Source of the DNA: a virus
Length of the DNA: 59,986 nt
IMG/VR virus record: IMGVR_UViG_3300020474_000013
Span: 1-59,986 of that record
Direction: 5' to 3' (one strand)
Made by a program: the position numbers and the translations under genes. Numbering within the stretch: the stretch's first letter is position 1; each line of letters opens with the position of its first letter. A model generated the notes under the pieces. The model did not search any database. It was not told the DNA's origin and saw only the letters and a program-made list of their open reading frames with translations. Below are positions 1 through 59,986 of the stretch, piece by piece.

Positions 1-77
1 ACGCTTCTATGATAAGCAATAGCATCTACTGGATTAGTAAATACTACTAATCCTGGAGTTTCTATTTCTGTATCTGG
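1..77. repeat. Left copy of 77-bp exact terminal overlap
   Basis: Bases 1-77 are identical to 59910-59986. An exact overlap of this length is what an assembler leaves when it closes a circle, and 77 is a common final k-mer. A giant reading frame runs in phase across the junction, which supports real continuity. I read the genome as circular or circularly permuted, about 59,909 bp, and not as having a biological 77-bp terminal repeat. Confidence 0.93.
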
Positions 78-3000
78 ATTATAAAAAAATTGTGAATCAT
101 CAACAGCAAAACCTTCTTTTAAAATTCTATTAGCATCTTCTTTTTTAGCAACATAATAATATTGTTCATCCCACTTTCTTTTACTATCTCTTCTACCTCT
201 ACTAAATAAAGGTAAATCTAAACCAGGAACTGCATCTATAAAACCTAATTCTTTTAAGTTTTGATATTCAGGTAAAAGATTGTCGTAATATTGTTCTCTT
301 TGATTTCTAGGTACACTTTGTATTTGTTTTATTGAAGATATAGCTGATGCTAAATTATCTGCTTTTAGTTTTGCTCTTGCTTCTAAACCATCTGGTAAAG
401 TAGCTATTGCTAAAGCATTGTCCATGTTTGCATCATCTATAATAGATGTTTCTTCTTTTATTTTTATTCTTCCAACATTTCTTCTAAATTGTGGTAATAA
501 ACTTGTAATACCTAAATCTTTTAAACTTTTAGCAGAATATATTTCTTCTTGTGTTCTTAATTTTTTTGAAGAAGGTTCAAACATAATAATAACAGGTGCA
601 TCAATAGCTCCATCTTTTTGTCCTAAAGCTAATCTGTGTCTGCCTTCATGTCCAATAATTCTACCTGAATCATCAATAGACAAATAAGGATATGCACCTA
701 CATACCTCATCATTCTTCTAGGCTGTCTATTAAATACTTCAGGTTTAAAAGAAACATTAATTTGTTGACCATCTACTACTTCTGCATCAGTATCAACTAA
801 ATCTCCTAAAGGGTCAGTTGCTAAAATACCTCTATTAGGACCTAATGTTCCAAATATATCATCACGACTTTGTAATCTAACTGCATCTTTAATGCTTTCT
901 ATATTTTCTGTACTGTCTGTAGTAGCTATTAAAAAATCTTCTATAGGCATCCTTGTAACAAAAGGTATAATTGGTTGTTCATCAGTTCTTGTTTCATTTC
1001 TTGCCCAATCTTTTGTATATTCTAAATTTTCTCTAGTTAAATCTAAATACGCAGGTGAATCTTTAATAGCTGCTCTACTAAATGTAGGTAAATCTCCAGC
1101 TCTTAACTCAGCTATTTTATTCTTTTGATTTTGTATTTCTTTTTTTAATCTATTAGCAGTAGATACTGCCATCTTTTCGCTATTTAATTGTGCTTCTTTA
1201 AACTCTATACCTGCTTCTAAATTAGATATTGTTCTTTTTCTTTTTTCATTAGCAAAGTAGGCATCATCTGATTCTCTACTAAAAGTAGGTATATCTGTAT
1301 CTTCTCCAAAATACGCTCTGTCAATAAATTCTTTTGCTTCTTTTAAAGAATTTGTACTATCTTGATAAAATCCAGTTTGCAATGTTGCATCTTTTGCAGA
1401 CATACCTTCTTCTAATTTACCAAATGACCATTCTCTATTAGGTAAACCATAATTTGTTCCTACATCTTCAATAGCAAAACCTCTATATTCATAAAGACCA
1501 GGTGCTACTTTTTTAGCTGTTTTAGATTTATATGCTCTACTAAAGGTAGGTATATCCTCTACAGCTTTTATTCTTGGGAAATAACCCCATCGTGCCCAAC
1601 CACCATTACCATCCCAGCGAACATCTGCTGCTCTTAATTTAAAAGTATGTACCTTTGATGGAGTTCTATCAAGAAAAGGTCCTCCAATATCAAAAGCTTT
1701 GTCCATTTGGTTATATAGTTTTTCTTGTTGTAAATCTACTGCACCTGTTTTATCTATTTGTTCTTGCCTTCTTCTAGCTCTATCTGCTTCTCTCATTTCT
1801 TCTCTTGTAACTTTAGAATCTTCTACAAGAGCATTAGCTTCACTTAAAAACGGAGTTATTAAATCTCCTTCTCTTAAATCTCTTTGTGGTGCAGCTTGAT
1901 ACATAGTTATTTCTGCATTTGGATTGCCTTTTATTTCCATAAGTTTATTTATAAACTCACGCTCTTCTTGTATTTCTTGTTGTGTTCTAGCTGTGCTATA
2001 TACTTCAAATTCTTTTCTAGCTTCTTGTATTTCTTTAGTAGTTGATTCTGTAGTTGGAGTTTTAGGATATCTAAAACCATAACTTTGTGGATAATAACCA
2101 TCTTTTGTTTTTTCATCACTAACTATAATATCTAGTTGATGTGCAGGTGGACCATACTGTGCAGGTACATAATCAGCTAAATGACCAGATGTTTCATCTC
2201 TCGGTCCTCTAGCAAATGTAGGTGTATCTACGGGTGTTCTTGTATCTCCTAGTCTAGTAGTTCTTACAACACCTCTTTCTCTTCTACCAATTTTGCCTGA
2301 CTCAATATCATTAAATATTTCTGTAGCACTTTTATATCCTGAGCTACGCATAGCTTGACCCATAGATTTAAAGAACTCAACAATCTTATTAAAGATACCT
2401 TCTACTTTAGGAGGATTATTAACCAGTAAATTTCTATTTCTAAATAACTCAGCTATAGCTTCTTCGGTATAAAATTCTTCTGCAAAAGTCTCAGTAACAA
2501 ATCTATCTTCTAATGTTTTTTTATTTATTCTTACAGCTCTTGTATAAAAAGTTTCATTTGTTTTAGGAAATTTAGTTTTCTTTACAACATTTGTTAAATA
2601 TTTATATTCTTTATCTGTAATTAAATCTTTTTTACGAAGAGCATGAATCATCTCATGGTCTAATACTTTATTAAGTCTTTCTTGTATTTCTACATCAGTA
2701 GCACTACCATCAGGATTTACTGCATTAAGAGATAAGAAAATAGTATCTGTATTTTTATCATATTCTCCTTCTACAGCACCTTCTGTTTCTGTTGCTCTTA
2801 CTTTACTTGGGTCAAATTTTATTTTGCCATCAACATCTACTAATGTTGTAGTAGAAAGTATGTCATCACTTATAACAATGCCAGTTTCTTTGAGACCTCT
2901 AGCATCCATTGTTTTTCTTATTTCTTGTGCAAATTTACTAGTCTTACCTTGTTCTAAACTTTCTGCATAATTAATAGTTTTAGGTATTACTTCTGCAGGT

Positions 3001-5075
3001 GGTAGTAATCTTTCTTGTTTTACTGTTTCTTGTTGTACTAATTCTGCAATAGATTCTGGAGGTAACTTACCTTCTGCAGTAAGTCTTGCACCAAACTCTT
3101 CTGGTGTTTCATTAAAACCTTCTGCTCTTCTAGCTATATCAAACTCAAAGTTATCTCTAATCTTATAGTTATTAGTACCTTCTATTTTTTCTGCTCTATT
3201 GCTATAAATTAAATCATTAAGAAATTGTTCATTTTTACCTATTTGTTTTAAAGATTGTTTATTAAAAGTCATATTATTGCTTTTCATTTCAGCAACAAAA
3301 TCTGCCATATCTTGTGCAGAATAATCTCTTGGTCTAAAGTCTGGGAAAGTTGTTCTTGAATTGAACTTAGGAAGTGAATGAATTTTAGCCAAAAATAATT
3401 CTTTTTGACCTGTATTCATTTTTTTAAACTCAGGTGTACCTGTATATTTTTCTGCTGCATATTGAACAGCAGGTGATTTAGTATCTAAGTCTATATTTTT
3501 TGATGCAGCTATTTCTTTAATATATGAAATAGTTGTATTAGGTTTTTGTTTATCAGCAACAATAGAAGGTTCGCCTTTTTTTTCAGATGCTCTAAATACT
3601 GTTTGTGCGTAATTAGATGCAAATTCATTAAACTGTTTAGGCGTTAATAATTGTTTAACATTTGTCATAGGTTTTCTAGGATAACTACGAGAAGTTTTGC
3701 CTGGATTTTGTGCAACAAAACTATTTACTAAACCTCTAAGTATTACTTCTTGTTTAGAATCTTTAGGCACACTATTTATTAACTGGTGTATTCTTACATC
3801 AGAAGCTTTACTATCAGATATACTTAAACCAATATCATAAGCAGTAGAACTATTAACCAGTCCTAGATTATAAATATCATTATCTAATTTAGATTTTAAC
3901 TTTTTAACATCAAAATCTTTTGTTATTTTTTCTCTAACAGCAATAGCTTCAGCTTCTGTATTTTTTAAATCTATTTGATTTGGAGTTTCAGGATTTGATA
4001 TATCAACAACAGCAAATTGTTCTTGTGGTGTCATAACAACTTCTATTTCTGGTTCTGCTGCTAATTCTGCTGGCGTATCTACTTCTGGAACTGTAACCAA
4101 AGGTATGTCTTGTACTTCTTCAAGAGTTCCTTGTTCTATTGCAAGTTCTGATTTTTTTTGATTTAGTATTTTATTTTTAGTTTCTTCTGCTCTTAAATCA
4201 TCTTCTTGGGCATACTTTTGTGCAACAGATTTTTTACCTGCCATACTAGATACAACTAAATCAGCAGCACCACCAATAATACCGCCAATAGTAAACTCTT
4301 CAAACATACTATCTGCTATAGGTAAGTCCTCACTATAAAGACCTCTAGCTGTTAAATCTTGTAATATACTTGCAGCTACTTCTTGTCCACCCTCAGCAGC
4401 TCCTGATTGTAATGCTGATACTAATTTTTCTTTAGTAGATAATGGTGCGTTTTTGTGAACTTTGCCTAATATATTAGCAATAGGTAATACTTCAGTTATA
4501 CCTATAAGACCACCAAATAATTCAGCAGTAGTCTCAGTTAGACCACTTACATCTTCACCCATATCTCTAGCCATCTGTAGTCTATCGCCTTGTGCTGCTA
4601 TACCTGTTGGTATTGCTAAAGCTGTTGGTGCTGTAAATGTTGGTGATAGTATGCCCTTAGCTGCTCCTGGTGCTTTAGCTAGTGCTCTACCTACCATACC
4701 TGCACCTAAGAATGGTCCGAATGAACCTATGCCTTCTCCTAGTTTTGTAGAAAACTTATCAGCATATGCAGGGTCTCCTGCTAATATAGAATCTTCTCTT
4801 AGTCTATCTTGTAGTCCTTCAAGACCTTTATATAAGTTACTGTCGTTGCCAATATCAAATAAACCAACAATACCTGTAGGCACATCTAAAGCTAATCCAG
4901 CAGCACCTCTTGGTATTGATTTTATAAATTCGCCTACTTGTCCTAATGCAGATGTTTGGTCTAAATCTTCACCATATCTTTCTTTAACAGCAGCAACAAA
5001 TTGAGCTCTTTCATTTGGGTCTGATGGAATAATAAACTTATCTCCGCTTCCATCTGGTGCTTTATATATTGCCAT
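1..5075 (-). CDS. Giant polyvalent protein, N-terminal about 1,691 residues (continues across circle junction)
   Basis: This frame is open from ATG at 5075 to base 1 and continues in phase at 59909 down to a stop at 56417, giving about 2,855 residues. It starts 6 bp after the preceding gene. Residues about 40-300 are Gly/Ala-rich and amphipathic. A zincin motif HEMIH is at 807-811, with a downstream EEAIAEL segment that could supply the third zinc ligand. Residues about 1055-1170 look like the ADP-ribosyltransferase of phage polyvalent proteins (MYQAAP, GDLITP, WGYFP). GHEGRHR at 1475-1481 resembles a ParB-like/LPD motif. A second ART-like segment starts near 1630. P-T/L-F-S/A-R linkers with Phe at 954, 1178, 1265, 1332 and 1624 separate these parts. 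Such proteins are thought to enter the host with the DNA. Injection and the exact activities are inference. Confidence 0.85.
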   Translation of the reverse strand, partial: MAIYKAPDGSGDKFIIPSDPNERAQFVAAVKERYGEDLDQTSALGQVGEFIKSIPRGAAGLALDVPTGIVGLFDIGNDSNLYKGLEGLQDRLREDSILAGDPAYADKFSTKLGEGIGSFGPFLGAGMVGRALAKAPGAAKGILSPTFTAPTALAIPTGIAAQGDRLQMARDMGEDVSGLTETTAELFGGLIGITEVLPIANILGKVHKNAPLSTKEKLVSALQSGAAEGGQEVAASILQDLTARGLYSEDLPIADSMFEEFTIGGIIGGAADLVVSSMAGKKSVAQKYAQEDDLRAEETKNKILNQKKSELAIEQGTLEEVQDIPLVTVPEVDTPAELAAEPEIEVVMTPQEQFAVVDISNPETPNQIDLKNTEAEAIAVREKITKDFDVKKLKSKLDNDIYNLGLVNSSTAYDIGLSISDSKASDVRIHQLINSVPKDSKQEVILRGLVNSFVAQNPGKTSRSYPRKPMTNVKQLLTPKQFNEFASNYAQTVFRASEKKGEPSIVADKQKPNTTISYIKEIAASKNIDLDTKSPAVQYAAEKYTGTPEFKKMNTGQKELFLAKIHSLPKFNSRTTFPDFRPRDYSAQDMADFVAEMKSNNMTFNKQSLKQIGKNEQFLNDLIYSNRAEKIEGTNNYKIRDNFEFDIARRAEGFNETPEEFGARLTAEGKLPPESIAELVQQETVKQERLLPPAEVIPKTINYAESLEQGKTSKFAQEIRKTMDARGLKETGIVISDDILSTTTLVDVDGKIKFDPSKVRATETEGAVEGEYDKNTDTIFLSLNAVNPDGSATDVEIQERLNKVLDHEMIHALRKKDLITDKEYKYLTNVVKKTKFPKTNETFYTRAVRINKKTLEDRFVTETFAEEFYTEEAIAELFRNRNLLVNNPPKVEGIFNKIVEFFKSMGQAMRSSGYKSATEIFNDIESGKIGRRERGVVRTTRLGDTRTPVDTPTFARGPRDETSGHLADYVPAQYGPPAHQLDIIVSDEKTKDGYYPQSYGFRYPKTPTTESTTKEIQEARKEFEVYSTARTQQEIQEEREFINKLMEIKGNPNAEITMYQAAPQRDLREGDLITPFLSEANALVEDSKVTREEMREADRARRRQEQIDKTGAVDLQQEKLYNQMDKAFDIGGPFLDRTPSKVHTFKLRAADVRWDGNGGWARWGYFPRIKAVEDIPTFSRAYKSKTAKKVAPGLYEYRGFAIEDVGTNYGLPNREWSFGKLEEGMSAKDATLQTGFYQDSTNSLKEAKEFIDRAYFGEDTDIPTFSRESDDAYFANEKRKRTISNLEAGIEFKEAQLNSEKMAVSTANRLKKEIQNQKNKIAELRAGDLPTFSRAAIKDSPAYLDLTRENLEYTKDWARNETRTDEQPIIPFVTRMPIEDFLIATTDSTENIESIKDAVRLQSRDDIFGTLGPNRGILATDPLGDLVDTDAEVVDGQQINVSFKPEVFNRQPRRMMRYVGAYPYLSIDDSGRIIGHEGRHRLALGQKDGAIDAPVIIMFEPSSKKLRTQEEIYSAKSLKDLGITSLLPQFRRNVGRIKIKEETSIIDDANMDNALAIATLPDGLEARAKLKADNLASAISSIKQIQSVPRNQREQYYDNLLPEYQNLKELGFIDAVPGLDLPLFSRGRRDSKRKWDEQYYYVAKKEDANRILKEGFAVDDSQFFYNPDTEIETPGLVVFTNPVDAIAYHRS

Positions 5076-5081
5076 AATTTA

Positions 5082-6485
5082 TTATGCAGGTATTTTAGTT
5101 TTTTTAAATATATCCATATCTTTTTGTACTAATCCAGTTTTTTCTAAATTTTGTAGTAAACTAATTTGTAAACTAATTTGTTCTAACATTTCTGAACCTT
5201 TAGTTCTATCTAAAGTACCTTCTGTAATAGCATCATTTACAAGTCCAAATGTTGTTTGTAATTCTTTTAAATCCATACCAGCTATATTAGTTTCAATATT
5301 TTTAATTTGTGCTTCTAATAGTCTACCCTGTAAACCTTTAAATTCTGAAGCTTGTTCTGCTGATTTAACTCCAAAATAAGCATCAGATATACCGCTACTT
5401 AATTCTCCTAGATTTCTAGCAGAACCTATAGCACCACCAAGACCTATTAACATATCTGCTTGACGAGATTCTTTAGCTTTTGCAAGTCTTTGATTTTCTA
5501 TTTCTTCTGCTGCTTGTTGTCTTGCTGCTATATCTGCTTCTCTTTTTGCAGCAGCTTCTGCTGCTAATCTAGCTGCTTTTTCTTCTGCTGTTTCTGTTTC
5601 TGTTGTTTTTATTTTATCAGGTAATAATTGAGGAATTATAATTCCAGCTCCAATAGCTCTTGGAGTTACATCTTTTACAACTTCTAATCCCATATCTCTA
5701 AATTTACTTGCAGGTACTGGTAGATTGCTTGTAGATTGTGGTGAAGCTATTGGATTGTTAAATCTTTTACCTTCTGTAATTCTTGATTTTAATCTTCCTA
5801 AAGAAGATAAACCTTTATCTATAGTTTGTTTAGGATTTCTTACAAGATTAAATAATCCTTTACCAGCACCAGCAATACCTCTTAAAGCACCACCTACAAC
5901 AGTTGTTGTTGGTTCTGGAGCTAATATCATTGCTAATGTTGCAGTATTAAAACCATCTAGTGCTGCTCTTCCAAAATCAATGCTTCCATCTGGTTTTGTA
6001 TATCTTTTTTTAAGAAAACCTTTTTGTTCTTCTGTTATTTGTTCTTGCATTGGATTATTAAGTGTTGATTCTATGCCGCCACCTATTCCTGCACTTTGTA
6101 GAAATTGATTTTTTAACATTTCTTGTTCAGTCATACCACCTGCTTGATAGCCTGTTAATCCACCACTAGCAGCAGTCATTAAAGGAGAGGGCGGAGCCAT
6201 GTTACCCATTTCACCCGATTGGAAAGCATTTGGTGTATCAGATGATTGAGCCATAGCTCCTAAACCAGATGGACTTCCTGCAAATTCTGCTACTAATTCA
6301 TCAGATACTGTTGTATCTGGTTTAGGCTGTTGTGCAGCATACATTTTTTCCATTTGTGTTCTTCGTTGTATTTCAGATAATACTAAATAAGAAGGATAAG
6401 TAGAGTTAGGGTCTTGCGACATTTGTATTAACTGTTCTTTTGGAACAAACTCTAATTCATTTGATAGTTCTACTAAATTTGCCAT
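5082..6485 (-). CDS. Putative internal virion (ejection) protein
   Basis: The protein has 467 residues and no enzyme motif I recognise. Its N-terminus (YPSYLVLSEIQRRTQM) is a sequence type I associate with marine podovirus-like phages. It is followed by a Gly/Met/Pro-rich low-complexity stretch to about residue 120, a Gly/Ala-rich hydrophobic helix near 190-215, and an Ala/Glu/Arg-rich coiled coil near 290-345. The ATG overlaps the previous gene's stop (TAATG), and the giant polyvalent gene follows after 6 bp. Placement after the tail hub and before the giant protein fits an internal core or ejection role, which is inferred from position and composition. Confidence 0.6.
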   Translation of the reverse strand: MANLVELSNELEFVPKEQLIQMSQDPNSTYPSYLVLSEIQRRTQMEKMYAAQQPKPDTTVSDELVAEFAGSPSGLGAMAQSSDTPNAFQSGEMGNMAPPSPLMTAASGGLTGYQAGGMTEQEMLKNQFLQSAGIGGGIESTLNNPMQEQITEEQKGFLKKRYTKPDGSIDFGRAALDGFNTATLAMILAPEPTTTVVGGALRGIAGAGKGLFNLVRNPKQTIDKGLSSLGRLKSRITEGKRFNNPIASPQSTSNLPVPASKFRDMGLEVVKDVTPRAIGAGIIIPQLLPDKIKTTETETAEEKAARLAAEAAAKREADIAARQQAAEEIENQRLAKAKESRQADMLIGLGGAIGSARNLGELSSGISDAYFGVKSAEQASEFKGLQGRLLEAQIKNIETNIAGMDLKELQTTFGLVNDAITEGTLDRTKGSEMLEQISLQISLLQNLEKTGLVQKDMDIFKKTKIPA

Positions 6486-8158
6486 TAACTCATTCCTTTA
6501 TATAAACCCAGTCCTTGTAATCCCATGCCTAAAGCTGATTGGAATAATCCTGGTTGTTGTTGAAAAGTGCTTACTTGTTGATTAGGTTGTACAGGCACAC
6601 CTCTTAATAATCCACCTAAGAATCCTAATTGTTGTTGACCAAATCCTTGTTGTCTTAAAAAGTCTTGATAGCCCATATCCATAGATGCTTGTTGCATTGC
6701 TCTTTGCTGTGAACCTATACCTTGTAATGCTGCTATTCTTTGTCTTACATCATCTTGTATATCTCCACCAACACCTCTAAGAGCATCTACAGATGCCAAA
6801 CCATATCGTTGAGACATATCATAAGCTGATTGACCAAATTTTTCTTGTGCTTGTCTAGCAGCTTCTTGGGCTTTAAATCTTTCAATATCTTGTCTACCTT
6901 GTTCTTGAAATGATTTTTCAGTCATAGCATATGCACTTTGCATATATTTTTCTTGTGCTTGTCTTGCTGCTTCATTTTGTTGTGCTGCTGTTAATCCTAA
7001 CTTAGCTGCTGCTTGTTTTGCAGCTTCACCTGCTTGGTATCTTTTTAAATCTATTTCTGCTTGTTTCTGATATGAGCCTTCTGTTAATTGGAATCCGCTT
7101 TGTGCAAACTTTTCTTGTGCTTGACGAGAAGATTCTGTTTGAGCAAATGCAGACTGTCTATATTGTTCTTGGGCTTGTCTGGCTGCTTGATTTTGTTGTC
7201 TAGCAGTCATACCCATTTCTGCTGCTCTTTGTCTAGCTTGTTCACTAACTTGAAAAGCTTGTTGTTGCATTTGTTCTTCTGCTTGTCTTGCTTGTTCACT
7301 AGCAGTAAATTGTTGCAGACCAAATCTTGAAGCATCTAATCCTGTTGCTCTTTCTGCTGCAAGTTGTGCTTGTGCTGATTGAAAACCTGCTTGACTACCT
7401 TTTGCTTGAATATCATCAAGTTGTTGACCTAAATTACGCTCTCTTTCTGCTTGTAAAATAGCTTCACGATAACCACCTAAACCACCAGACATAGCTGCTG
7501 CATCAGCAGTTTTATCGCCCATCATTTCTGATTGTCTTGTTGCTTCTCTTTTTTGTATATCAGTTACAGCTTGTTGATATGGAGACATAAATCTATTTAT
7601 GTTTTCTTCATATCCTAATGGTGTATAAGCTGGACCTACTTGTCCTGCTTGATATTGAGATGCTCTAGCAAATGGATTGTAAGTAGAAAAATTATCTTGT
7701 GCTCTATATCCAGATTGTAATCCTTGTGCTTGAAAACCTGGTTGATATGATTGTGCATCATAAGCTTCTCTTTGTTGTCCTGCTTGATAATTAGAACCTA
7801 CTAAACCAGCTTGATAACCAGAACCATATCCTTGTGCATCATATGTATTGCCTAAGTAATCAGCTTGATAACCAGAACCATATGGTCCACCTAACATAGC
7901 AGCTCTTTGTGAAGCTAATTGATATTCTGGTGGAGTTCCTGCTTGTGCATAACCTCTAGTCATGCCTTGACTAGCTAATTCATCAGGAGAAAAATACGCT
8001 ATTCTTTCTCCACCATATGGAGTGTATGGTTGATTAGATTCTGCTTCTCCTCTTTTTAGGAGTCGCTCAAAATATGGTTGTACATATTCTGGTAAATCTG
8101 TATTTACTACTTTTGTTTCTGTTGGTGCTGATGAACCGCCGCCTTTAAAATATCTCAT
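6485..8158 (-). CDS. Gln/Ala-rich coiled-coil virion protein, putative ejection protein
   Basis: The protein has 557 residues. The first 190 are rich in Gly, Tyr and Gln with a recurring GSGYQA-type motif. Residues about 190-480 form long Ala/Gln/Arg/Glu helices built from imperfect repeats around RQAQEKYxQSAY. The C-terminus is Gly/Gln/Leu-rich. There is no signal peptide or membrane segment. Start and stop overlap its neighbours by a few bases, so it is translated with them. Long repetitive helical proteins here in podovirus genomes are usually internal virion proteins. The assignment is by position and composition, not by a recognised family. Confidence 0.6.
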   Translation of the reverse strand: MRYFKGGGSSAPTETKVVNTDLPEYVQPYFERLLKRGEAESNQPYTPYGGERIAYFSPDELASQGMTRGYAQAGTPPEYQLASQRAAMLGGPYGSGYQADYLGNTYDAQGYGSGYQAGLVGSNYQAGQQREAYDAQSYQPGFQAQGLQSGYRAQDNFSTYNPFARASQYQAGQVGPAYTPLGYEENINRFMSPYQQAVTDIQKREATRQSEMMGDKTADAAAMSGGLGGYREAILQAERERNLGQQLDDIQAKGSQAGFQSAQAQLAAERATGLDASRFGLQQFTASEQARQAEEQMQQQAFQVSEQARQRAAEMGMTARQQNQAARQAQEQYRQSAFAQTESSRQAQEKFAQSGFQLTEGSYQKQAEIDLKRYQAGEAAKQAAAKLGLTAAQQNEAARQAQEKYMQSAYAMTEKSFQEQGRQDIERFKAQEAARQAQEKFGQSAYDMSQRYGLASVDALRGVGGDIQDDVRQRIAALQGIGSQQRAMQQASMDMGYQDFLRQQGFGQQQLGFLGGLLRGVPVQPNQQVSTFQQQPGLFQSALGMGLQGLGLYKGMS

Positions 8159-8637
8159 TATTCATTGTCCTCAAATTCATATTCAAAGAATACTGCTGTT
8201 TTTTTCCAATCTTCTCTAGCTTTAATCCAGTTCCAAAATCCTTCTCTGCCAACTCCTTCTATGCCTTTACAGTCATTAGCTTTAGCCCATTTATATATAA
8301 CTTTAAGACCTCTATCAGCCCAATTATTCATTTTCTTACCAGTTACATGGTCAATGTTTAACATTCTTTTACCAGTAGGATATTGATTTATTTTTGTAAT
8401 AGCACATCCAACAATGTCTAAACTACCTTTATCAAAAATAATCCATAATGAAGCTCTGTTATTAAGGCAATCATAAAATACATCTTTAGGTGTACTTCTA
8501 CCATTAGAGCGTTTACAAGATTTTTCTAGAAATTTTTCACATTGTTCCCATACAAGAGTCATCTTATCGCTAGGCATTAACGATATTTCAAAACCTTCTT
8601 CTGCTTCTACTTCTATTTTTTCTGCTACTTGATTCAT
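8158..8637 (-). CDS. Possible GNAT-like internal virion protein
   Basis: The protein has 159 residues. The middle reads like a small N-acetyltransferase-type fold: SLWIIFDKGSLDIVGCAITK as a beta-turn-beta pair, then a helix and a GVGREGFWNWIKARE segment. No clear acetyl-CoA binding loop (R/Q-x-x-G-x-G/A) is visible, so catalysis is doubtful. It sits between two long putative virion proteins with 4-base and 1-base overlaps. T7-like phages carry a comparable small acetyltransferase-like protein (gp13 type) near their internal virion genes, and that is the basis of the suggestion. It could also be an unrelated small structural protein. Confidence 0.4.
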   Translation of the reverse strand: MNQVAEKIEVEAEEGFEISLMPSDKMTLVWEQCEKFLEKSCKRSNGRSTPKDVFYDCLNNRASLWIIFDKGSLDIVGCAITKINQYPTGKRMLNIDHVTGKKMNNWADRGLKVIYKWAKANDCKGIEGVGREGFWNWIKAREDWKKTAVFFEYEFEDNE

Positions 8638-11039
8638 GCTGGCATTACCTTTTGTGGATTTAATGGTGGAGCTTGTGTTTTACCACCAGTTTTTGCTTGT
8701 CTTACTCTATCTAACATACCATCTAATTGTTTAGAACCTGCATCAGAACTACCATCACCTAACATAGATACAACATCTGCTGGAATAATATATTCATCTT
8801 GTGATACAGCAGCTATTGCTTTATTACCTATATTCATAGGTAAATCATCTGCCATACCGCTATTGCCATTGCCTTCTATTAATCCTTCTGTTTGTACATC
8901 TGGATTACCTGCAGCTTGTTTTAATACCATATCTCTTAACATCATAAGTTGTTCTTGACCATACTTAATAATAAACTCATTTATAATTTCATTATTATCT
9001 GTTTCACCAAGAATAAACTGTATAACTTCTTGCACTATAGGGTCTTGCATCATCATATCTGTTGATTGACCAGTAGGCATAGGAATATTTATATCTTGAC
9101 CTTCTTGATAACCCATTGCTTCTACAACTTTTTTACCTTTTTCTGTTTTAGCTAAAGCTTTTAATCCTTCATTAGGTAATTCTTTATTAGTATCTCCACC
9201 TTCTGCAAACATAGGTGCTCCAAAAATACCACCACCTGGTCCGCCTATAGACATAGGTGGTTGCTCAGGAAATTTTTGCATAGGTGTATTAGCTGGTGCT
9301 GCTGGTGTAGGTGATGTATTGTAGGGAATATTTTTACCTATAGACATTTCATCACGCATAGCATCTCTATTCTCCAAACCTCTAATCATAGGAGGAGTTA
9401 TTGGAGTTTTTATTTTACTAAAATCAGGTATTGTTACATCTGCTCCACCTTCAATAGGTATTCTTATTGTAGGAGGAGGTGTATTTATAAGTCCTCCAAT
9501 AGGTTGAGAAGGCATAAATTCACTTGGAGGTAATATAGGTTTAGGTCTATCTCTATAAAAATCTATAGGTCTAGGCATAGGCATATCTATAGGTCCAGGA
9601 GTAACGAAATTATCTGGTGGACTTATAGGTTCTATATTTCTAATTGTACCTTTACGACCTATGTCAGGTGGAACTATAGGTCCATCTGGTGGTGGTACAT
9701 CTGGTGGTGGTGGAGGTGGTGGAGGTGGTGGCGGTGGTGGTGGTGGTGGAACAGGTCGTGTAAAGTATGGTTGTATAGGCTGTTGTGTAAATCTTGCATA
9801 TGGATTAATCATGCTACTCATTTGAGGATTACTATAAAAACTTCTATAACTTGGTGCTTGCATAAAAGGATTGCCATAACCACCAAATGTTGGAGGCGGC
9901 ATGAATCTACTTGGAGGTGATAATGGTTGTAATCTTTGTGGTCTAAATCCTCTATAATTTTGAGAGGGCATAGAATAATTTTGAGAAGGTATAGAATAAC
10001 TATATGATTCCATTTGTGGATTACTACTATCTTCTATATCTCCAGCATATCTTGTTAAATAACTTTTTGGGTCATTTCCTTTAAAGTATCTGTTTTCAGG
10101 AGAAAAACCTGCCATAAATCCAGGTGTAATTCGTCTAGTTTGTCTAGTAGTAGTTGGGTAACTATTTTGCATTGGATTATAATTCATATTCATTATTGGG
10201 TCATAGTTTGAATAAATATTACGACCTCCTTGATAACCTGTTGTACCACCATCTGCAAAATTAGTGCTACCGCCTGTAGCTATTGGTATTTGCTCAGGGT
10301 ATCTTTCATACATTAATCTTTTGCGTTCTTCTTCATCTATATCCATTTGTCTTAACATTGCTTCAAATTCATCTTGTGATTGCATTACAGCTCCAGTACC
10401 TGCTGTAGTTGCTGCTAACATACCAGTAGGAGTCATTGCTGCACTTCCTAATGATTTTATACCTTCATCTAATCCAGGACTAAATATTTTTTGTAAAGAT
10501 GCTCCTGGTCCACCTACAGTTTGTCTTACTGCTTGTTCTGCAGCTTGTTGACCAGCTAAAGTTGTAGGTGGTGTTTGTGCAAAACTTGTAGGTGGTGTTA
10601 CAGGTCCAACAAAACTTGGGTCAACAGGTGTACCTATACCTGCTGTAACTTGTGCATCAGCTATAGCTGTATCTAAACCTGGATTTGCTACACCTTCTAA
10701 AGCTTTTGTACCTAATCCTGCTGTAAGACCTGATAGTAATGCTTTACTTCCAGAACCACCTGTTTGTGCATATGTAGCTAAACCTGCTCCTATACCTGCC
10801 ATAGCTCCTGCTGATAATCCACCAATGCCTAATGCAGCAAAAGCACTAGGTGCTAATAAACTACCTAACATAGGTGCTAAGAAAGGTAAGAAAGCTTCTG
10901 GCTGTCCTGTATCTGGATTTATTGTTATAGGCATAGCAGATGCTAATCCTTTAACTTCTGCAGGATTTACATGAAGTAACATAGAATCGCCAAAACGACC
11001 TTGTGCTGCTACATTTTTGGTTTGTTGTTTTATATCCAT
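8634..11039 (-). CDS. Large Pro/Gly/Met-rich virion-associated protein with polyproline tract
   Basis: The protein has 801 residues and no recognised catalytic domain. The N-terminus (DSMLLHVNPAEVKGL) is followed by Gly/Ala-rich hydrophobic helices to about residue 130. The middle is Pro/Tyr/Asn/Met-rich, with an uninterrupted run of more than a dozen prolines near residue 440 encoded by GGT/GGA-type repeats at about 9,690-9,752. The C-terminal 200 residues look folded (helical, acidic). It overlaps the following gene by 4 bases. The proline run may act as a rigid linker or slow ribosomes. The function is unknown; a virion role is inferred from the neighbours. Confidence 0.6.
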   Translation of the reverse strand: MDIKQQTKNVAAQGRFGDSMLLHVNPAEVKGLASAMPITINPDTGQPEAFLPFLAPMLGSLLAPSAFAALGIGGLSAGAMAGIGAGLATYAQTGGSGSKALLSGLTAGLGTKALEGVANPGLDTAIADAQVTAGIGTPVDPSFVGPVTPPTSFAQTPPTTLAGQQAAEQAVRQTVGGPGASLQKIFSPGLDEGIKSLGSAAMTPTGMLAATTAGTGAVMQSQDEFEAMLRQMDIDEEERKRLMYERYPEQIPIATGGSTNFADGGTTGYQGGRNIYSNYDPIMNMNYNPMQNSYPTTTRQTRRITPGFMAGFSPENRYFKGNDPKSYLTRYAGDIEDSSNPQMESYSYSIPSQNYSMPSQNYRGFRPQRLQPLSPPSRFMPPPTFGGYGNPFMQAPSYRSFYSNPQMSSMINPYARFTQQPIQPYFTRPVPPPPPPPPPPPPPPPPDVPPPDGPIVPPDIGRKGTIRNIEPISPPDNFVTPGPIDMPMPRPIDFYRDRPKPILPPSEFMPSQPIGGLINTPPPTIRIPIEGGADVTIPDFSKIKTPITPPMIRGLENRDAMRDEMSIGKNIPYNTSPTPAAPANTPMQKFPEQPPMSIGGPGGGIFGAPMFAEGGDTNKELPNEGLKALAKTEKGKKVVEAMGYQEGQDINIPMPTGQSTDMMMQDPIVQEVIQFILGETDNNEIINEFIIKYGQEQLMMLRDMVLKQAAGNPDVQTEGLIEGNGNSGMADDLPMNIGNKAIAAVSQDEYIIPADVVSMLGDGSSDAGSKQLDGMLDRVRQAKTGGKTQAPPLNPQKVMPA

Positions 11040-11041
11040 AT

Positions 11042-11383
11042 TTATCTATCTTCCTCTTTGGTTTCGCAACCAAACATATTAAAACTCATATCTACTGCAC
11101 TTGTATAAACTTTTACGACATCTGTCTGATTTAATGTTATACCTAAAACTATTGATAATGAATCATTTGCTGCTACTGATTTATCATAAAAAAGAAATTG
11201 TTTATCATCTGCACCTGCACCAGCTACATGAACACTTAATCTAAATGTTATTGCAGACCCTGTTCTATTTGCTGCAACTATAGAACTAACTGTTGTTTGT
11301 GTCATATTAGGCACAGTATAAAGTGTAGTTGTTGTTGTTGCTGCAGGGTCAACTTGACCTAATACTTTTAAATTATCAGCCAT
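11042..11383 (-). CDS. Small beta-rich structural protein
   Basis: The protein has 113 residues, mostly beta strand, with Thr/Ser/Val-rich segments and no signal peptide. The opening pattern (LGQVDPAATTTTTLYTVP) resembles that of 26440..26805, which also has an alternating polar/hydrophobic strand pattern, so the two may share a small virion beta-sandwich fold. It overlaps the preceding 67-residue gene by 8 bases and lies between the tail hub and the putative ejection proteins. A tail or fibre accessory role is likely but unproven. Confidence 0.5.
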   Translation of the reverse strand: MADNLKVLGQVDPAATTTTTLYTVPNMTQTTVSSIVAANRTGSAITFRLSVHVAGAGADDKQFLFYDKSVAANDSLSIVLGITLNQTDVVKVYTSAVDMSFNMFGCETKEEDR

Positions 11384-11579
11384 GTTTCATTCCCATTAAT
11401 AAAAATTGATGTCTTTTTAGTCCTTTACTTACTACGACACTTTGTAATTTTTGTAGTTTGTCTAATTCTATAGCTAAATCTTGTATTGCTTGTTCCATTA
11501 TTCTTCTTGTAACTGCCTCATCTGCGGAACTATATTCTTGCTGTGCTAAAGGTAATGCTATTGATTTAGGATTTGCCAT
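11376..11579 (-). CDS. Small helical protein of unknown function
   Basis: The protein has 67 residues with a central helix (EQAIQDLAIELDKLQKL) that could pair as a short coiled coil. It starts one base from the hub gene's stop and overlaps the next gene by 8 bases, so it belongs to the same translationally coupled tail operon. I do not recognise a family. Size and place suit a small tail accessory protein or a chaperone for the hub. Confidence 0.5.
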   Translation of the reverse strand: MANPKSIALPLAQQEYSSADEAVTRRIMEQAIQDLAIELDKLQKLQSVVVSKGLKRHQFLLMGMKHG

Positions 11580-13429
11580 TATCTTTTACCATCTGGTCTT
11601 ATATCTAATCTTAAATCACCAAGTCTCCAACCATAATCATTTGATGAATTAGATACTCTAATAGCACATTGTCTACTTCTAGCTCTTGTATTAGTAAATG
11701 TTGAAGCTGGTGTAACTGATACAGTAGATAAAGTAGATAAATCTTCTAATGGATAATTTCTACCTTTAATTGTAATAGTTACATCATCAGATGTAGATTT
11801 TTGGTCTCTAAATTGTATATCAGGTATTATTTTATTTACTGCTATAAATTTTTCACCATCAGGGTCTAAGTCAAAATCACTTGATTCTATATATGCAGTA
11901 AAGTTACTACCATCATTACCATGTCCTACTTCATGTGAGAACAAATAGTTATTATTATTTGTACTACTATTTTTACTAGCTGCTATAGGATTATCTAATA
12001 TATAAGCTTCATCCCATGCAGTTCTAACAAAATCATCTGTTGTAGTGCCTATAGACCAAACTTGTTCTAAATAATTATACATTACATATTTATCTACTTC
12101 TAAACTATCTCCTGATGGGTAGAACCATATAATTTCATTAGCAATACTATTAACTGCACCAAACACTTTAAATGCTTGACCTTGATTTAAATCACTTAAT
12201 ACATAATCTAATACAGTACATGGTAATCTTTGAGCACTACCTGCATATGTATAGAACCCACCATTATCCATAAAATAAACTTGGTTATTAGCATTAACTG
12301 CTGCATTAGGAGATATTAAAGATGGACCATTAGCAACTTCATTAAATGAAAATACAAATGGTGCTCCTACAAATCTCATAGAAACCATGCCTACATCAGT
12401 CCATATAAGTATTTCTTGTCTTGTTCTTAAAGCTGCTATTATTGTAGAACCCATTGATAATTGTACTCCACCAGCTTGATTGGTTGCTGTTGGTGTCCAG
12501 TCAGTAATACTTTCTGTATCTGAAAATCTTACCAGTAAAGGGTTTAAAGTAGAAGAACCTATAGGATTACATCCAAATGCTATAACATGCTTGTCTACAT
12601 CTGAAAGCATAATTTGAAATGTTTTTGTTGGCACATCACTAGCACCACTCAAACTTGTAACATTTACTGCTCTGTTATCAGTTCCAGATGATTCATCCCA
12701 ATAATAAATACCATCAGACCTAGGATTTAATAAAGTATCATCACCAAAATTATCTATTGACCATAATCTTAATTGATTACTTGATTCTAAATTACTTGTA
12801 GAACCCCATGTTCCTGTATTCCATGTACCTGCACCCCAACCCGTAGATTGCACATATATATCTAATCCAGAATTAATTTGATAAACGCCATCAACACCAG
12901 AACCACCATTACCAGTATCACTAGAATTAGCTGTTGCTGTAGCTGTAAATGTATATGTATTATCAGTAGGTACTGAATCTATTTGATATTCTTTATTTAA
13001 AACTGTAGCTGTTATATTTCCACCTAAACTTACAGCTTGACTAAATGTAACAAAATCTCCTGTAACTGCTCCATGAGAAGCATCAGTTGCTGTTATAGTA
13101 GTGCTACCATTAGTAGCAGAAAAAGTAATAGCATTAGTCGCTGTTTCTCGTATGGGGGTAATATCATTATAATTTCCTCCTTCTAACACATAAAATTTTT
13201 GATGTGTTCCTAAAGTAATATAATCTGTACCTACAGAAGATTTATATGGATATATTTTTCTACAAGTTCCTATAAAACTATTTGTACTTTGTTTTTCCCA
13301 TCCACCTATTCTTTCAGGTCTACCTTTTCTAAATCTAACTTTATCTGCATCAAACCAGCCGCCTTCGTTACTATAATTAGTACCTTCTTTATTTATACCT
13401 GGTCTAAATACATATTTGGCTAATGTCAT
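11579..13429 (-). CDS. P22 gp10-like tail hub / packaged-DNA stabilisation protein
   Basis: The protein has 616 residues and is almost entirely beta. The N-terminus (FRPGINKEGTNYSNEGGWFDADKVRF) and a later segment around ITDWTPT, RQEILIWTD and YFMDNGGFYTY have the look of gp10-like hub proteins of P22-type tails. Their beta-propeller stabilises packaged DNA below the portal and gp4 ring. The length is somewhat greater than P22 gp10 (about 470 residues). The extra part is a Thr/Ser-rich insert near residues 95-190. Together with two gp4-like adaptors further upstream it indicates a short-tailed virion. Confidence 0.75.
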   Translation of the reverse strand: MTLAKYVFRPGINKEGTNYSNEGGWFDADKVRFRKGRPERIGGWEKQSTNSFIGTCRKIYPYKSSVGTDYITLGTHQKFYVLEGGNYNDITPIRETATNAITFSATNGSTTITATDASHGAVTGDFVTFSQAVSLGGNITATVLNKEYQIDSVPTDNTYTFTATATANSSDTGNGGSGVDGVYQINSGLDIYVQSTGWGAGTWNTGTWGSTSNLESSNQLRLWSIDNFGDDTLLNPRSDGIYYWDESSGTDNRAVNVTSLSGASDVPTKTFQIMLSDVDKHVIAFGCNPIGSSTLNPLLVRFSDTESITDWTPTATNQAGGVQLSMGSTIIAALRTRQEILIWTDVGMVSMRFVGAPFVFSFNEVANGPSLISPNAAVNANNQVYFMDNGGFYTYAGSAQRLPCTVLDYVLSDLNQGQAFKVFGAVNSIANEIIWFYPSGDSLEVDKYVMYNYLEQVWSIGTTTDDFVRTAWDEAYILDNPIAASKNSSTNNNNYLFSHEVGHGNDGSNFTAYIESSDFDLDPDGEKFIAVNKIIPDIQFRDQKSTSDDVTITIKGRNYPLEDLSTLSTVSVTPASTFTNTRARSRQCAIRVSNSSNDYGWRLGDLRLDIRPDGKR

Positions 13430-13431
13430 AT

Positions 13432-13875
13432 TTAAACCTCATGCCATTCTTTGCCTTCAAATAATAAGGCTTCTGCTTCTCTTCTTCGTACTAAACCCTG
13501 TTTTACTTGACCACCAGCTTTATTCCATCTTTTAATTTGATTTGGCACATCATCCCAATCTTTGTTATTTAATTTTTGCAAAAGTGTACTGCTAGAAAGG
13601 TTTGATGGACCTAAATTAAATACCCATGATACAAGTGAGTCAAATTCATTTTGTTTTAAATCAGATTTTACCATGTTATTTATATAACTCTCATACTCAT
13701 CCATTTCATGTAACAATAAACTATCTGCTTCTTCTTGTGTAATAGTATCGCCTTCTTTAACACCTTTAGTTGAGCCATATCCTATTGTTAAAACATTAGC
13801 TGCACAACGATAAGCTTCAAGTTCACAACCCTCAAACTTTTTAATTAAGGATAAACCTTCTTGTGATATTTTCAT
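13432..13875 (-). CDS. Endolysin, GH24 lysozyme
   Basis: This is a 147-residue muramidase of the phage lysozyme (T4/P21-type) family that cuts peptidoglycan. The catalytic pattern Glu-8-(Asp/Cys)-5-Thr is present as E15, C24 and T30, followed by GYGST. The C-terminal helices (FDSLVSWVFNLGP, GLVRRREAEALLF) are typical. No signal-anchor is present, so it needs a holin or other exit route. I chose ATG 13875 and not the upstream start at 13938, because a strong AAGGAG-type site lies just before it and the family consensus begins there. It follows the spanin-like pair and ends the curli-lysis operon. Confidence 0.9.
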   Translation of the reverse strand: MKISQEGLSLIKKFEGCELEAYRCAANVLTIGYGSTKGVKEGDTITQEEADSLLLHEMDEYESYINNMVKSDLKQNEFDSLVSWVFNLGPSNLSSSTLLQKLNNKDWDDVPNQIKRWNKAGGQVKQGLVRRREAEALLFEGKEWHEV

Positions 13876-13876
13876 A

Positions 13877-14260
13877 TTACTGCTCCTTTTTTGTTGTAGT
13901 AACTGTCCTATAATACACAACAACTTCTTTAAGTTCATTTATATACCTTTTAAGTTCTTGCATATTGTAAGCCATTACCTCGTAATCAGGTATTGTCATA
14001 GCTAAAAATACAAGTTCACCTTCTTGTTTTTCTATTCTTGCAAGTTGTTCTTCCCAGTTTTCAGAAGTAACAACAATCCACATAGGTTCCTTTAAATCTA
14101 TTTCTCTAGGCATAATAGGTTGAACTATTGTTCTATCTAGTGGTTTTGCTGTAACTTGTATTTCTTTAGTTGGAATTAGGCTGCAACTGCAAACCATCAT
14201 CAAGGTCGTCAACAACATTGCTGATTTCTTCGATTTCTTCCATAATGTGTTTTGTACCAT
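13877..14260 (-). CDS. Outer-membrane lipoprotein, o-spanin-like
   Basis: The protein has 127 residues with a basic start (KKSKK), a hydrophobic stretch and the lipobox-like VCSC near residue 26, so it is probably lipid-anchored in the outer membrane. The mature part contains ITAKP-like residues followed by a mixed fold (MWIVVTSENWEEQLARI). It overlaps the upstream i-spanin-like gene by 95 bases in another frame, the embedded layout of Rz/Rz1 pairs. At about 100 mature residues it is longer than a classic Rz1, so another envelope function is possible. The start at 14260 has an AAGGA site. Confidence 0.55.
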   Translation of the reverse strand: MVQNTLWKKSKKSAMLLTTLMMVCSCSLIPTKEIQVTAKPLDRTIVQPIMPREIDLKEPMWIVVTSENWEEQLARIEKQEGELVFLAMTIPDYEVMAYNMQELKRYINELKEVVVYYRTVTTTKKEQ

Positions 14261-14561
14261 TATTTATTTTCCTTTCCATTTCTACTGGGTCTGCAAGTAT
14301 TTTTGCAGACAACTCATAGTCTTTTATAAACTGTGTGTATCTATTTAGTTCTCTTTGTGCTGCTTGACTTTTAATTACAAGGTCATTTAACTGTCCTGTT
14401 TGTAATTCAAAATCATTTTGTAAGTTTGTGATTGCTTCTTCTTGTGTGGCTATAGCACCTTCTAAAGCTATGTTATTAGCTTTTAAAGTTATGTTTTCGT
14501 TATATAGCCAATAACTACCAAAACCTAAAATTAAAATTATGCCTATTAATACTTGTTGCAC
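14166..14561 (-). CDS. Inner-membrane coiled-coil protein, i-spanin-like (Rz-type)
   Basis: The protein has 131 residues: one N-terminal membrane helix (about residues 4-20) followed by a long periplasmic coiled coil (NIALEGAIATQEEAITNLQNDF). This is the architecture of i-spanins that bridge to an o-spanin and fuse the membranes at lysis. It overlaps the lipoprotein gene behind it by 95 bases and meets the 74-residue gene in front with a 1-base overlap. The endolysin follows. The role is inferred from topology and context, since spanins have little sequence conservation. Confidence 0.65.
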   Translation of the reverse strand: MQQVLIGIILILGFGSYWLYNENITLKANNIALEGAIATQEEAITNLQNDFELQTGQLNDLVIKSQAAQRELNRYTQFIKDYELSAKILADPVEMERKINNGTKHIMEEIEEISNVVDDLDDGLQLQPNSN

Positions 14562-14785
14562 TAAATATCCTCAATAATGTAATTTAAGCCTGATGCACTT
14601 CTATATTCTATAAGTCTGTTATCGTCATCACGAAATTTAAGGTGTTTTTCTTTTTGCACTAGAATTTTTTTTGATATGTAAGTTTTATCATCTAAATCAC
14701 CATATTCTTTATTAAAAGATACAGTTATTTTATACCTTGTTACAAATAAACTAATAATCCAATTAATTATTTGTTTTAATTCCAT
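14561..14785 (-). CDS. Small protein with N-terminal hydrophobic helix
   Basis: The protein has 74 residues. Residues 3-16 (LKQIINWIISLFVT) are hydrophobic and amphipathic, followed by a short beta-rich, charged domain. It overlaps the cyclase gene by 10 bases and the i-spanin-like gene by 1 base, so its translation is coupled to both. I recognise no family. It could be a membrane-associated regulator of either the cyclase or lysis. Confidence 0.5.
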   Translation of the reverse strand: MELKQIINWIISLFVTRYKITVSFNKEYGDLDDKTYISKKILVQKEKHLKFRDDDNRLIEYRSASGLNYIIEDI

Positions 14786-16542
14786 GTATACACCTGTAAC
14801 TTTTCTTTTTTACCTTTAGCTTCTATTGGTTCTAAAGGTATTAAATCAAATTCTAATGCATTTTGTGTGCTTTCGCCAATTAGTAAGTTTACACCAGCTT
14901 GTTTTGTACCTGACTCTAATCTAGCTGCAATATTTACTGCATCACCTATTGCTGTGTAATCAAACCTTGTTTCACTACCCATATTACCAATAACTGCATA
15001 ACCTGTATTAATACCTATGCCAATTTGAACTGCAGCAATTCCTTTGTTAATAAGAACATAGTTAAGTTCTATCATATTTTTTTGTATATCCATTGCACAT
15101 AATAATGCTTTTTCTTCATGTTTTTCTAAATCTAATGGTGCATTAAATATAGCCATCATTGCATCGCCAATATATTTATCTACCATACCGCCATGTTTTT
15201 GAACTGCATTAACTTGTGCTGTAAGTGCTTTATTCATAATATATGTAACATCTTCAGGTTCTAATGTTTCTGATAGTGCAGTAAAACCACGAACATCTGT
15301 AAATAAAAATGTGCAGTATCTTCTTTCACCACCTAATACTAATGAATCTGGATTATCTTGTAATTTTTTAACTTGCCTTGGGTCAAGATAATGTTCAAAT
15401 TGTTTTTTAATTTGTTGTCTTAATTTGTATTGTTCTCTAAATCTTAAATAAAAACCTATTGATGCTGTTATAAACTGTGAAATTAATGTCCAACTTACAT
15501 CTATTAGTATTCCACGCTGTATTAAATAGTGTCCGATAAATATTGTTAAAAAGAATAATAGACTGGTAAATGTTATTCCTAGCGTCATTCCAAAAATATT
15601 TACACATAACCAGACAAAAGTTACTGTTATCACTAAAATTAATAGTTCAACAGCTAAATGCCAATCAGGTATATAAGGACTATCTTGTATAAGTATTGAT
15701 TCTGCTAGTGCTGCTTGTATTTTATGTGGTTCTAATAAACCAACAGGAGTTGCAACTTGTGGCATTACTCCATTAGCCGTAACTCCAATAAATACAAATT
15801 TACCATTTACATCCATTTCTTTTAAATTAGTTTGTTCTGTATCTATCCAACTAATCCATTTGCGACCAAGGCTATCTGTTTTAACTGGTGGTATTCCTCT
15901 GATTGATATTTCTTCTATACCATTATCATTAGTTTTTATAATGTAAGTTTTTACACCAAACAAAGCTTTATATATTTGTGTACCAAAACTAGGAATCCAA
16001 TTATTATTAGGTGTTTTTACTAAAAGAGGTATTCTTCTTACAAGTTGGTCAACTTCGGTGGGAGCAATAGCTAAACCAGATAGCGTATTATTTGCTAAAA
16101 GAGGATGGTTTTGTTTCACTCCCAAAGATACTATACCACCATTATCTTCACCTTTCACTACAGTTCCTGTTGGCTTAGGATAATTACCTTTACCATCTTC
16201 AAACATAGCTATAACAGAAGGTGCATATCCTAAAGACCTTCCAAAATCTTCATCTCCACCCATTCTGTCTGCTTGTGGAAAAGATATAACCCAACCAACT
16301 CCTAAAGCACCTTTACCAATAATTTCCATTTGTATATCAGCTAATCTTTTTCTAGGTAATGGATAGCCACCTTCACGCTCTACATCTTCTTCTGTTATGT
16401 TTAATATAACAAAATTACCTGATGGTTCTGGTGTTTTTATAAATGAATCAAATACTTTTAGTTTTAATATTTCTGTAGGTGTTGACTGATATATTAATGG
16501 CAGTAAAAGTATTGTAAGTATCGGTAATATTAATTTTTTCAT
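14776..16542 (-). CDS. Membrane-bound class III adenylate cyclase with CHASE2 sensor
   Basis: The 588-residue architecture is complete: N-terminal membrane helix (3-20), extracytoplasmic CHASE2 domain (about 25-290), three membrane helices (about 294-314, 318-338, 350-366), a short linker and a class III cyclase domain (about 405-588). Visible catalytic residues are metal-binding D416 and D460, purine-specifying K456 (VDKYIGD) and T530 (Lys plus Thr/Asp is the adenylate cyclase pattern), and transition-state N537 and R541 (AVNIAARLES). Nothing essential is missing, so it should be an active enzyme making cAMP in response to a periplasmic signal. It overlaps the FecR-domain gene by one base (TAATG) and sits between curli and lysis genes. 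Cyclases of this type are common in bacteria but I do not know of them as routine phage genes. Confidence 0.9.
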   Translation of the reverse strand: MKKLILPILTILLLPLIYQSTPTEILKLKVFDSFIKTPEPSGNFVILNITEEDVEREGGYPLPRKRLADIQMEIIGKGALGVGWVISFPQADRMGGDEDFGRSLGYAPSVIAMFEDGKGNYPKPTGTVVKGEDNGGIVSLGVKQNHPLLANNTLSGLAIAPTEVDQLVRRIPLLVKTPNNNWIPSFGTQIYKALFGVKTYIIKTNDNGIEEISIRGIPPVKTDSLGRKWISWIDTEQTNLKEMDVNGKFVFIGVTANGVMPQVATPVGLLEPHKIQAALAESILIQDSPYIPDWHLAVELLILVITVTFVWLCVNIFGMTLGITFTSLLFFLTIFIGHYLIQRGILIDVSWTLISQFITASIGFYLRFREQYKLRQQIKKQFEHYLDPRQVKKLQDNPDSLVLGGERRYCTFLFTDVRGFTALSETLEPEDVTYIMNKALTAQVNAVQKHGGMVDKYIGDAMMAIFNAPLDLEKHEEKALLCAMDIQKNMIELNYVLINKGIAAVQIGIGINTGYAVIGNMGSETRFDYTAIGDAVNIAARLESGTKQAGVNLLIGESTQNALEFDLIPLEPIEAKGKKEKLQVYTWN

Positions 16543-17660
16543 TAATCACTTTGAGTTATTGTTATTGTAGAATCACTACCACCATTAACTTTTATTATGT
16601 TAGAAATGCCATCTTGTATAAATATTACTGTGTAAGCATTATTTCCATCTAAATCTAACTGTACGCTTTCGCTAACACTTCTTCTTAAACTAACAACTTG
16701 TCCTGTAATTATAGTTGTTATTTGTGTATCTGGGTCTTTACCTAATAATGTTCCTGATATTTGTGTGCTTGTAGCTTGTGCTAATTGTTCTTCTTCTTCA
16801 GCTATAGCTAATCCATCTAAAACATTTAATAAATCTTCTAAGTAATTTACATCAAGATAATTTATGTCTAGTTCTGTAAATTGTAAGTTATCTTCCTTTA
16901 AATAATCCTCTGCAAGATAATCTATATCTAAATCATTAAAATCAAGTACGCTATCTGTTTGTGTGCTTGTAGTTTCTTCTTGTATTACTACCTCTTCTTT
17001 AGGAGGCGTAACAATTAACATATTGTCTATTACATCTAATGTTAAATCTAATATAACTGGTTTGCTTGGTGCTGATTCAAATACACTTACTGTAGTTGCT
17101 TCGTAAGGTTTGTTAAGTAAAACTGTTCCCATAGCAGTAACTACTTCTATTTCGCCACTAGAGAGCCCTAGAGAGTCTGGTAGCAGTATTATAAGGCTAC
17201 GACCTAATTCATCTACTGTAGCCGTAAAATCAGTACCACGAATAGCTATATTAGCTGTAGGTGTTTTAAGAGATATGTTTTGTTTATCTATACGATTTAA
17301 ATTGCCTGTAATAAATCTTGCTGTACCAATACCAAAGGTAAGAGCCATTTTTGCTTTGCTTGGGTCAGGGTCATAAATGTACTCATCTATTAATAGTTGT
17401 GAGTGTTCAGTAAGCTTTACAATAGAATCATCAAGAAATGTAATAGCCATTCTTCCATTAGTAGTAATAGCTTCATCATTACTTTGTATAGAAAATTTTA
17501 ATTCGGCATCTAATGGTTTATCTCTTACTATTTGTGCTGAACCATTTAGTTCAGATATATCTCCAATATTAACAGCTTGTGCTTGTACCTTGGTCGTTTT
17601 GGATAACGCAAACAGTAGAAGCAGCATTGCCACCGATTGATATAATTTTAAGCCAGTCAT
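16542..17660 (-). CDS. Secreted FecR-domain protein
   Basis: The protein has 372 residues with a signal peptide (about 1-28, ending in VQAQA). Residues about 55-160 form a FecR domain, recognisable by the hallmark TANIAIRGTDF. In bacteria FecR-domain proteins are periplasmic and often lie beside CHASE2-cyclase genes. Residues about 235-285 hold an acidic Tyr/Leu-rich repeat of the type DYLxEDYL, and the C-terminus is beta-rich. It overlaps the curlin-like gene by 92 bases and the cyclase by one. I infer that it senses something in the periplasm and acts with the CHASE2 domain; no partner has been shown. Confidence 0.8.
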   Translation of the reverse strand: MTGLKLYQSVAMLLLLFALSKTTKVQAQAVNIGDISELNGSAQIVRDKPLDAELKFSIQSNDEAITTNGRMAITFLDDSIVKLTEHSQLLIDEYIYDPDPSKAKMALTFGIGTARFITGNLNRIDKQNISLKTPTANIAIRGTDFTATVDELGRSLIILLPDSLGLSSGEIEVVTAMGTVLLNKPYEATTVSVFESAPSKPVILDLTLDVIDNMLIVTPPKEEVVIQEETTSTQTDSVLDFNDLDIDYLAEDYLKEDNLQFTELDINYLDVNYLEDLLNVLDGLAIAEEEEQLAQATSTQISGTLLGKDPDTQITTIITGQVVSLRRSVSESVQLDLDGNNAYTVIFIQDGISNIIKVNGGSDSTITITQSD

Positions 17661-18300
17661 TATCTTGGGTACTCAGTTGTTGTATGTTAAAAGTTCTTTG
17701 ACCGCCTGTATGGTCTAGCCAAAAATATCCACCTGCTGAAGCATTAACACCAGTACCTGTATAATTTACTGTATTATCAGAACCATCTATATCCATATAG
17801 TTTGTAGCACCATCAATATTTATATTTGATGTTACTGTGTTGCTAGAACCTTGAATAATCCAATCTAAATTTAAATTTGCTGCTATTGCTGTAGTACCTT
17901 GATTTAAGGTAAATGTATTACTACTACCTGTAACTGCTATATTTTGGTCAGAACCTGCAGAACTATATGTATTAGTTGGGTCTACTTGTATCGTAAAAGT
18001 ATTTGTATCTCCAGTAAAATTATATAGCCCTGTAAAAGTAGTAGCGTTTATATCACCTAAAAATTTATTGGTATTACCAATCATATTAATATCAAGTGTC
18101 ATAGTAGCACCATCTAAATCAAAAGCATTTAAAGACCCCGCAGTAGAATTTAAACCACCAATAATATTAGATATACCTAGTTGTTCTAGGTCTATATTTG
18201 CACCAGTACCTGACTGGTCTACATAAATTTCGTTATCAGCCGCGTAAATTGTTGATGCACTCAGCATCACAATCAGGCTCATTAATTTCAATTTCTTCAT
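17569..18300 (-). CDS. Secreted curlin-like repeat protein
   Basis: The protein has 243 residues with a signal peptide ending at about IYAA. The mature start (IYVDQSGTGANIDLEQLGISN) has the Q-x-G-x-x-N spacing of CsgA/CsgB repeats. Later turns repeat G-S/D-x-N-T-F/V-T every 20-30 residues, as expected for a stacked beta solenoid. Two cysteines lie near the end. The ATG at 18300 is preferred over 18330 because the signal peptide begins there and GGAG precedes it. It overlaps CsgG by 65 bases and FecR by 92. It is probably the substrate of the CsgF/CsgG system, but it lacks the regular five-repeat layout of true CsgA. Confidence 0.7.
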   Translation of the reverse strand: MKKLKLMSLIVMLSASTIYAADNEIYVDQSGTGANIDLEQLGISNIIGGLNSTAGSLNAFDLDGATMTLDINMIGNTNKFLGDINATTFTGLYNFTGDTNTFTIQVDPTNTYSSAGSDQNIAVTGSSNTFTLNQGTTAIAANLNLDWIIQGSSNTVTSNINIDGATNYMDIDGSDNTVNYTGTGVNASAGGYFWLDHTGGQRTFNIQQLSTQDNDWLKIISIGGNAASTVCVIQNDQGTSTSC

Positions 18301-19108
18301 ATTTCCAAAAACTCCTGTCATAACCGACATTAATTATTTCTAATACAGCACTTTCAATAGCTTTTGTTAATGCTATTGTTGTTGATTCATTCCTGGAATT
18401 ACCCATTTCTATCTCAACAAGTTCTGTTCCTGCTTCTATAAAACGAAATACATCTTCTGATTTACCATAACTAAATATAGTTTTTTCAGTCATTACTTCT
18501 ATTAGTATCTCACCTGTGGCTACTGATACCATTCTTAAAGTTGTTGTTACACTATCTTCTCTATACTGAGCACTAGAACCAATACCTAAATATCTAGCTC
18601 CTATACCACCTGTATTTAGATTAGTTTCATAAGCTATAACAGCACCTTCAATTAAAACTCCTGCAAATAATAAAGGTCTAAGTGCTTTCTTTTTTTCTTC
18701 ATCTGATAAAGTTTGTTCTCTAGCAGACCTTATTAATTGTCTTTCTTTTGTTAAATTATCTAAACCTACTCTTTCAACTACTGTAAAGAAATCACCATTA
18801 CCTGCGTGTTTAAGAGCTCTTATAAGTAAAGCATTAGGCTGTTGTGTTATTGCTGTACTAAATAAAGCAAACTCGCTGTTACTTTTACGCTGACCTGTTT
18901 GGTCAGTAAAAGCTGTAGGATATACAGCAACTACAGGTTTAATTATTGGTTTTTTTACATTAGCTAATTCTTTAGATTGTAGCTCAGATATTTTTACAAT
19001 ATTATTTTTTTTTAATCTTTGTTCGTATGTATCTTCTAGCTGATGTGTAATAGAGCAACTAGAACAAAAAAGTACCAATAGGTATAGAAATTTCAGTAAT
19101 TGTTCCAT
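18236..19108 (-). CDS. csgG: Curli secretion channel CsgG
   Basis: This 290-residue protein is a clear homologue of the outer-membrane curli pore (E. coli CsgG has 277). It has a signal peptide with lipobox-type Cys near residue 15-18. Family signatures are VAVYPTAFTDQTGQRK, FSTAITQQPNALLIRALK, VVERVGLDNLTKERQLIRSA, GIGARYLGIGSSAQY and LRMVSVATGEIL. CsgG forms a nonameric outer-membrane barrel that exports unfolded curlin. It overlaps the CsgF-like gene by 50 bases and the curlin-like gene by 65, a stacked operon. No CsgE gate protein is seen, so the channel might not be regulated as in bacteria. A role in lysis or envelope permeabilisation is possible. Confidence 0.93.
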   Translation of the reverse strand: MEQLLKFLYLLVLFCSSCSITHQLEDTYEQRLKKNNIVKISELQSKELANVKKPIIKPVVAVYPTAFTDQTGQRKSNSEFALFSTAITQQPNALLIRALKHAGNGDFFTVVERVGLDNLTKERQLIRSAREQTLSDEEKKKALRPLLFAGVLIEGAVIAYETNLNTGGIGARYLGIGSSAQYREDSVTTTLRMVSVATGEILIEVMTEKTIFSYGKSEDVFRFIEAGTELVEIEMGNSRNESTTIALTKAIESAVLEIINVGYDRSFWKYEEIEINEPDCDAECINNLRG

Positions 19109-19571
19109 CGGCTTCCGTTATTTTAAGTGTTAATGTTACACCATCACTTGTATATTCAATGGTGTTTCCTTCTAAAGTTATTGTTCCTGAATCAGATGGT
19201 GTTTCTCCAAAAAGATTATTTACTAATTGCCTTGATAACTCTGCATAGACTCTTGATTCTAAGTTACGCATAAACCTTGCAAGTGTAGAGTTTTCTTTTT
19301 CTCTTTCTATTTCTTCTTGTAAAGCTTTTATTTCTTCTTTAATTGTTAGCTTACGACTAAACTCTTGATTTTCTATAGTTAAATAATGAGAAGATGTACC
19401 TACACCATTAAAGCTAGGGGATTTAAATTTAAAAGTTATAGTATCTGCTTTTACATTAGTACCAATAATACCTAAAAATAATACAAAACCTATAAAAACT
19501 AAAATTACTATAAGTCTATATTTTTCTAGTTCTAGTGCTTCTATTTGTTTTTTTGTTATTTTTCTGTTCAT
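19059..19571 (-). CDS. csgF: Curli assembly factor CsgF-like protein
   Basis: The protein has 170 residues. A hydrophobic segment (about 18-40) ends at NVKAD, after which TITFKFKSPSFNG matches the mature CsgF start (T-x-T-F-x-F-x-N-P-x-F-G), the part that inserts into the CsgG pore. A helical middle (about 75-120) and a beta-rich end (EISIPIGTFLF) also follow CsgF. CsgF couples the channel to curlin nucleation at the cell surface. It overlaps csgG by 50 bases and the preceding small membrane gene by 56 bases. The cytoplasmic N-terminal extension of about 18 residues is longer than in E. coli. Confidence 0.85.
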   Translation of the reverse strand: MNRKITKKQIEALELEKYRLIVILVFIGFVLFLGIIGTNVKADTITFKFKSPSFNGVGTSSHYLTIENQEFSRKLTIKEEIKALQEEIEREKENSTLARFMRNLESRVYAELSRQLVNNLFGETPSDSGTITLEGNTIEYTSDGVTLTLKITEADGTITEISIPIGTFLF

Positions 19572-19809
19572 CTAATGCCTCTTGTTCTTTAAGTTCTAAA
19601 ACAGTATTTACTTTTTCTTGTAAACGAATCATATCTTGGTCTAATAAACGAAGTTGGTCTGTTAGTCTTATAATTGTTTTTTTCATTTCTGATACAGCAG
19701 GGTCTATAATATTTGTAATTGTTTGCCATACAAAATAAACAAAATATCCTAGTCCTACTACCATAATTGTTGTAAAACCAAACTTTTCTACTAAAACAAC
19801 TATATCCAT
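19516..19809 (-). CDS. Single-pass membrane protein, holin-like (paralogue of next gene)
   Basis: The protein has 97 residues: a membrane helix at about residues 10-32 (TIMVVGLGYFVYFVWQTI), a coiled coil (about 40-75) and a Lys/Arg/Asn-rich tail. It resembles 19809..20102 in length, in the VEK(F/V)G opening and in helix placement, so the two are likely duplicates. It overlaps csgF by 56 bases and touches its paralogue by one base. Small membrane proteins in this block, close to the lysis genes, are holin or antiholin candidates, but no specific family is recognised. Confidence 0.5.
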   Translation of the reverse strand: MDIVVLVEKFGFTTIMVVGLGYFVYFVWQTITNIIDPAVSEMKKTIIRLTDQLRLLDQDMIRLQEKVNTVLELKEQEALDEQKNNKKTNRSTRTRKI

Positions 19810-20102
19810 TAATCTCTTCTAGCGTCTATTTTTCCATCTTCTACAAAATTTTCTGCTCTTGCTATTCTATCTAAATCTGGTTTTAAATTAAGAGCACTTG
19901 ATACTGATGTATCTATTCTAATTATATCGTTATTCATTATTGATGCTCTTGTAATAAGCATTTTAGTAATGCCTTGTATTCCTTTTATATCGCTTACAAG
20001 ATTACCCATAAGTTGTTTCATAATAAGAAATATAAAATAACCCATAACTAAACCACCAGCTATAGGTAAGCCGACCTTTTCTATAAGGTCAAATGCTTCC
20101 AT
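19809..20102 (-). CDS. Single-pass membrane protein, holin-like
   Basis: The protein has 97 residues: one membrane helix at about residues 13-32 (AGGLVMGYFIFLIMKQL), then a helical cytoplasmic or periplasmic region and an acidic/basic end (EDGKIDARRD). It is paralogous to 19516..19809. TAATG overlaps join it to both neighbours. A pair of related single-pass membrane proteins could work as holin and antagonist, or scaffold a membrane complex with CsgF/CsgG; this is inference only. Confidence 0.5.
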   Translation of the reverse strand: MEAFDLIEKVGLPIAGGLVMGYFIFLIMKQLMGNLVSDIKGIQGITKMLITRASIMNNDIIRIDTSVSSALNLKPDLDRIARAENFVEDGKIDARRD

Positions 20103-20494
20103 TAATCTTTACTAGCTTCGCCTTTAAATGATTTGCTTGAACCTGATGTTCCTGCGTATAAACCAAACCAAGCAGCACCTGCACCTACAACAATAGATAT
20201 AAGACCTGATTGTTCAAAACTTGGTGATTCTAATGCCATAAACCAAAATGTCGTGTAGTAAAGTAAATACATATAAACACTTAAAAACATTCTTGGAAAT
20301 ATTCTCCAAGAGTCTACAGCTTGTGCTAGATGTATAACTTTTTGCCATGGATTAACATTAGTTGTATCTTCTAAATCTCTTATCTTATCTTTTAATTCTG
20401 ATATTTCTTGAATCATAGCCATGAACTTATTTAAGTCCATTTCTACTTCATTTCTATCCATATCTCCACCAAATCTACCTTGTCCGTCATTCAT
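20102..20494 (-). CDS. Two-helix membrane protein, candidate holin
   Basis: The protein has 130 residues. An acidic N-terminal coiled coil (about 15-45) is followed by two hydrophobic segments, about 64-88 (FPRMFLSVYMYLLYYTTFWF) and 96-117 (LISIVVGAGAAWFGLYAG), and a short charged tail. This is the topology of many class II holins with an added N-terminal coil. It lies between the nuclease and the single-pass membrane genes with one-base overlaps. Of the small membrane proteins in the lysis area it is the best holin candidate. Confidence 0.55.
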   Translation of the reverse strand: MNDGQGRFGGDMDRNEVEMDLNKFMAMIQEISELKDKIRDLEDTTNVNPWQKVIHLAQAVDSWRIFPRMFLSVYMYLLYYTTFWFMALESPSFEQSGLISIVVGAGAAWFGLYAGTSGSSKSFKGEASKD

Positions 20495-20874
20495 TAGTAA
20501 TCACCCCATATTTTAGTTTTTTTACCACCTTCATAAGTAACAGCATGACCCTCATCAATAAGCATTTGACAAATATCTTGACCATCTTGTGTATAAGGTA
20601 TTCCTAATATACGACCATATTTACCTTTACCTAAAGACTTAACTTTTAGATTACCTACACAAAGTTCTTTTAATCTTTCTTTAGCAGCAAGACCTAGTTT
20701 TTTTTCAGCTAAGTCTCTAGTACGACTTTCAGGAGTATCAATACCAGCAAGTCTTACACGCTGTTTATGTAGTTTTACATCAAATCCTAAATCAAGACAA
20801 CAATCAAATGTATCTCCATCTACTATTCTTTCTAGTGTAGCGTTATATACAAACGCATCTGGTGCATTAGACAT
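20494..20874 (-). CDS. Micrococcal (staphylococcal)-type nuclease
   Basis: This 126-residue SNase-like protein is close to the minimum domain length. The motif VDGDTF (D21), RLAGIDTPE (R41, D46, E49) and GKYGRILG (R88) supply the calcium-binding and catalytic residues, so it should cleave DNA or RNA. There is no signal peptide, so it acts in the cytoplasm or is released at lysis. It may help degrade host nucleic acid. It joins its neighbours by one-base overlaps. Confidence 0.88.
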   Translation of the reverse strand: MSNAPDAFVYNATLERIVDGDTFDCCLDLGFDVKLHKQRVRLAGIDTPESRTRDLAEKKLGLAAKERLKELCVGNLKVKSLGKGKYGRILGIPYTQDGQDICQMLIDEGHAVTYEGGKKTKIWGDY

Positions 20875-21110
20875 TATCTATAACTCCTTGTTTTTTTAGC
20901 TATTTTTTTTGGTTGTTTAACAAATTGTTTACCAGCTCTATTACCTTTAGCTTTTGCTCTATTAGTTGCAGCTTTTTCACTTTTTGTTAAAGATTTCCAT
21001 GCTTTATCAGGTAAATATCTTCTTTTGCCTTTACTTGGTTTACCGCTTGAAGTACGCCACTTTTGTTTACCCCAATCTTTTAATGACCTTTGAGATTTTT
21101 TTAATGGCAT
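20874..21110 (-). CDS. Small very basic protein (DUF5872-like)
   Basis: The protein has 78 residues and is about one-third Lys/Arg, with the block YLPDKAWKSLTKSEKAATNRAK, which I recall from small basic phage proteins grouped as DUF5872. It probably binds nucleic acid. It has one-base overlaps to both neighbours. Whether it is a virion DNA-binding protein or an intracellular one cannot be told from the sequence. Confidence 0.55.
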   Translation of the reverse strand: MPLKKSQRSLKDWGKQKWRTSSGKPSKGKRRYLPDKAWKSLTKSEKAATNRAKAKGNRAGKQFVKQPKKIAKKTRSYR

Positions 21111-21796
21111 TATTCTTCCTCTATTTTTTCATTGTATAAATTATCAAATACTTGGTTTACATCTAAAGTGTAATCTAAATCAGATTTACTATAGTGAATA
21201 TGTTGAGAAGGTTTAAAGTCTGGAGCACCTTCTCCTAATTCAAATTGTGCAGGTCTTGTAACTCTTACTCTATTATTAGGTAAAGCAACTATATTGCCTG
21301 TCCATTTACCTGCATCTAATAATTCAAGAACATGATTTTGTTTATGTTGAGCAGGGTCATCTGCTGTATCAGATTCTGTATAATCTACAGTAAAGTAATA
21401 CTTTGCAGGATAAAATTTACCATCAATTTTTGCCATCCAAGGACAAGGAGAACAATTTTCTAATACATATATACTATGTGTACGAGATGCACAATCCCAA
21501 GGTTGTGCTTCCCAAACTTCCATAGGTTCAGCCCATTCTTCAAAAGGGGTATCTCCAACAAGAGCTGTAATAGGCATCCTTGCCCACATAGCTCCACCAT
21601 GAACATTTGGTTCATCTGTATCGTAAGTTTCTGCACCTGTAAAAATTACTTGGAATGATAGACAGCGTTTTTGAATTGTTGTAACTCCAATAACCATAGC
21701 GTGTAAAAATTCACCATGATATTTTTCGTGATTGTGTGTGTATTCTTTTCTAACCCAACACTTAAAATAAGGTATGCTGCTTTGCAAATAAGCCAT
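21110..21796 (-). CDS. Conserved phage protein of unknown function
   Basis: The protein has 228 residues and is rich in aromatic residues, His and Trp, with a globular mixed alpha/beta look. Segments such as HGGAMWARMPITALVGD, WEAQPWDCASRTHSIYV and CSPCPWMAKIDGKFYPAKYYFTVDY seem conserved-type. I associate this kind of protein with marine phages but know no function. The several Trp/Cys/His could bind a ligand or metal. It is the first gene after the small basic genes. Confidence 0.5.
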   Translation of the reverse strand: MAYLQSSIPYFKCWVRKEYTHNHEKYHGEFLHAMVIGVTTIQKRCLSFQVIFTGAETYDTDEPNVHGGAMWARMPITALVGDTPFEEWAEPMEVWEAQPWDCASRTHSIYVLENCSPCPWMAKIDGKFYPAKYYFTVDYTESDTADDPAQHKQNHVLELLDAGKWTGNIVALPNNRVRVTRPAQFELGEGAPDFKPSQHIHYSKSDLDYTLDVNQVFDNLYNEKIEEE

Positions 21797-21985
21797 TTAC
21801 TTATATCCACCACCAGCTTTTTTATAAGCTTTAGCCATCATCTGTGCTTTACGAGCTGACCATTGTCCAGGTCTACCACCTTTACTACCAGATTTTATTC
21901 TACTAAATATTCTTTTTCTTAAACCAGGTTTAGTATAATTACCAGCTTCATTAACTCTTGATTTAGATTTTTTAGCTCTACTCAT
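21797..21985 (-). CDS. Small basic protein
   Basis: The protein has 62 residues, starting MSRAKKSKSRVNEAGNYTKPGLR and ending KAYKKAGGGYK. I prefer ATG 21985 over the frame's upstream ATG at 22039, because 21985 forms an ATGA overlap with the stop of the preceding gene, while the longer version would lie wholly inside that gene. It resembles the other basic small proteins here in composition and probably binds nucleic acid. Function unknown. Confidence 0.6.
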   Translation of the reverse strand: MSRAKKSKSRVNEAGNYTKPGLRKRIFSRIKSGSKGGRPGQWSARKAQMMAKAYKKAGGGYK

Positions 21986-22167
21986 GCTATAAATCCTGCT
22001 GTTATTACAGTAGCTACTATAAATGGATAGACTGCCCATATCATCATTTCAATTTTATCAAAACGCTGTGAGCCATCTTCTAATCTTTTGTCAATGCTTT
22101 TGTATAATGCTTTACATTCTCTTTCGTGTGCTTCTATAGCATTTAAAGCATCTTTAATAGTTGCCAT
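21982..22167 (-). CDS. Tail-anchored small membrane protein, XhlA-like
   Basis: The protein has 61 residues: an N-terminal amphipathic helix (about 1-38) and a single C-terminal hydrophobic segment (MIWAVYPFIVATVITAGFIA). This coil-then-membrane-helix layout is that of XhlA-type haemolysin/holin accessory proteins. ATGA and TAATG overlaps connect it with both neighbours. A lysis accessory role is suggested by topology alone. Confidence 0.5.
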   Translation of the reverse strand: MATIKDALNAIEAHERECKALYKSIDKRLEDGSQRFDKIEMMIWAVYPFIVATVITAGFIA

Positions 22168-22337
22168 TACTTTTTTGGTGCTACTTCTTTAGCTTTACCT
22201 ATATTTAAAGCTAACATATCAATAAATTTATAAAGTTTACCAATCCACATATCGTCTTTAGGTGTTGGCGTACTTGCTGCTATTATTGAAGCAACTGTTA
22301 CTATTGTTGTTATCCACATAATAATTTCTATTATCAT
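22167..22337 (-). CDS. Small membrane protein (56 residues)
   Basis: This short gene starts at ATG 22337 behind a clear AAAGGAG site and ends with TAATG overlap into the next gene. Residues 1-20 (MIIEIIMWITTIVTVASIIA) form a membrane or signal-anchor helix, followed by STPTPKDD and a conserved-looking tail with WIGKLYKFIDMLALNIGKAK. I have the impression of very similar small proteins in marine phages and bacteria, but no function is known. It is the first gene of the membrane-protein block behind a promoter-like sequence. Confidence 0.65.
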   Translation of the reverse strand: MIIEIIMWITTIVTVASIIAASTPTPKDDMWIGKLYKFIDMLALNIGKAKEVAPKK

Positions 22338-22379
22338 AGTTTCTCCTTTGTTTTAATCTGCGTTTGCAGACTTAATGTT

Positions 22380-22407
22380 ATTATAGTGCAAAAACATTTA
22401 TCCGCAA
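22380..22407 (-). promoter_or_regulatory. Sigma-70-like promoter for the membrane/curli/lysis block
   Basis: On the minus strand TTGCGG (22402-22407), a 16-base spacer and a perfect TATAAT (22380-22385) lie just after the oxygenase gene stop and about 42 bases before the next ATG at 22337. The stretch TTTTGCACTATAATAA closely matches TTTTGCAGTATAATAA upstream of 48304. A small TCTGC/GCAGA hairpin follows in the leader. Confidence 0.45.
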
Positions 22408-22414
22408 TCTGCAC

Positions 22415-22957
22415 CTATAAAAAATTAAACCACCCTGTAATAATATATTTTTCTTGATTTTTAGATATTTGTCCTCTATGAGCGTGTGTCCAACCCGCAG
22501 GAAAAATAATTGTTGAACCTTTTTTAGCTTTAGTAACACAATCTTGATATAAGAATTCTGTTCCTCCATTTTTAACATTGTTTAAATATGTGCTAAAAAC
22601 CAAGTGTCTGTTTATAACACTAGGATTACCATCGTTTTCTATATGCCATTTATAAAAACCCCATCCTTTATCATAATATTGTATTTTAGGACGGTGATTA
22701 ATACCATAAAACTCTACATCATCTGCAAATTTATATTTTGAAGTGTATTGTTTTAAACATTTTAATAATTCATTTTTATATAAAAGGTTTGTTAAATCTT
22801 CTGGAGCTATCATTATCTCTAATGATTTTTTTACTTTCTCATCTAACTTACCATTACCAACTCTACCATCTTCTGCGTTAGCTTTATTAACGTTCCAATA
22901 ATTAATTAGTTCATCAACAGCTTCTTCACTTATTTGATATTCGCCTATAAAGTTCAT
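22415..22957 (-). CDS. 2-oxoglutarate/Fe(II) oxygenase
   Basis: The protein has 180 residues of the double-stranded beta-helix dioxygenase class. The iron facial triad is H105 and E107 (FYKWHIENDG, a Glu variant of HxD) with H158 or H160 (AGWTHAHRGQ). K170 or a nearby residue would bind 2-oxoglutarate. TEFLY and GSTIIFPAGW are typical core strands. It ends a cassette of three such genes with a 4-base ATGA overlap to the previous one. The substrate is unknown; phage or host glycans, proteins or nucleotides are possible. Confidence 0.8.
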   Translation of the reverse strand: MNFIGEYQISEEAVDELINYWNVNKANAEDGRVGNGKLDEKVKKSLEIMIAPEDLTNLLYKNELLKCLKQYTSKYKFADDVEFYGINHRPKIQYYDKGWGFYKWHIENDGNPSVINRHLVFSTYLNNVKNGGTEFLYQDCVTKAKKGSTIIFPAGWTHAHRGQISKNQEKYIITGWFNFL

Positions 22958-23550
22958 TGTTTAAAATAAGCAGGTAAACCAATCATAGGTCTACCATCAA
23001 ATTTATTTTGTTTAGCATCTTTACTACTTGCATCGTTGTAGTGTAAAAATACCTGCCCACAATCTTTACCTTCAAAAGGTTTTCTCCAATGTTCTACATC
23101 ACAACCACGATACATTAACATATCCCCTTGGTTTAAATTTATTTCAATATCAGGTTCTAAATATATTGACCAATTATCACCACCTAAATTCAAAGTAGTA
23201 GATATTTCACAAGAGTATCTATCTTTATGTCTTTTTAACTCATCACCATTTTTATAAATTCTTGCATAAGAATAAGTTTCAATTAGCTTTACACCTGATT
23301 CTTTTTCCATTATTGGCTTAACTTTTTGTAATAAAGTTTCCATAACTATATCAGCGTAATGTGAATAAGTTTCAGGTATTTGATTGTCATTCCAAACTCC
23401 AAAGTATTCAGTAAACTGTGATATATATTTTTCATCAAACAAATATCTTGCTACATCTCTTTTATTTAAAAAATATTGATAACAAAAATCTGCTAGTTCT
23501 TTTGATATAGCACCTTTAATTACTTGGTATTTATTTTTTTTAAAACTCAT
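22954..23550 (-). CDS. 2-oxoglutarate/Fe(II) oxygenase
   Basis: The protein has 198 residues. The facial triad is H108-x-D110 (ELKRHKDRYSCE) and H154 (GCDVEHWRKPF). The 2-oxoglutarate site would follow in GQVFLHY. STTLNLGGDNWSIYLEP and GDMLMYRG are core strands. It differs from its two neighbours in motif spacing, so the three are not recent copies of each other. Four-base overlaps on both sides show translational coupling. Confidence 0.82.
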   Translation of the reverse strand: MSFKKNKYQVIKGAISKELADFCYQYFLNKRDVARYLFDEKYISQFTEYFGVWNDNQIPETYSHYADIVMETLLQKVKPIMEKESGVKLIETYSYARIYKNGDELKRHKDRYSCEISTTLNLGGDNWSIYLEPDIEINLNQGDMLMYRGCDVEHWRKPFEGKDCGQVFLHYNDASSKDAKQNKFDGRPMIGLPAYFKQ

Positions 23551-24167
23551 TTAAATGGGTATCCTAAATTCCAACACACTAAAGAGTGTCTTATACCTTT
23601 TGTTACAGGTTTAACTCTGTGCCAAACAAAAGAAGGAAAAACTATTACACTTCCTTTTTGTCTTATTTCCTCACATATTCTTGGTTGTGAGCCTTCATCT
23701 GTATTTCTAAAATCAAACTCTAAATCTCCACCTTTATATTCTTCAGGGTCAGTAAGTGATACAGTCATACTAAGTTTTCTTAGCTTACCATGTCTATTTG
23801 GGTTTTTTGGTTCGTCATAGGGTTCTCCAAATGAATCACAATGCCAATCATAAAACTGACCTTTTTTATACTCAGTAAATTGACAAGGCTCTGACCAATC
23901 CCATTCAAAATTCCAACCCGCATTTTCATTTGCTTGATGTATGTAAGGTTGTATTTCGTTATATATCCATCTATCAGACATCCATACCACATCTGACTTT
24001 CTTTTCTTTTGAATGTTTTTAAGTTGTGCTTCTGTAAGTTTGTTTTTATTATTGTTTCCTGTAGTAGCCATTTGTTTATCTTGTTCTTTACCATAGCGTA
24101 CTATATCATCGCATATTCTTTCAGGTATAGCAGATTTAAAATACCAATAATACCATTTAAGATTCAT
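23547..24167 (-). CDS. PKHD/prolyl-4-hydroxylase-type 2OG-Fe(II) oxygenase
   Basis: The protein has 206 residues with a textbook motif set: H109-x-D111 (YDWHCDSFGE), H183 (FVWHRVKPVTKG) and the 2-oxoglutarate-binding R193 (GIRHSLVCWNLG). LSMTVSLTDPEEYKGGDLEF is the usual strand pair. PKHD-type hydroxylases modify protein or peptide side chains in several systems. It overlaps the sulfotransferase by 11 bases and the next oxygenase by 4, so the cassette acts together. Confidence 0.88.
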   Translation of the reverse strand: MNLKWYYWYFKSAIPERICDDIVRYGKEQDKQMATTGNNNKNKLTEAQLKNIQKKRKSDVVWMSDRWIYNEIQPYIHQANENAGWNFEWDWSEPCQFTEYKKGQFYDWHCDSFGEPYDEPKNPNRHGKLRKLSMTVSLTDPEEYKGGDLEFDFRNTDEGSQPRICEEIRQKGSVIVFPSFVWHRVKPVTKGIRHSLVCWNLGYPFK

Positions 24168-24930
24168 ACTCTTTTCCTGTATTTTTATATTTTTCTATAA
24201 CAGAAGGAAGTAAAAAATCTTCTATTGCATATGGTTTTTTTTCTATTTTATCCGTTCTTATTGTATGTAAATCTACATCACCAAAAATAGAATCATCATA
24301 TTTTATACCTTGTATTTCAAATTGTTTTAAGTTTTTAAAGTTATGTTCAAACTTAGGTATATTAAAAAAATTATAAACACTATTAACTGTACTTTGTGGG
24401 TTAGCAATTAACTGGTCGTATGTAATAAATAAATGCTCATAGTTTTTCTGTATTAAAGGAATTTGTTTAATGGCATTTCCTAAAACACCTGTTTCTGGGT
24501 GCATAAAATAGTCTGCATCTGTTTCAATATTTTCTTTTTTGACTTTAAATGCTTTTAATAACGAAGCTAAACATTCTAGTGGGTTTCTATACAAAATTAA
24601 AAATTTAATTTTTTTATCAAAATACTTTTCTAATAATTCAAGGTTTCCGTCTGAACCCCAATTACACCTATTAATAACATATTTTGTTTTAAATGTTTCA
24701 GAATAAGTATAAAAAGTTTTTCTAATAACATTGTCTAAAGACTCATTATGAGGAAAGTTTTGGTGTTGAGATAATGTTAAATCTTTTTGATTTTTAATTA
24801 AATCAAGCTGGTAAATAATTTCAGTAAGAGGACTATTAGCTGTAAAAGTTATATCTGTATTTTGATTTAAAATACTACCAAGTAAAGTATTACCTGCACG
24901 TTGTAAACTTATACAAAAATATAATTCCAT
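24157..24930 (-). CDS. Sulfotransferase
   Basis: The protein has 257 residues. The 5'-phosphosulfate loop is SLQRAGNTLLGSIL (about 8-21) and the 3'-phosphate site is ILYRNPLECLASLLKAF (about 111-127). These mark a PAPS-dependent sulfotransferase, which moves sulfate to a hydroxyl or amine. It overlaps the first oxygenase by 11 bases. A hydroxylase supplying a hydroxyl that is then sulfated is an attractive order of events, possibly on the adjacent adhesin or a host surface molecule; this is inference. Confidence 0.85.
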   Translation of the reverse strand: MELYFCISLQRAGNTLLGSILNQNTDITFTANSPLTEIIYQLDLIKNQKDLTLSQHQNFPHNESLDNVIRKTFYTYSETFKTKYVINRCNWGSDGNLELLEKYFDKKIKFLILYRNPLECLASLLKAFKVKKENIETDADYFMHPETGVLGNAIKQIPLIQKNYEHLFITYDQLIANPQSTVNSVYNFFNIPKFEHNFKNLKQFEIQGIKYDDSIFGDVDLHTIRTDKIEKKPYAIEDFLLPSVIEKYKNTGKEYES

Positions 24931-24942
24931 TAATAGGTTAAG

Positions 24943-25962
24943 TTAAATCCAATCGCCTTCTTTTTTTAATTCAAATACTCTTCTTAAATTCCAAACACTT
25001 GATGCAGCAAAATCACCGTTTGGGTCATTAACAGCAACAAATCCTGAACCACCATTGCCACCCATTCTTGACGAAGATGCAGGACCATAAGCACCACCAC
25101 CACCTCCGCCACCTTTATTAGTAGCACCAGCAGTTGATGCCAAATCAGATGCAGAGCCGCTTCCATATCCTGTTCCGCCAGTTCCTCCTGGTCCAGGAGC
25201 TCCTCCTTTGTCATTAGGAGCTGAAAGATTGCTATCACCTGCTGCTCCTCCACCACCGTCTGCTCTAGCTACTGGAGAACCTGTAATAGAAGATGCTACA
25301 CCTTGTCCGCCTCTACCTCCGATAACATTATCAGGGTTTCCTTTTTGACCAGCTTCACCTGCTCCACCGCCACCTACAGCACAACCATAGTTTGAGTCTG
25401 GACTTCTAGCACCTCCACCTGGATAACCTTGATTAGCTGTTCCTGCACCCGCAGCACTTCCGTCAGGTTTATTACCAACACCATACCAAATACCAGAACC
25501 TCCGCCTGAGCCTCCATCTTGTCCAAGCTGACTACCACCAGCATTACCACTTGGATTAGTATAAGCAAACCTACTTCCGCCTGAGCCTCCGCCAGCAGAA
25601 GTTATGGGTCCAAAACTAGAATCTGCTCCAGGTCGCCATTCTCCATGTGCTCCTACAGCAACTCCCCCTGCTCCAACTACAACAGGTACTGTTGAGCCTG
25701 CGGTAACAGTTAAAGCTGATTCTGCGGAAGCTCCACCACCAGATGCTTCGCCTGGTGTAGATGACCTGTAACCACCAGCTCCTCCACCTCCGCCAAAAAA
25801 ACCTCCTGCTCCACCACCAGCAACTACTAAATAAGTTACTGAGGTTGTTTTAGAAGGTACTGCATAGTTTGTACTACTGTTAAAAGATGTTACTTTTGCT
25901 GAAAAAACTGGTTCATGGTCTGCTCCAATTAATTGACTTCTTTGATTTCTTGTAATAGGCAT
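24943..25962 (-). CDS. Glycine-rich adhesin / tail fibre tip protein
   Basis: The protein has 339 residues. Residues about 60-320 are extremely Gly-rich (GGGGAGG, GGAPGPGGTGG and similar), as in phage receptor-binding glycine-rich domains built from polyglycine type II helices. The ends are ordinary: an N-terminal MPITRNQRSQLIGADHEPV anchor and a C-terminal VWNLRRVFELKKEGDW. I chose ATG 25962, which follows the previous gene's stop by 4 bases and has a GGAG site; an ATG at 26007 would lie inside that gene. It is likely the host-recognition tip and hence fast-evolving. Confidence 0.75.
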   Translation of the reverse strand: MPITRNQRSQLIGADHEPVFSAKVTSFNSSTNYAVPSKTTSVTYLVVAGGGAGGFFGGGGGAGGYRSSTPGEASGGGASAESALTVTAGSTVPVVVGAGGVAVGAHGEWRPGADSSFGPITSAGGGSGGSRFAYTNPSGNAGGSQLGQDGGSGGGSGIWYGVGNKPDGSAAGAGTANQGYPGGGARSPDSNYGCAVGGGGAGEAGQKGNPDNVIGGRGGQGVASSITGSPVARADGGGGAAGDSNLSAPNDKGGAPGPGGTGGTGYGSGSASDLASTAGATNKGGGGGGGAYGPASSSRMGGNGGSGFVAVNDPNGDFAASSVWNLRRVFELKKEGDWI

Positions 25963-25966
25963 AATA

Positions 25967-26428
25967 TTAAATCTCCGTCCATTGTAAATTAGTAGCATCC
26001 CAAACATAATCAGTTTCTGTTACTGGATTAGTACTTTCGTCAAATGTTTTACCTATCCATCTTAAGTTAGCTTCATCCCATCCTGCATTAGCTCTAAGAC
26101 CACTTATATCTGTTTTATTTGGAAAAGTTACTGGAGCCTGCCAATCGTCATTTGAATCTAAAGACCAAGATGAAAATTGTTGAGGTTGTAAAAATTTATC
26201 TTTAGAGCTATCATAAATATAATCAATACCACAGTATTGTTTTCTAAAATTATTGTTATAAGAAGTTTGTTTCCAAGCAACGCCATTTTCTGAATATGGA
26301 ACAATAGACGCTACAAATGTTTCTGCGTCTGCGTGTAAATCGCCACCATTAGCATCTACATCCTCGTTGGATATTACTACTACTCGTATTACTTTATTAT
26401 CGCTATCAAGTTCTGCAAAGTGAGCCAT
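25967..26428 (-). CDS. Conserved marine phage tail-fibre-associated protein
   Basis: The protein has 153 residues. It opens with MAHFAELDSDNKVIRVVVISNEDV and continues with VAWKQTSYNNNFRKQYCGIDYIYD, a pattern I recognise as very widespread in marine myo- and podoviruses beside fibre genes. The C-terminal half carries Trp-rich short repeats (NLRWIGKTFD, NLQWTEI) that look like a small beta module. The function is unknown; a fibre tip or fibre-assembly part is likely. Confidence 0.65.
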   Translation of the reverse strand: MAHFAELDSDNKVIRVVVISNEDVDANGGDLHADAETFVASIVPYSENGVAWKQTSYNNNFRKQYCGIDYIYDSSKDKFLQPQQFSSWSLDSNDDWQAPVTFPNKTDISGLRANAGWDEANLRWIGKTFDESTNPVTETDYVWDATNLQWTEI

Positions 26429-26439
26429 CTTCTAACTCC

Positions 26440-26805
26440 TTAAGCATCGTCTAAGATTTCACCAGATACTGTGTATTCTAAATCATTATTAGCACTACCC
26501 TGTATTTTCAATATATCTGTTTCATCTAAGTAAAATGAAGAGTTTTTATCTGTAACTATTAGAGTTGAATCTGCTGGTACTGCAACTGTTGATGCAATTG
26601 CATGAGAAGTTGAGCCATTATCATTTGAAATTGAAATAGTTACAGTAGCTGAATTAGTACCATCTATATTTGCAATTATTATTGTGTTTACTTTATGTAG
26701 TTTATCGGCAGCTACATCTATAATGTCTTGATTTGAAGTTGTAACTGCACCATTAATTGTGAATGGTAAAATGGATGTTACGTTTACTATATTTACTGAT
26801 GCCAT
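26440..26805 (-). CDS. Small beta-rich virion protein
   Basis: The protein has 121 residues of alternating beta pattern with many Thr/Ser/Ile and no catalytic motif. It is similar in strand pattern to 11042..11383. It sits between two fibre-related genes with 10-15 base gaps and Shine-Dalgarno sites, so it is probably a fibre or head-fibre component. Function unknown. Confidence 0.5.
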   Translation of the reverse strand: MASVNIVNVTSILPFTINGAVTTSNQDIIDVAADKLHKVNTIIIANIDGTNSATVTISISNDNGSTSHAIASTVAVPADSTLIVTDKNSSFYLDETDILKIQGSANNDLEYTVSGEILDDA

Positions 26806-26819
26806 TGTTGTCTCCTATG

Positions 26820-27806
26820 TTATCCGAATACAATAGCCATGGCAATGGCTTTACCTGTTGAGGTTTTTGTATCAAGTTGGGTTTGTATGTTGGAAGTTAC
26901 TCCATCACTAAAATTAAGTTCTGCTGCTGTTGAAGTAATAGTGGTACTCGCAATAGATAAAGCGTCTGTTTCTAATGTACCATCTATATCTACATCTCCT
27001 GATATATCTAAACTAGCTGCTGTTATTTCACCACCAACTGTAAGTGTAGTAGCCATATCAACCGCACCATCTATATCTACTACATCTAAATTAGTAGTTC
27101 CATCTACATCTATATCTCCTGAAATATCTAAAGCTGTGCCAATTAAAGTTTGTGTTAATGTTATTTGACCATTAGCAGCAATAGTCATAGCATCTACATC
27201 TGAAGCAGAGCCTATAGTTTTACCATCGCCAATAATAATATCATCACTAAAAGTAGCTGTTTGTGCAAAAGTAACACCTCCACCATCAGCTATGGTCATG
27301 GCATCATCTCCATCAGTATATTCTATTAAGGGGGTTTGAATTGAAGAGCTGGTTTCAATAATACCACTTGTTTGTAAATTTAAAGTAGCAAAAGCATCTA
27401 CCATAGCTCCGCCAGAACCAGCACCATCAGAATAAATAACTTTAGTCTTACCTGAAGGTATAGTAACTGTGGCTCCACTACCTTGTTTAATTATTATAGA
27501 TTGAGAACCACTTGTTCCATTTTCTATAATCCATAGTTTAGATACTGTATTTGGTCCTATAGTAATAGTACAGGTAGAATCTAATGTACCTGTATATTTT
27601 AAGAATATAGACCTACCTGGGTCTGTTGCTCCATCTGCTATTGTAGTTGTGTGGGTATCAGCATTAGTTGTAATACCTTCTGTGCCATAACTAAAAGCTT
27701 CTGCTATTAATTCAAGATTTGTATTTGTAGTATCACCCCATGTTCCACTAGCATCGCCAGTAGCCATTTCGTTTAATCTTAAATCATTTACATATGAACT
27801 TGCCAT
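26820..27806 (-). CDS. Tail fibre protein with N-terminal virion-binding motif
   Basis: The protein has 328 residues. The first part (NDLRLNEMATGDASGTWGDTTNTNLELI) is a common marine-phage fibre start. The rest is repetitive: GDVDIDGTLETDALS and similar short beta repeats, ending in a coiled TSNIQTQLDTKTS segment and a short hydrophobic tail. It probably forms a trimeric fibre shaft. The adjoining glycine-rich protein would be the tip. Confidence 0.75.
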   Translation of the reverse strand: MASSYVNDLRLNEMATGDASGTWGDTTNTNLELIAEAFSYGTEGITTNADTHTTTIADGATDPGRSIFLKYTGTLDSTCTITIGPNTVSKLWIIENGTSGSQSIIIKQGSGATVTIPSGKTKVIYSDGAGSGGAMVDAFATLNLQTSGIIETSSSIQTPLIEYTDGDDAMTIADGGGVTFAQTATFSDDIIIGDGKTIGSASDVDAMTIAANGQITLTQTLIGTALDISGDIDVDGTTNLDVVDIDGAVDMATTLTVGGEITAASLDISGDVDIDGTLETDALSIASTTITSTAAELNFSDGVTSNIQTQLDTKTSTGKAIAMAIVFG

Positions 27807-27825
27807 AATTTTTTCCTTTTATTAA

Positions 27826-28356
27826 TTAAGCTACTTCACTCCAATTTGGAGTTTGTGAAGTAGAAACTTCTGTGTAATTTGGTGTTTGAGAAGTGTCAAC
27901 TAAACCCCAAACATTTACTCCTGTAATTCCTGATAATAATTCATCTAATGTAGTAATTGTTATATCTGCATTAGCTTTAACTGTTTCACTACCTAAAGCT
28001 GTTGTTCCTGATAAACCAGTAACTGATAATATATTAACACTAATTGTACTAACTGTTCCTAAAGAACTTGTAATAGAAATACCAGTAACAGAAACATTAG
28101 CTGCTGCAGAAACTGATTCATCACCAAGAGTTCCTGCTGAAGCAGAACCAGATACACCTGTTACTGCTGCACCTGATGTTATAGCATTACCTAGTGCTGA
28201 TGTTCCTACATTACCTGAAGGTGATATATTAGCTGTACCAGTAACTGTTTCGCTACCTAACGCAGATGTACCTACATTACCTGTAACTGAAACATCTACA
28301 GAAGTAGCACCCCAGTAGTCAGAACCCCAAGTACCTCTACCCCAACCAGTTGCCAC
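27826..28356 (-). CDS. Repeat-containing fibre protein
   Basis: The protein has 176 residues. After a short Trp/Gly-rich start (GWGRGTWGSDYWGA) it consists of four or five imperfect repeats of about 25 residues built around V-T-G-x-x-G-T-S-A-L-G-x-E-T-V, each a likely beta hairpin or Ig-like strand set. The end (PNYTEVSTSQTPNWSEV) has a short duplicated motif. The repeat number could vary between phages. A fibre or capsid-surface decoration role is likely. Confidence 0.6.
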   Translation of the reverse strand: MATGWGRGTWGSDYWGATSVDVSVTGNVGTSALGSETVTGTANISPSGNVGTSALGNAITSGAAVTGVSGSASAGTLGDESVSAAANVSVTGISITSSLGTVSTISVNILSVTGLSGTTALGSETVKANADITITTLDELLSGITGVNVWGLVDTSQTPNYTEVSTSQTPNWSEVA

Positions 28357-28364
28357 TTAAAATC

Positions 28365-28796
28365 CTATGCTATTCTTATAATAGCATTTGAAGCATCTGC
28401 TGTTGGAAATTGAATAGTAAAATCTCCTGCTGTTGATGTTTTATCTCCACCAAAAGCAAGAACACAGACAGCAGGGTCTCCTGATGCACTATCATTAAAT
28501 ATTAAAGCTCCATTAGCAGTTATAGTGGCTGTACTAAATGTTAAATCAGCAAAATCTGTTAATGCTGTTGTACCTGATGTTGAAGGGTCAACTCTTGTTA
28601 ATGTTCCACCTTTAGCAGTATAGTTAGTACCACTAACTTCATTAGAAGTTGTATATGCAGTTGTACCTGCACCTAATGATGCAGAACTTGTATATAGTGC
28701 TAATTGAAAAGTATTACCACCACTATTTTTAAAATTATGCACTCCTTCTAATAATTCTTGTTTAAATGAAGTACACATTGCTTGTGAAATTGCCAT
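28365..28796 (-). CDS. Conserved virion structural protein
   Basis: The protein has 143 residues with the recognisable start MAISQAMCTSFKQELLEGVHNF and a beta-rich Thr/Ser/Gly body (FQLALYTSSASLG). This type is frequent in marine phage structural modules near fibre and adaptor genes. It joins the next upstream gene with a one-base overlap. The exact location in the virion is unknown. Confidence 0.6.
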   Translation of the reverse strand: MAISQAMCTSFKQELLEGVHNFKNSGGNTFQLALYTSSASLGAGTTAYTTSNEVSGTNYTAKGGTLTRVDPSTSGTTALTDFADLTFSTATITANGALIFNDSASGDPAVCVLAFGGDKTSTAGDFTIQFPTADASNAIIRIA

Positions 28797-29086
28797 TAAA
28801 GTCTCCTTATAATATCAGCCATATCTTTATGACCTTGTTTTTGTAATAATCCTGCTACAGTAGCTCTATCACTAGCTATAGCTTGTTTTAAATATAGAAG
28901 TACAACTTGTGTCATACTATCTTTAAATGCTTGTGCTTGTGCTTTAACCATAGGGTCAGCATTATCACTAATAGATATTAATCTATCTATAATTCTTTCA
29001 GTCCAATATTCAGGACTTAAACCTTTGTTGTTAGTAGTTTTAACTGATATATCACCAACATTACTTGTTACATCTACACTAAACAT
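28796..29086 (-). CDS. Small helical protein in the neck/tail module
   Basis: The protein has 96 residues, mostly helical after residue 25 (ERIIDRLISISDNADPMVKAQAQAFKDSMTQVVLLYLKQAI). It has no membrane segment. One-base overlaps join it to both neighbours, between a gp4-like adaptor and a structural protein. Function unknown; it may be a neck or assembly factor. Confidence 0.5.
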   Translation of the reverse strand: MFSVDVTSNVGDISVKTTNNKGLSPEYWTERIIDRLISISDNADPMVKAQAQAFKDSMTQVVLLYLKQAIASDRATVAGLLQKQGHKDMADIIRRL

Positions 29087-29727
29087 TATGTTACCTGTTG
29101 CCTTACAGGACCAGTCCTATAGTTATCTTTAGTATTTTTACCTTCAGAAAATACTTTTAATCTTTGTATTGCTTCTTGAAATCTTTTTTCATAATTAACC
29201 ATAATATCTGGTTCACCTTTCATAAAAGTATATGCTTCTACTAATGAACCATATAATAAACAATCTGATGCATTTGTACCTAAATAACTTGTTCCATCAC
29301 TACTTGTTGTAATAGATGTTGGTGTATATTCATAATGTAATTCTGCAGTAAAATTTGCATTAGGTGTAGGTGCTACAATAAAAGTATCTTCATCAAATCT
29401 AGCATAATATTTAGGTATTCCTGTTGTAGAACTACTAGGATATGCTTCTCTAATAAAAGCTACATCTTTAAATAATAAATATTCATAGCCACTATTATCT
29501 ACAGATAATGAATGTGCTGATAAAAAGTCTGTAGGTGTTGATAGATATTGATTGCCAGATGTTAAAGTACCTGTAACATTTTTTCTAAATACTGGAAGAG
29601 ATACTAATTTTTGTATTCTATCTTCAGTATTAACAATAAATTCATCTAAGTTATTTACAAAAGTTGTTTCTGTATTATTAGTATAATCTTGTATTGCTGT
29701 TTTTAATGTTGTAAATGTCCATGCCAT
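29086..29727 (-). CDS. Putative head-tail adaptor (gp4-like) protein
   Basis: The protein has 213 residues. The helical start (LKTAIQDYTNNTETTFVNNLDEFIVNTEDRI) followed by a beta-rich centre and a helical end (YEKRFQEAIQRLK) matches the layout of podovirus head-tail connector proteins downstream of the portal. It is next to the other adaptor-like gene (30038..30733) with only a zinc-ribbon gene between. Two adaptors of this type support a short, P22-like tail. Confidence 0.65.
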   Translation of the reverse strand: MAWTFTTLKTAIQDYTNNTETTFVNNLDEFIVNTEDRIQKLVSLPVFRKNVTGTLTSGNQYLSTPTDFLSAHSLSVDNSGYEYLLFKDVAFIREAYPSSSTTGIPKYYARFDEDTFIVAPTPNANFTAELHYEYTPTSITTSSDGTSYLGTNASDCLLYGSLVEAYTFMKGEPDIMVNYEKRFQEAIQRLKVFSEGKNTKDNYRTGPVRQQVT

Positions 29728-30041
29728 TATTCTGTACTCACTTTAACTGTTCCTGTTTTTGTTCTTAAAACTAAACCTGTGCTTGATACAGGATTAAATC
29801 CATAATATTCGGTTGATATTTTTTCACCTCTATCAGGTCTTGGATTATAAAGTGATTGATTGTCTGATGTATCTACCTCACCAATTTTTAATTGAGGATG
29901 GTCTATATCTAAACAATCATCACAAACTCTTAATCCATTACGAATACCATCTTCTATTTCGTATTTTAAATCGTTTAACTTATAAGTAAAACCGCATCTA
30001 TCACAGTCTCCTAAAGCTTTTTTACCTAGAGCATAACTCAT
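29727..30041 (-). CDS. Zinc-ribbon-like protein
   Basis: The protein has 104 residues with two Cys pairs, C13/C16 (CDRCGF) and C40/C43 (CDDCLD), a typical zinc ribbon, then a Pro/Arg/Tyr-rich extended tail. It overlaps the preceding adaptor gene by 4 bases. Similar small zinc-ribbon proteins are frequent beside marine phage adaptor genes. Whether it is in the virion or an assembly helper is not known. Confidence 0.65.
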   Translation of the reverse strand: MSYALGKKALGDCDRCGFTYKLNDLKYEIEDGIRNGLRVCDDCLDIDHPQLKIGEVDTSDNQSLYNPRPDRGEKISTEYYGFNPVSSTGLVLRTKTGTVKVSTE

Positions 30042-30733
30042 CTGTAAACATTCATATCAGGTACAAATTTAACTGGAGCTCTTTCTCTATCTGAATCGCT
30101 TACATCATTCCAAAGTTCATCGTATCTTTGTTTTATCATTGGAACTCTATTTACTGCTTCTGGTATTTTACAAGCTAAATTATATGCAAGTGCATATGTA
30201 AGACAAGGTAAGTATCTATTAGGAACATCTGCATTATTACTTGCAACATTACCTGCATCTTCTATTCTTTTAATATAGTCATAGACTAAAGTATATGTTT
30301 CTGAAGAATCAGGAGTTGCCCACAATACTATATTGTTAGAGCTAGTTCCTTTATCTACAAAAAACTGTGTTGGTTTTGATTGTAATAATTTAACAGCTTG
30401 ATGATTGTATTCTGTTCTTGATATTCTATTTAGTCTTTGGTCAAACTGATTAGAAGTATCTCCTGCATCAGTTCTAATAAAAGCATCTACAACTTCAAGA
30501 GCACTAGATTCTATTGCGTAACTACTTGTACCAGCAGTAAGTGTTTGAGTAGCTTGTTCTATTTTCCAAAGGTTTAATCCTTTGTTTTGCCATTCTAAGA
30601 ATATAAGATTTAAAGCTCTTTTAGCTCCTTTATAGTCATAACCAGAACGCAACTCACTACCGCACAAATCATAGGCTTCTTCCATGATGTCGGCTAAATC
30701 TAATGTAAATGCTGTTGTTCCACTTGTTGCCAT
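30038..30733 (-). CDS. P22 gp4-like tail accessory factor / head-to-tail adaptor
   Basis: The protein has 231 residues. Features of the gp4 family are an N-terminal helix (IMEEAYDLCGSELRSGYD), ALNLIFLEWQNKGLNLWKIE, a beta core with FIRTDAGD and RISRTEYN, TYTLVYDYIKRIED, and LTYALAYNLACKIPE. In P22 gp4 binds the portal and extends it towards the hub. It overlaps neighbours by 1-4 bases. With the gp10-like protein it defines the tail as podovirus type. Confidence 0.8.
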   Translation of the reverse strand: MATSGTTAFTLDLADIMEEAYDLCGSELRSGYDYKGAKRALNLIFLEWQNKGLNLWKIEQATQTLTAGTSSYAIESSALEVVDAFIRTDAGDTSNQFDQRLNRISRTEYNHQAVKLLQSKPTQFFVDKGTSSNNIVLWATPDSSETYTLVYDYIKRIEDAGNVASNNADVPNRYLPCLTYALAYNLACKIPEAVNRVPMIKQRYDELWNDVSDSDRERAPVKFVPDMNVYR

Positions 30734-30993
30734 TATTTTTCTTCTTTATAGTCAGTAGAATACCTTTTAAAAGCTCTGTCTCCTTTAAGTTTATACATAA
30801 ATTCTTTATTTGGTCCTAGTTTTTTTCTAGCTTTTTTAAAAGCAGCATCAAAGTTTGATTCGTTAGTAGCTCCTTTAGGTACTCCAGGAATAATAGTATT
30901 TGCAAAAGAAACTGCTTTTTGTTTAGCCGTTCCGCTACGCTCTGAGCTATTATCATTTGTATCTTTACCTTCAGAAAATCTATTTCTTTTCAT
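30733..30993 (-). CDS. Small basic protein
   Basis: The protein has 86 residues, Lys/Arg-rich at the C-terminal half (FDAAFKKARKKLGPNKEFMYKLKGDRAFKRYSTDYKEE). It is one of a run of short basic genes between the adaptors and capsid genes. It is probably DNA-binding or packaged, but no family is recognised. It has a one-base overlap with the adaptor gene. Confidence 0.5.
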   Translation of the reverse strand: MKRNRFSEGKDTNDNSSERSGTAKQKAVSFANTIIPGVPKGATNESNFDAAFKKARKKLGPNKEFMYKLKGDRAFKRYSTDYKEEK

Positions 30994-31006
30994 AATTTAT
31001 TCCTCA

Positions 31007-31297
31007 TCAACACTTCCACCTTCTACGAGCCTGTCTAATTCTTGAATTAGGGTCGTTTCTAGTTTTAGCTGAACTTCTTTTAAGTTGTCCTAAAGACCTT
31101 GCACAGTAAGATTTTCTGCGTTTTGCAGCCTTACTACCTTTTTTTACTTTACCTGTTACTGCTGTTTTTAATTTAGAACCAGGATTTAAACGCCTATAAG
31201 CTTTAACACCAGCTTTAGTCATACCAGCACCAGATTTAGTAGAACGAAAGTTCTTCTTATTCCTAGATGGCATTTTAGCCTGTTTTCTTATAGGCAT
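31007..31297 (-). CDS. Small strongly basic protein
   Basis: The protein has 96 residues, about 35 per cent Lys/Arg, with KSGAGMTKAGVKAYRRLNPGSKLKTAV, a sequence style I know from several phage and bacterial small basic proteins (DUF6321-like), and a C-terminal Cys. It is likely a nucleic-acid-binding or condensed-DNA protein. It has a proper Shine-Dalgarno site and sits in the virion gene block. No function is known. Confidence 0.55.
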   Translation of the reverse strand: MPIRKQAKMPSRNKKNFRSTKSGAGMTKAGVKAYRRLNPGSKLKTAVTGKVKKGSKAAKRRKSYCARSLGQLKRSSAKTRNDPNSRIRQARRRWKC

Positions 31298-31306
31298 AAG
31301 TATTAG

Positions 31307-31618
31307 TTAAGACTTACCGCCTTTAGCGTAGCTTTTGGTTTTCATCATGCGTTTTGTGTTTTTACCACCACGCATACCACCTTTGGTTTTCATCATGCGT
31401 TTTGTGTTTTTACCACCAGCCATACCGCCTTTGGCTTTCATCATAATTTTTTTACCTGCAGCATATCCTTTATTTTCCATAGGAGTATCGCTAGTCATTT
31501 TAGTATTCATACCCATACTAAACATTCTTTTAACATACTGTTTATTAGATTCAGCTCCCATTTCAGTTGCTTTTAGTCGTCTGCCACCAGACATACCACC
31601 TTTAGGTTTCATTTTCAT
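31307..31618 (-). CDS. Lys/Gly/Met-rich repeat protein
   Basis: The protein has 103 residues, almost entirely Lys, Gly, Met, Arg and Thr, built from G-G-K-N-T-K-R-M-M-K-T-K-G-type repeats. A 48-bp tandem repeat at about 31,334-31,430 encodes two adjacent 16-residue copies. It is likely a cationic DNA-binding protein, possibly packaged with the genome. The composition means homology searches will be unreliable. The expansion of the repeat looks recent because the two DNA copies are nearly identical. Confidence 0.55.
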   Translation of the reverse strand: MKMKPKGGMSGGRRLKATEMGAESNKQYVKRMFSMGMNTKMTSDTPMENKGYAAGKKIMMKAKGGMAGGKNTKRMMKTKGGMRGGKNTKRMMKTKSYAKGGKS

Positions 31619-31629
31619 AATTAGTTCCT

Positions 31630-31935
31630 TTATTTTTTAGCTACAGTTTTTTTCTTAGCTGTAGTTTTTTTAGTTGTTTTTTTCTTAGTTGGTTTTTTAC
31701 CACCAACATAAGCTTCGTTTATATCTGGAGTAGATGGGTCATCGCCGATAAGTTGTCCTTTATCGTTTCTTGCTCTTTCACCATTCATTTCAGCACATTT
31801 GCGTTCTGCATCTTCTAAGTCTGGGTCTGGACCAAATATTGGTCTATAGATACCATCTTCGTCAAGATGTAACACTTTATATTGTGGTGGAAATTCACCA
31901 GTTTCTGAAATTACATAATTTTTACTTTTTGCCAT
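31630..31935 (-). CDS. Small protein with Lys/Thr-rich tail
   Basis: The protein has 101 residues. Residues 1-75 form a small domain (YVISETGEFPPQYKVLHLDEDG then DAERKCAEMNGERARND); the last 25 are Lys/Thr repeats (KKPTKKKTTKKTT) like a histone tail. It fits the run of cationic proteins here. Function unknown; DNA binding through the tail is inferred. Confidence 0.5.
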   Translation of the reverse strand: MAKSKNYVISETGEFPPQYKVLHLDEDGIYRPIFGPDPDLEDAERKCAEMNGERARNDKGQLIGDDPSTPDINEAYVGGKKPTKKKTTKKTTAKKKTVAKK

Positions 31936-31947
31936 AATTAATTCCTA

Positions 31948-32355
31948 TTAATCAGAGTACACTTTTACCATTTCTAAAGTAATAGAATAAGTGTCTCCTG
32001 AAGAGTGTCCTTTAGTAGTAAATAGAATATCTCCATTTTTACCACTACCTGCGTTATTTGGAAGTCCGCCAAAATCTTTAAAGTCCATATGTCCATTACT
32101 ACTTTCAGCAAGTTCTACTAATAAAACATTAGAAGAAGCATTTAAAAATAATTGAACAGACATACCAACAATAGCATGGCTAATACGCAATACTCTAACT
32201 TCTGAACAGGCTATACCTGCTGCATTAGAAGCCAAAGCAGATACATCTACCTTAGCTACTGCTGATTCTCCTGTGCCATCGCTGACATTAGTAAACTTCA
32301 TAACACAATTTCTTTCACCATCAATAATAGTTTGTGATGTTACTGCGTCTGCCAT
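31948..32355 (-). CDS. Beta-rich structural protein
   Basis: The protein has 135 residues, beta-rich, with an acidic short C-terminus (SITLEMVKVYSD). It has the pattern of small capsid- or tail-decorating proteins that follow the major capsid gene in marine phages, and pairs in position with the next one. There is no enzyme motif. It has a good AGGAG-like start and a 10-base gap to the following gene. Confidence 0.55.
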   Translation of the reverse strand: MADAVTSQTIIDGERNCVMKFTNVSDGTGESAVAKVDVSALASNAAGIACSEVRVLRISHAIVGMSVQLFLNASSNVLLVELAESSNGHMDFKDFGGLPNNAGSGKNGDILFTTKGHSSGDTYSITLEMVKVYSD

Positions 32356-32365
32356 AATTTACTCC

Positions 32366-32914
32366 CTACGCTATTTGAGTGTATTCAATAATAAACGTGA
32401 AAGAACCTGCAGTTGTAGCATCTACTGTGTTAGTGATATTACAATAAATAGTTCTTTCTGTGTCTGTGTATTGAACAGAAGCTGGAGCTGTTGTGCCATC
32501 TTGGGTTTGTAAAACTAAACTGGTTACAGTTACATTGTGAGCAACAACAGTTGTTCCACCATCAAGTATCTCATCAGTCTGAGCTGCAACAATTTGTGCA
32601 CCAGAAGATGATGTACCTACTTCGTAACCAATATCGCCTGTTCCAATAACGGGAGAAACATCACAGAATATTTTTATATCAGTAATGATTGTGTTTGCTG
32701 GTTGTGTAAATTCACCTATAGATGGAGAATCTCCTGCTGTAGTATTTACTGTTACGCCAGTTGCAAAGCCAACGTGCTTTACATATTTATCTGTAACAAT
32801 ACCTGTAGATGCAATAGTTGCTACATCTGAAACTGCACCTGTACTTGAATTTTTTGAAATGACCTTGAATCCGCCTTCGGCTCTTACTGGTCCATTAAAA
32901 GTTGTGTTAGCCAT
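32366..32914 (-). CDS. Beta-rich virion protein, possible head decoration/fibre
   Basis: The protein has 182 residues. The start (MANTTFNGPVRAEGGFKVISK) is a fibre- or decoration-like sequence common in marine phages. The body is beta with Thr/Val/Ile. It is the first gene after the major capsid terminator, with TTAGGAG before its ATG. Function unknown beyond a likely structural role. Confidence 0.55.
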   Translation of the reverse strand: MANTTFNGPVRAEGGFKVISKNSSTGAVSDVATIASTGIVTDKYVKHVGFATGVTVNTTAGDSPSIGEFTQPANTIITDIKIFCDVSPVIGTGDIGYEVGTSSSGAQIVAAQTDEILDGGTTVVAHNVTVTSLVLQTQDGTTAPASVQYTDTERTIYCNITNTVDATTAGSFTFIIEYTQIA

Positions 32915-33012
32915 AATTTTCTCCTAAAAGAAATAATCTATCATCTCGGCAAGTGTCTGCTAGGTCAGTTGATAGACAAGTTAATAAAATACCTAGATTT
33001 ATAATATACCAT

Positions 33013-33040
33013 AAAAAAAAGGGGAGCGTGTGCTCCCCTT
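33013..33040 (-). terminator. Rho-independent terminator behind the major capsid gene
   Basis: On the minus strand AAGGGGAGC, a 4-base loop and GCTCCCCTT form a perfect 9-bp stem followed by a run of T. It lies 9 bases after the capsid stop codon. It would cut off or reduce transcription so that capsid and scaffold RNA is in excess over downstream tail genes. Confidence 0.9.
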
Positions 33041-33048
33041 AACAGTTC

Positions 33049-33963
33049 TTACGAACTACCTGGTGAACCAAAGATACCTAGTGGGTCAGATACACCGAAA
33101 GAATATCTTTCTCTCGCTTTATATCTAACATTACCAGTATCGAAGTCTCCATCCATAGTAGTAGTCATAGGAGCTCTAACAAAATGCTTCATTCCGTCAG
33201 GAACATCAGTAGTGATAAAGAAAGCATTAGTATCAGTTAAATAATGATTAACTGAATAGCCTTCTGGAATCACTCCATTAGTTTTGACTGCATTTATGTC
33301 ATTGTCAGCAGTTCCTACTCTGTAGTCAGATTGTAACAATCTAGTTGCTACAAACTGCAAGTCAGAAGGAATAATAAGCTTCCTAGCTTTTGCTGCAATT
33401 TTTAGACCTCTTTCATCTGTCCACTTGCCTATTTGAATGATTGCATCTTCTAAAGATGTTTCATTTAAATCTGCTGCTACAGATGGTCTATTACTATTAG
33501 TACCGCCGTTTACAAGTGGGTGAGCTGTGCTAAACAAAGCAACGCCATCCCCTGAAGAAAAAGTAGTTGAGAATCCATTGTTTAATGGAAACGCTGCTTT
33601 TACTTGTTTTGTATAAGACATAGCTCTTGCTAATGCTTTAGTATATCTAGCTGATACAGAAACATAGAGGTTATCCTCCATAGCTTCTTCTGTAATGCTG
33701 AATCCTAAACCAATAGTTTCATGCGTATATCTAGCGACAAAAGATTCTTGTGCAGTATCATAATTGATAGCTGAACCTTCATCTTTTACTGGAGCTGCTC
33801 CAAAACCAGATAACTTCAATTCTTCTTCGAAACTTCTTTCAGAATTTTCAGTTACATAGATTTCTTCGTGCTCGTTCTCATAACGATTATATTCTTCGCC
33901 GAATAATGCGTTAAGACCAGGTAAGAGTTGTTTTAACTCGTTAGCTCTTGAAATAGCTGCCAT
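33049..33963 (-). CDS. Major capsid protein
   Basis: The protein has 304 residues. Pattern and position point to the coat protein: an acidic helical start (ELKQLLPGLNALFGEEYNRYENEHEEIY), then SERSFEEELKLSGFGAAPVKDEG, a typical E-loop region, ITEEAMEDNLY, and a C-terminal strand set with YSFGVSDPLG. The overall style is that of Mu gpT-like major head subunits with an HK97-type fold, although I cannot prove the fold. It lies after the scaffold and a second head gene and is followed by a strong terminator, as expected for the most abundant virion protein. Confidence 0.85.
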   Translation of the reverse strand: MAAISRANELKQLLPGLNALFGEEYNRYENEHEEIYVTENSERSFEEELKLSGFGAAPVKDEGSAINYDTAQESFVARYTHETIGLGFSITEEAMEDNLYVSVSARYTKALARAMSYTKQVKAAFPLNNGFSTTFSSGDGVALFSTAHPLVNGGTNSNRPSVAADLNETSLEDAIIQIGKWTDERGLKIAAKARKLIIPSDLQFVATRLLQSDYRVGTADNDINAVKTNGVIPEGYSVNHYLTDTNAFFITTDVPDGMKHFVRAPMTTTMDGDFDTGNVRYKARERYSFGVSDPLGIFGSPGSS

Positions 33964-33973
33964 AATTTACTCC

Positions 33974-34561
33974 TTAACCTATACCTGTTGTATTTAACAA
34001 CTGGTGTCCGACATTAAACATTACTAGCACATCAGTATAAGTATCACCAACTGCACTATCTGGTCCATCAACAAAGTCAACGACTTTTAATGGTAGTGTG
34101 TTGGTAGTAGCTGCTGTACTCCCATCGACTGCGTTTTTACTTGTACCTATTGTTGTACTTCCTGCAGTTTGCACAACAGCACAGTTCTTGCCAAGGTCAT
34201 CTTGTCCAAGAGTTTCGTCTGATTGCATTTGCATAAGTATAAAAGGGTCAGTAGCAACATACGCAACAATATCATCTGCAGCAGTTGATGCTGGATAATA
34301 TTGATTTGGTGTGAATTGACCTGTTGTTGGGTCTGTATAAGCACAACCAAGGAATACACCTATAGGTGTACAAGCTGTAGTACCAGTATCTTTTTGGATA
34401 GTGGTATTAGGATTGTCATCACCCCATTTTACAAAATCACCATAAAATATGGATGTGCCAAAAGCATTTTTAATTTTGTAATGTGTAACTTTTCCTTGAT
34501 ATGGACTTCCAACTACAGTACCAACTGGTCTAGCTCCGTGAGGAGTTGCACTTGTTGACAT
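33974..34561 (-). CDS. Putative capsid decoration / head protein
   Basis: The protein has 195 residues, beta-rich with Thr/Gly/Asp, starting HGARPVGTVVGSPYQGKVTHYKI. It lies directly upstream of the major capsid gene (10-base gap), where marine podovirus-like phages usually carry a small second head protein. No protease or enzyme motif is present. It has a GGAG site before its ATG. Confidence 0.6.
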   Translation of the reverse strand: MSTSATPHGARPVGTVVGSPYQGKVTHYKIKNAFGTSIFYGDFVKWGDDNPNTTIQKDTGTTACTPIGVFLGCAYTDPTTGQFTPNQYYPASTAADDIVAYVATDPFILMQMQSDETLGQDDLGKNCAVVQTAGSTTIGTSKNAVDGSTAATTNTLPLKVVDFVDGPDSAVGDTYTDVLVMFNVGHQLLNTTGIG

Positions 34562-34598
34562 AATTGTCTCCTTATCAAATAATTAATAAAATAAGAAA

Positions 34599-35108
34599 CT
34601 AAGAATCTTTACCAAATGTTGTTCGTGATTTTCTTTCAAAAACTTGTTTGGTAGCCATCCTAGAATCTTGGTCTTTAAAATATGTGTTATCTACTGATTC
34701 CAGTTGAGACTCTGCTAAATTATCAAAGTATTCATCTCTAGCTTTCGCTTTTTCTTCTGGCATCTTACATAACAGTTGTCCACCAATTTCAACATTACCT
34801 TTAACCGACCATTCAGAATTGTGGTCCATCATATGAATTTGAAGTTCTGGATGGTCCTCTAATCTACAGGGTTGCCATCCTTCTCTTAATTTTCTTGATA
34901 CATTAGGATTATCAGCTTGACCTAAAAGGCTAGTTCTAATATACCTAAATACCCACCCTTCTTGTGGTGTTGGATTTGGTAAATTTGATGGATTTTCCCA
35001 ACTTTGTATACGCTGAGAAGCCTCTCGGCTTTCTATTTCCCTAGGGGTACGCTCTTGTGATTGCTCTTCGCTATCACTTTTTATTTCTTTATTATTTTCT
35101 TCGGACAT
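34599..35108 (-). CDS. Conserved head-module protein of unknown function
   Basis: The protein has 169 residues. An acidic, probably disordered start (to about residue 35) is followed by a domain with GWVFRYIRTSLLGQADNPNV, REGWQPCRLEDHPEL and GGQLLCKMPEEKAKAR. I recognise this as a recurrent protein between scaffold and capsid genes of marine phages but know no function. It follows the scaffold gene with a single-base gap. Confidence 0.6.
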   Translation of the reverse strand: MSEENNKEIKSDSEEQSQERTPREIESREASQRIQSWENPSNLPNPTPQEGWVFRYIRTSLLGQADNPNVSRKLREGWQPCRLEDHPELQIHMMDHNSEWSVKGNVEIGGQLLCKMPEEKAKARDEYFDNLAESQLESVDNTYFKDQDSRMATKQVFERKSRTTFGKDS

Positions 35109-35109
35109 T

Positions 35110-36132
35110 TTAAGTCTCCTTTAATAATTGATTTGCATACTGCTCTGGAGTTATATTAAGACGCTTTGCGAGAGCAACTTGACTCTGAGTCAGATGTATT
35201 TTGCGAGGGCTTTTACCGCTATTCCTCGTTGCGGGTGCTACAGGATTGGTTACCTGTCTTTTAGGTGTAATTTCAACTTCTTCTGTTTCCAGAGGTTGTT
35301 GTTGTGTTACACCAAAAAAATTTGGAAATTGTTCTTTCATTTTTGTATCAATCTCAGAATAATATTTCTGAGAGTCTTTTGCAGGGTCAATTCCATTGGC
35401 TTGTAATGATTGGTCTATATACATAGCAAATGATGTCATTTCTTTATGTGCTGGGTCAGTACCCATAAACCAAGGATTATTTTTAGACCATGCATCCATA
35501 TCTGGGTCAGAAGGTTTTTCAATTTGTTGTTGTGGTTCTACATATTTAGAAGCAACATCTGTTTGTAGTTGTTCTGCATAATTACCAGCTTGTTGCTCTG
35601 CTAAAGTAGCTTGTGCTAGTTCTGTTTGTGCAAGAGCCATGTTTTCTGCATTACCTTCTTCGTATGCTTTCTTAAATTTTTCTTGTGCGTTGTATTTTGC
35701 CCATTGAGCATTATTAAGTGCCTGTTGGTTTAATACATCTCCGCCTTGTGAAACTACACTTTGCAACTTTTGATTTTCTGACATCAAAGTTTTTAATGCT
35801 TTTGTAGCTTCTTGTGATTCCCTTAAAGCTTGTTCTTTTGCTCTACGTTCTTCATGGAATTCATATTTAATTTTATTAATTCTTTCACCAGCTTTTTTAC
35901 TATAGTCTGCAATCTCTTGGTCTAAAGTATCATCATCTACAGATTCTTCTGCAGTCTCTACTTTTGGAGGTCGCCTATCTTCTTCTGGTCTTTCATCAAT
36001 AACTTCTACTTCAATGTCTTTTGTAGGGGAAGTATTAATTTCATTTGCAACACCAAAGAATTTATCTTCTGATGTTTGTTCAGGTACTGGTTCTGCTTTA
36101 GTATCTATTACTTGTTCTATACTTTCACTCAT
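35110..36132 (-). CDS. Scaffolding protein
   Basis: The protein has 340 residues, acidic N-terminus, long coiled coil (about 75-200, rich in Glu, Gln, Ala), and a C-terminal basic segment (RKIHLTQSQVALAKRLNITPEQY) of the type that binds coat protein. It is encoded between the portal module and the capsid gene, the standard place for a scaffold. It overlaps the GroES-like gene by 4 bases. No protease domain is visible, so the scaffold is probably released and not digested. Confidence 0.8.
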   Translation of the reverse strand: MSESIEQVIDTKAEPVPEQTSEDKFFGVANEINTSPTKDIEVEVIDERPEEDRRPPKVETAEESVDDDTLDQEIADYSKKAGERINKIKYEFHEERRAKEQALRESQEATKALKTLMSENQKLQSVVSQGGDVLNQQALNNAQWAKYNAQEKFKKAYEEGNAENMALAQTELAQATLAEQQAGNYAEQLQTDVASKYVEPQQQIEKPSDPDMDAWSKNNPWFMGTDPAHKEMTSFAMYIDQSLQANGIDPAKDSQKYYSEIDTKMKEQFPNFFGVTQQQPLETEEVEITPKRQVTNPVAPATRNSGKSPRKIHLTQSQVALAKRLNITPEQYANQLLKET

Positions 36133-36533
36133 GCTCTCACTACTCCTGTTGGGTCATCAACTACTGCTTCCACAGTATCATCGTTAATTAAACGAAACTC
36201 TTTACCATACATTTTCATACGAGTACCTGAATAAGCTCTAAATATCACCCAATCACCTTCTTTACACCAAGGTCCTGTTGGAAACCTTTTTTCATCACAA
36301 TAAGCTTCTGCACCTAGTTTTAAAACAAAACCACAAATATTTGAGGTTTCTTCGTCTGTTCTAGTTTGACTAGCTTTTATGATTCCGCCATCAGTTGTTT
36401 CTTTAGCTTCAGGCATAGCTATAAGTATTTTCCAACCTTTAGGAACTGGAAGTTGACTTTTAACATCTTCACTAGGTTCTGGTTTTTTAACACTTTCTGG
36501 TTTTGGGATATTTACTTTTTTATCTTTATCCAT
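36129..36533 (-). CDS. GroES-like co-chaperonin
   Basis: The protein has 134 residues. After a Lys/Pro/Glu-rich start, residues about 30-125 have the Cpn10 fold pattern: PVPKGWKILIAMPEAKETTDGGI (with the mobile-loop region), GFVLKLGAEAY, KEGDWVIFRAYSGTRM and KEFRLINDDTVEAVV. Phage GroES analogues (T4 gp31, RB49 CocO) let host GroEL fold a capsid protein. The ATG at 36533 is preferred to a TTG frame extension that would lie inside the previous gene. The placement between portal and scaffold fits a capsid-folding role. Confidence 0.75.
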   Translation of the reverse strand: MDKDKKVNIPKPESVKKPEPSEDVKSQLPVPKGWKILIAMPEAKETTDGGIIKASQTRTDEETSNICGFVLKLGAEAYCDEKRFPTGPWCKEGDWVIFRAYSGTRMKMYGKEFRLINDDTVEAVVDDPTGVVRA

Positions 36534-36562
36534 ATTTTGCACGACTGTTAGGTGCCGAGTTC

Positions 36563-36766
36563 CTATTGTTTTAAGTGTTGTTCTTTCCAATCAAGAACTT
36601 CACGCTCCGCAAGAGCTAATCCTTCTATAACTCCTGTCATTTTTTTGTAATCAGAAAAGTCTTTACAACTTCCTGTTGAGATATGGTCTGAACATTCATT
36701 CATCATTTCTCTTAATTTCTTAACTAAGAAAGCAGATAGTGATTGCTCATTTATATCATTACTCAT
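36563..36766 (-). CDS. Small helical protein
   Basis: The protein has 67 residues and is all-helical (SAFLVKKLREMMNECSDHIST, MTGVIEGLALAEREVLDW). It overlaps the portal stop by 8 bases. It has the look of short conserved genes after marine phage portal genes, of unknown function. It could be a portal or packaging chaperone. Confidence 0.5.
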   Translation of the reverse strand: MSNDINEQSLSAFLVKKLREMMNECSDHISTGSCKDFSDYKKMTGVIEGLALAEREVLDWKEQHLKQ

Positions 36767-39230
36767 TCAATTTGCTATCATTAACTAAATCTTTAGCAAT
36801 GTCAATACCTGTTTTATAATCATCTAAAACTTTATTTTCTGCTTTTTCTTGTCTATCTAGCAAATCACTAGCAATTTGCTGTCCCATTTTTAAACCAGAT
36901 GACTCTTGTTGAGCTTTAATTCTTTGTTCTTCTAGTTCTTTATTAGATACAGCTTTAGCTGCATCTACAGCTAATCTACTTTCATCAATTCTTAATTTAC
37001 CTTCAACTTGTTTTTCTTTAATTTCAAGTTCTTTTTGTTTAGCTAATATTAATGGGTCTTGTGCTTGTTCTTGTATTCTTTGTTGTTCTGCTTGTGCAGC
37101 ATTTGTAGTTGCTACTCTTTGTGCAGCCTCAGCTACTAATGTAGATATTCTTTTCTCTACATCTGCTGGTAAAGGTTCTCCTACTGGAGGTAACTCTACA
37201 CCCATTTCTCTTTCAACTTGGTCTCTAAACTGTAATGCAAGATGTTGCATAATATAATCAGAACCAGCACTTTGTATAACTTGTGCATTTGGACTTTGTT
37301 GTACTTTAGCTTGAACATTAGGGTCTTGTTGTGCAGAAGCAAGTGTTTGTATATGAGCTTCATGGTCTTGGAACTCATATGCTTGTACTGGTTTACCATT
37401 TAATATATTTTGTACTGCTGTTACTGGGTCAACAGGTGGCACTTCTCCTTGTGGAGGTATTATTGTTTCTGCATCTTTAATGCCTAATACTTCAAGCATT
37501 TGTCTATGTAATTGACCTAAGTCATATAACTGCGGTGCTTGTTGTGCTAATTGCATAGCAGCTTGATACTGCATAATTCTTTGAGCCATAGTTGCAGCAT
37601 TTGGGTCTGATACAGGTAATACATCTACCCTTGCATCAAAATCTTGTACTTTAATTTGTTGTCCTTCTTCTACTTCATATGGATAAGCTGGTTCTGTAAA
37701 GTCTTTAATAACACCAACTAATATCTCAAACTCTCTTTTCATGGAAGCATGAAGTCTAGCTTGTACTGCTGACATAACTTTCATGTTTCTTTCTAGTAAA
37801 GCTAGTGTTGTTCCTACTGGTGCTTGACTATTCATGTCAGATGTTTTCATATCTGCAATACTTGCAAACCTTTTACCTTCTTCAACTATGTTCTGTAGTA
37901 AAGAAAATAATGTACCTGAAGGTTCTTTATAAGGTAAGAATGTAATATTGTCTCTAATAGCACCACCTGGTACATCTACATCTCTAAACTCACCAGGCAT
38001 AATGGGACTATCGTCTCCTTTTATACGCAGTCCTCTAGCTTTTAAACCACCTGGTAGGTTACTTAAAGTACCTGCATCTACTAATTGTCTTAGTATTGAT
38101 GTAGCTGATTTAGCTAATCCACCAATCATATGTATCAAACCAAAGCCATAGAAACCTAATCCTGGTAGATACTGATAGTGAACAAAGTGCATCCTTCTTA
38201 GTTTTGCTTGGTCATCTTCATAGTAGTTTCTTCTAATGCTAAGAATAATGCCTGAAGGACTATCCATTGTTACAACATAAGGTAAGGCTATACCTGTATC
38301 TTGACCATTAGCATCTTTATCTTCAAAACCTTTAATATCTAAATCTACCTGCATTTCTAAGATAGTATGTCTTGTATCATAGTCGTAGCTTTCTGATTCA
38401 CCAGTCATCTCGTTATACTTCTTAGTAATATCAGATGATGTTGGTGTAGCATCAGGTAGCTCTATATCTCTGTAAAATCCATTGACTTGCATCTTTCTTA
38501 CATCATTAGATGACTTCTTCATTACATGAGTAGCTCTTTCGCAAGTTTCTAAATCACTTGCACCATAATTAACTACTACATCTTCTGCTGGTACAAAGAT
38601 ACCGCTTGGTCTATTTAGTGTCGGGTCAAAATATATTTTTCTAAATGCTGAACCTGCAAGTGGTAAAGAGAACAACATCTTTTCTGTTTCACTTCTGTAT
38701 TCAGACATTTCATAAGTAAGCAAGTAATTAAGATAATCTTGTACTCTTTGACTTTGTTTTTCTTTACTAGAATCTATAGTGCCTACTATTTTAGTTCTTA
38801 CAGGACCTGAAGCAGGGAATATTTCTGATATAGCTTGTGATTGAAATTTAATAACAGCTTCACTTAACATAGGATGAAATACACCACAGGCTCCAGACCA
38901 AGGTGTAGTTCTTTCTTCTATTTTTAATCCTAGCTGGTCTAAGCCTTTAACATAGGTTTCTTCCCAGTCTGACCTTGAATCTTTATCTGATTGATATGCA
39001 CTTAATAACTCATTACCTATAGAGCTTAATTCATCTTCATCAATAAAATCTACTAAGTTAGAATCAAAACTAGCATCTGTTATTTGTGATGCATTAGGGT
39101 CAAAATCAATAATCATTCCACCATCATCGGTTTCTGTTGTTTCTACCTCTATGTCTAATTCTGGTTCAGGGTCCATTTCTACTAGACCATCTATTGGTGT
39201 AGCAGGAACGAATTGTTTTTCTATAGCCAA
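36759..39230 (-). CDS. Portal protein, P22 gp1-like
   Basis: The protein has 823 residues, longer than P22 gp1 (725). Family signs include the N-terminal acidic region, TPWSGACGVFHPMLSEAVIKFQSQAISEIFP, ATHVMKKSSNDVRKM, FVHYQYLPGLGFYGFGLIHMIGGLAKSAT and GALLERNMKVMS-type helices near residue 470. The last 250 residues are Gln/Ala/Glu-rich coiled coil, matching the P22 portal barrel that reaches into the capsid. It follows the large terminase by 9 bases. The portal is the DNA gate and the terminase docking site. Confidence 0.88.
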   Translation of the reverse strand: MAIEKQFVPATPIDGLVEMDPEPELDIEVETTETDDGGMIIDFDPNASQITDASFDSNLVDFIDEDELSSIGNELLSAYQSDKDSRSDWEETYVKGLDQLGLKIEERTTPWSGACGVFHPMLSEAVIKFQSQAISEIFPASGPVRTKIVGTIDSSKEKQSQRVQDYLNYLLTYEMSEYRSETEKMLFSLPLAGSAFRKIYFDPTLNRPSGIFVPAEDVVVNYGASDLETCERATHVMKKSSNDVRKMQVNGFYRDIELPDATPTSSDITKKYNEMTGESESYDYDTRHTILEMQVDLDIKGFEDKDANGQDTGIALPYVVTMDSPSGIILSIRRNYYEDDQAKLRRMHFVHYQYLPGLGFYGFGLIHMIGGLAKSATSILRQLVDAGTLSNLPGGLKARGLRIKGDDSPIMPGEFRDVDVPGGAIRDNITFLPYKEPSGTLFSLLQNIVEEGKRFASIADMKTSDMNSQAPVGTTLALLERNMKVMSAVQARLHASMKREFEILVGVIKDFTEPAYPYEVEEGQQIKVQDFDARVDVLPVSDPNAATMAQRIMQYQAAMQLAQQAPQLYDLGQLHRQMLEVLGIKDAETIIPPQGEVPPVDPVTAVQNILNGKPVQAYEFQDHEAHIQTLASAQQDPNVQAKVQQSPNAQVIQSAGSDYIMQHLALQFRDQVEREMGVELPPVGEPLPADVEKRISTLVAEAAQRVATTNAAQAEQQRIQEQAQDPLILAKQKELEIKEKQVEGKLRIDESRLAVDAAKAVSNKELEEQRIKAQQESSGLKMGQQIASDLLDRQEKAENKVLDDYKTGIDIAKDLVNDSKLNE

Positions 39231-39239
39231 TATAATCTC

Positions 39240-40736
39240 CTAGTAATAATCTGCTGTTCTGTTATGTTCTATTGGTTCATCTTCTTCATCTGAATCAAGA
39301 GGAACAAAACCACCTTGCCTAAATCTTAATAATGCTTGCGTACTGCTATCAACCAAATCATCATGTTCCATATTAGGAAAACCAGCAAACTCTTCTATAA
39401 CTTCTTCTGCCCATCTTGTTTCAGGTGCCCAAACAACTCCTGAAGCAAACAAATCTGACACAGCATTTACTCTTGATATTTTATCATTACCACGACTAGG
39501 TGTATATTCTTGTACTGGTATGCCTGTTTGTCTAAGTTCAAATATTAAAGGTAGCCCTGCAGCCTTAGCTTCTACAATAAAAGCATCAGGTTTATAGGCA
39601 TTGTACTTCTCTAAAGCCATTTTCTTTAAATCTGGGAACTCTAAACGCTCTTTGTAGGCATCTAGTAGTATTAGTTGTGGAGCAACAAGACCATCATCGT
39701 TTTCTTTATAAAAAACACCCCAACTGGTACAGGCTGAATAGTCAGCTCTTTGTGTTTTTAAGAAAGCCGTGTCCCATGATTGGATAATAAACTCACAATC
39801 AGGAGGATTTCTACCTTCCCATGTTCTCCACCATTCTCTTTTAACAAGAGCACCTTCTTCAGAAGTAGGGTCTTGTTGATATTGAGCCATCCACTTAGAA
39901 CTAGGCAATTCAGCCTTCAAAGCTTCTAACTCTTCCAATTTCCAGAAAGCATCCCACAAAGGTTTACCAGAAGGTAAGATTGCAGGTAGTTCAATTACTT
40001 CCCATTGGTCGGCTCCGCCACGCTTTATACTAGCATCTACCACTTGACCCGTTAAATCCTTGTTATGCCATCTTGTCATCACTACAACGATTGCACCATT
40101 AGGCTGTAAACGCTGTCTAGGACCAGATGTGTACCATTCATAGGTACGATTAAAGACATTTATGTCTGCTGAAGCTCCTTCTTGCTCAGAGTGCGGGTCA
40201 TCTATGATGAGTAGGTCAGCACCTTTACCAGTAACTGCTCCTCCTACACCAATAGCGAAATATTCACCGCCTTTATTCGTATTCCAACGACCCGCAGCTT
40301 TGGAATCCGACTGCAAACTAACATTGGGGAATATTTTCTTAAAATCTTTGCTTCCTACAAGGTTTCTAACCTTCCTACCAAAGCCTACAGCTAGTTCTGC
40401 GGTGTGTGCGGTCTGAATAATCTTTTTTTCTGGCTTACTTCCCAGGAACCATGCAGGTAATAGGAAAGATGCAAACTCGGATTTGGTATGTCTAGGTGGC
40501 ATATTGATAATTAGACGCTTTAAATCGCCATTAGCTACCCTTTCAAAGGCATCCGCCATAATTTTATGATGGGGACCCTCTATAAATGCAGTCCACATCT
40601 CCTTAACAAAGGACATATACTCTTCTGCACACTTCTCTCGGGCTTTAGCATCTTCTAATTCATCTAATAAACCTAGTAACTCTCTCTTCTCATCCAAAGA
40701 AAGGTTTTGTACTTGACTTAATATTTGGTTACTCAT
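39240..40736 (-). CDS. terL: Terminase large subunit
   Basis: The protein has 498 residues. The ATPase part has a Walker A-like MPPRHTKSE (79-87), Walker B LLIIDDPH (D179/D180) and VVVMTRWH. The nuclease part has acidic residues D322 (QSWDTAF), E389 (FIVEAKAAG) and D459/D460/D463 (EHDDLVDSS), an RNase H fold cleaving concatemers. It is complete. A 526-bp gap with G-run repeats separates it from the small subunit, unusual because terminase genes normally touch. Confidence 0.95.
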   Translation of the reverse strand: MSNQILSQVQNLSLDEKRELLGLLDELEDAKAREKCAEEYMSFVKEMWTAFIEGPHHKIMADAFERVANGDLKRLIINMPPRHTKSEFASFLLPAWFLGSKPEKKIIQTAHTAELAVGFGRKVRNLVGSKDFKKIFPNVSLQSDSKAAGRWNTNKGGEYFAIGVGGAVTGKGADLLIIDDPHSEQEGASADINVFNRTYEWYTSGPRQRLQPNGAIVVVMTRWHNKDLTGQVVDASIKRGGADQWEVIELPAILPSGKPLWDAFWKLEELEALKAELPSSKWMAQYQQDPTSEEGALVKREWWRTWEGRNPPDCEFIIQSWDTAFLKTQRADYSACTSWGVFYKENDDGLVAPQLILLDAYKERLEFPDLKKMALEKYNAYKPDAFIVEAKAAGLPLIFELRQTGIPVQEYTPSRGNDKISRVNAVSDLFASGVVWAPETRWAEEVIEEFAGFPNMEHDDLVDSSTQALLRFRQGGFVPLDSDEEDEPIEHNRTADYY

Positions 40737-40922
40737 ACATCTCCTATACTAGATAGTAAGTAGACACTTCCTAAAACTAAAAACTTACTAAGTTACTACC
40801 AGTTAGTGGCACTTAGCAAGTAAATACCTTACAAGTAGGTACCTACTGGATGTAAATCACGCTAGATTTTAACATAATTGCACATCTTCACAGGAAAAAC
40901 AACTATTTTTTAAAAATAATAT

Positions 40923-41100
40923 GGGGGGTCTAGGGTCCCTTAGCCGTTTCCTACAGAAATTATATATTAAACTTACAAAAAACGCTATCAAAATGCAATA
41001 CATAGGGGGGGTCTATGAAAACAACTAATATCCTGTGCATATCACTATGTATATATGATAGTCAGGTAGCCGACTGTGTAAAAGGGGGGAGGGGGGTCTA
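40923..41100. repeat. Three GGGGGGTCTA repeats with about 84-bp phasing
   Basis: Exact copies of GGGGGGTCTA start at 40923, 41006 and 41091, 83 and 85 bp apart, which is eight helical turns. The middle copy sits in the inverted repeat CATAG...CTATG and the third follows an additional GGGGGGA. The run lies directly behind the small terminase gene, so a pac-type recognition site is a reasonable guess. Phased G-runs could also form quadruplexes. Confidence 0.7.
40964..40991 (-). promoter_or_regulatory. Sigma-70-like promoter upstream of terL
   Basis: On the minus strand TTGATA (40986-40991), 16 bases and TAATAT (40964-40969) form a promoter-like pair about 220 bases before the terL start codon. 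It would drive the long late operon. The long leader is unexplained. The hexamer match is moderate. Confidence 0.4.
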
Positions 41101-41120
41101 TTTATAGTGGGAAATCTAAA

Positions 41121-41169
41121 CACAATATGTTGTGGTCAAAGATGATACCTGGAACACAAGATGTTGTGT
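41121..41169. promoter_or_regulatory. Two related inverted repeats (operator-like)
   Basis: CACAATATGTTGTG (41121-41134) and ACACAAGATGTTGTGT (41154-41169) are perfect dyads with the same half-site ACACAA/TTGTGT around a 4-base centre, 34 bp apart centre to centre. This pairing is typical of a dimeric regulator or of small-terminase binding. They lie 94 bp behind the small terminase gene. Confidence 0.6.
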
Positions 41170-41262
41170 CTGACCCTATATATAGTGCATCCCAAAATCA
41201 GACCACATACAGCACACACACAGACCGCGTAATGCTCTATTAGATAGTTGGTTGATGATTGA

Positions 41263-41742
41263 CTATTGTTTGTTAAGTAATGCTTCTATTCGCTCTTCAA
41301 TATCCGCTTCAACTTCATCGCTTGTTCTTGCTTCTTTGGTTTCAACAACATCACTAAACAGCGATACACTTTTACCTAGCAATTCCAATGCTCGAATCCT
41401 AGCTGAATCTGAATCTGATTCTTTGGACTCACGATACAGTTGGTCTATGACATAGTTTCTTGTTCTGAGACTACTAGCAACTGCTGACTGCTCTTTACGT
41501 TCAATAGCCCTTTGTATGCTTATTGCTATCTTAGGGTTTGCAACTAAACGACTTGCTTCTACTTCTACCCACTTGGGAATCTTCCCTTGCTTAGTTAGAG
41601 CGACATCATAAACCTTTGCATATGCTTCTTTATAACTACCCAACTTGCCCTTGATAATTTCATCCACGAACTGCCTTTGCTTTATCGTTAATTCAATTTC
41701 TTTTTTGACTACTTTCAGATTTGGTTTTTCATCTTCGCTCAT
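41263..41742 (-). CDS. terS: Terminase small subunit
   Basis: The protein has 159 residues. The N-terminal helix-turn-helix region (LTIKQRQFVDEIIKGKLGSYKEAYAKVY) followed by NPKIAISIQRAIERKEQ is the Terminase_2-type DNA-binding pattern, and the acidic C-terminal coil (TSDEVEADIEERIEALL) would oligomerise the ring. It selects the phage DNA and regulates the large subunit. It reads towards the terL gene but is separated from it by the G-run gap. Confidence 0.8.
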   Translation of the reverse strand: MSEDEKPNLKVVKKEIELTIKQRQFVDEIIKGKLGSYKEAYAKVYDVALTKQGKIPKWVEVEASRLVANPKIAISIQRAIERKEQSAVASSLRTRNYVIDQLYRESKESDSDSARIRALELLGKSVSLFSDVVETKEARTSDEVEADIEERIEALLNKQ

Positions 41743-42174
41743 ACTGAAATCTTATCTCAGATATGAAGAAAATATAATGCTCACAAAACGATAGCAAAAA
41801 TGGTGGACTGGTAAATAATTAATATAATGTTTGAAATGATGTTCAATCTATGCATAATGTTCTTAACAAAGACAAAAAAGGAGAAACATTTATTAGACAA
41901 ATTTAAGCAACTACCAAGAAGCAGTATCACATTATTAATATACGAACTTGGTTGAGGGTCTCAAGAATTGCCCTCGTAGATAGAGAGAAGCTACATAACA
42001 AATATGCGTACCATTAGAAGTACTGAAAGACCTCGATATAGGTTGAAACAAAAGTACAGATGCGGAGACGATAATTTCCAGTTGCGACTACTCCAATAGT
42101 CTCTGAATTAACAGACTGATGAGCATCCTAATTATGGGGTGCAAGAAACTAATATATTCTTGGAGGAATTAATT
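41743..42174. other. Divergent gap between small terminase and early block
   Basis: I see no gene in these 432 bases. They hold a GACTGGTAAATA element at 41806-41817, a string of short hairpins at about 41,950-42,090 (for example GAGGG/CCCTC, GTAG/CTAC, GTAC/GTAC, ACCT/AGGT), and a hammerhead-like fold before the AAA ATPase gene. A long structured 5' leader for the early transcript is likely. Confidence 0.6.
42097..42151 (+). ncRNA. Hammerhead ribozyme-like fold, degenerate copy (copy 0)
   Basis: The order is stem III TAGT (42097-42100), C17 at 42101 (a classical GUC cleavage triplet), stem I TCTG/CAGA, core CTGATGA (42116-42122), stem II GCATCC/GGGGTGC-type, then GAA (42145-42147) and ACTA. 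Two extra A residues between stem II and GAA break the consensus, and stem III is only 4 bp. It sits 23 bases before the ATG, as the good copies do, so it is either a variant or a decayed ribozyme. Confidence 0.5.
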
Positions 42175-43239
42175 ATGTTTAAACCAAGTGAAGCAAAAAC
42201 TTCATGCCTACATATTTTGAAAGGGAGTAATATTCCTTTTTTAATTGGTGGTACTGGAGTTGGAAAATCCGCAATAGTTAAAGAGATTGCGGAAGAACTA
42301 GCAAACGATAGAACTCTTACTGATTCAGTAAGTCCTAAAGATGATGAATTTGGATTCATATCTTTTAGACTTGGGTTAGTAGAATCTATTGATTTGGGAG
42401 GGTTGCCTTATATTGAAGAGGGAACTCAAAAGAAAGCATTTTTAGGCAACTTGCCTAGAAGTGGAAAGGGTCTATTTTTTCTTGATGAATTTGCACAAGC
42501 ACATTCAAGCGTTCAAGCAACGATAGGACAATTACTCGACCCAAAAGGAAAAAACGAAGAGCGAAGAATTGGCGATTATGTTTTTCCTAGTGGGTGGAAA
42601 ATTGTCTTAGCGGGAAATAGACATACTGATAGAAGCGGAGCAAATAAAATACTTAGGCATTGTCAAGATAGGACTACTGCTATTCAGTTTACTCACGATG
42701 TTGAGGACTGGTTAGCGTGGGCTGATAACAACGACATTGACTTGAATGTTCAAGGTCTAATTAGATTTATGCCACAGCTACTATGGGACTTTGACCCTAA
42801 ATGCAACGACCCACAGCCAAGCCCAAGAAGTTGGGTAAGGTTAAGCGATACTTTGAAAACTGACCCGCCAAAACGATTGATGCAAAAATTGTTTGAGGGC
42901 GATGTTGGACAAGAATCCGCTATTGAATTGATGAACTTTATCTCACTTCAAAATGATGTTCCAAACATATCTGATATATGTAAAGGAAAAGATGTTGAAG
43001 TTGTAGATGATGCGGGTCTTTGCTATGCGACAACGATTGCATTAACAACTGCAATTAACGGAGCGAATGATAACGATGTTTATGATTTCTTTGAAAATGC
43101 TTTGAACTATTTGAAGCAACTTTCAACTGTAGAATTTTCTATATTCTTTGTTAGAAAAATTACTGGACTTAGAAACGAACTCAAAGAGTGCGATGTATAT
43201 TCTAAGTTTAAAATTGATAACCAAGATTTAGAAATCTAA
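42175..43239 (+). CDS. MoxR/CobS-type AAA+ ATPase
   Basis: The protein has 354 residues. It has Walker A GGTGVGKS (25-32), Walker B FFLDEFAQA (101-109), sensor 1 AGNRHTD (146-152) and an arginine-finger-like RHCQDR (161-166). MoxR-type ATPases work with VWA-domain proteins as metal-insertion or remodelling chaperones. One with a metallopeptidase and VWA domain is encoded two genes on. I chose ATG 42175 because TTGGAGGAATT precedes it; the longer frame from 42139 would begin inside the hammerhead-like fold. It is the first gene of the early plus-strand block. Confidence 0.85.
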   Translation: MFKPSEAKTSCLHILKGSNIPFLIGGTGVGKSAIVKEIAEELANDRTLTDSVSPKDDEFGFISFRLGLVESIDLGGLPYIEEGTQKKAFLGNLPRSGKGLFFLDEFAQAHSSVQATIGQLLDPKGKNEERRIGDYVFPSGWKIVLAGNRHTDRSGANKILRHCQDRTTAIQFTHDVEDWLAWADNNDIDLNVQGLIRFMPQLLWDFDPKCNDPQPSPRSWVRLSDTLKTDPPKRLMQKLFEGDVGQESAIELMNFISLQNDVPNISDICKGKDVEVVDDAGLCYATTIALTTAINGANDNDVYDFFENALNYLKQLSTVEFSIFFVRKITGLRNELKECDVYSKFKIDNQDLEI

Positions 43240-43248
43240 ACTCACGAA

Positions 43249-43295
43249 GCGACAAGGGAATATTTATTATTGACTGGTAAATATTCCTTTTCCGC
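43249..43295 (+). promoter_or_regulatory. Long intergenic hairpin with operator-like element
   Basis: GCG and AAGGGAATATTTA at 43249-43266 pair with TAAATATTCCTTTTCCGC (43278-43295), the loop holding GACTGG. The half-element GACTGGTAAATA is part of it. It stands between the ATPase stop and a hammerhead ribozyme. It may slow or terminate transcription or protect the cleaved 3' end of the upstream message. Confidence 0.6.
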
Positions 43296-43297
43296 TC

Positions 43298-43354
43298 ATT
43301 CTGATATTGGGATGTGTATCCCAACTGATGATTCAAAAATGATGAAATCAGAAT
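43298..43354 (+). ncRNA. Type III hammerhead ribozyme (copy A)
   Basis: Stem III is ATTCTGAT (43298-43305) with ATCAGAAT (43347-43354), 8 perfect pairs. The cleavage residue is A43306. Stem I is TTGGGAT/ATCCCAA (7 pairs, loop GTGT). The core is CTGATGA (43325-43331). Stem II is TCA/TGA after a T-T mismatch, and GAA (43344-43346) follows. Cleavage after A43306 would leave the downstream message beginning with stem I. The next gene starts 30 bases further. Confidence 0.85.
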
Positions 43355-43384
43355 TTTATAAATAAATTCTTGGAGGAATTAATT

Positions 43385-44362
43385 ATGAAAAAAGATAATG
43401 CAAATACTTTATCTGAAAATGCAACTTTGGTGCGACTTACAACGAAGCATCCAAGCGGTATTAAATCAGATAAGGATTTAAAAGAGGGTCTAGCAATAGA
43501 CCAAAAAGCAAACAACGATTCACTTCACGTTGCGAAGTATATCTTTGGTAGGGAAGCAAATAGATATTTCAGAAGAATTATCAATCAGTTTAGGAATAAT
43601 TATTTTTATCCCTTAACTGTCCCTTGGGATGATAATACTAGCGACTTTGAGGGTAAAGTTTTAAGTGGGTGGCGATTATGTCCAAACCAAGAACTTGATA
43701 GGCTCATGGATAAAGTGAACGATGCTAAGGTTGACTTCCAAAAGGAAGTAAATTCATTTCTTGATAATTACGATAATTTAATTGAATGGAATAAACACAG
43801 ACTTGGCGATGCTTTTAAGTTGTCTGATTATCCTAAAAAAGAAGTGATAGAAACTAAGTTTAGATTTGATTTTGAACTTGGTACTGTCCCACAATTTAAC
43901 AGTAAGGATATTCGTTTAAATGTATCTGAGAAACTTCGCAAGAAGATTGAAAGCGATGCATTAAAAAGAGCAACTAAAAATATTGAAGCAATAACACGAA
44001 CTACTGTTGAAACTCTTTTGGAATCTGTAGAACATTTAGCTGACAAGCTAGAGTCTTATGACCCAAAAACAAAAGGTGGTGGATTCTTTAAGAATTCTAC
44101 TTTTGATAAGTTAAGACAAACTTTAGATACGCTTCCAAGTATCAATTCTGACATTCTAGGGAATGACAAAAAGATAGCGGAAGCACATCAAAATTTAGTT
44201 AGTGTCTTTGCAAAAATAAATGATGTTAATTCACTTCGTGATGATGATGATTATACGGACAAGAAGCGAAAGCAACTTGCGGATGATTTGAAAGATAGCG
44301 TTAGTGATTTGGCGGATGATATGAAAGGCGGATTTTTAGATTCAATGTATTCTAAAAAGTAA
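43385..44362 (+). CDS. DUF3150-like protein
   Basis: The protein has 325 residues. The PLTVPWDDN...GWRLCPNQELDRLMDKV region, followed by helical EWNKHRLGDAFKLSDYP and FRFDFELGTVP, matches what I recall of DUF3150 proteins, which accompany MoxR-type ATPase and VWA genes in phages. The second half is helical coiled coil. ATG 43385 has the identical CTTGGAGGAATTAATT leader to the ATPase gene. The biochemical role is unknown; it may be the adaptor of a three-part complex. Confidence 0.65.
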   Translation: MKKDNANTLSENATLVRLTTKHPSGIKSDKDLKEGLAIDQKANNDSLHVAKYIFGREANRYFRRIINQFRNNYFYPLTVPWDDNTSDFEGKVLSGWRLCPNQELDRLMDKVNDAKVDFQKEVNSFLDNYDNLIEWNKHRLGDAFKLSDYPKKEVIETKFRFDFELGTVPQFNSKDIRLNVSEKLRKKIESDALKRATKNIEAITRTTVETLLESVEHLADKLESYDPKTKGGGFFKNSTFDKLRQTLDTLPSINSDILGNDKKIAEAHQNLVSVFAKINDVNSLRDDDDYTDKKRKQLADDLKDSVSDLADDMKGGFLDSMYSKK

Positions 44363-44374
44363 GCAAATGACTGG

Positions 44375-44413
44375 GCGGGGAAAAACTATTTACCAGTAAA
44401 TATTTTTCTTCGC
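44375..44413 (+). promoter_or_regulatory. Intergenic hairpin containing the complete palindrome
   Basis: GCGGGGAAAAA pairs with TTTTTCTTCGC (two G-T pairs) and encloses TATTTACCAGTAAATA (44387-44402), a perfect palindrome except for the central CA. A run of T follows, so it can serve as a terminator. The same element occurs upstream and downstream in other gaps. Confidence 0.65.
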
Positions 44414-44420
44414 TCCTTTT

Positions 44421-44475
44421 TTTCTGTATTGCAATGTGTATTGCAACTGATGATTAGGAAACTATGAAACAGAAA
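44421..44475 (+). ncRNA. Type III hammerhead ribozyme (copy B)
   Basis: Stem III is TTTCTGT (44421-44427) with ACAGAAA (44469-44475). Cleavage is at A44428. Stem I is TTGCAAT/ATTGCAA (loop GTGT). The core is CTGATGA (44447-44453). Stem II is TAG/CTA with a GAAA loop and the same T-T mismatch, followed by GAA (44466-44468). Stems differ from copy A yet still pair, which is covariation. The ATG of the next gene is 31 bases on. Confidence 0.88.
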
Positions 44476-44506
44476 CTCATAAATAAAATTCTTGGAGGAA
44501 TTAATT

Positions 44507-45865
44507 ATGTTAAATAGTGAAGAGCGAATAATTAAAGCTAGAGCGAAACTTATGAAAGGTAATATTGGTATGGCTACCATGCTACTAAAACTTACTTTGA
44601 TTGAGGATAATGAGCGATGCCAAACTATGGCTACAGACGGAATTAATATTTATTGGAATGATGAATTTGTTAAATCAATATCAGATGAAGAAATCCAAAC
44701 AGTATTAATTCACGAAGCAAGTCATGTCATATGGGAACATCCAATTAGAAAAGGTAAACGAATTCACGAACTTTGGAACATAGCTACTGACTATGTAATT
44801 AACTCTTGGATAGCATACGATTTAGGTATGCAACTTCCCGAGGGTGGACTACTTGATAGGCAGTATCATAGACAAAGTGCAGAACAAGTTTATAGAACTT
44901 TATCTAATGATGATGAAGCCCTAGATGATGCCCTTGAACAATTAGAATCTAATTCAGATGATGATGATGATTCTGATTCTCAAAATGGCGGTGGCGATTC
45001 TGATTCAGATTCTGATGCAGATGCAGATGATTCTGATTCTCAAAGTGGCGATTCAGATGCTACTGGAAATGGACAAGGTAAATCTCTTGAAGAGAAACTT
45101 GCTGATGTCAAATTACCAAGTGGCGAAGTTTGGATGCCAACTAATGAAAATGGACAAGAACTATCGCCTACTGAAATGGCTGAACTACAAGAGGAACTTC
45201 AAAGAACAATATCAATGGCTGATAAGCTAGATACTATTGGAGAAAACCCTACTGGTGGTTTTGGTAAAGCTATGGAACAACTAAACGAAAGTTATGTTGA
45301 CTGGGTAGATGTAATGCGAGATTTATTGCAAAGCGTTTACTCTGATAATCCTACTTGGACAAGATTAAATAAAAGACATTCTTGGAGGGGGGTTAATTTA
45401 CCTAGCAGAGACAAAGAGCCACAAGGCGGAGAACTCGTAGTTGCTATTGATACAAGCGGAAGTGTTTCACAAGAAGAACTAAATGTTTTTGCAACTGAAA
45501 TCAATTCCCTAGCGGAAGAGTGTGGTATCAATAAAATTAGAGTTTGTTATTGTGATACTACTGTCCACAAAAACTCAAAAGGCGAATGGTGGGATGAATA
45601 CGACTTGGATTGTGAAGAGTTGGAACTTGTCTCTCGTGGCGGTGGCGGAACTTATTTTGACCCGCCTTTCAACTTGTACAACGACTACACAGAAGATACA
45701 GATGAAGTAGTAGCATTTATCTACTTTACAGATGGGTATGGCGAGTGTAGTGCAGAAGTTGAGCCCGATGTTCCAGTAATATGGGCATTGAGTGGTGGCG
45801 AAAATAGGTGGAGCAATGAACTTCCTTTTGGGGAAAAAGTTGCTATAGATTTCTCTAGTCTTTAA
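44507..45865 (+). CDS. DUF2201-like metallopeptidase and VWA-domain protein
   Basis: The protein has 452 residues. Residues about 1-130 are the putative metallopeptidase domain with HEASH (69-73, the HExxH pattern). A Ser/Asp-rich linker follows (150-190, largely DSDSD runs). The C-terminal VWA-like domain has the metal-ion-dependent adhesion motif DTSGS (315-319) and YFTDGYGE. CobT-like and DUF2201 proteins of this build are the partner of MoxR/CobS ATPases. Here the ATPase is two genes upstream. Its substrate is not known. Starts at ATG 44507 behind CTTGGAGGAATT. Confidence 0.82.
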   Translation: MLNSEERIIKARAKLMKGNIGMATMLLKLTLIEDNERCQTMATDGINIYWNDEFVKSISDEEIQTVLIHEASHVIWEHPIRKGKRIHELWNIATDYVINSWIAYDLGMQLPEGGLLDRQYHRQSAEQVYRTLSNDDEALDDALEQLESNSDDDDDSDSQNGGGDSDSDSDADADDSDSQSGDSDATGNGQGKSLEEKLADVKLPSGEVWMPTNENGQELSPTEMAELQEELQRTISMADKLDTIGENPTGGFGKAMEQLNESYVDWVDVMRDLLQSVYSDNPTWTRLNKRHSWRGVNLPSRDKEPQGGELVVAIDTSGSVSQEELNVFATEINSLAEECGINKIRVCYCDTTVHKNSKGEWWDEYDLDCEELELVSRGGGGTYFDPPFNLYNDYTEDTDEVVAFIYFTDGYGECSAEVEPDVPVIWALSGGENRWSNELPFGEKVAIDFSSL

Positions 45866-45877
45866 TCGCAAATTGGT

Positions 45878-45920
45878 GTGGAGGAAAAAGTATTTACCAG
45901 TAAATATTTTTTCTTCCCGC
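45878..45920 (+). promoter_or_regulatory. Intergenic hairpin containing the complete palindrome
   Basis: GTGG and GAGGAAAAA pair with TTTTTTCTTCCCGC around TATTTACCAGTAAATA (45891-45906), with one bulge. It is the third copy of the hairpin-plus-ribozyme cassette, again directly behind a stop codon. Confidence 0.6.
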
Positions 45921-45926
45921 ATCAAA

Positions 45927-45983
45927 TTTCTAATATCAAGATGTGTATCTTGGCTGATGATTCTGAAAAGATGAAATTAGAAA
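45927..45983 (+). ncRNA. Type III hammerhead ribozyme (copy C)
   Basis: Stem III is TTTCTAAT (45927-45934) with ATTAGAAA (45976-45983), 8 pairs. Cleavage is at A45935. Stem I is TCAAGAT/ATCTTGG (one G-T, loop GTGT). The core is CTGATGA (45954-45960). Stem II is TCT/AGA with loop GAAA, and GAA is 45973-45975. The following ATG is 32 bases away at 46016. Confidence 0.87.
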
Positions 45984-46015
45984 CTTAAAAACTGTCCTTG
46001 GAGGGACATATAATT

Positions 46016-46849
46016 ATGCAAAATAATAATTATAAAAACGAGTGTTCTCCAGTTAGTACCCATGTTTCAGATGAAACTAAAACATGGTTAGATAACATGA
46101 AGAATAAATATAGTATTGATATTTCAACACAACTTTTTTATGTTGTTTCAAAGATGATTAAATCTGAAAAGCAATTAGAGAAAGTTGTAGTTGCCAGTCT
46201 ACTAGATGACCATGAGAGCAAGGGTAATACTTTGCGAGAAATGGCTAGTGAATTGGGTATTAAAGTCAATGTTAATGTAGCTGATAAAATTGCATCAAGA
46301 ATGGTGCCAGTTGTAAATGCTAATGTTGTTGATGTTTTTTCTAAACACAAAAAAACTGGTGTTGAAACAGCTAACATGATTAACGAATGTTTGGACAAAA
46401 ATTCAGATGTTAATACTGTAATGAAATCTAAGTTAGAGGAAGTTGTTTCTCAATCTAATGTGCAAGTTAAAACAGTTGATGAAATTGACTGGCAGAGATT
46501 AGCAAATTGGAAGTACAAAGACTTAGATATTCTTGGTGTATCCTTTGAAAATTATTCTATTCTTAAAGAAGATAATATCAAAAAAGGATTCAAGAATGGA
46601 TTGTATGCAACTTTGCATAGTCAAGCGTTAGGATTGTGGCGTGATGAAGAAAAGGAATTATCCATAAGGGATATTGCGAAACTTCAGCCCTATCAAACTC
46701 CAACTGGAGATTTTAGGATTCTTACAATTCAAACGATTGTTAAGAGACTTATCAAAGCTATTGTGCATTTTGGAACGGGAGAAGAGAAGCAATTACTCTT
46801 TGGAACTTTCCAAGTTTATCCGCATAAGGCTAAGAAAAAGTCTGTCTAA
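46016..46849 (+). CDS. Unknown early protein
   Basis: The protein has 277 residues and no family I recognise. The first 130 residues are helical and the rest mixed (WKYKDLDILGVSFENYSILK, GLYATLHSQALGLWRDEEKELSIRDIAK). It belongs to the ribozyme-punctuated block with the MoxR complex, so it could be part of the same pathway. The ATG at 46016 follows CTTGGAGGGACAT. No membrane helix or signal peptide is present. Confidence 0.6.
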   Translation: MQNNNYKNECSPVSTHVSDETKTWLDNMKNKYSIDISTQLFYVVSKMIKSEKQLEKVVVASLLDDHESKGNTLREMASELGIKVNVNVADKIASRMVPVVNANVVDVFSKHKKTGVETANMINECLDKNSDVNTVMKSKLEEVVSQSNVQVKTVDEIDWQRLANWKYKDLDILGVSFENYSILKEDNIKKGFKNGLYATLHSQALGLWRDEEKELSIRDIAKLQPYQTPTGDFRILTIQTIVKRLIKAIVHFGTGEEKQLLFGTFQVYPHKAKKKSV

Positions 46850-47024
46850 GAAATTAGTGCAACAAAAACAATAGACCAGTAAATATTTTTTGATTCGCTG
46901 GGAAGGTTGTGGTTGCCGTATTTTTTTCTGATGCAATATGAGAGTGGGTTTTTTGGGGTATCTTAGACCCTTAACCTACTCTCAATTTTGCAATAGGCGA
47001 AGTCTCACGAAGTCAATTTTGCCA
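46850..47024 (+). promoter_or_regulatory. Leader with half-element and long hairpin
   Basis: The element GACCAGTAAATATTTTT lies at 46874-46890. Bases about 46,933-46,997 form a long hairpin: TGCAA and TGAGAGTGGG pair with CCTACTCTCA and TTGCA. This gap is longer than the other ribozyme leaders and the hairpin is extra. It may be a transcriptional pause or a control on the ribozyme downstream. Confidence 0.5.
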
Positions 47025-47083
47025 AAACTGTATAGAAAATGCGTATTTTCTACTGATGATTGCCTAAAGGCATGAAACAGTTT
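47025..47083 (+). ncRNA. Type III hammerhead ribozyme (copy D)
   Basis: Stem III is AAACTGT (47025-47031) with ACAGTTT (47077-47083). Cleavage is at A47032. Stem I is TAGAAAAT/ATTTTCTA (8 pairs, loop GCGT). The core is CTGATGA (47053-47059). Stem II is TGCC/GGCA with loop TAAA after the T-T mismatch, and GAA is 47074-47076. All stems differ in sequence from copies A-C but still pair. The ATG is 34 bases on. Confidence 0.88.
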
Positions 47084-47117
47084 ATTAAACTTAACTGCCC
47101 TTGGAGGGGTAATTATT

Positions 47118-47369
47118 ATGAAAAACGAAAAAGAATATACAATATGTTTAACGACAAATTGTTCATATGAATATAAAGTAAAAGCTAAAGATAGGAACGA
47201 AGCTATAATTAAAGCTAAAGAAGATTTAATATCTGATTTACAAAATAAAACCAATGACATTGTAAAATCTCAATGGTATGTATGCGATGTTGATACTAAT
47301 TTAGATGATGATGAGTTTGTTCTTACCCATAGTTTTGGAACATTAAAAGGTATGGGGGGTTTAGAATGA
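47118..47369 (+). CDS. Small unknown early protein
   Basis: The protein has 83 residues. Its opening (EYTICLTTNCSYEYKVKAKDRNEAIIKAKEDL) looks like a small beta-alpha domain of the kind used in single-strand or protein binding. It overlaps the next gene by 4 bases. It has a strong GGAGGGG leader behind ribozyme copy D. No function is known. Confidence 0.6.
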   Translation: MKNEKEYTICLTTNCSYEYKVKAKDRNEAIIKAKEDLISDLQNKTNDIVKSQWYVCDVDTNLDDDEFVLTHSFGTLKGMGGLE

Positions 47370-47632
47370 CTAATCGAGAACTATTAGAATTTACTTTGAA
47401 AGTAAACATAGGAACTTGCAACGAAATCTATACAAAGATTAATAGGGAACTAGAACAAAAATCAGATATTGATATGGCTCTAGTTAAATATTTTAATACT
47501 TTGGTTTCAATCAATCATAAAGTGCAAGATGTTTTATATAAGGAAAGGGAAAACTTAAACATCCCTAACCCAAAACATTTTGGATTTACAACTAATGATG
47601 AGATTGTAGAAGTTGAAGTGCAAGAACTGTAA
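47366..47632 (+). CDS. Small helical early protein
   Basis: The protein has 88 residues, mainly helical with an acidic Val-rich end (DEIVEVEVQEL). It overlaps the previous gene by 4 bases, so the two are coupled. It ends the early block, and a rho-independent terminator lies 7 bases after its stop. No family recognised. Confidence 0.55.
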   Translation: MTNRELLEFTLKVNIGTCNEIYTKINRELEQKSDIDMALVKYFNTLVSINHKVQDVLYKERENLNIPNPKHFGFTTNDEIVEVEVQEL

Positions 47633-47638
47633 ACAAAT

Positions 47639-47684
47639 TAAGGCGGTATGCTACTGTAAAAGGTAGTGTACCGCCTTTTTTTTT
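47639..47684 (+). terminator. Rho-independent terminator of the early ribozyme block
   Basis: AAGGCGGTA plus CTAC pair with GTAG plus TACCGCCTT in an 8-base-loop hairpin with nearly complete pairing, followed by nine T residues. It lies directly behind the last gene of the block. Confidence 0.92.
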
Positions 47685-47829
47685 GGTCTAAAAAAAGTGG
47701 ATATACGCAGGATAACTGGGATGGTAATAAAAAATATTTACTGGTATATTGTTTTTTCTGGTGTTGTTTGGGGTGGGGTAATGTTAGATGAGATGACAAA
47801 AAATAAAATATATTTACTGGTTTTCAAGC

Positions 47830-47861
47830 TGTGGATAACTTTGTGGAAAACCTGTAGATAA
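47830..47861. promoter_or_regulatory. DnaA-box-like sequences
   Basis: TGTGGATAA at 47830-47838 is the reverse complement of the DnaA consensus TTATCCACA. TGTAGATAA at 47853-47861 differs by one base. Two boxes in 32 bp beside AT-rich DNA and repeats are what a host-DnaA-dependent origin needs, though single boxes also occur by chance. Confidence 0.45.
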
Positions 47862-47981
47862 CCCTTGCAATTTGCTATCAATTACATTATATTAATGGAA
47901 CTAATATTTGATTGCATAAGATTTTTAGTTTTCCTAAATGCAACTTTCATATATTAACCTCCAAGCTTATTATTAAGTTTA

Positions 47982-48015
47982 AAAGGGATAGTCGTAAGAT
48001 TGTCCCTTTTTTTTT
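47982..48015 (+). terminator. Rho-independent terminator
   Basis: AAAGGGATAGTC, a GTAA loop and GATTGTCCCTTT form a 12-bp stem with two G-T pairs, followed by a run of nine or more T. There is no gene just upstream on the plus strand, so it may end a small RNA or isolate the 48.3-kb gene from read-through. Confidence 0.85.
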
Positions 48016-48242
48016 GGTAGTCGGTTGATAGTCTATGATAGGCGACACACCACCAAGTCTCCAACAGAAAAATCCCAGACTGGTAAATATTTTTTATCCT
48101 GAAATCACAGAGATGATAGAAACCTGTAGTGTTTAATAATACAGCAGTAGGGGTGATGAGGCGTTGTAAAACAATAGACTGGTAAATATTTTATTTTTGT
48201 CAGGAAAAACTACTGGTCTAGGAAACACAGCAGTAGGGTAAA

Positions 48243-48258
48243 TGTTCCACGTGGAACA
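48243..48258. promoter_or_regulatory. parS-like ParB-binding palindrome
   Basis: TGTTCCACGTGGAACA is a perfect 16-bp palindrome matching the bacterial parS consensus (TGTTNCACGTGNAACA), a form I associate with alphaproteobacterial chromosomes. It is the only copy I see. No phage parA or parB gene is recognisable. It lies about 45 bp before the 48304 gene and its -10 box. Confidence 0.85.
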
Positions 48259-48289
48259 ATATGTATTTCACTTTGATAGCATTTTGCAG

Positions 48290-48295
48290 TATAAT
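48290..48295 (+). promoter_or_regulatory. TATAAT -10 box of a leaderless gene
   Basis: A perfect TATAAT ends 8 bases before the ATG at 48304, so transcription should start within about 3 bases of the codon. No Shine-Dalgarno sequence exists. The -35 is weak (TTTCAC with an 18-base spacer). The context TTTTGCAGTATAATAA matches the promoter at 22380. Confidence 0.5.
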
Positions 48296-48303
48296 AATTG
48301 CTT

Positions 48304-48618
48304 ATGTATGCGGTAATAAGACACACATATCATTTAGATATACCCGAGCCAAGCAATGTTTATTCAACTAAATCTAGTGCTAAATGGAAACATTTTGTAT
48401 GGATATTTGAAACTGAACTAGATGCTCTTGCCTTTGCCATATCACTTTTAGATGACCCTTTGATTATGTCTAATAAATGGTTGATTGAAAGTGCCATAAA
48501 GCAATTAGAAGAAGATAGGTATTATCAAGTTGGTAGAGAGTCTGTAGCTATTGCAGAAGTGCAAGATAGTCCGCAAGTTATTTATGAGGATGATAAAAAT
48601 GAAAAGTCTATTCATTAG
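48304..48618 (+). CDS. Unknown early protein, probably leaderless
   Basis: The protein has 104 residues. It begins MYAVIRHTYHLDIPEPSNVYSTKSSAKWKHFVWIFE, followed by a helix (ELDALAFAISLLDD) and an acidic tail. I recognise no family. I take ATG 48304 and not the TTG at 48298, since the -10 box lies 8 bases before it. It is the first gene after the parS-like site and overlaps the Arc-like gene. Confidence 0.6.
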   Translation: MYAVIRHTYHLDIPEPSNVYSTKSSAKWKHFVWIFETELDALAFAISLLDDPLIMSNKWLIESAIKQLEEDRYYQVGRESVAIAEVQDSPQVIYEDDKNEKSIH

Positions 48619-48856
48619 ATGTTCAGAAGAAACCTACGAATTGGCACATTCCTTAGCTAAGAAAGAAAGTCGTTCACTAAACAAGCAAATTATTCATATG
48701 ATTCATAGTGAAGCTGACAAGAAAGATATTGAGGTAGAAGATAAACCTAGCGTTGCACAAAATGGTACAACATTACATCAATCTGAAACTACTTTTGAAT
48801 CTAAACTTGGCTTACAAGGGATTGTTGAAACAAGGAAACAGGATTCTTCTGACTAA
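48599..48856 (+). CDS. Arc-like ribbon-helix-helix regulator
   Basis: The protein has 85 residues. Residues 1-42 fit a ribbon-helix-helix fold: an N-terminal strand MKSLFIRCSEE, helix YELAHSLAKKES and helix LNKQIIHMIHSEA. The rest is acidic and flexible. ATG 48599 has a GAGG site 8 bases upstream and the fold begins there; the frame start at 48551 would lie inside the previous gene. It is a candidate to bind the palindromic TATTTACCAGTAAATA elements. Its end overlaps the opposite-strand gene by 56 bases. Confidence 0.65.
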   Translation: MKSLFIRCSEETYELAHSLAKKESRSLNKQIIHMIHSEADKKDIEVEDKPSVAQNGTTLHQSETTFESKLGLQGIVETRKQDSSD

Positions 48857-49340
48857 TATACCAAAAAGTTAGTAGTGCATTAGAACATTGTTGCATTACT
48901 AACTCCTTTGTTTCGCATATCTCTTTAGGATTATCTATCATAATCTTCCAAAAAACCTTTTCTTTATTGTGTCCACAATCATTCACTAACTTTTTCTGTA
49001 TTCTTGAAAGCATGACTGCCTTTGGTGGAGGCTGATTAAATCTATGACTGGTAAATATTTCTTTTCCCATCCCAGAAGCTCTCCCCAAAGCTCCACTTTT
49101 TGCTATTAATTCAAGGTATTTATTACAGACATTGTGTTGCTCTGCTGTAATTTTTTGCTGTAAGAAAGATTTATCTATGATGTGTTGGTCAAACACGATT
49201 GCCCTACCAACCTTGCTTTTACCTATTTTGGTTATTGCAACTTGGTTTCTGAAATGTAGATAAGGACTTCCTATATCATTAACTTGTAATGTTTCAGAAC
49301 TCCCAGTCAAAGTTATCTTCAACTTCTTCAATTTCTGCAT
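48801..49340 (-). CDS. Unknown protein next to the primase-helicase
   Basis: The protein has 179 residues, helical in the second half (AEQHNVCNKYLELIAKSGALGRASGMG and an AVMLSRIQKKLVN segment). It may be a small DNA-binding or replication accessory protein; DUF6456 is a weak possibility. It overlaps the helicase gene by 47 bases and the opposite regulator by 56. A copy of GACTGGTAAATATT lies within it at 49046, so the element occurs in coding DNA. Confidence 0.5.
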   Translation of the reverse strand: MQKLKKLKITLTGSSETLQVNDIGSPYLHFRNQVAITKIGKSKVGRAIVFDQHIIDKSFLQQKITAEQHNVCNKYLELIAKSGALGRASGMGKEIFTSHRFNQPPPKAVMLSRIQKKLVNDCGHNKEKVFWKIMIDNPKEICETKELVMQQCSNALLTFWYISQKNPVSLFQQSLVSQV

Positions 49341-51063
49341 ATCTCCCGTTGACTGGATTAAAGGTCATATTAACACTTCCTAACTTGCCTTGCCAACCCC
49401 ACCTAGCTTTCCAGTTATGTATTTCAACTCCCTCTTCTCCTCTGTAAACTGTTAATCCTGTATCAGCCTTACTAAACCAAGCATATGATTTAGCTACATC
49501 AACTCCTGTACATACATTCTTTTTGCCATCCCTAATAAATGGTTTAGTTGGATGTGCAACAAAGAACACTAATACATCGTGTTGCTTTGCGAACAGTTGC
49601 ACTTTCGTTAGCATTTCACTAACCATATCAGTTTCTAATCCTGTATGGTCTGTATGTATAAAGTTAAATGGGTCTATGACTAAAATCCTAACACCATATC
49701 TCATAACTGCACTTGCTCCTTTTTCAAGGATAGCTTCTATTGTTGGCAACCCGCCATCTTGATAGTCTTGAAATAGTATGTGTTCTCTTATCCAAGTTTC
49801 CGCAAAGTCTTTCTCCTCTTGTGTCATTCTTGCGTTAAACCCCTCAAAGAATGGCTTACCTACAAGGATTTGAGACAACTGTACTGCATGAAGTTGTACT
49901 GGTTTCTCAAACGAACAGAAACAAGTTTTCCAACCATTGTTCCTTGCAACATTGACTATTAGTTGGTCTATAAATGCTGACTTGCCATCCCCTGCATGAC
50001 CAGTACAAACAACTAAATTGCCTGTAGATAAAGTAAAGATTTCATCTACACTTGGATAGCCTGTAGATACACCACTAGGCATACCCTTATCATACAAACT
50101 TTGGAATTCATCTGCGTAATGCTCTAGGTTATTTAATCCATGTAAAGGAATAGGCTCTGCGTTAATGATTGAATCTCTTAGCTTTTCCGCTCCATATTTA
50201 ATTAATACATCGTTTGCATCCTTACAATCAAAGTTATTTACTCTATAACACCTAGCTTTGTTTAATCTTCTAGCTAATTCATCTGCTAGTATGTTTCCGT
50301 TTTCATCTGCATCTGTACATAAAATAACCCTTTCAACACCCTCAAACTTATCTCTATCGTTCCATACATACTTAAATCTTCCATCCTCACTTGGGTCTAT
50401 CTTGTTATCAGTAATCTTGTTTGGTGCACCATTTGGAACTGAATAACAATCTACATTCATTACATTCTCAAAGGCTGTCTTGATAGCCAATGTGTCCATT
50501 TCTCCCTCTGTTATGATGATTGTGCTTTCTAATGTTGGCAATTTGCTGTCATAAACCTGTTGTCCCCAAAGCTTTTGTGCGTTCCCATCCCACCAAAAAC
50601 TCTTTGTTCCGTTTGCACTCCTATACTTAACTGCTTCTACCTCCCCATCGCTGACGAAGGAAAAACCAATGACTGGTTTATTATTTTTTTCGGTCTGGAT
50701 GACTCCTGTGGTTTCCGAGGCTGTAATACTTATACCTCTTTCCTGCAACCAATCACTAGCTTTGCCATTAGGTATATTTTTTGGTGCTTCTACTGGTTTT
50801 TTTACTTCTTGTTTTACTACTTTCATTTTAAATTCCTCTCTCCTTGATACTAAGCCATTGATACCGCAATGATGACAATGATATATAACCTTATCAGACT
50901 CAATATTTACTGATAAAGGTTTGTCGTGTTTGTTTTTACTCCTCTCATTTTGGCATGAGGGACATGATATTTTGTGTTGACCAAGCTTCATTCCGCTTGT
51001 TCTTGATTGATTATTTATATGACTTAAAAAGTCTCTTTTATCCATTTCACTATTGACATACAT
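49294..51063 (-). CDS. Primase-helicase (T7 gp4 / Twinkle type)
   Basis: The protein has 589 residues. It has a zinc ribbon (C34, C37, C63, C66), a Toprim primase domain with E186 (ITEGEMDTLA) and D251/D253 (TDADENG), and a RecA-type helicase with Walker A GHAGDGKS (355-362), Walker B D464 (RILVIDPFNF) and an arginine-finger region. It primes and unwinds DNA as a hexamer. It starts at ATG 51063 with AAGGAGG. It is the only replication enzyme seen in this complete genome, so the polymerase must come from the host. Confidence 0.92.
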   Translation of the reverse strand: MYVNSEMDKRDFLSHINNQSRTSGMKLGQHKISCPSCQNERSKNKHDKPLSVNIESDKVIYHCHHCGINGLVSRREEFKMKVVKQEVKKPVEAPKNIPNGKASDWLQERGISITASETTGVIQTEKNNKPVIGFSFVSDGEVEAVKYRSANGTKSFWWDGNAQKLWGQQVYDSKLPTLESTIIITEGEMDTLAIKTAFENVMNVDCYSVPNGAPNKITDNKIDPSEDGRFKYVWNDRDKFEGVERVILCTDADENGNILADELARRLNKARCYRVNNFDCKDANDVLIKYGAEKLRDSIINAEPIPLHGLNNLEHYADEFQSLYDKGMPSGVSTGYPSVDEIFTLSTGNLVVCTGHAGDGKSAFIDQLIVNVARNNGWKTCFCSFEKPVQLHAVQLSQILVGKPFFEGFNARMTQEEKDFAETWIREHILFQDYQDGGLPTIEAILEKGASAVMRYGVRILVIDPFNFIHTDHTGLETDMVSEMLTKVQLFAKQHDVLVFFVAHPTKPFIRDGKKNVCTGVDVAKSYAWFSKADTGLTVYRGEEGVEIHNWKARWGWQGKLGSVNMTFNPVNGRYAEIEEVEDNFDWEF

Positions 51064-51144
51064 TTAAACCTCCTTAAACTGTATATACTTGTATATACTT
51101 ACTATGTAGTAAATACTACTTAAAAATAAAAATACAGTAAGTAT

Positions 51145-51438
51145 CTACTTACTATATATACCAAAATACTTATCAACAATATCGCAGACATCTTCTGCAA
51201 GTCTCTTCTTAGATAATACTGGATAGGTATTTAATTCCTTAATTGCTTCCACAATGCCATCTGATTTGATGTCATTACGATTACACAAACTAGAAAAATC
51301 ATCAGACATAAAGTATAATAAAGCTTCGTTAGATAACTTAGGATGCTTACTAGCAACATCTCTAACAGCTTGTTTAACCACAAGACCATCTAAAGTTTTT
51401 TGGTCTGTATCTAAATTAATGTGGTCTGTCTGAAGCAT
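51145..51438 (-). CDS. Unknown leaderless protein
   Basis: The protein has 97 residues and is helical (LVVKQAVRDVASKHPKLSNEALLYFM, EAIKELNTYPVLSKKRLAEDVCDIV), a possible small DNA-binding fold. A promoter TTGATA-17-TAATAT ends 6 bases before the ATG, so transcription starts at or next to the codon and there is no Shine-Dalgarno site. It precedes the primase-helicase and is likely expressed early. Function unknown. Confidence 0.55.
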   Translation of the reverse strand: MLQTDHINLDTDQKTLDGLVVKQAVRDVASKHPKLSNEALLYFMSDDFSSLCNRNDIKSDGIVEAIKELNTYPVLSKKRLAEDVCDIVDKYFGIYSK

Positions 51439-51444
51439 TAAAAT

Positions 51445-51473
51445 ATATTACACTAACCTATTGACATTATCAA
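51445..51473 (-). promoter_or_regulatory. Sigma-70-like promoter of a leaderless gene
   Basis: TTGATA (51468-51473), a 17-base spacer and TAATAT (51445-51450) on the minus strand, with the start codon 6 bases after the -10. This is a good match to the consensus and a clear leaderless arrangement. Confidence 0.7.
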
Positions 51474-51748
51474 CACATCATCTACACTTACATAAGACAT
51501 CAAAGGATTGGACTACCTAAGAGTTTAAATTTGGTGTCGTAGGGTTAGCGGAAAATGTGGATAGCTATTAAAGTATAAATCCAGTTTGCTTGAAACAAAG
51601 CATATGAACAACGCCTTACTAGACTGATTTTTCCTCATGTGCGAGGGTGTTTCAATGTCGATAAATAACAAAACACAGCAATGCTAGAGTCGATTTTGCT
51701 AGTTTTAGAGACCTAAACCAGAAAACTAGCATTTAGGAGGGAAAGCGT
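51474..51748. other. Leader of the recombination operon
   Basis: There is no credible gene here. I do not find a strong plus-strand promoter. The stretch contains several potential hairpins (for example CCTC/GAGG near 51,640) and ends with a perfect 10-bp stem (TGCTAGTTTT at 51697-51706 and AAAACTAGCA at 51722-51731) four bases before the AGGAGG site of 51749. That hairpin is placed to affect ribosome access. Confidence 0.5.
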
Positions 51749-51907
51749 ATGACAACACTAGATGAAAAAGAGATTCTGCTACTGCAAATCTTGTTAGACA
51801 AAATCACACCACAACAAATGGCTCACATAAGAAATATGTTAAATGTGGACTTAAACTATGTAAAAGGTTTATCAACCAAATTAAACTTTTTACCAAAAGG
51901 AGGATAA
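51749..51907 (+). CDS. Short helical protein (52 residues)
   Basis: This short frame has AGGAGG placed 8 bases upstream and ends one base before the next ATG. It is helical (EKEILLLQILLDKITPQQMAHIRNML). It begins the recombination operon. It is likely a real small regulator or accessory protein; no family recognised. Confidence 0.6.
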   Translation: MTTLDEKEILLLQILLDKITPQQMAHIRNMLNVDLNYVKGLSTKLNFLPKGG

Positions 51908-52150
51908 ATGGAATTTGAAATTAAAGATGGCATCCCTATACCAAGACCAGTAGGAAAGCCTTTAAAGTATGACTTACCTTTAAAAGACATGGGTAAGGGT
52001 CAAAGTATAGAAATACTTCTAGCGAAGTCTAAGATAGCTTCTGAGGTAAAAATAATAAGAAACTACTGTTTAAGGTTTACACACAAAAATCCTAACTATA
52101 AGTTTACTGTAAGGCAGTTAGATGATGGAGTAGGCATATGGAGACTGTAA
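51908..52150 (+). CDS. Small conserved phage protein
   Basis: The protein has 80 residues. It opens MEFEIKDGIPIPRPVG and has a predicted beta-alpha-beta module with LRFTHKNPNYKFTVRQLDDGVGIWRL. I have seen comparable small proteins in phages (DUF7303-like) but know no function. It overlaps the next gene by 13 bases. Confidence 0.55.
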   Translation: MEFEIKDGIPIPRPVGKPLKYDLPLKDMGKGQSIEILLAKSKIASEVKIIRNYCLRFTHKNPNYKFTVRQLDDGVGIWRL

Positions 52151-52326
52151 GAGATTTAGAAGTTATAGAAGAACAACTAATCAAAGCAAAAAAAGTGCTT
52201 GATGAAAGTCAAGCAATGGTAAAGAAAATGCAGGACATAGTTTTCTGCATGGAAGTAGAAGCACAAGAGTTAAAAGAAGAAATAGAGTTTCGCCAAAATA
52301 TACTGGAAAGTGAAATACACCAATAG
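52138..52326 (+). CDS. Small coiled-coil protein
   Basis: The protein has 62 residues and is a single coiled coil (EEQLIKAKKVLDESQAMVKKM). It overlaps its neighbours by 13 and 17 bases. It may be a small regulator or partner of the exonuclease. Function unknown. Confidence 0.5.
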   Translation: METVRDLEVIEEQLIKAKKVLDESQAMVKKMQDIVFCMEVEAQELKEEIEFRQNILESEIHQ

Positions 52327-53197
52327 ACATAACATACCGCAAGAGATAATTAATGCGGTACACAATGACAACTATAGCAGGGGAAAATCAACCATATCTG
52401 CTACTGGTTTGTTGCAACCACCAAGGATTAGATTGTTGGCACAAGAACATTACGACAAGCTTACGATAGATGTATCAGATGAAATATGGAAACTACTAGG
52501 ACAATCAGTCCATACCATATTAGAAAGAGCCAATGAAGATAACGAGGACACCATTACAGAACAAAGAATGTTTGCAACAGTAAAGGACTGGACTGTTAGT
52601 GGTCAGACAGACAGCATAGATGTTAAAAGTAAAACACTAAAGGATTACAAGGTAACTTCTGTTTGGTCTATTGTGTCTGCTTTGAAAGAGGGTAAAGCAG
52701 AATGGGAACAGCAACTTAATATCTATGCGTATCTCTACACCAAAAACACAGGAAAAACTATAGACCAGTTAAATATTATTGCGATAGCTCGGGACTGGAA
52801 CAAAAATCAGTATCTTCGTAGCGGTGGAGATTATCCGCCATCCCCAATTACAGTTTTAAATATAGATTTATGGAGTGATGAAGAGCAAGAAGCTTTCATC
52901 AATCAAAGAGTTTCGATTCATCAAGAAGCAGAAGTGGATTACCTTATCAATGATAAGCTTCCATTATGTACTGATGCAGAAAGGTGGAGAAGAAAAGATA
53001 CTTATCGTGTGGAAAAGAAAGGTAGAAAGAGTGCTGTTAGAGTGCTTGATACCCAAGAAGAAGCTGATAAGTATATAGGTGGTCATAAAGATAGTAAGTT
53101 GCTGAAAGTTGTAGAAGCTAAAGGCGAGTGCATTAGATGTGCTAACTATTGTGATGTGGCTGAATTTTGTAATCAATATAACGAGGAAAGCAAATGA
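52310..53197 (+). CDS. Cas4/RecB-like PD-(D/E)XK exonuclease
   Basis: The protein has 295 residues, starting at a GTG at 52310 that overlaps the preceding gene. It has H68 (SVHTILE), the nuclease core with VSGQTDSID, DYKVTS (D112-x-K114) and EWEQQLNIYAYL (Q135), and a C-terminal Cys cluster (CIRCANYCDVAEFC) that would bind an iron-sulfur cluster, as in Cas4/AddB-type nucleases. With the annealing protein two genes on it is likely the phage recombination exonuclease. Confidence 0.82.
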   Translation: MKYTNRHNIPQEIINAVHNDNYSRGKSTISATGLLQPPRIRLLAQEHYDKLTIDVSDEIWKLLGQSVHTILERANEDNEDTITEQRMFATVKDWTVSGQTDSIDVKSKTLKDYKVTSVWSIVSALKEGKAEWEQQLNIYAYLYTKNTGKTIDQLNIIAIARDWNKNQYLRSGGDYPPSPITVLNIDLWSDEEQEAFINQRVSIHQEAEVDYLINDKLPLCTDAERWRRKDTYRVEKKGRKSAVRVLDTQEEADKYIGGHKDSKLLKVVEAKGECIRCANYCDVAEFCNQYNEESK

Positions 53198-53472
53198 GTA
53201 TTGAAGTAAAAGAAAAAGTAAAACCTGCGTACATCGAGGCTAGATATAATGCGTATCTTAGTTGGGATTTAGAATCAGAAGGAATTGATTTAGATGATGT
53301 GAAATATTGGGATGTTCAAAGGGGACAACTTTATGTTCAATTTAAAAATGGCGAGCATAAATATATAGATAATTGGTCTGATGATAATGTTGACTATAAA
53401 CATGGTCTTGAAGATGTAAATCTCCTTGATGAAGATTGGAACATAATTAAAGGAGAAGAAGATGTCGAATAA
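53194..53472 (+). CDS. Small acidic early protein
   Basis: The protein has 92 residues, acidic, with an SWDLESEGIDLDDVKYW and VQFKNGEHKYIDNW beta-like layout. It overlaps the exonuclease by 4 bases and the annealing protein by 11. It could be an inhibitor or accessory of the recombination enzymes. No family recognised. Confidence 0.5.
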   Translation: MSIEVKEKVKPAYIEARYNAYLSWDLESEGIDLDDVKYWDVQRGQLYVQFKNGEHKYIDNWSDDNVDYKHGLEDVNLLDEDWNIIKGEEDVE

Positions 53473-54166
53473 AGAACTTACTTATAAAGAAGTATGGGAC
53501 AAGCTATCTAAGATAGATTGTTCAGAAAAGATAGAAAAGAAAGGAAAATTAACTTATCTATCTTGGGCGTGGGCGTGGGGTATTCTACAAGAACACTATC
53601 CACAAGCACAATACTTATTCTATCAAGGCGAGGATGATGTGCCTTATGTCAGATATCCCGATGGAACTGGAGAGGTTAGATGTAGAATATCTATAGATAA
53701 CTTAACTAGAGAAATGACACTATGTGTTATGGACTTTAAAAACAATGCTGTTAAGAATCCTAATTCTTCACAAGTAAACAATTCTAAAATGCGTTGCTTA
53801 ACTAAGTGTTTGGCAATGTTTGGTTTAGGACATTATATCTATGCGGGAGAGGATTTGCCCGAAGATGTTGAAGATGAAATAGAAAACTTAGATGATGAAA
53901 CAGAATCTAAGGAAGAGCCAACACCAGTAGAAACTCCAACAGAAGATGTTGAAGTAGATAAAGGTTATGGAACAGAAGCTTGGGCGGAGTTATTTGTCAA
54001 AAGCTTTTTAGAGTTGGCAAAACTTAGCAAAACTAAAGATGCTATGACATCTTATTATAAAAATAACACTAAAGACTTAGCTACATTGAGGGATAACTTT
54101 CCTAAGATGAAAGCTGATTTGGATAGTGAACTTAAAACAATCGTAAGCAATCTAAAGGAGGATTAA
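53462..54166 (+). CDS. DUF1071-like single-strand annealing protein
   Basis: The protein has 234 residues. The N-terminal domain (KGKLTYLSWAWAWGILQEHYPQAQY, MRCLTKCLAMFGLGHYIYAGEDLPED) is the DUF1071 pattern, a Rad52/Sak-type recombinase fold that anneals complementary strands. The C-terminal region is acidic and helical. It stands between the exonuclease and an SSB-like gene, the standard phage recombination order. Confidence 0.82.
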   Translation: MSNKELTYKEVWDKLSKIDCSEKIEKKGKLTYLSWAWAWGILQEHYPQAQYLFYQGEDDVPYVRYPDGTGEVRCRISIDNLTREMTLCVMDFKNNAVKNPNSSQVNNSKMRCLTKCLAMFGLGHYIYAGEDLPEDVEDEIENLDDETESKEEPTPVETPTEDVEVDKGYGTEAWAELFVKSFLELAKLSKTKDAMTSYYKNNTKDLATLRDNFPKMKADLDSELKTIVSNLKED

Positions 54167-54167
54167 T

Positions 54168-54479
54168 ATGTACGATAATAAAAACCAAAGTGATGGAGCA
54201 ATCTACACTAATAACTATAAACAGAATGATAAACAGCCCGATTGGACTGGTAAGGTAGAGATTAGTAGGGATATGCTTAAAGAGTTAGTAACCATCGTAA
54301 AAGAGGGTGGAAGCGGAGAACTAAGAGTGGCTTTATGGAATAGAACTTCTAAGAGTGGCAACGAATACAAGTATGCTAGGTTAGACATTCCGCAGAAGAA
54401 AGAAGAGCCTAAAGAAGAGCCAGTAAAAGATTCAAGCGATGATATTGAAAGCTTTACAGATGATGATATACCATTTTAA
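54168..54479 (+). CDS. SSB-like protein with acidic C-terminal tip
   Basis: The protein has 103 residues. A small beta-rich domain (VEISRDMLKELVTIVKEG, ELRVALWNRTSKSGNEYKYARLDI) is followed by a Lys/Glu-rich linker and the tip DDDIPF, the hallmark of single-strand binding proteins that recruit replication partners. It starts 1 base after the annealing gene. It may be the phage SSB, although the core domain is short for one. Confidence 0.65.
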   Translation: MYDNKNQSDGAIYTNNYKQNDKQPDWTGKVEISRDMLKELVTIVKEGGSGELRVALWNRTSKSGNEYKYARLDIPQKKEEPKEEPVKDSSDDIESFTDDDIPF

Positions 54480-54490
54480 AGGAGGGAGTA

Positions 54491-54646
54491 ATGAGTAAAT
54501 CAAAAACATTTAAGAAAGCGTTGGAAGATGCTTTGAAGAAAGAGGGAGTAAAAAATGAGTGGATGGAAAAACATCTGCTCATTGATTCACTAGATTTAGA
54601 TAAACCAAAGAAAAAAAAGAGGAGAGATAATCATGCCAAGATGTGA
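54491..54646 (+). CDS. Short basic helical protein (51 residues)
   Basis: This short frame is preceded by GGAGGGAG and ends inside the next gene's start region. Lys-rich ends flank a helix (ALEDALKKEGVKNEWMEKHLL). It is in the run of overlapping small genes of this operon. No family is known. Confidence 0.55.
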   Translation: MSKSKTFKKALEDALKKEGVKNEWMEKHLLIDSLDLDKPKKKKRRDNHAKM

Positions 54647-54866
54647 TAAATATACTTACGGCAAAGACTTGATGGTGAAGGTAGAAGAAAATATAGACGA
54701 GTATATATTTTTTGAATTCATGTCTGCGTACAAAACTTTGATGGAACAAGTTAAAAATGTCAAAGATGGTATGGGAACTACATCCCATGAACACCTTATG
54801 GACTATCTGTTTATGAAGATAGAAGATGAAAGACATGAACACTTTAAAAACAAGATGGGGGTTTAA
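54633..54866 (+). CDS. Small unknown early protein
   Basis: The protein has 77 residues, mostly helical and with clustered His and Glu (MGTTSHEHLMDYLFMKIEDERHEHF), suggesting possible metal binding. It overlaps the 51-residue gene by 14 bases. Function unknown. Confidence 0.5.
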   Translation: MPRCDKYTYGKDLMVKVEENIDEYIFFEFMSAYKTLMEQVKNVKDGMGTTSHEHLMDYLFMKIEDERHEHFKNKMGV

Positions 54867-54953
54867 ATGGATAGAAGAAACATACCACCACACCTAAGAC
54901 ATCTATCTGATAAAAATCTAAGAGGATTGTTTTACTTATTTAGAGCAAGATAA
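54867..54953 (+). CDS. Very short protein (28 residues)
   Basis: The frame runs from ATG 54867, abutting the previous stop, to a TAATG overlap with the next gene, and encodes MDRRNIPPHLRHLSDKNLRG followed by LFYLFRAR. The tight packing supports translation. Basic and helical; function unknown. Confidence 0.4.
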   Translation: MDRRNIPPHLRHLSDKNLRGLFYLFRAR

Positions 54954-55291
54954 TGGATGAACAGATAGAGAATTGGCAAGTACAAATAAGAAATGTCGCT
55001 CCTATGATGCAGAAAGCTGAATACGAATTGTTGAAGTCAGAAGCAGATGTTAAGAGAGTAATAGCTTTATGGAAAGCTGTTGCTCTTTCAGAGGGCATTA
55101 AAACTGCAAGTGGTCAAGATAACTTTGCAGAAAACAAAGAAGAAGTGTATCAATCTAGGTTAGCTGTAGCGGTTGCTAAAGGTCAACTAAGTGCAGTCAA
55201 GGTTGAGTTAAGAGCCTTAGAAGTAGGGTTTGAGGAATGGAGAACTAAGATGGTTAATGCTAGAGAAGAAAGAAAGAGATATGGAGCATGA
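54953..55291 (+). CDS. Small coiled-coil protein
   Basis: The protein has 112 residues and is nearly all helical (EYELLKSEADVKRVIALWKAVALSEG, VAVAKGQLSAVKVELRALE). It is a likely dimeric coiled coil. It overlaps the previous short gene by 1 base and the next by 4. Function unknown. Confidence 0.5.
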   Translation: MDEQIENWQVQIRNVAPMMQKAEYELLKSEADVKRVIALWKAVALSEGIKTASGQDNFAENKEEVYQSRLAVAVAKGQLSAVKVELRALEVGFEEWRTKMVNAREERKRYGA

Positions 55292-55413
55292 CAAAGGGTA
55301 GCAAACAAAGACCCTACGACAAAGATAAGTTTAACGAGAACTTTGAAAAGATATTTGGAGACAAGAGAAAGAATGTCAATAAAGGGAAGAAAGCCAACAA
55401 AGAAAGAAGTTGA
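55288..55413 (+). CDS. Short conserved-type phage protein (41 residues)
   Basis: A 41-residue protein starting MTKGSKQRPYDKDKFNENFE and ending with Lys-rich KKANKERS. I recognise this KGS-x-R-P...F-x-x-NFE/D-x-IFG signature as a recurrent tiny phage gene, function unknown. ATG 55288 overlaps the previous stop by 4 bases. Confidence 0.6.
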   Translation: MTKGSKQRPYDKDKFNENFEKIFGDKRKNVNKGKKANKERS

Positions 55414-55681
55414 ACACATGGACAAAGTAAGTCAGTTAGGTTGCATTGTTTGTAGGAATATGGGTTTGGGTATAACACCTGCTGAAATACACCACATAGA
55501 GGGTAAGACAAAGGCTGATTCACATTTTAAAGTATTACCCTTATGTTTTGGGCATCATAGAGAGGGCGGAAGATTTAGACCCTTTATTAGTAGACATCCA
55601 TACAAGAGAAGATTTGAAGATGCTTACGGAAGAGAAGCAGAGTTGTTAGAACAAGTTAATAAGTTGTTAGATGAAGATTGA
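55373..55681 (+). CDS. Ref-like HNH nuclease/recombination protein
   Basis: The protein has 102 residues from ATG 55373. The zinc ligands are C24 and C27 (CIVCRN) and C58/H61/H62 (CFGHHREGG), with H40/H41 (EIHHIEG) giving the ββα-metal nuclease pattern of Ref and DUF968-type proteins. These act in recombination and DNA repair. The frame start upstream at 55343 uses TTG inside the previous gene. It overlaps the RusA gene by 11 bases. Confidence 0.75.
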   Translation: MSIKGRKPTKKEVEHMDKVSQLGCIVCRNMGLGITPAEIHHIEGKTKADSHFKVLPLCFGHHREGGRFRPFISRHPYKRRFEDAYGREAELLEQVNKLLDED

Positions 55682-56081
55682 TTTACCCTTAGAGGTTTAC
55701 TACACAAAGAATAAGAAGTTTATCCTTAACTTAAACAACTATCGTAATGCCCATTACAGAATACTATCTAATGCCAAGAAGATTTATGCAGACAATTTAG
55801 TTGATAGGATTAGTTATCCTACATATAAAGAGCCTGTTGTATTAATTTACACCTACTACGCAAAAAGCAGGAGAAGATTAGATGTGAGTAATCCTTGTTC
55901 TATTATTGACAAGTTTACTTGCGATGCTTTGGTAAAAGCGGGAGTCTTAGAGGATGATAGTAGTAAACAAATTAAACAAGTTATTTACAAATATGGGGGG
56001 ATTGATAAAAACAATCCTAGATGTGAGCTTGAAATCGCAGCGTCCCAGCAGCAAAAGAAATATTTACCAGTCAATGGTTAA
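55671..56081 (+). CDS. RusA-like Holliday junction resolvase
   Basis: The protein has 136 residues. RRRLDVSNPCSIIDKFTCDALVKAGVLEDD carries the acidic active-site residues (D71, with D80 and E94/D95) of the RusA family, which cuts four-way junctions. The N-terminal strand set (PLEVYYTKNKKFILNLNNYRNAHY) matches as well. It completes the recombination block with the exonuclease, annealing protein and Ref-like protein. Confidence 0.8.
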   Translation: MKIDLPLEVYYTKNKKFILNLNNYRNAHYRILSNAKKIYADNLVDRISYPTYKEPVVLIYTYYAKSRRRLDVSNPCSIIDKFTCDALVKAGVLEDDSSKQIKQVIYKYGGIDKNNPRCELEIAASQQQKKYLPVNG

Positions 56082-56098
56082 TTCCAGGAATAGAGCAA

Positions 56099-56479
56099 AT
56101 GCTAAAAGATATACTACAAGAAAAATTAGATAAACGAAAAAGGAAATGGTGGGAGTGGCACAAAAAGAATCCACAAGTTTGGGATAAGTTTGAATCTTAT
56201 ACCTTAGAAGCTATCAATAGTGGTAGGAAAAAGTATTCGCATTGGGCGATAATCAATCGTATTCGTTGGCACAATGAGATAGAAACTAGAGGTGGGGACT
56301 TTAAGATAAGCAATGATTACATCTGTTTCTATGCCCGTTTATTCCATGCTAGACATCCACAATACAAAGACTTCTTTACATTGAAACCATTGAAAGAAGA
56401 AAAGGATATGGCTATGTTAGAGGTTAAGACTGAAAATAGGAATGTTAGCTTTCTTCCTCAGTTGAGGAACCATAGCTAG
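56099..56479 (+). CDS. Unknown early protein
   Basis: The protein has 126 residues. It is strongly basic at the start (KLDKRKRKWWEWHKKNPQVWDKFESY) and has a helical middle (HWAIINRIRWHNEIETRGGD, FYARLFHARHPQYKDFF). Similar proteins are frequent near RusA in marine phages. The last 63 bases overlap the 3' end of the giant polyvalent gene on the other strand. Function unknown. Confidence 0.6.
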   Translation: MLKDILQEKLDKRKRKWWEWHKKNPQVWDKFESYTLEAINSGRKKYSHWAIINRIRWHNEIETRGGDFKISNDYICFYARLFHARHPQYKDFFTLKPLKEEKDMAMLEVKTENRNVSFLPQLRNHS

Positions 56480-59400
56480 TCGCATATCTCTTTCTAGTTC
56501 TAAGTCTCTTATCATATCTGACTTGACTGTTATAGATAGATTTTCATCTTGATAGATTCTATCTCTACGCTTTCTCCAGTTATCTAAGTATCTTTCTATT
56601 GACCTTACTTGTCCTTTGACATTCAACACACCCTGCATATTGCTTCTGTAAGCTGATAGTTCATCAAATCTTCTTTGTTTTTGTAGAGAGTTGATAGTTG
56701 CTACTGCCCTGTCAACCTCTCCTCTTAACTCATAAAACTGTTGCTGATAACCACCCGACTTATCTAAATCAAGTAATAGTCTATTAAAGACTGGCATTTT
56801 ACTTAGTTGATAGTTGGAAGGTATTAGAGGACTTCCTGTAGCTCCTCTAGTGATAGTATCTACAGCACTTAATACATATCCACCAAGTGTTCCTGTATAA
56901 CCTCTCATAACGTGCTCTATCTTTGCAGGAGATATATTAAGAGCTTCACCCATTACTCTTGCAAACTCATTGGTAGTTGGTCTTGATTGTAATCCAGGTT
57001 CTTTCTTTTGTTGATAGTAGGGTACTATTTCTGTATCAGTAAAAGTATTTCTATTATTTATTACTTCTGATATTGGTTTTAATAATTGTATTCCACCACC
57101 AGGTTGAAAGAATGGTATGTTAAAAGAAGTTTGAGCCTGTCTACCAATAGATGTCATAGCTTCATCAACAGACTTTCTTGTAAAAGCATCATCTCCCATA
57201 GTCATATCAAATACTCTTTCTGGTATAGCTTTAAATAACATACCTACTTCAAATGGAATAGGTATCTTAACTGCATTGCCATTGCCTATAGGCATGACCC
57301 AGTTATCATCTCTTACTTCTCGTTTAAGATTTTTGTATTCATCTGTATCACTTACCATCATGTAGTAAAGTGCCGTTAGACCTACAAGTAATCCTGCATT
57401 AAAGAATGTTCTTCTAAATATTCTTGATTGCACATCTTTTAGTGATTCTCCAATCTGTTGTTTTTCTACAGCAGAATATTGACCAGTTAATCCTCTATGT
57501 AATACATCAAGACCTTGTATTCTTGCATTTAAAAATGGTATTGCAGCAGTAATAATTCTAAATAATGAATCAGAACCACGCCTTCCAAAGTTAATTATTT
57601 CTTGTGCTTGATAAGCCGCTTCTGATTGTGCAACTGCTTCTGATAAGCCTTGTTCTTTTAACATTTTATAAACACCATCATAGACTGCTTTACGAGTTGC
57701 ACCATCTGATTTAGTGGTAAGTGCTCCAAGACCATCCCATAGCTTAAAGAAAGCACCTGTAGGAGACATACCATTATTTGGTGTGAGTCCTTGTTGTCGC
57801 ATAGTTCTAGTAATAAATTGTTTTACACTACCCTCATCAACAGAATAATCATAGCCACCAAGAACACCAAACTGTTCTAGTTCTTCCATGCTACCAAACA
57901 TATTTTTAACTGAATCAATGATAGGCGTATATGGTGCACCGCTTGTTACAGCAGAAGATAAGGTATCTCTTAAAATATTTATAACAACAAAGCCTGGGTC
58001 TCTTGTAACTGTATCTCTAAGCAGCCCTGCTGGTACTGCTAAAAATTTTCCTATGGCACCTGGAGCTACTCCTCCAACATTTTGTAAACTATAGACCAGT
58101 CTAGGGTCATCTACCTGATAGTGTTGCTTGTTACCATCTTCAAAGAAGAATAAGCTATCAGCTTTACCTGCGTCTTTTGCAGATATTTTTTGAGCTAATC
58201 CCATTGTTTCTAAATCTCTAACTATTTTACTCATAGAATCATTTTTTAATGCTGCTGTAAGAATAGATAATGAGTTTCTTGATATAGCTTCTATTGGGTC
58301 TGCATCAATAATTTCTTCTGAACCTTTTATTTGTATATCTAATGGATTTCCTGGTAGTGAACCACCTGCAATTTTAGGTCCTTTAATCCCACTATCATCA
58401 ACCATTTGCCTATAGAAAGGATAATAAACAGAATGTTCTCTCCATAATGCAGATTGTTCTGCACTTAAAATACCTTTACTTTCTGCAAGTTTAATTAAAG
58501 CATTATTCCAATTTTGATAATTATTATAGACTTCTAATATTTCAGGGTGCTGTTGTTCTATTTGTTGTATAAGAACATAATCTTTAGGTTTAACTGGTGT
58601 ATCTATTTCTCTACCACTTTCATCAAGATTTTTTGCTCTTTTTAACATAGCATAACTTTTAAAAGCAGCTTCTAAATTTAAGTTAGGATTAGAAAATAAT
58701 GGTGCAAGTATTTGTATAAGACCACCTGTTTTACCTGTAAGATTACCATTAGCATCAACAAGTTCTAAAGGTATTGTTTTTACTAAAGAACTAACTCCAT
58801 CTATTACATCAGTTGGTATTCCTCTTGTAAGCATACCTTGATATACACCTCTTGATTTATCAGACATTCTTAATGATTGTTCTGCACCTGAATCTGCAAA
58901 CATATTAACAAGTGTTACTTGTTCTGCTGCTGCTATAGCTTCTTCTTCTGTAAATTCTTTTTTAGTTTTAGGATTTATTCTGCCTATATAAAATTCTTTA
59001 GTTTTACCAGCTAATAATGTTTTAGTAAGGGTATCGTATTGGTCAATATATCTTTGTCTAAACTCTTTAAAGAAATTTTTAATAGATGTAATGGGGTCTT
59101 TAACAACTTCAATAAATCTAGCACCCATAGATTGGTCAGGCAATACTTCTCCACCTGTTCTAGTAATAAACTCTTTTAAGTTATCTTGTAGTCCATCAAG
59201 AGTAGGTCTTGAAAAATTAGGTATATCATCAGGTGCCTTAGCAGATAAGTCTTTATTAAAGTCTATAGCAATCTTTAAGGCTGTATCTGAGGCATTTAAA
59301 TTATAATAAGGTATTGAACCTCTAGGTGTTTGTTTAACTGTTTCTTCGGCTTCTTCTACTGCTTGTTTTAATTGTATATTTTTTTGTGTATTTGGTGGTG

Positions 59401-59986
59401 GATTTAATATATTAGCAATATCATTCATATATTTAGTAACAATATTTGCAAGTTCTTCTTTTGATGAAGCTAAACCTCTTGTTTCATTACCTATTGGTTT
59501 CATAGGCAATCCTTTACCCTCCATAACAGATTTAACTTGTTCTGGAGGTAATGGGTCTCCTATATCAGTCATCTCAGGACTAAAAAATCTTTGTGGAACT
59601 TCACCAGTTCTATCTATTGCTCTACCAAAATATGGATTAATTTTTGTTTGAGTAAGTTCTTCTAATGTAGCACTACCTAATATGTTATTAACATTTTTAA
59701 AATAATTTAAATTATTATCTACATCTAAATATACAGATTGTGTTACATCATTACTAAGCAATCCTTTTGTTTCTCTGCCAAACCCTGGTCTTAAAGAACC
59801 CAATCCAAAAGCATTTGGATTAGGTTGCCAATTTAAACCACCAATATCTCTATCAGTACCTTTTTTAACAGCTATTAAAACTAAATCAGATAGTTCTTCT
59901 CTCCAATCTACGCTTCTATGATAAGCAATAGCATCTACTGGATTAGTAAATACTACTAATCCTGGAGTTTCTATTTCTGTATCTGG
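56417..59986 (-). CDS. Giant polyvalent protein, C-terminal about 1,164 residues (continues to 1..5075)
   Basis: This is the remainder of the frame that starts at 5075. The frame is open to the window end and in phase through the 77-bp overlap, so the protein ends at 56417 after about 2,855 residues. The second ART-like segment ends near residue 1,720 (residues about 1,630-1,720, with YHRS and LSDLVLIAVKK). A sixth P-N-F-S-R motif (Phe at about 1,924) precedes the large helical C-terminal region, which resembles the domain I recall as LPD38 (SAEQSALWREHSVYYPFYRQM, ITAAIPFLNARIQGLDVLHRG). One membrane helix (about NAGLLVGLTALYYMMV) occurs near residue 2,490. The end overlaps the opposite-strand gene. 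Confidence 0.85.
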   Translation of the reverse strand, partial: PDTEIETPGLVVFTNPVDAIAYHRSVDWREELSDLVLIAVKKGTDRDIGGLNWQPNPNAFGLGSLRPGFGRETKGLLSNDVTQSVYLDVDNNLNYFKNVNNILGSATLEELTQTKINPYFGRAIDRTGEVPQRFFSPEMTDIGDPLPPEQVKSVMEGKGLPMKPIGNETRGLASSKEELANIVTKYMNDIANILNPPPNTQKNIQLKQAVEEAEETVKQTPRGSIPYYNLNASDTALKIAIDFNKDLSAKAPDDIPNFSRPTLDGLQDNLKEFITRTGGEVLPDQSMGARFIEVVKDPITSIKNFFKEFRQRYIDQYDTLTKTLLAGKTKEFYIGRINPKTKKEFTEEEAIAAAEQVTLVNMFADSGAEQSLRMSDKSRGVYQGMLTRGIPTDVIDGVSSLVKTIPLELVDANGNLTGKTGGLIQILAPLFSNPNLNLEAAFKSYAMLKRAKNLDESGREIDTPVKPKDYVLIQQIEQQHPEILEVYNNYQNWNNALIKLAESKGILSAEQSALWREHSVYYPFYRQMVDDSGIKGPKIAGGSLPGNPLDIQIKGSEEIIDADPIEAISRNSLSILTAALKNDSMSKIVRDLETMGLAQKISAKDAGKADSLFFFEDGNKQHYQVDDPRLVYSLQNVGGVAPGAIGKFLAVPAGLLRDTVTRDPGFVVINILRDTLSSAVTSGAPYTPIIDSVKNMFGSMEELEQFGVLGGYDYSVDEGSVKQFITRTMRQQGLTPNNGMSPTGAFFKLWDGLGALTTKSDGATRKAVYDGVYKMLKEQGLSEAVAQSEAAYQAQEIINFGRRGSDSLFRIITAAIPFLNARIQGLDVLHRGLTGQYSAVEKQQIGESLKDVQSRIFRRTFFNAGLLVGLTALYYMMVSDTDEYKNLKREVRDDNWVMPIGNGNAVKIPIPFEVGMLFKAIPERVFDMTMGDDAFTRKSVDEAMTSIGRQAQTSFNIPFFQPGGGIQLLKPISEVINNRNTFTDTEIVPYYQQKKEPGLQSRPTTNEFARVMGEALNISPAKIEHVMRGYTGTLGGYVLSAVDTITRGATGSPLIPSNYQLSKMPVFNRLLLDLDKSGGYQQQFYELRGEVDRAVATINSLQKQRRFDELSAYRSNMQGVLNVKGQVRSIERYLDNWRKRRDRIYQDENLSITVKSDMIRDLELERDMRLAMVPQLRKKANIPIFSLNL
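59910..59986. repeat. Right copy of 77-bp exact terminal overlap
   Basis: Identical to 1-77. See the left copy for reading. Counting the overlap once gives a circle of about 59,909 bp. Confidence 0.93.

Follow-up and report, generated by a model that had tools for sequence, protein, structure and literature searches.

The 59,986-nucleotide stretch of viral DNA analysed here (the window; IMG/VR record IMGVR_UViG_3300020474_000013) carries, directly behind its small terminase gene, an element built of G/C runs that is probably the site of packaging initiation, with a pac site like that of SPP1/SF6, associated with headful packaging, as the most likely type and a cos-like site as a less likely one. 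The initial annotation had described three copies of a G-run repeat here and had ascribed them to a packaging-initiation complex, with all three runs facing the same side of the helix, eight turns apart. A packaging site stands as the best reading of the element, given its conservation, its anchoring to terS and the SF6/SPP1-type TerS, whereas the phasing on one helical face is not supported. The three copies of GGGGGGTCTA belong to a larger element that is non-coding, conserved and situated between terS and terL, and they are the form that it takes in one strain. For this element, the conservation, the anatomy, the anchoring to terS, the constant polarity of a double run, the lack of RNA structure and the kinship of the TerS with that of SF6 were computed directly.

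Anatomy and conservation of the element

Both terminase genes lie on the minus strand, with terS, encoding the small terminase (159 aa; PHROG 51, E 3.6e-12), at 41263..41742 and terL, encoding the large terminase (498 aa; PHROG 38, E 2.5e-104), at 39240..40736. The 526 b gap between them holds all three copies of GGGGGGTCTA (40923-40932, 41006-41015 and 41091-41100), which are the only exact matches in the window and have start-to-start distances of 83 and 85 b. A fourth G6 at 41084-41089 is one base off the third copy, giving G6AG6, and the four G-runs lie on one strand within 174 b. Because the gap sits between minus-strand genes, these repeats are C-runs on the coding strand. Against 200 dinucleotide shuffles, in which GGGGGGTCTA was counted on both strands, the 3 copies observed compare with a mean of 0.045 and a maximum of 1, and the 4 runs of at least six bases per 180-b span compare with shuffles that never gave more than 2. 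The three copies at this spacing behind terS are thus confirmed as far beyond chance. The accompanying statement that the genome otherwise avoids G-runs is wrong, since G-runs elsewhere are about as frequent as expected: GGGGGG is also present at 45387, 47354 and 55995, and about 4 matches to G6 are expected from shuffles of the window as a whole.

Read on the strand that runs from terS to terL, the element is composed of a double C-run (C6-N-C6), a spacer of 25-31 b, the core ATATACATAGTnnnnnGCTCA, additional C-runs that differ between relatives in number and strand, a dyad and an A/T-rich tract. Positions along it are given as slots, numbered from ATACATAG with position 0 at window 41052. 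In the window, where all of these features are on the minus strand, the double run is C6-T-C6 (41084..41096; slots -44 and -37) and includes the third copy of GGGGGGTCTA. It is followed by the conserved core ATATATACATAGTGATATGCACA (41034..41056; slot 0; alignments A1 and A2) and then by a C7 run at slot +41 with the flanks CATAG/CTATG (41005..41011; the second copy of GGGGGGTCTA). Beyond this lie the conserved TATTGCATTTTGATAGC (40984..41000), which shows little or no variation in alignment A1 and is conserved in A2, the 9-bp dyad AGGGACCCT (40932..40940), the C6 run of slot +124 (40923..40928; the first copy of GGGGGGTCTA) and, after this last run, the A/T-rich tract (40905..40920).

The repeats were looked for in homologous genomes by comparing 80 loci seeded with terL and 80 seeded with terS, and the element proved to be strongly conserved in many homologous contigs. 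Among the 100 of 121 contigs with the full span, runs of at least five C occur at slots -82 (24), -44 (59), -37 (92), +41 (81), +86 (14) and +124 (83). Such runs have a density of 5.60/kb in the 700 b before terL versus 0.14/kb elsewhere in 77 close loci, three of the original 80 having been left out for an incomplete terL. For 60 distant loci, at 64-77% TerL identity, the density is 2.35/kb in the 900 b before terL versus 0.50/kb elsewhere, with 115 C-runs seen versus 26 expected from composition. These 60 were drawn from 80 loci; L170, L171 and 18 others were omitted as repeats of close-set contigs or as having little sequence before terL, and a few of the omissions (L172, L223, L225) were made without a strict criterion. 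The core evolves more slowly than the third codon positions of terL, with mean identities of 0.83 for the core, 0.75 for the +41 block, 0.72 for the double run and 0.53 for the terS-side flank versus 0.58 for terL third positions, calculated over the 41 loci that have a third-position identity below 0.75 and a full-length terL and core.

The dyad was counted in 114 of the 121 contigs and is perfect in 90 of them versus 8.1% of shuffles, an excess that is to be taken as support and not as proof because related sequences are not independent. It comes in several sequences, among them AGGGACCCT, AGGAATCCT, AGGGTCCCT, AGGATTCCT and ACACTGTGT. A further survey relied upon DNA only, with a pattern consisting of the double run, 15-40 b and TATACATAGT that was searched for in 2.9 million viral contigs and matched 119 stretches; neighbouring genes were surveyed in 80 of these, and runs and dyads in 76 of the 80. 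An AGGRNYCC dyad, which was not part of the search pattern, is found in 54 of the 76 loci versus 1.1% of shuffles. The conserved unit is the combination of double run, core and dyad, the first two having themselves formed the search pattern. The three-run array was rejected as the conserved unit, as the +41 run is present in only part of the family: the first run of at least five bases 15-75 b after the core is a C-run in 23 of the 76 loci and a G-run in 13, and is absent from 40. The element is common to many aquatic phages. No match to the array was found among 50,697 phage records, and the element is absent from the compared stretches of the isolates HTVC023P, HTVC027P and DSL-LC04.

With respect to helical phasing, the distances of 85 and 83 b in the window, measured with the TAGA edge as reference, are near eight turns. 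The TAGA flank varies among relatives, in which the run-end distances are 76-82 b (mode 79) and 78-85 b (mode 82), such that the spacing drifts by several bp. Moreover, the 85-b distance makes use of the -44 run, present in 59 of 100 contigs, whereas the most constant member of the double run is that at -37 (92 of 100). The spacing is constrained to a few bp, without one-face placement being demonstrated.

Anchoring to the small terminase gene

In 76 of the 80 matches listed from the DNA-only search, the pattern is preceded on its own strand by a TerS open reading frame, at a distance of 4-176 b from the end of that frame (median 73.5). The remaining four comprise three contigs that begin less than 175 b upstream and one locus (L309) where the TerS-matching open frame overlaps the pattern. 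The terL gene lies 178-3191 b downstream in 73 of the 80. The DNA signature alone thus locates terS in metagenomes. The loci in which terS and terL are separated are informative with regard to which gene the element follows: all nine loci with a TerS match and a terS-terL gap above 1.4 kb (1.5-2.7 kb) carry two or more G/C runs in the 300 b that follow terS, while none of these nine has two such runs in the 300 b before terL and only two have one. Where terS abuts terL (L231, L234), the array is found just 5' of terS. Exceptions are represented by L205, with the array about 0.5 kb 5' of terS, and L230, where about 1.1 kb and two genes separate it from terS; in L242 no TerS match accompanies the array, and L201 and L194 have shorter runs only. 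When 39 loci picked for their upstream sequence were tested, a significant C-run cluster upstream of terL was present in 19 of 30 TerS-positive loci and in one of nine TerS-negative loci. The element is anchored to terS and is not universal among TerS-positive loci. As a separate observation, a small gene is inserted between the array and terL in L213, L224, L244 and similar loci, where it is preceded by the palindrome GCGAACGTTCG or a close variant; the start of its product resembles a LexA DNA-binding domain.

The TerS encoded in the window is related to the small terminases of the SF6/SPP1 type (the SF6/G1P, Terminase_2 kind). Its DNA-binding domain of this type occupies residues 18-83, and profile searches matched the TerS of Pam5 (5.9e-8) and that of SF6 (3zqp; 5.5e-6). 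In an AlphaFold2 model (mean pLDDT 79.8), the N-terminal part forms three short helices, after which comes a long one. Alignment of the model with VIA-align returned 4zc3, the SF6 domain, with Z 7.9 and an rmsd of 1.9 over 57 residues, and 3zqq with Z 6.8, a match that is supportive only because Z is below 8; six of its top seven rows are named small terminases and the other is a phage protein. Foldseek alone gave no significant match for the TerS model, and Pfam Terminase_2 scored 24.5 bits on TerS, below the cut-off of 26.1.

Packaging and alternative roles

From these properties we infer binding by TerS, cutting, a packaging direction and a headful mode. A ring-forming TerS would bind both the double C-run and the other G/C runs, with the A/T-rich segment, being bendable, allowing the DNA to curve. 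TerL would then be recruited to cut concatemeric DNA inside the element, either at the core or at the dyad, and packaging would proceed towards terL and the portal gene. More tentatively, and with a lower probability, the TerS of this lineage may recognise homopolymeric G.C tracts by their shape, with the strand of individual tracts being exchangeable; pac would then be a placement of G/C runs around the ATACATAG core and not an ordinary repeat of a word, and the site may have switched between the 5' and 3' sides of terS in evolution whilst staying with terS.

One of the questions concerning such an element relates to whether it could instead control transcription, as a phage-specific late promoter, an operator or a Rho-dependent termination site that sets the expression of terL or the late operon. 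Ahead of terL, most of the runs read as C on the coding strand, C-rich RNA directly after a stop codon has the typical look of a Rho site, and TATATATA comes after the last run in some relatives. However, there is one site per genome, the 10-mer GGGGGGTCTA being found only here in the window; a general promoter repeat was discounted as there are no further copies in the window. The element also stays at terS in loci that have terL at a distance of 1.5-2.7 kb, and the alignment shows no conserved -35 for a sigma-70-like match at 41082-41055. The runs on the coding strand can, moreover, be G-runs or palindromes: the L016-like clade has G5-CTA-C5 in place of the double run and GGGGTACCCC at +41, and in L178, L181, L182 and L185 a G-run occupies the middle place, while the polarity of the double run is otherwise constant. 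These strand flips argue against either a C-specific RNA signal or a one-strand quadruplex, neither of which would tolerate them. RNAalifold found no conserved fold in 14 sequences (alignment A2; -0.81 kcal/mol) and Rfam gave nothing near the gathering score, which argues against a structured RNA element. Transcription control is thus an unlikely explanation by itself, but packaging and transcription roles may coexist, as the SPP1 pac overlaps promoters.

A replication origin, with the runs as iterons next to an A/T-rich tract, is less likely again. The iteron-like runs do adjoin such a tract and the cumulative GC-skew has its minimum near 42 kb, but the change in skew coincides with a change in gene strand at 42 kb, and the element tracks terS and not the primase-helicase gene at 49-51 kb.

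The alternative of a cos site with cohesive ends, in which the dyad or core would be the staggered cut and the C-runs the TerS-binding part, appears improbable. It would account for a 9-bp dyad with turnover of sequence ahead of the last run, and cos sites are also located at terS. Against it stand the ends of contigs. There is an enrichment of ends in the terS-terL gap, as 32 of the 60 left contig ends of the terL set fall no further than 750 b from terL, but they are spread with no single point, there is no cluster of contig ends at the dyad, and 10 of 42 are within 15 b of a run versus 9.1% by chance. As they are spread and partly at runs, these ends are read as assembly breaks, and their interpretation as genome ends was rejected. 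Furthermore, 13 contigs of 52-63 kb (the window and 12 hand-picked records from among the long contigs) have the element in their interior, and their ends are dispersed around the map relative to it, which fits circular or permuted maps. Passages of PMC9599517 describe 81 related genomes from viromes as circularised, with an overlap of 100 b required. Scattered ends and circularisation by overlap are as terminally redundant DNA allows, and pac is favoured over cos. Metagenome contigs break in the terS-terL gap more than around it, partly at C-runs, which may fragment such genomes in databases.

Finally, a plus-strand G-quadruplex or R-loop element, which the initial annotation had offered as its alternative, has in its favour the four G-runs on one strand and the resemblance of G6AG6 to human mitochondrial CSB II but is effectively ruled out by loops of about 73 and 76 nt and by the runs of opposite strand in relatives, both in the L016 clade (G5-CTA-C5 at the double run and GGGGTACCCC at +41) and in the 13 of 76 loci with a G-run where 23 have a C-run.

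Comparison with known packaging sites and genome context

In SPP1, as described in passages of PMC6316719, pacL and pacR, located at the terS gene, are the binding sites of TerS, and the cut by TerL falls between them. The SPP1 pac extends over the start of terS and includes direct repeats (passages of PMC6316719 and PMC4737164). The candidate site, as read from the DNA, is like the SPP1/SF6 pac (pacL-pacC-pacR, TerS gp1) in having repeats at terS, several boxes and a related TerS, and the terS-terL gene order would likewise follow the direction of packaging. It contains direct repeats, as does the SPP1 pac. It differs in that the SPP1/SF6 pac lies over the terS promoter, RBS and 5' coding end, whereas here the site is 3' of terS in the window and most members, with a 5' placement only in some relatives (L231, L234), and in that its repeats are homopolymeric C/G runs. 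A portion of PMC4737164 also reports that the isolated SF6 TerS DNA-binding domain has no clear sequence preference, and so the repeats need not be a recognition code. The family offers a natural series of variants for the question of how a ring-shaped TerS recognises DNA, be it by wrapping or threading, or by sequence or shape.

The lambda cos consists of the cosN dyad and the cosB repeats R1-R3. The present element resembles it in its putative TerS repeats and a short dyad near terS, but no cohesive ends were seen here and contigs run through the site. In HK97, the TerS-binding site of cos contains an A-tract (in a passage of PMC11331095). A short specific site at the terminase genes with an A-tract is a shared feature, although the HK97 site is a single one of 15 bp that begins 15 bp away from the cut and the element here is a spread of multiple runs.

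The TerL is 52-60% identical to those of the pelagiphages HTVC023P and HTVC027P, phage 023Pt_psg01 and phage DSL-LC04. The genome of 023Pt_psg01 (L164) has five copies of GGGCCCACCC-N-CCCC on one strand, all between terS and terL (15431-17846) with none elsewhere in its 59,769 b; unlike the element of the window, they are spread over 2.4 kb between several genes. In the 11.4 kb around its terL the ATACATAG core is represented only by two chance 8-mers, and its annotated TerS was not recovered by the TerS profile used here. The HTVC023P-type pelagiphages are described as widespread in parts of PMC9599517, and no packaging site for them was found in the portions of the literature searched. The element thus provides a testable candidate packaging site for a large uncultured group, for which that search gave no earlier candidate.

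The window also carries a CHASE2-cyclase and FecR pair, which resembles the curli module reported for HTVC023P-type pelagiphages (passages of PMC9599517). At positions 1-5075 and 56417-59986, minus-strand open frames with an LPD38 domain run off both ends, as if one giant gene spanned the contig ends, and the contig is probably a nearly complete circular map. Around 42000, a cumulative GC-skew minimum is accompanied by a switch in gene strand. Beside terS, AACACAA(T/G)ATGTTGTG occurs twice (41119-41134 and 41153-41168, 34 b apart), each copy being a small palindrome that is shared by close relatives only. Ahead of terL there is a second repeat array at 40737-40852, with imperfect GTAnnTACTTA/TAAGTAnnTAC units that are retained in relatives despite variable sequence between them, and which is possibly an operator or a second binding array.

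Follow-up and report, generated by a model that had tools for sequence, protein, structure and literature searches.

The window, i.e. the whole stretch of 59,986 bases analysed here, is a record of an uncultured tailed phage whose terminase has its nearest relatives (58-60% identity) in one Pelagibacter phage and two environmental phages; a BLASTN search against isolated phages gave no match. It carries an operon of six genes (42175-47632) that encode a MoxR-like AAA ATPase, a DUF3150 protein, a DUF2201 metallopeptidase/VWA protein, one protein of unknown function and two small proteins (Table 1). No supporting evidence was found for describing this operon as early, as an initial sequence-only reading had done. 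The last two genes overlap and have no ribozyme between them, and the gaps that carry ribozymes span about 144-268 nt, versus a median of -1 nt for the structural genes of the same window (in this calculation, the start of gene 3 was placed at 44498, the actual ATG being at 44507). Strong terminators called near the operon, at 47640-47677 and 47981-48010, all lie at or beyond its end. The element of the putative transcript start region recurs inside the operon.

Related loci were gathered with the metallopeptidase protein, giving 36 loci, mostly at 60-90% identity. Furthermore, isolates were picked for terminase, MoxR or metallopeptidase similarity. Since ribozyme copies are absent from those chosen in this way (HTVC027P, HTVC023P, 023Pt_psg01, DSL-LC04, CRP-7, Mae-Yong1326-1, S-TIM5 and SBP1), no cultured carrier was found among them.

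Table 1. Features of the operon and its leader (HHR, hammerhead ribozyme; SD, Shine-Dalgarno)
Feature	Coordinates	Strand	Support
Putative operon transcript start region, GACTGGTAAATAATTAATATAATG, with TATAAT at 41823-41828	41806..41829	+	sequence; weak
Leader hairpin GACTA-CTCCAA-TAGTC, loop 42091-42096	42086..42101	+	CTCCAA-loop hairpin scan; kept in relatives
Element E, HHR-like core before first gene, predicted cut after C42101	42094..42154	+	RF00008 21.7 bits
SD hairpin of gene 1, loop TTGGAG	42156..42169	+	hexaloop scan
Gene 1, MoxR-like AAA ATPase	42175..43239	+	Pfam AAA_5; phrog_1297 E=5.6e-61
Hairpin upstream of HHR A (prospective 3' end of gene 1 message)	43255..43289	+	sequence; class statistics
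Type III HHR copy A, predicted cut after A43306	43298..43354	+	covariance model 85.6 bits
SD hairpin of gene 2, AATTC-TTGGAG-GAATT	43365..43380	+	hexaloop scan
Gene 2, DUF3150 protein	43385..44362	+	PF11348 E=4.9e-8
Hairpin upstream of HHR B	44380..44408	+	sequence; class statistics
Type III HHR copy B, predicted cut after A44428	44421..44475	+	covariance model 81.2 bits
SD hairpin of gene 3, AATTC-TTGGAG-GAATT	44487..44502	+	hexaloop scan
Gene 3, DUF2201 metallopeptidase-like / VWA-like	44507..45865	+	PF13203 E=1.1e-29, PF09967 E=2e-17
Hairpin upstream of HHR C	45880..45917	+	sequence; class statistics
Type III HHR copy C, predicted cut after A45935	45927..45983	+	covariance model 79.2 bits
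SD hairpin of gene 4, TGTCC-TTGGAG-GGACA	45993..46008	+	hexaloop scan
Gene 4, protein of unknown function	46016..46849	+	no Pfam/PHROG match
Structured stretch in the longer fourth gap, GAGAGTGGG...CCTACTCTC, away from HHR D	46940..46983	+	sequence
Type III HHR copy D, predicted cut after A47032	47025..47083	+	covariance model 43.9 bits
SD hairpin of gene 5, TGCCC-TTGGAG-GGGTA	47096..47111	+	hexaloop scan
Gene 5, small protein	47118..47369	+	overlaps gene 6 (47366-47632)
Strong intrinsic terminator at operon end, 16-pair stem then T-run	47640..47677	+	terminator scan

Hammerhead copies and the variant family

Genes 2-5 are each preceded by a gap that contains one complete type III HHR fold on the + strand (copies A-D), exactly where the sequence-only reading had placed it and with the same H17 residues (Table 1). 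All copies show the same order of elements, i.e. stem III, H17 (an A), stem I, CTGATGA, stem II, GAA and A15.1, and form a three-helix junction with an open stem III and loop-closed stems I and II, as expected for type III. The distance from the end of stem III to the ATG is 30, 31, 32 and 34 nt for A, B, C and D, respectively. Furthermore, all four begin stem II with a U10.1-U11.1 mismatch, so that helix II is limited to 3-5 bp plus the mismatch. This mismatch and the short helix could slow cleavage.

A covariance model built from relatives and window copies A-C found A-D in the window (43.9-85.6 bits) and no other match. The Rfam hammerhead models, which the sequence-only reading had proposed as a check, gave no hit for A-D at E<=10; run on the entire window and on the region, they called a single HHR, element E, below threshold, and ten related loci gave no match at gathering score. 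Minimum free energy folding slightly favours a rival pairing in copy A (-14.0 vs -12.9 kcal/mol) and copy C (-9.6 vs -8.6 kcal/mol). Folded one by one, A-D do not stand out (z -0.7 to -1.3), so the case depends on comparison.

A type III pattern gave 91 matches in the window and the 36 related loci, versus 0.2 per Markov-shuffled set. Since this pattern presupposes the core, we added a search for the three-way-junction geometry alone, in which the core letters were not imposed. Among its 147 hits, CTGANGA/GAA occurs in 79, which are 79 of the 80 core-like hits. The 16.1-15.1 pair, not imposed either, is U-A in all 80, and H17, equally free, is A in 69, C in 10, T in one and never G. All 80 lie on the coding strand, and N7 varies (T57, C16, A5, G2). 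Hence, known HHR rules emerge from this search without having been imposed. The catalytic positions (C3, G5, A6, G8, A9, G12, A13, A14, U16.1-A15.1 and H17) rarely change, whereas N7 and the stems are variable.

The stems had been described as differing between copies but still pairing, and compensatory changes among relatives bear this out for all three of them. In the clade (37 distinct homologues), stem I is 100% paired, with six of seven pairs changed on both sides, and the covariation score is 0.633, versus 0.227 for shuffled and at most 0.122 for slid alignments. A wide alignment that reaches more distant phages, and which is fitted to the model, has 98 distinct rows with 95.5% of cells paired, double changes in 16 of 17 pairs and a score of 0.862 (0.228 shuffled, at most 0.091 slid). 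Chance is excluded as the source of A-D. Core, covariation and spread across phages support the assignment of these copies to HHR-type ribozymes, which would be self-cleaving.

These copies belong to a variant characterized by U10.1·U11.1, a short helix II, a UGUGUA loop I and a loop II that is mostly AAAA or GAAA. The first pair of helix II is U-U in 65 of the 80 core-like hits, G-C in 11 and C-U in four; U10.1-U11.1 is the best tolerated mispair in natural HHRs (PMC3088659). The variant scores under the Rfam thresholds and is detected by covariance model R1. A DNA pattern scan yielded 81 further matches in 59 additional loci; as it fixes some letters, base frequencies are biased there, and claims about letters rest on the geometry-only search. 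The variant occurs in dozens of IMG/VR phages. At threshold, 42 of 44 IMG/VR contigs have copies, and multiple copies are mostly clustered when whole records are considered, with, for example, seven in one record (G021/L107) and eight in a MAG contig (L184). That the variant escapes the tested Rfam models suggests that viromes contain more ribozymes of this kind than have been counted.

Gap cassettes and leader

The ribozymes come one per gap, in sense orientation and coupled to a hairpin and an SD cassette, as the sequence-only reading had noticed. A same-strand ribosome binding site and ORF start follow 190 of 211 copies, nearly all at 15-39 nt past stem III (in this set loci overlap and the copies are not all independent). 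Three phages that have no SD (L055, L057 and L113) keep the start codon at a similar distance. On the upstream side, a hairpin precedes roughly two thirds of the copies (with z<-2 at 37 of 55 non-redundant ones), and the upstream stretches of these 55 have a median of -15.3 kcal/mol, versus -7.6 in controls. In many phages, this hairpin is GC-rich, adjoins stem III and has no U-run. Copy D has no adjacent hairpin. The structured stretch of the fourth gap has similar counterparts in relatives.

The SDs themselves are presented in hairpin loops. The window contains exactly five hairpins with a TTGGAG hexaloop (0.27 expected), and these are the ribosome binding sites of five operon genes. It also contains exactly one hairpin with a CTCCAA loop (0.455 expected), located in the leader, whose loop is the exact reverse complement of the SD loops. 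The SD stems differ and nevertheless pair: over 25 distinct arm pairs, 106 of 125 positions are paired, versus 73 after shuffling (maximum 89 in 2,000 shuffles). The main clade keeps CTCCAA/TTGGAG. In two divergent relatives (L077 and L082), both loops have shifted register together: the leader reads CCTCCA and most SD loops read TGGAGG. The leader hairpin is absent from L037, L039 and L095. From these sequence patterns, translation of the five-gene set is probably co-regulated by loop-loop pairing, a proposal that is less certain than processing. Regulatory kissing is something that we infer, since independent changes are scarce and a G-rich loop is expected of any SD.

Moreover, the leader contains an HHR-like core, element E (CTGANGAG), composed of C17 (42101), CTGATGA (42116-42122), stem II GCATCC/GGGTGC, an AA insertion and GAA. 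Searched over 441 bases, it reaches 21.7 bits with Rfam Hammerhead_3 (RF00008; E=0.035), where the threshold is 48.5 bits; Rfam found no other family on the leaders of the window and of one related locus (L009). In relatives, stem I covaries in three of four pairs and N7 is variable, which indicates that the core is under HHR-like constraint. However, an invariant AA insertion precedes GAA, which thus does not directly follow helix II, and stem III has just three invariant bp, a fourth pair being formed in 8 of 15 sequences. Because of these two deviations, we call E HHR-like and not a hammerhead. Its predicted cut lies at the 3' foot of the leader hairpin, and its stem III overlaps the 3' arm of that hairpin. 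The sequence-only reading was right about the four HHR copies but missed element E, the SD hairpins and the anti-SD hairpin.

Proposed processing of the operon transcript

Our preferred reading, to which we give a probability of about 0.8, is that the gaps are RNA-processing cassettes that would cut a polycistron into monocistronic mRNAs. This figure applies to processing and not to loop-loop regulation. A single transcript would start upstream of 42086 and end at the operon terminator. During transcription of each gap, the type III hammerhead would fold and cut itself after H17. According to established HHR chemistry, the upstream message would then end with the gap hairpin and a short tail bearing a 2',3'-cyclic phosphate, while the downstream message would have a 5'-OH, then stems I and II as two small hairpins, and its own start codon 15-39 nt after them. 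The outcome would be single-gene mRNAs with structured ends, whose stability and translation may be set gene by gene. Five of these messages would show their SD in a UUGGAG loop and the leader would offer a CUCCAA loop, which may allow loop-loop control.

A more tentative extension, which we consider somewhat less probable than its contrary, is a self-processing RNA regulon. Element E would cut after C42101 and release a leader RNA of roughly 270 nt with the CUCCAA hairpin at its 3' end. This RNA would kiss the SD loops of the five separated messages in trans, or in cis before cutting, and so jointly set their translation. Since the leader hairpin shares its 3' arm with stem III of E, folding of the hairpin and cutting would then be mutually exclusive states of a switch.

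It is unlikely that the upstream hairpins are intrinsic terminators and that the HHRs trim the 5' leaders of read-through or local transcripts, each gene having RACYRGTAAATATTTT as promoter. T-runs do follow some hairpins (L037 and L039), and the gaps as well as the operon start contain RACYRGTAAATATTTT, which has 26 matches in the window versus 4.5 expected. However, the terminator scan calls no gap hairpin upstream of a ribozyme in the window but calls a strong one at the operon end, and a scan of the window for sigma-70-like promoters showed no enrichment over shuffles. In four loci (L107, L074, L098 and L099), the gap hairpins are GC-rich, have neither RACYRGTAAATATTTT nor a U-tract and adjoin the HHR, which leaves no room for a start site between them. 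Together, the hairpin statistics and the location of the terminators favour a cut polycistron over serial terminators and promoters. We also considered RACYRGTAAATATTTT as promoter of each gene and rejected it as unneeded, since other phages have unrelated GC-rich hairpins instead.

The junctions might otherwise be HHR-derived switches, kept as ligand- or protein-controlled elements of 5' leaders, with residual or lost cleavage. The non-canonical 10.1-11.1 mismatch, the conserved loops I and II and the location in 5' leaders near the start codon would fit such switches, but the near-complete retention of every catalytic position with N7 and stems free, the absence of an aptamer-like conserved insert and the diversity of this one fold, with about fifty sequence variants within the clade and other gene contexts elsewhere, make them very improbable. 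Repeated insertion of a mobile or circular RNA element (retrozyme-like) in the operon can be rejected: copies are alike and clustered, and HHRs are known as parts of retrozymes and circular RNAs in other systems (PMC6155905), but element boundaries beyond the gap are absent, orientation and start-codon distance are consistent, and orthologous gaps of genomes whose proteins differ by 10-40% keep corresponding copies, which they share by descent.

Under the processing reading, a regular, conserved and repeated architecture found in many phage lineages makes the hypothesis testable gap by gap, partly in existing metatranscriptomes.

Comparison with known systems

Copies A-D resemble the type III HHR of the sTRSV type (RF00008) in their open stem III, their core CUGANGA/GAA and their NUH cleavage site, and presumably also in a UGUG-like loop I that faces a loop II ending in A. 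They differ from it by U10.1-U11.1, which replaces G-C in most copies, by a short helix II and by sub-threshold scores.

Ribozyme punctuation, which the sequence-only reading held to be undescribed, is not a new idea, since processing into single-gene messages was already proposed by Perreault et al. in 2011 for clustered phage HHRs that flank single genes or short blocks (PMC3088659). Their clusters are those of the C. scindens and A. caulinodans prophages and the ardA cluster of A. tumefaciens; tandem HHRs in native polycistronic transcripts of about 2 kb cleave in vitro, and one tandem arrangement was also examined in E. coli (PMC3088659). These authors also noted natural U10.1-U11.1 mismatches (PMC3088659). 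The operon described here is similar in having several HHRs per phage transcript around single genes, with the same mismatches. In contrast, the identities of the flanked genes are not constant in their clusters (PMC3088659), whereas here one cassette, often made up of hairpin, HHR and SD leader, occupies each gap and is conserved in the clade; the operon also differs by a variant that Rfam does not call, an HHR-like element in the leader and the set of SD and anti-SD hairpins. What is new here is the regularity, the cassette and the variant family.

The HHphage of haloviruses HF1/HF2 likewise lies just upstream of the start codon of a viral gene, 13 nt before that of a gene heading a polycistron, and a mapped 5' end falls within three nt of the cleavage site (PMC3088659). 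It differs from our copies in being a single copy before one gene, with an insertion at positions 2a/2b, in an archaeal virus. The role of phage and bacterial hammerheads is still called open (PMC6155905, PMC10085705).

The leader/SD-loop system is genuinely unusual. Its closest known analogue is RNAIII of S. aureus, in which C-rich UCCC hairpin loops pair with the SDs of several mRNAs and, for coa and rot, make loop-loop contacts at the ribosome binding site (PMC3861533). Here, the leader CTCCAA is similarly complementary to five TTGGAG SD loops. Unlike in RNAIII, this anti-SD hairpin, recognized by sequence, sits on the operon's own leader, immediately 5' of a predicted ribozyme cut, and in a phage. 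If functional, the loop set would let RNA alone regulate an operon whose transcript is already divided into separate messages.

Non-coding regions in and around the operon

Upstream of the hammerhead-like element that precedes the first gene (element E), the operon leader is kept in relatives as at least two exchangeable sequence versions. A search of this leader and that of a relative (L009) against Rfam returned no family beyond the weak match of element E. The leader is a possible new structured RNA. The gap between genes 4 and 5, which harbors ribozyme copy D, is longer (268 nt) than the other ribozyme gaps and includes a separate structured stretch that has similar counterparts in relatives (GGGTATCTTA.GCCCTTA.CCTACTCTTA). 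Beyond the operon end, a gene-poor stretch carries two strong terminators (at 47640 and 47981) and several copies of the ACTGGTAAATATT element, and is a candidate regulatory or origin region.

Furthermore, a 16-bp RACYRGTAAATATTTT-like element that includes a partial palindrome (TTTACYRGTAAA) has 26 matches in the window versus 4.5 expected (up to 3 mismatches). Its copies cluster near the operon, and it may act as an operator, a promoter part or a hairpin arm.

Non-coding features of the window
Feature	Position	Remark
Non-coding leader, ~430 nt	41742-42175	flanked by divergent genes
Fourth gap, with structured stretch	46849-47025	sequence and relatives
Long gene-poor stretch	47632-48800	
RACYRGTAAATATTTT-like 16-bp element	41806-49061 and 56057-56072	mismatch search

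Annotation of the third gene

The protein encoded at 44507-45865 is named 'HNH endonuclease' in PHROG (phrog_1314), whereas Pfam finds metallopeptidase-like and VWA-like domains. The two are in conflict, and the PHROG name is likely an inherited misannotation.

The ribozyme family in other phages and contigs

The hammerhead variant of this operon is also found in contigs binned into bacterial MAGs, including Patescibacteria (L184, L134, L148, L157, L161, L163, L165), with up to eight copies per contig; these are possibly phage or prophage sequences. In some phages (L055, L057, L069, L113, L114, L120), the leaders carrying ribozyme copies are A-rich and devoid of Shine-Dalgarno sequence, and the ribozyme-to-ATG distance stays similar. 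Moreover, in unrelated phages (L068, L085, L098, L074, L093), ribozymes of this family also precede AAA ATPase and CobT/VWA-like genes. This suggests that hammerhead cassettes are recurrently linked to MoxR/VWA modules.
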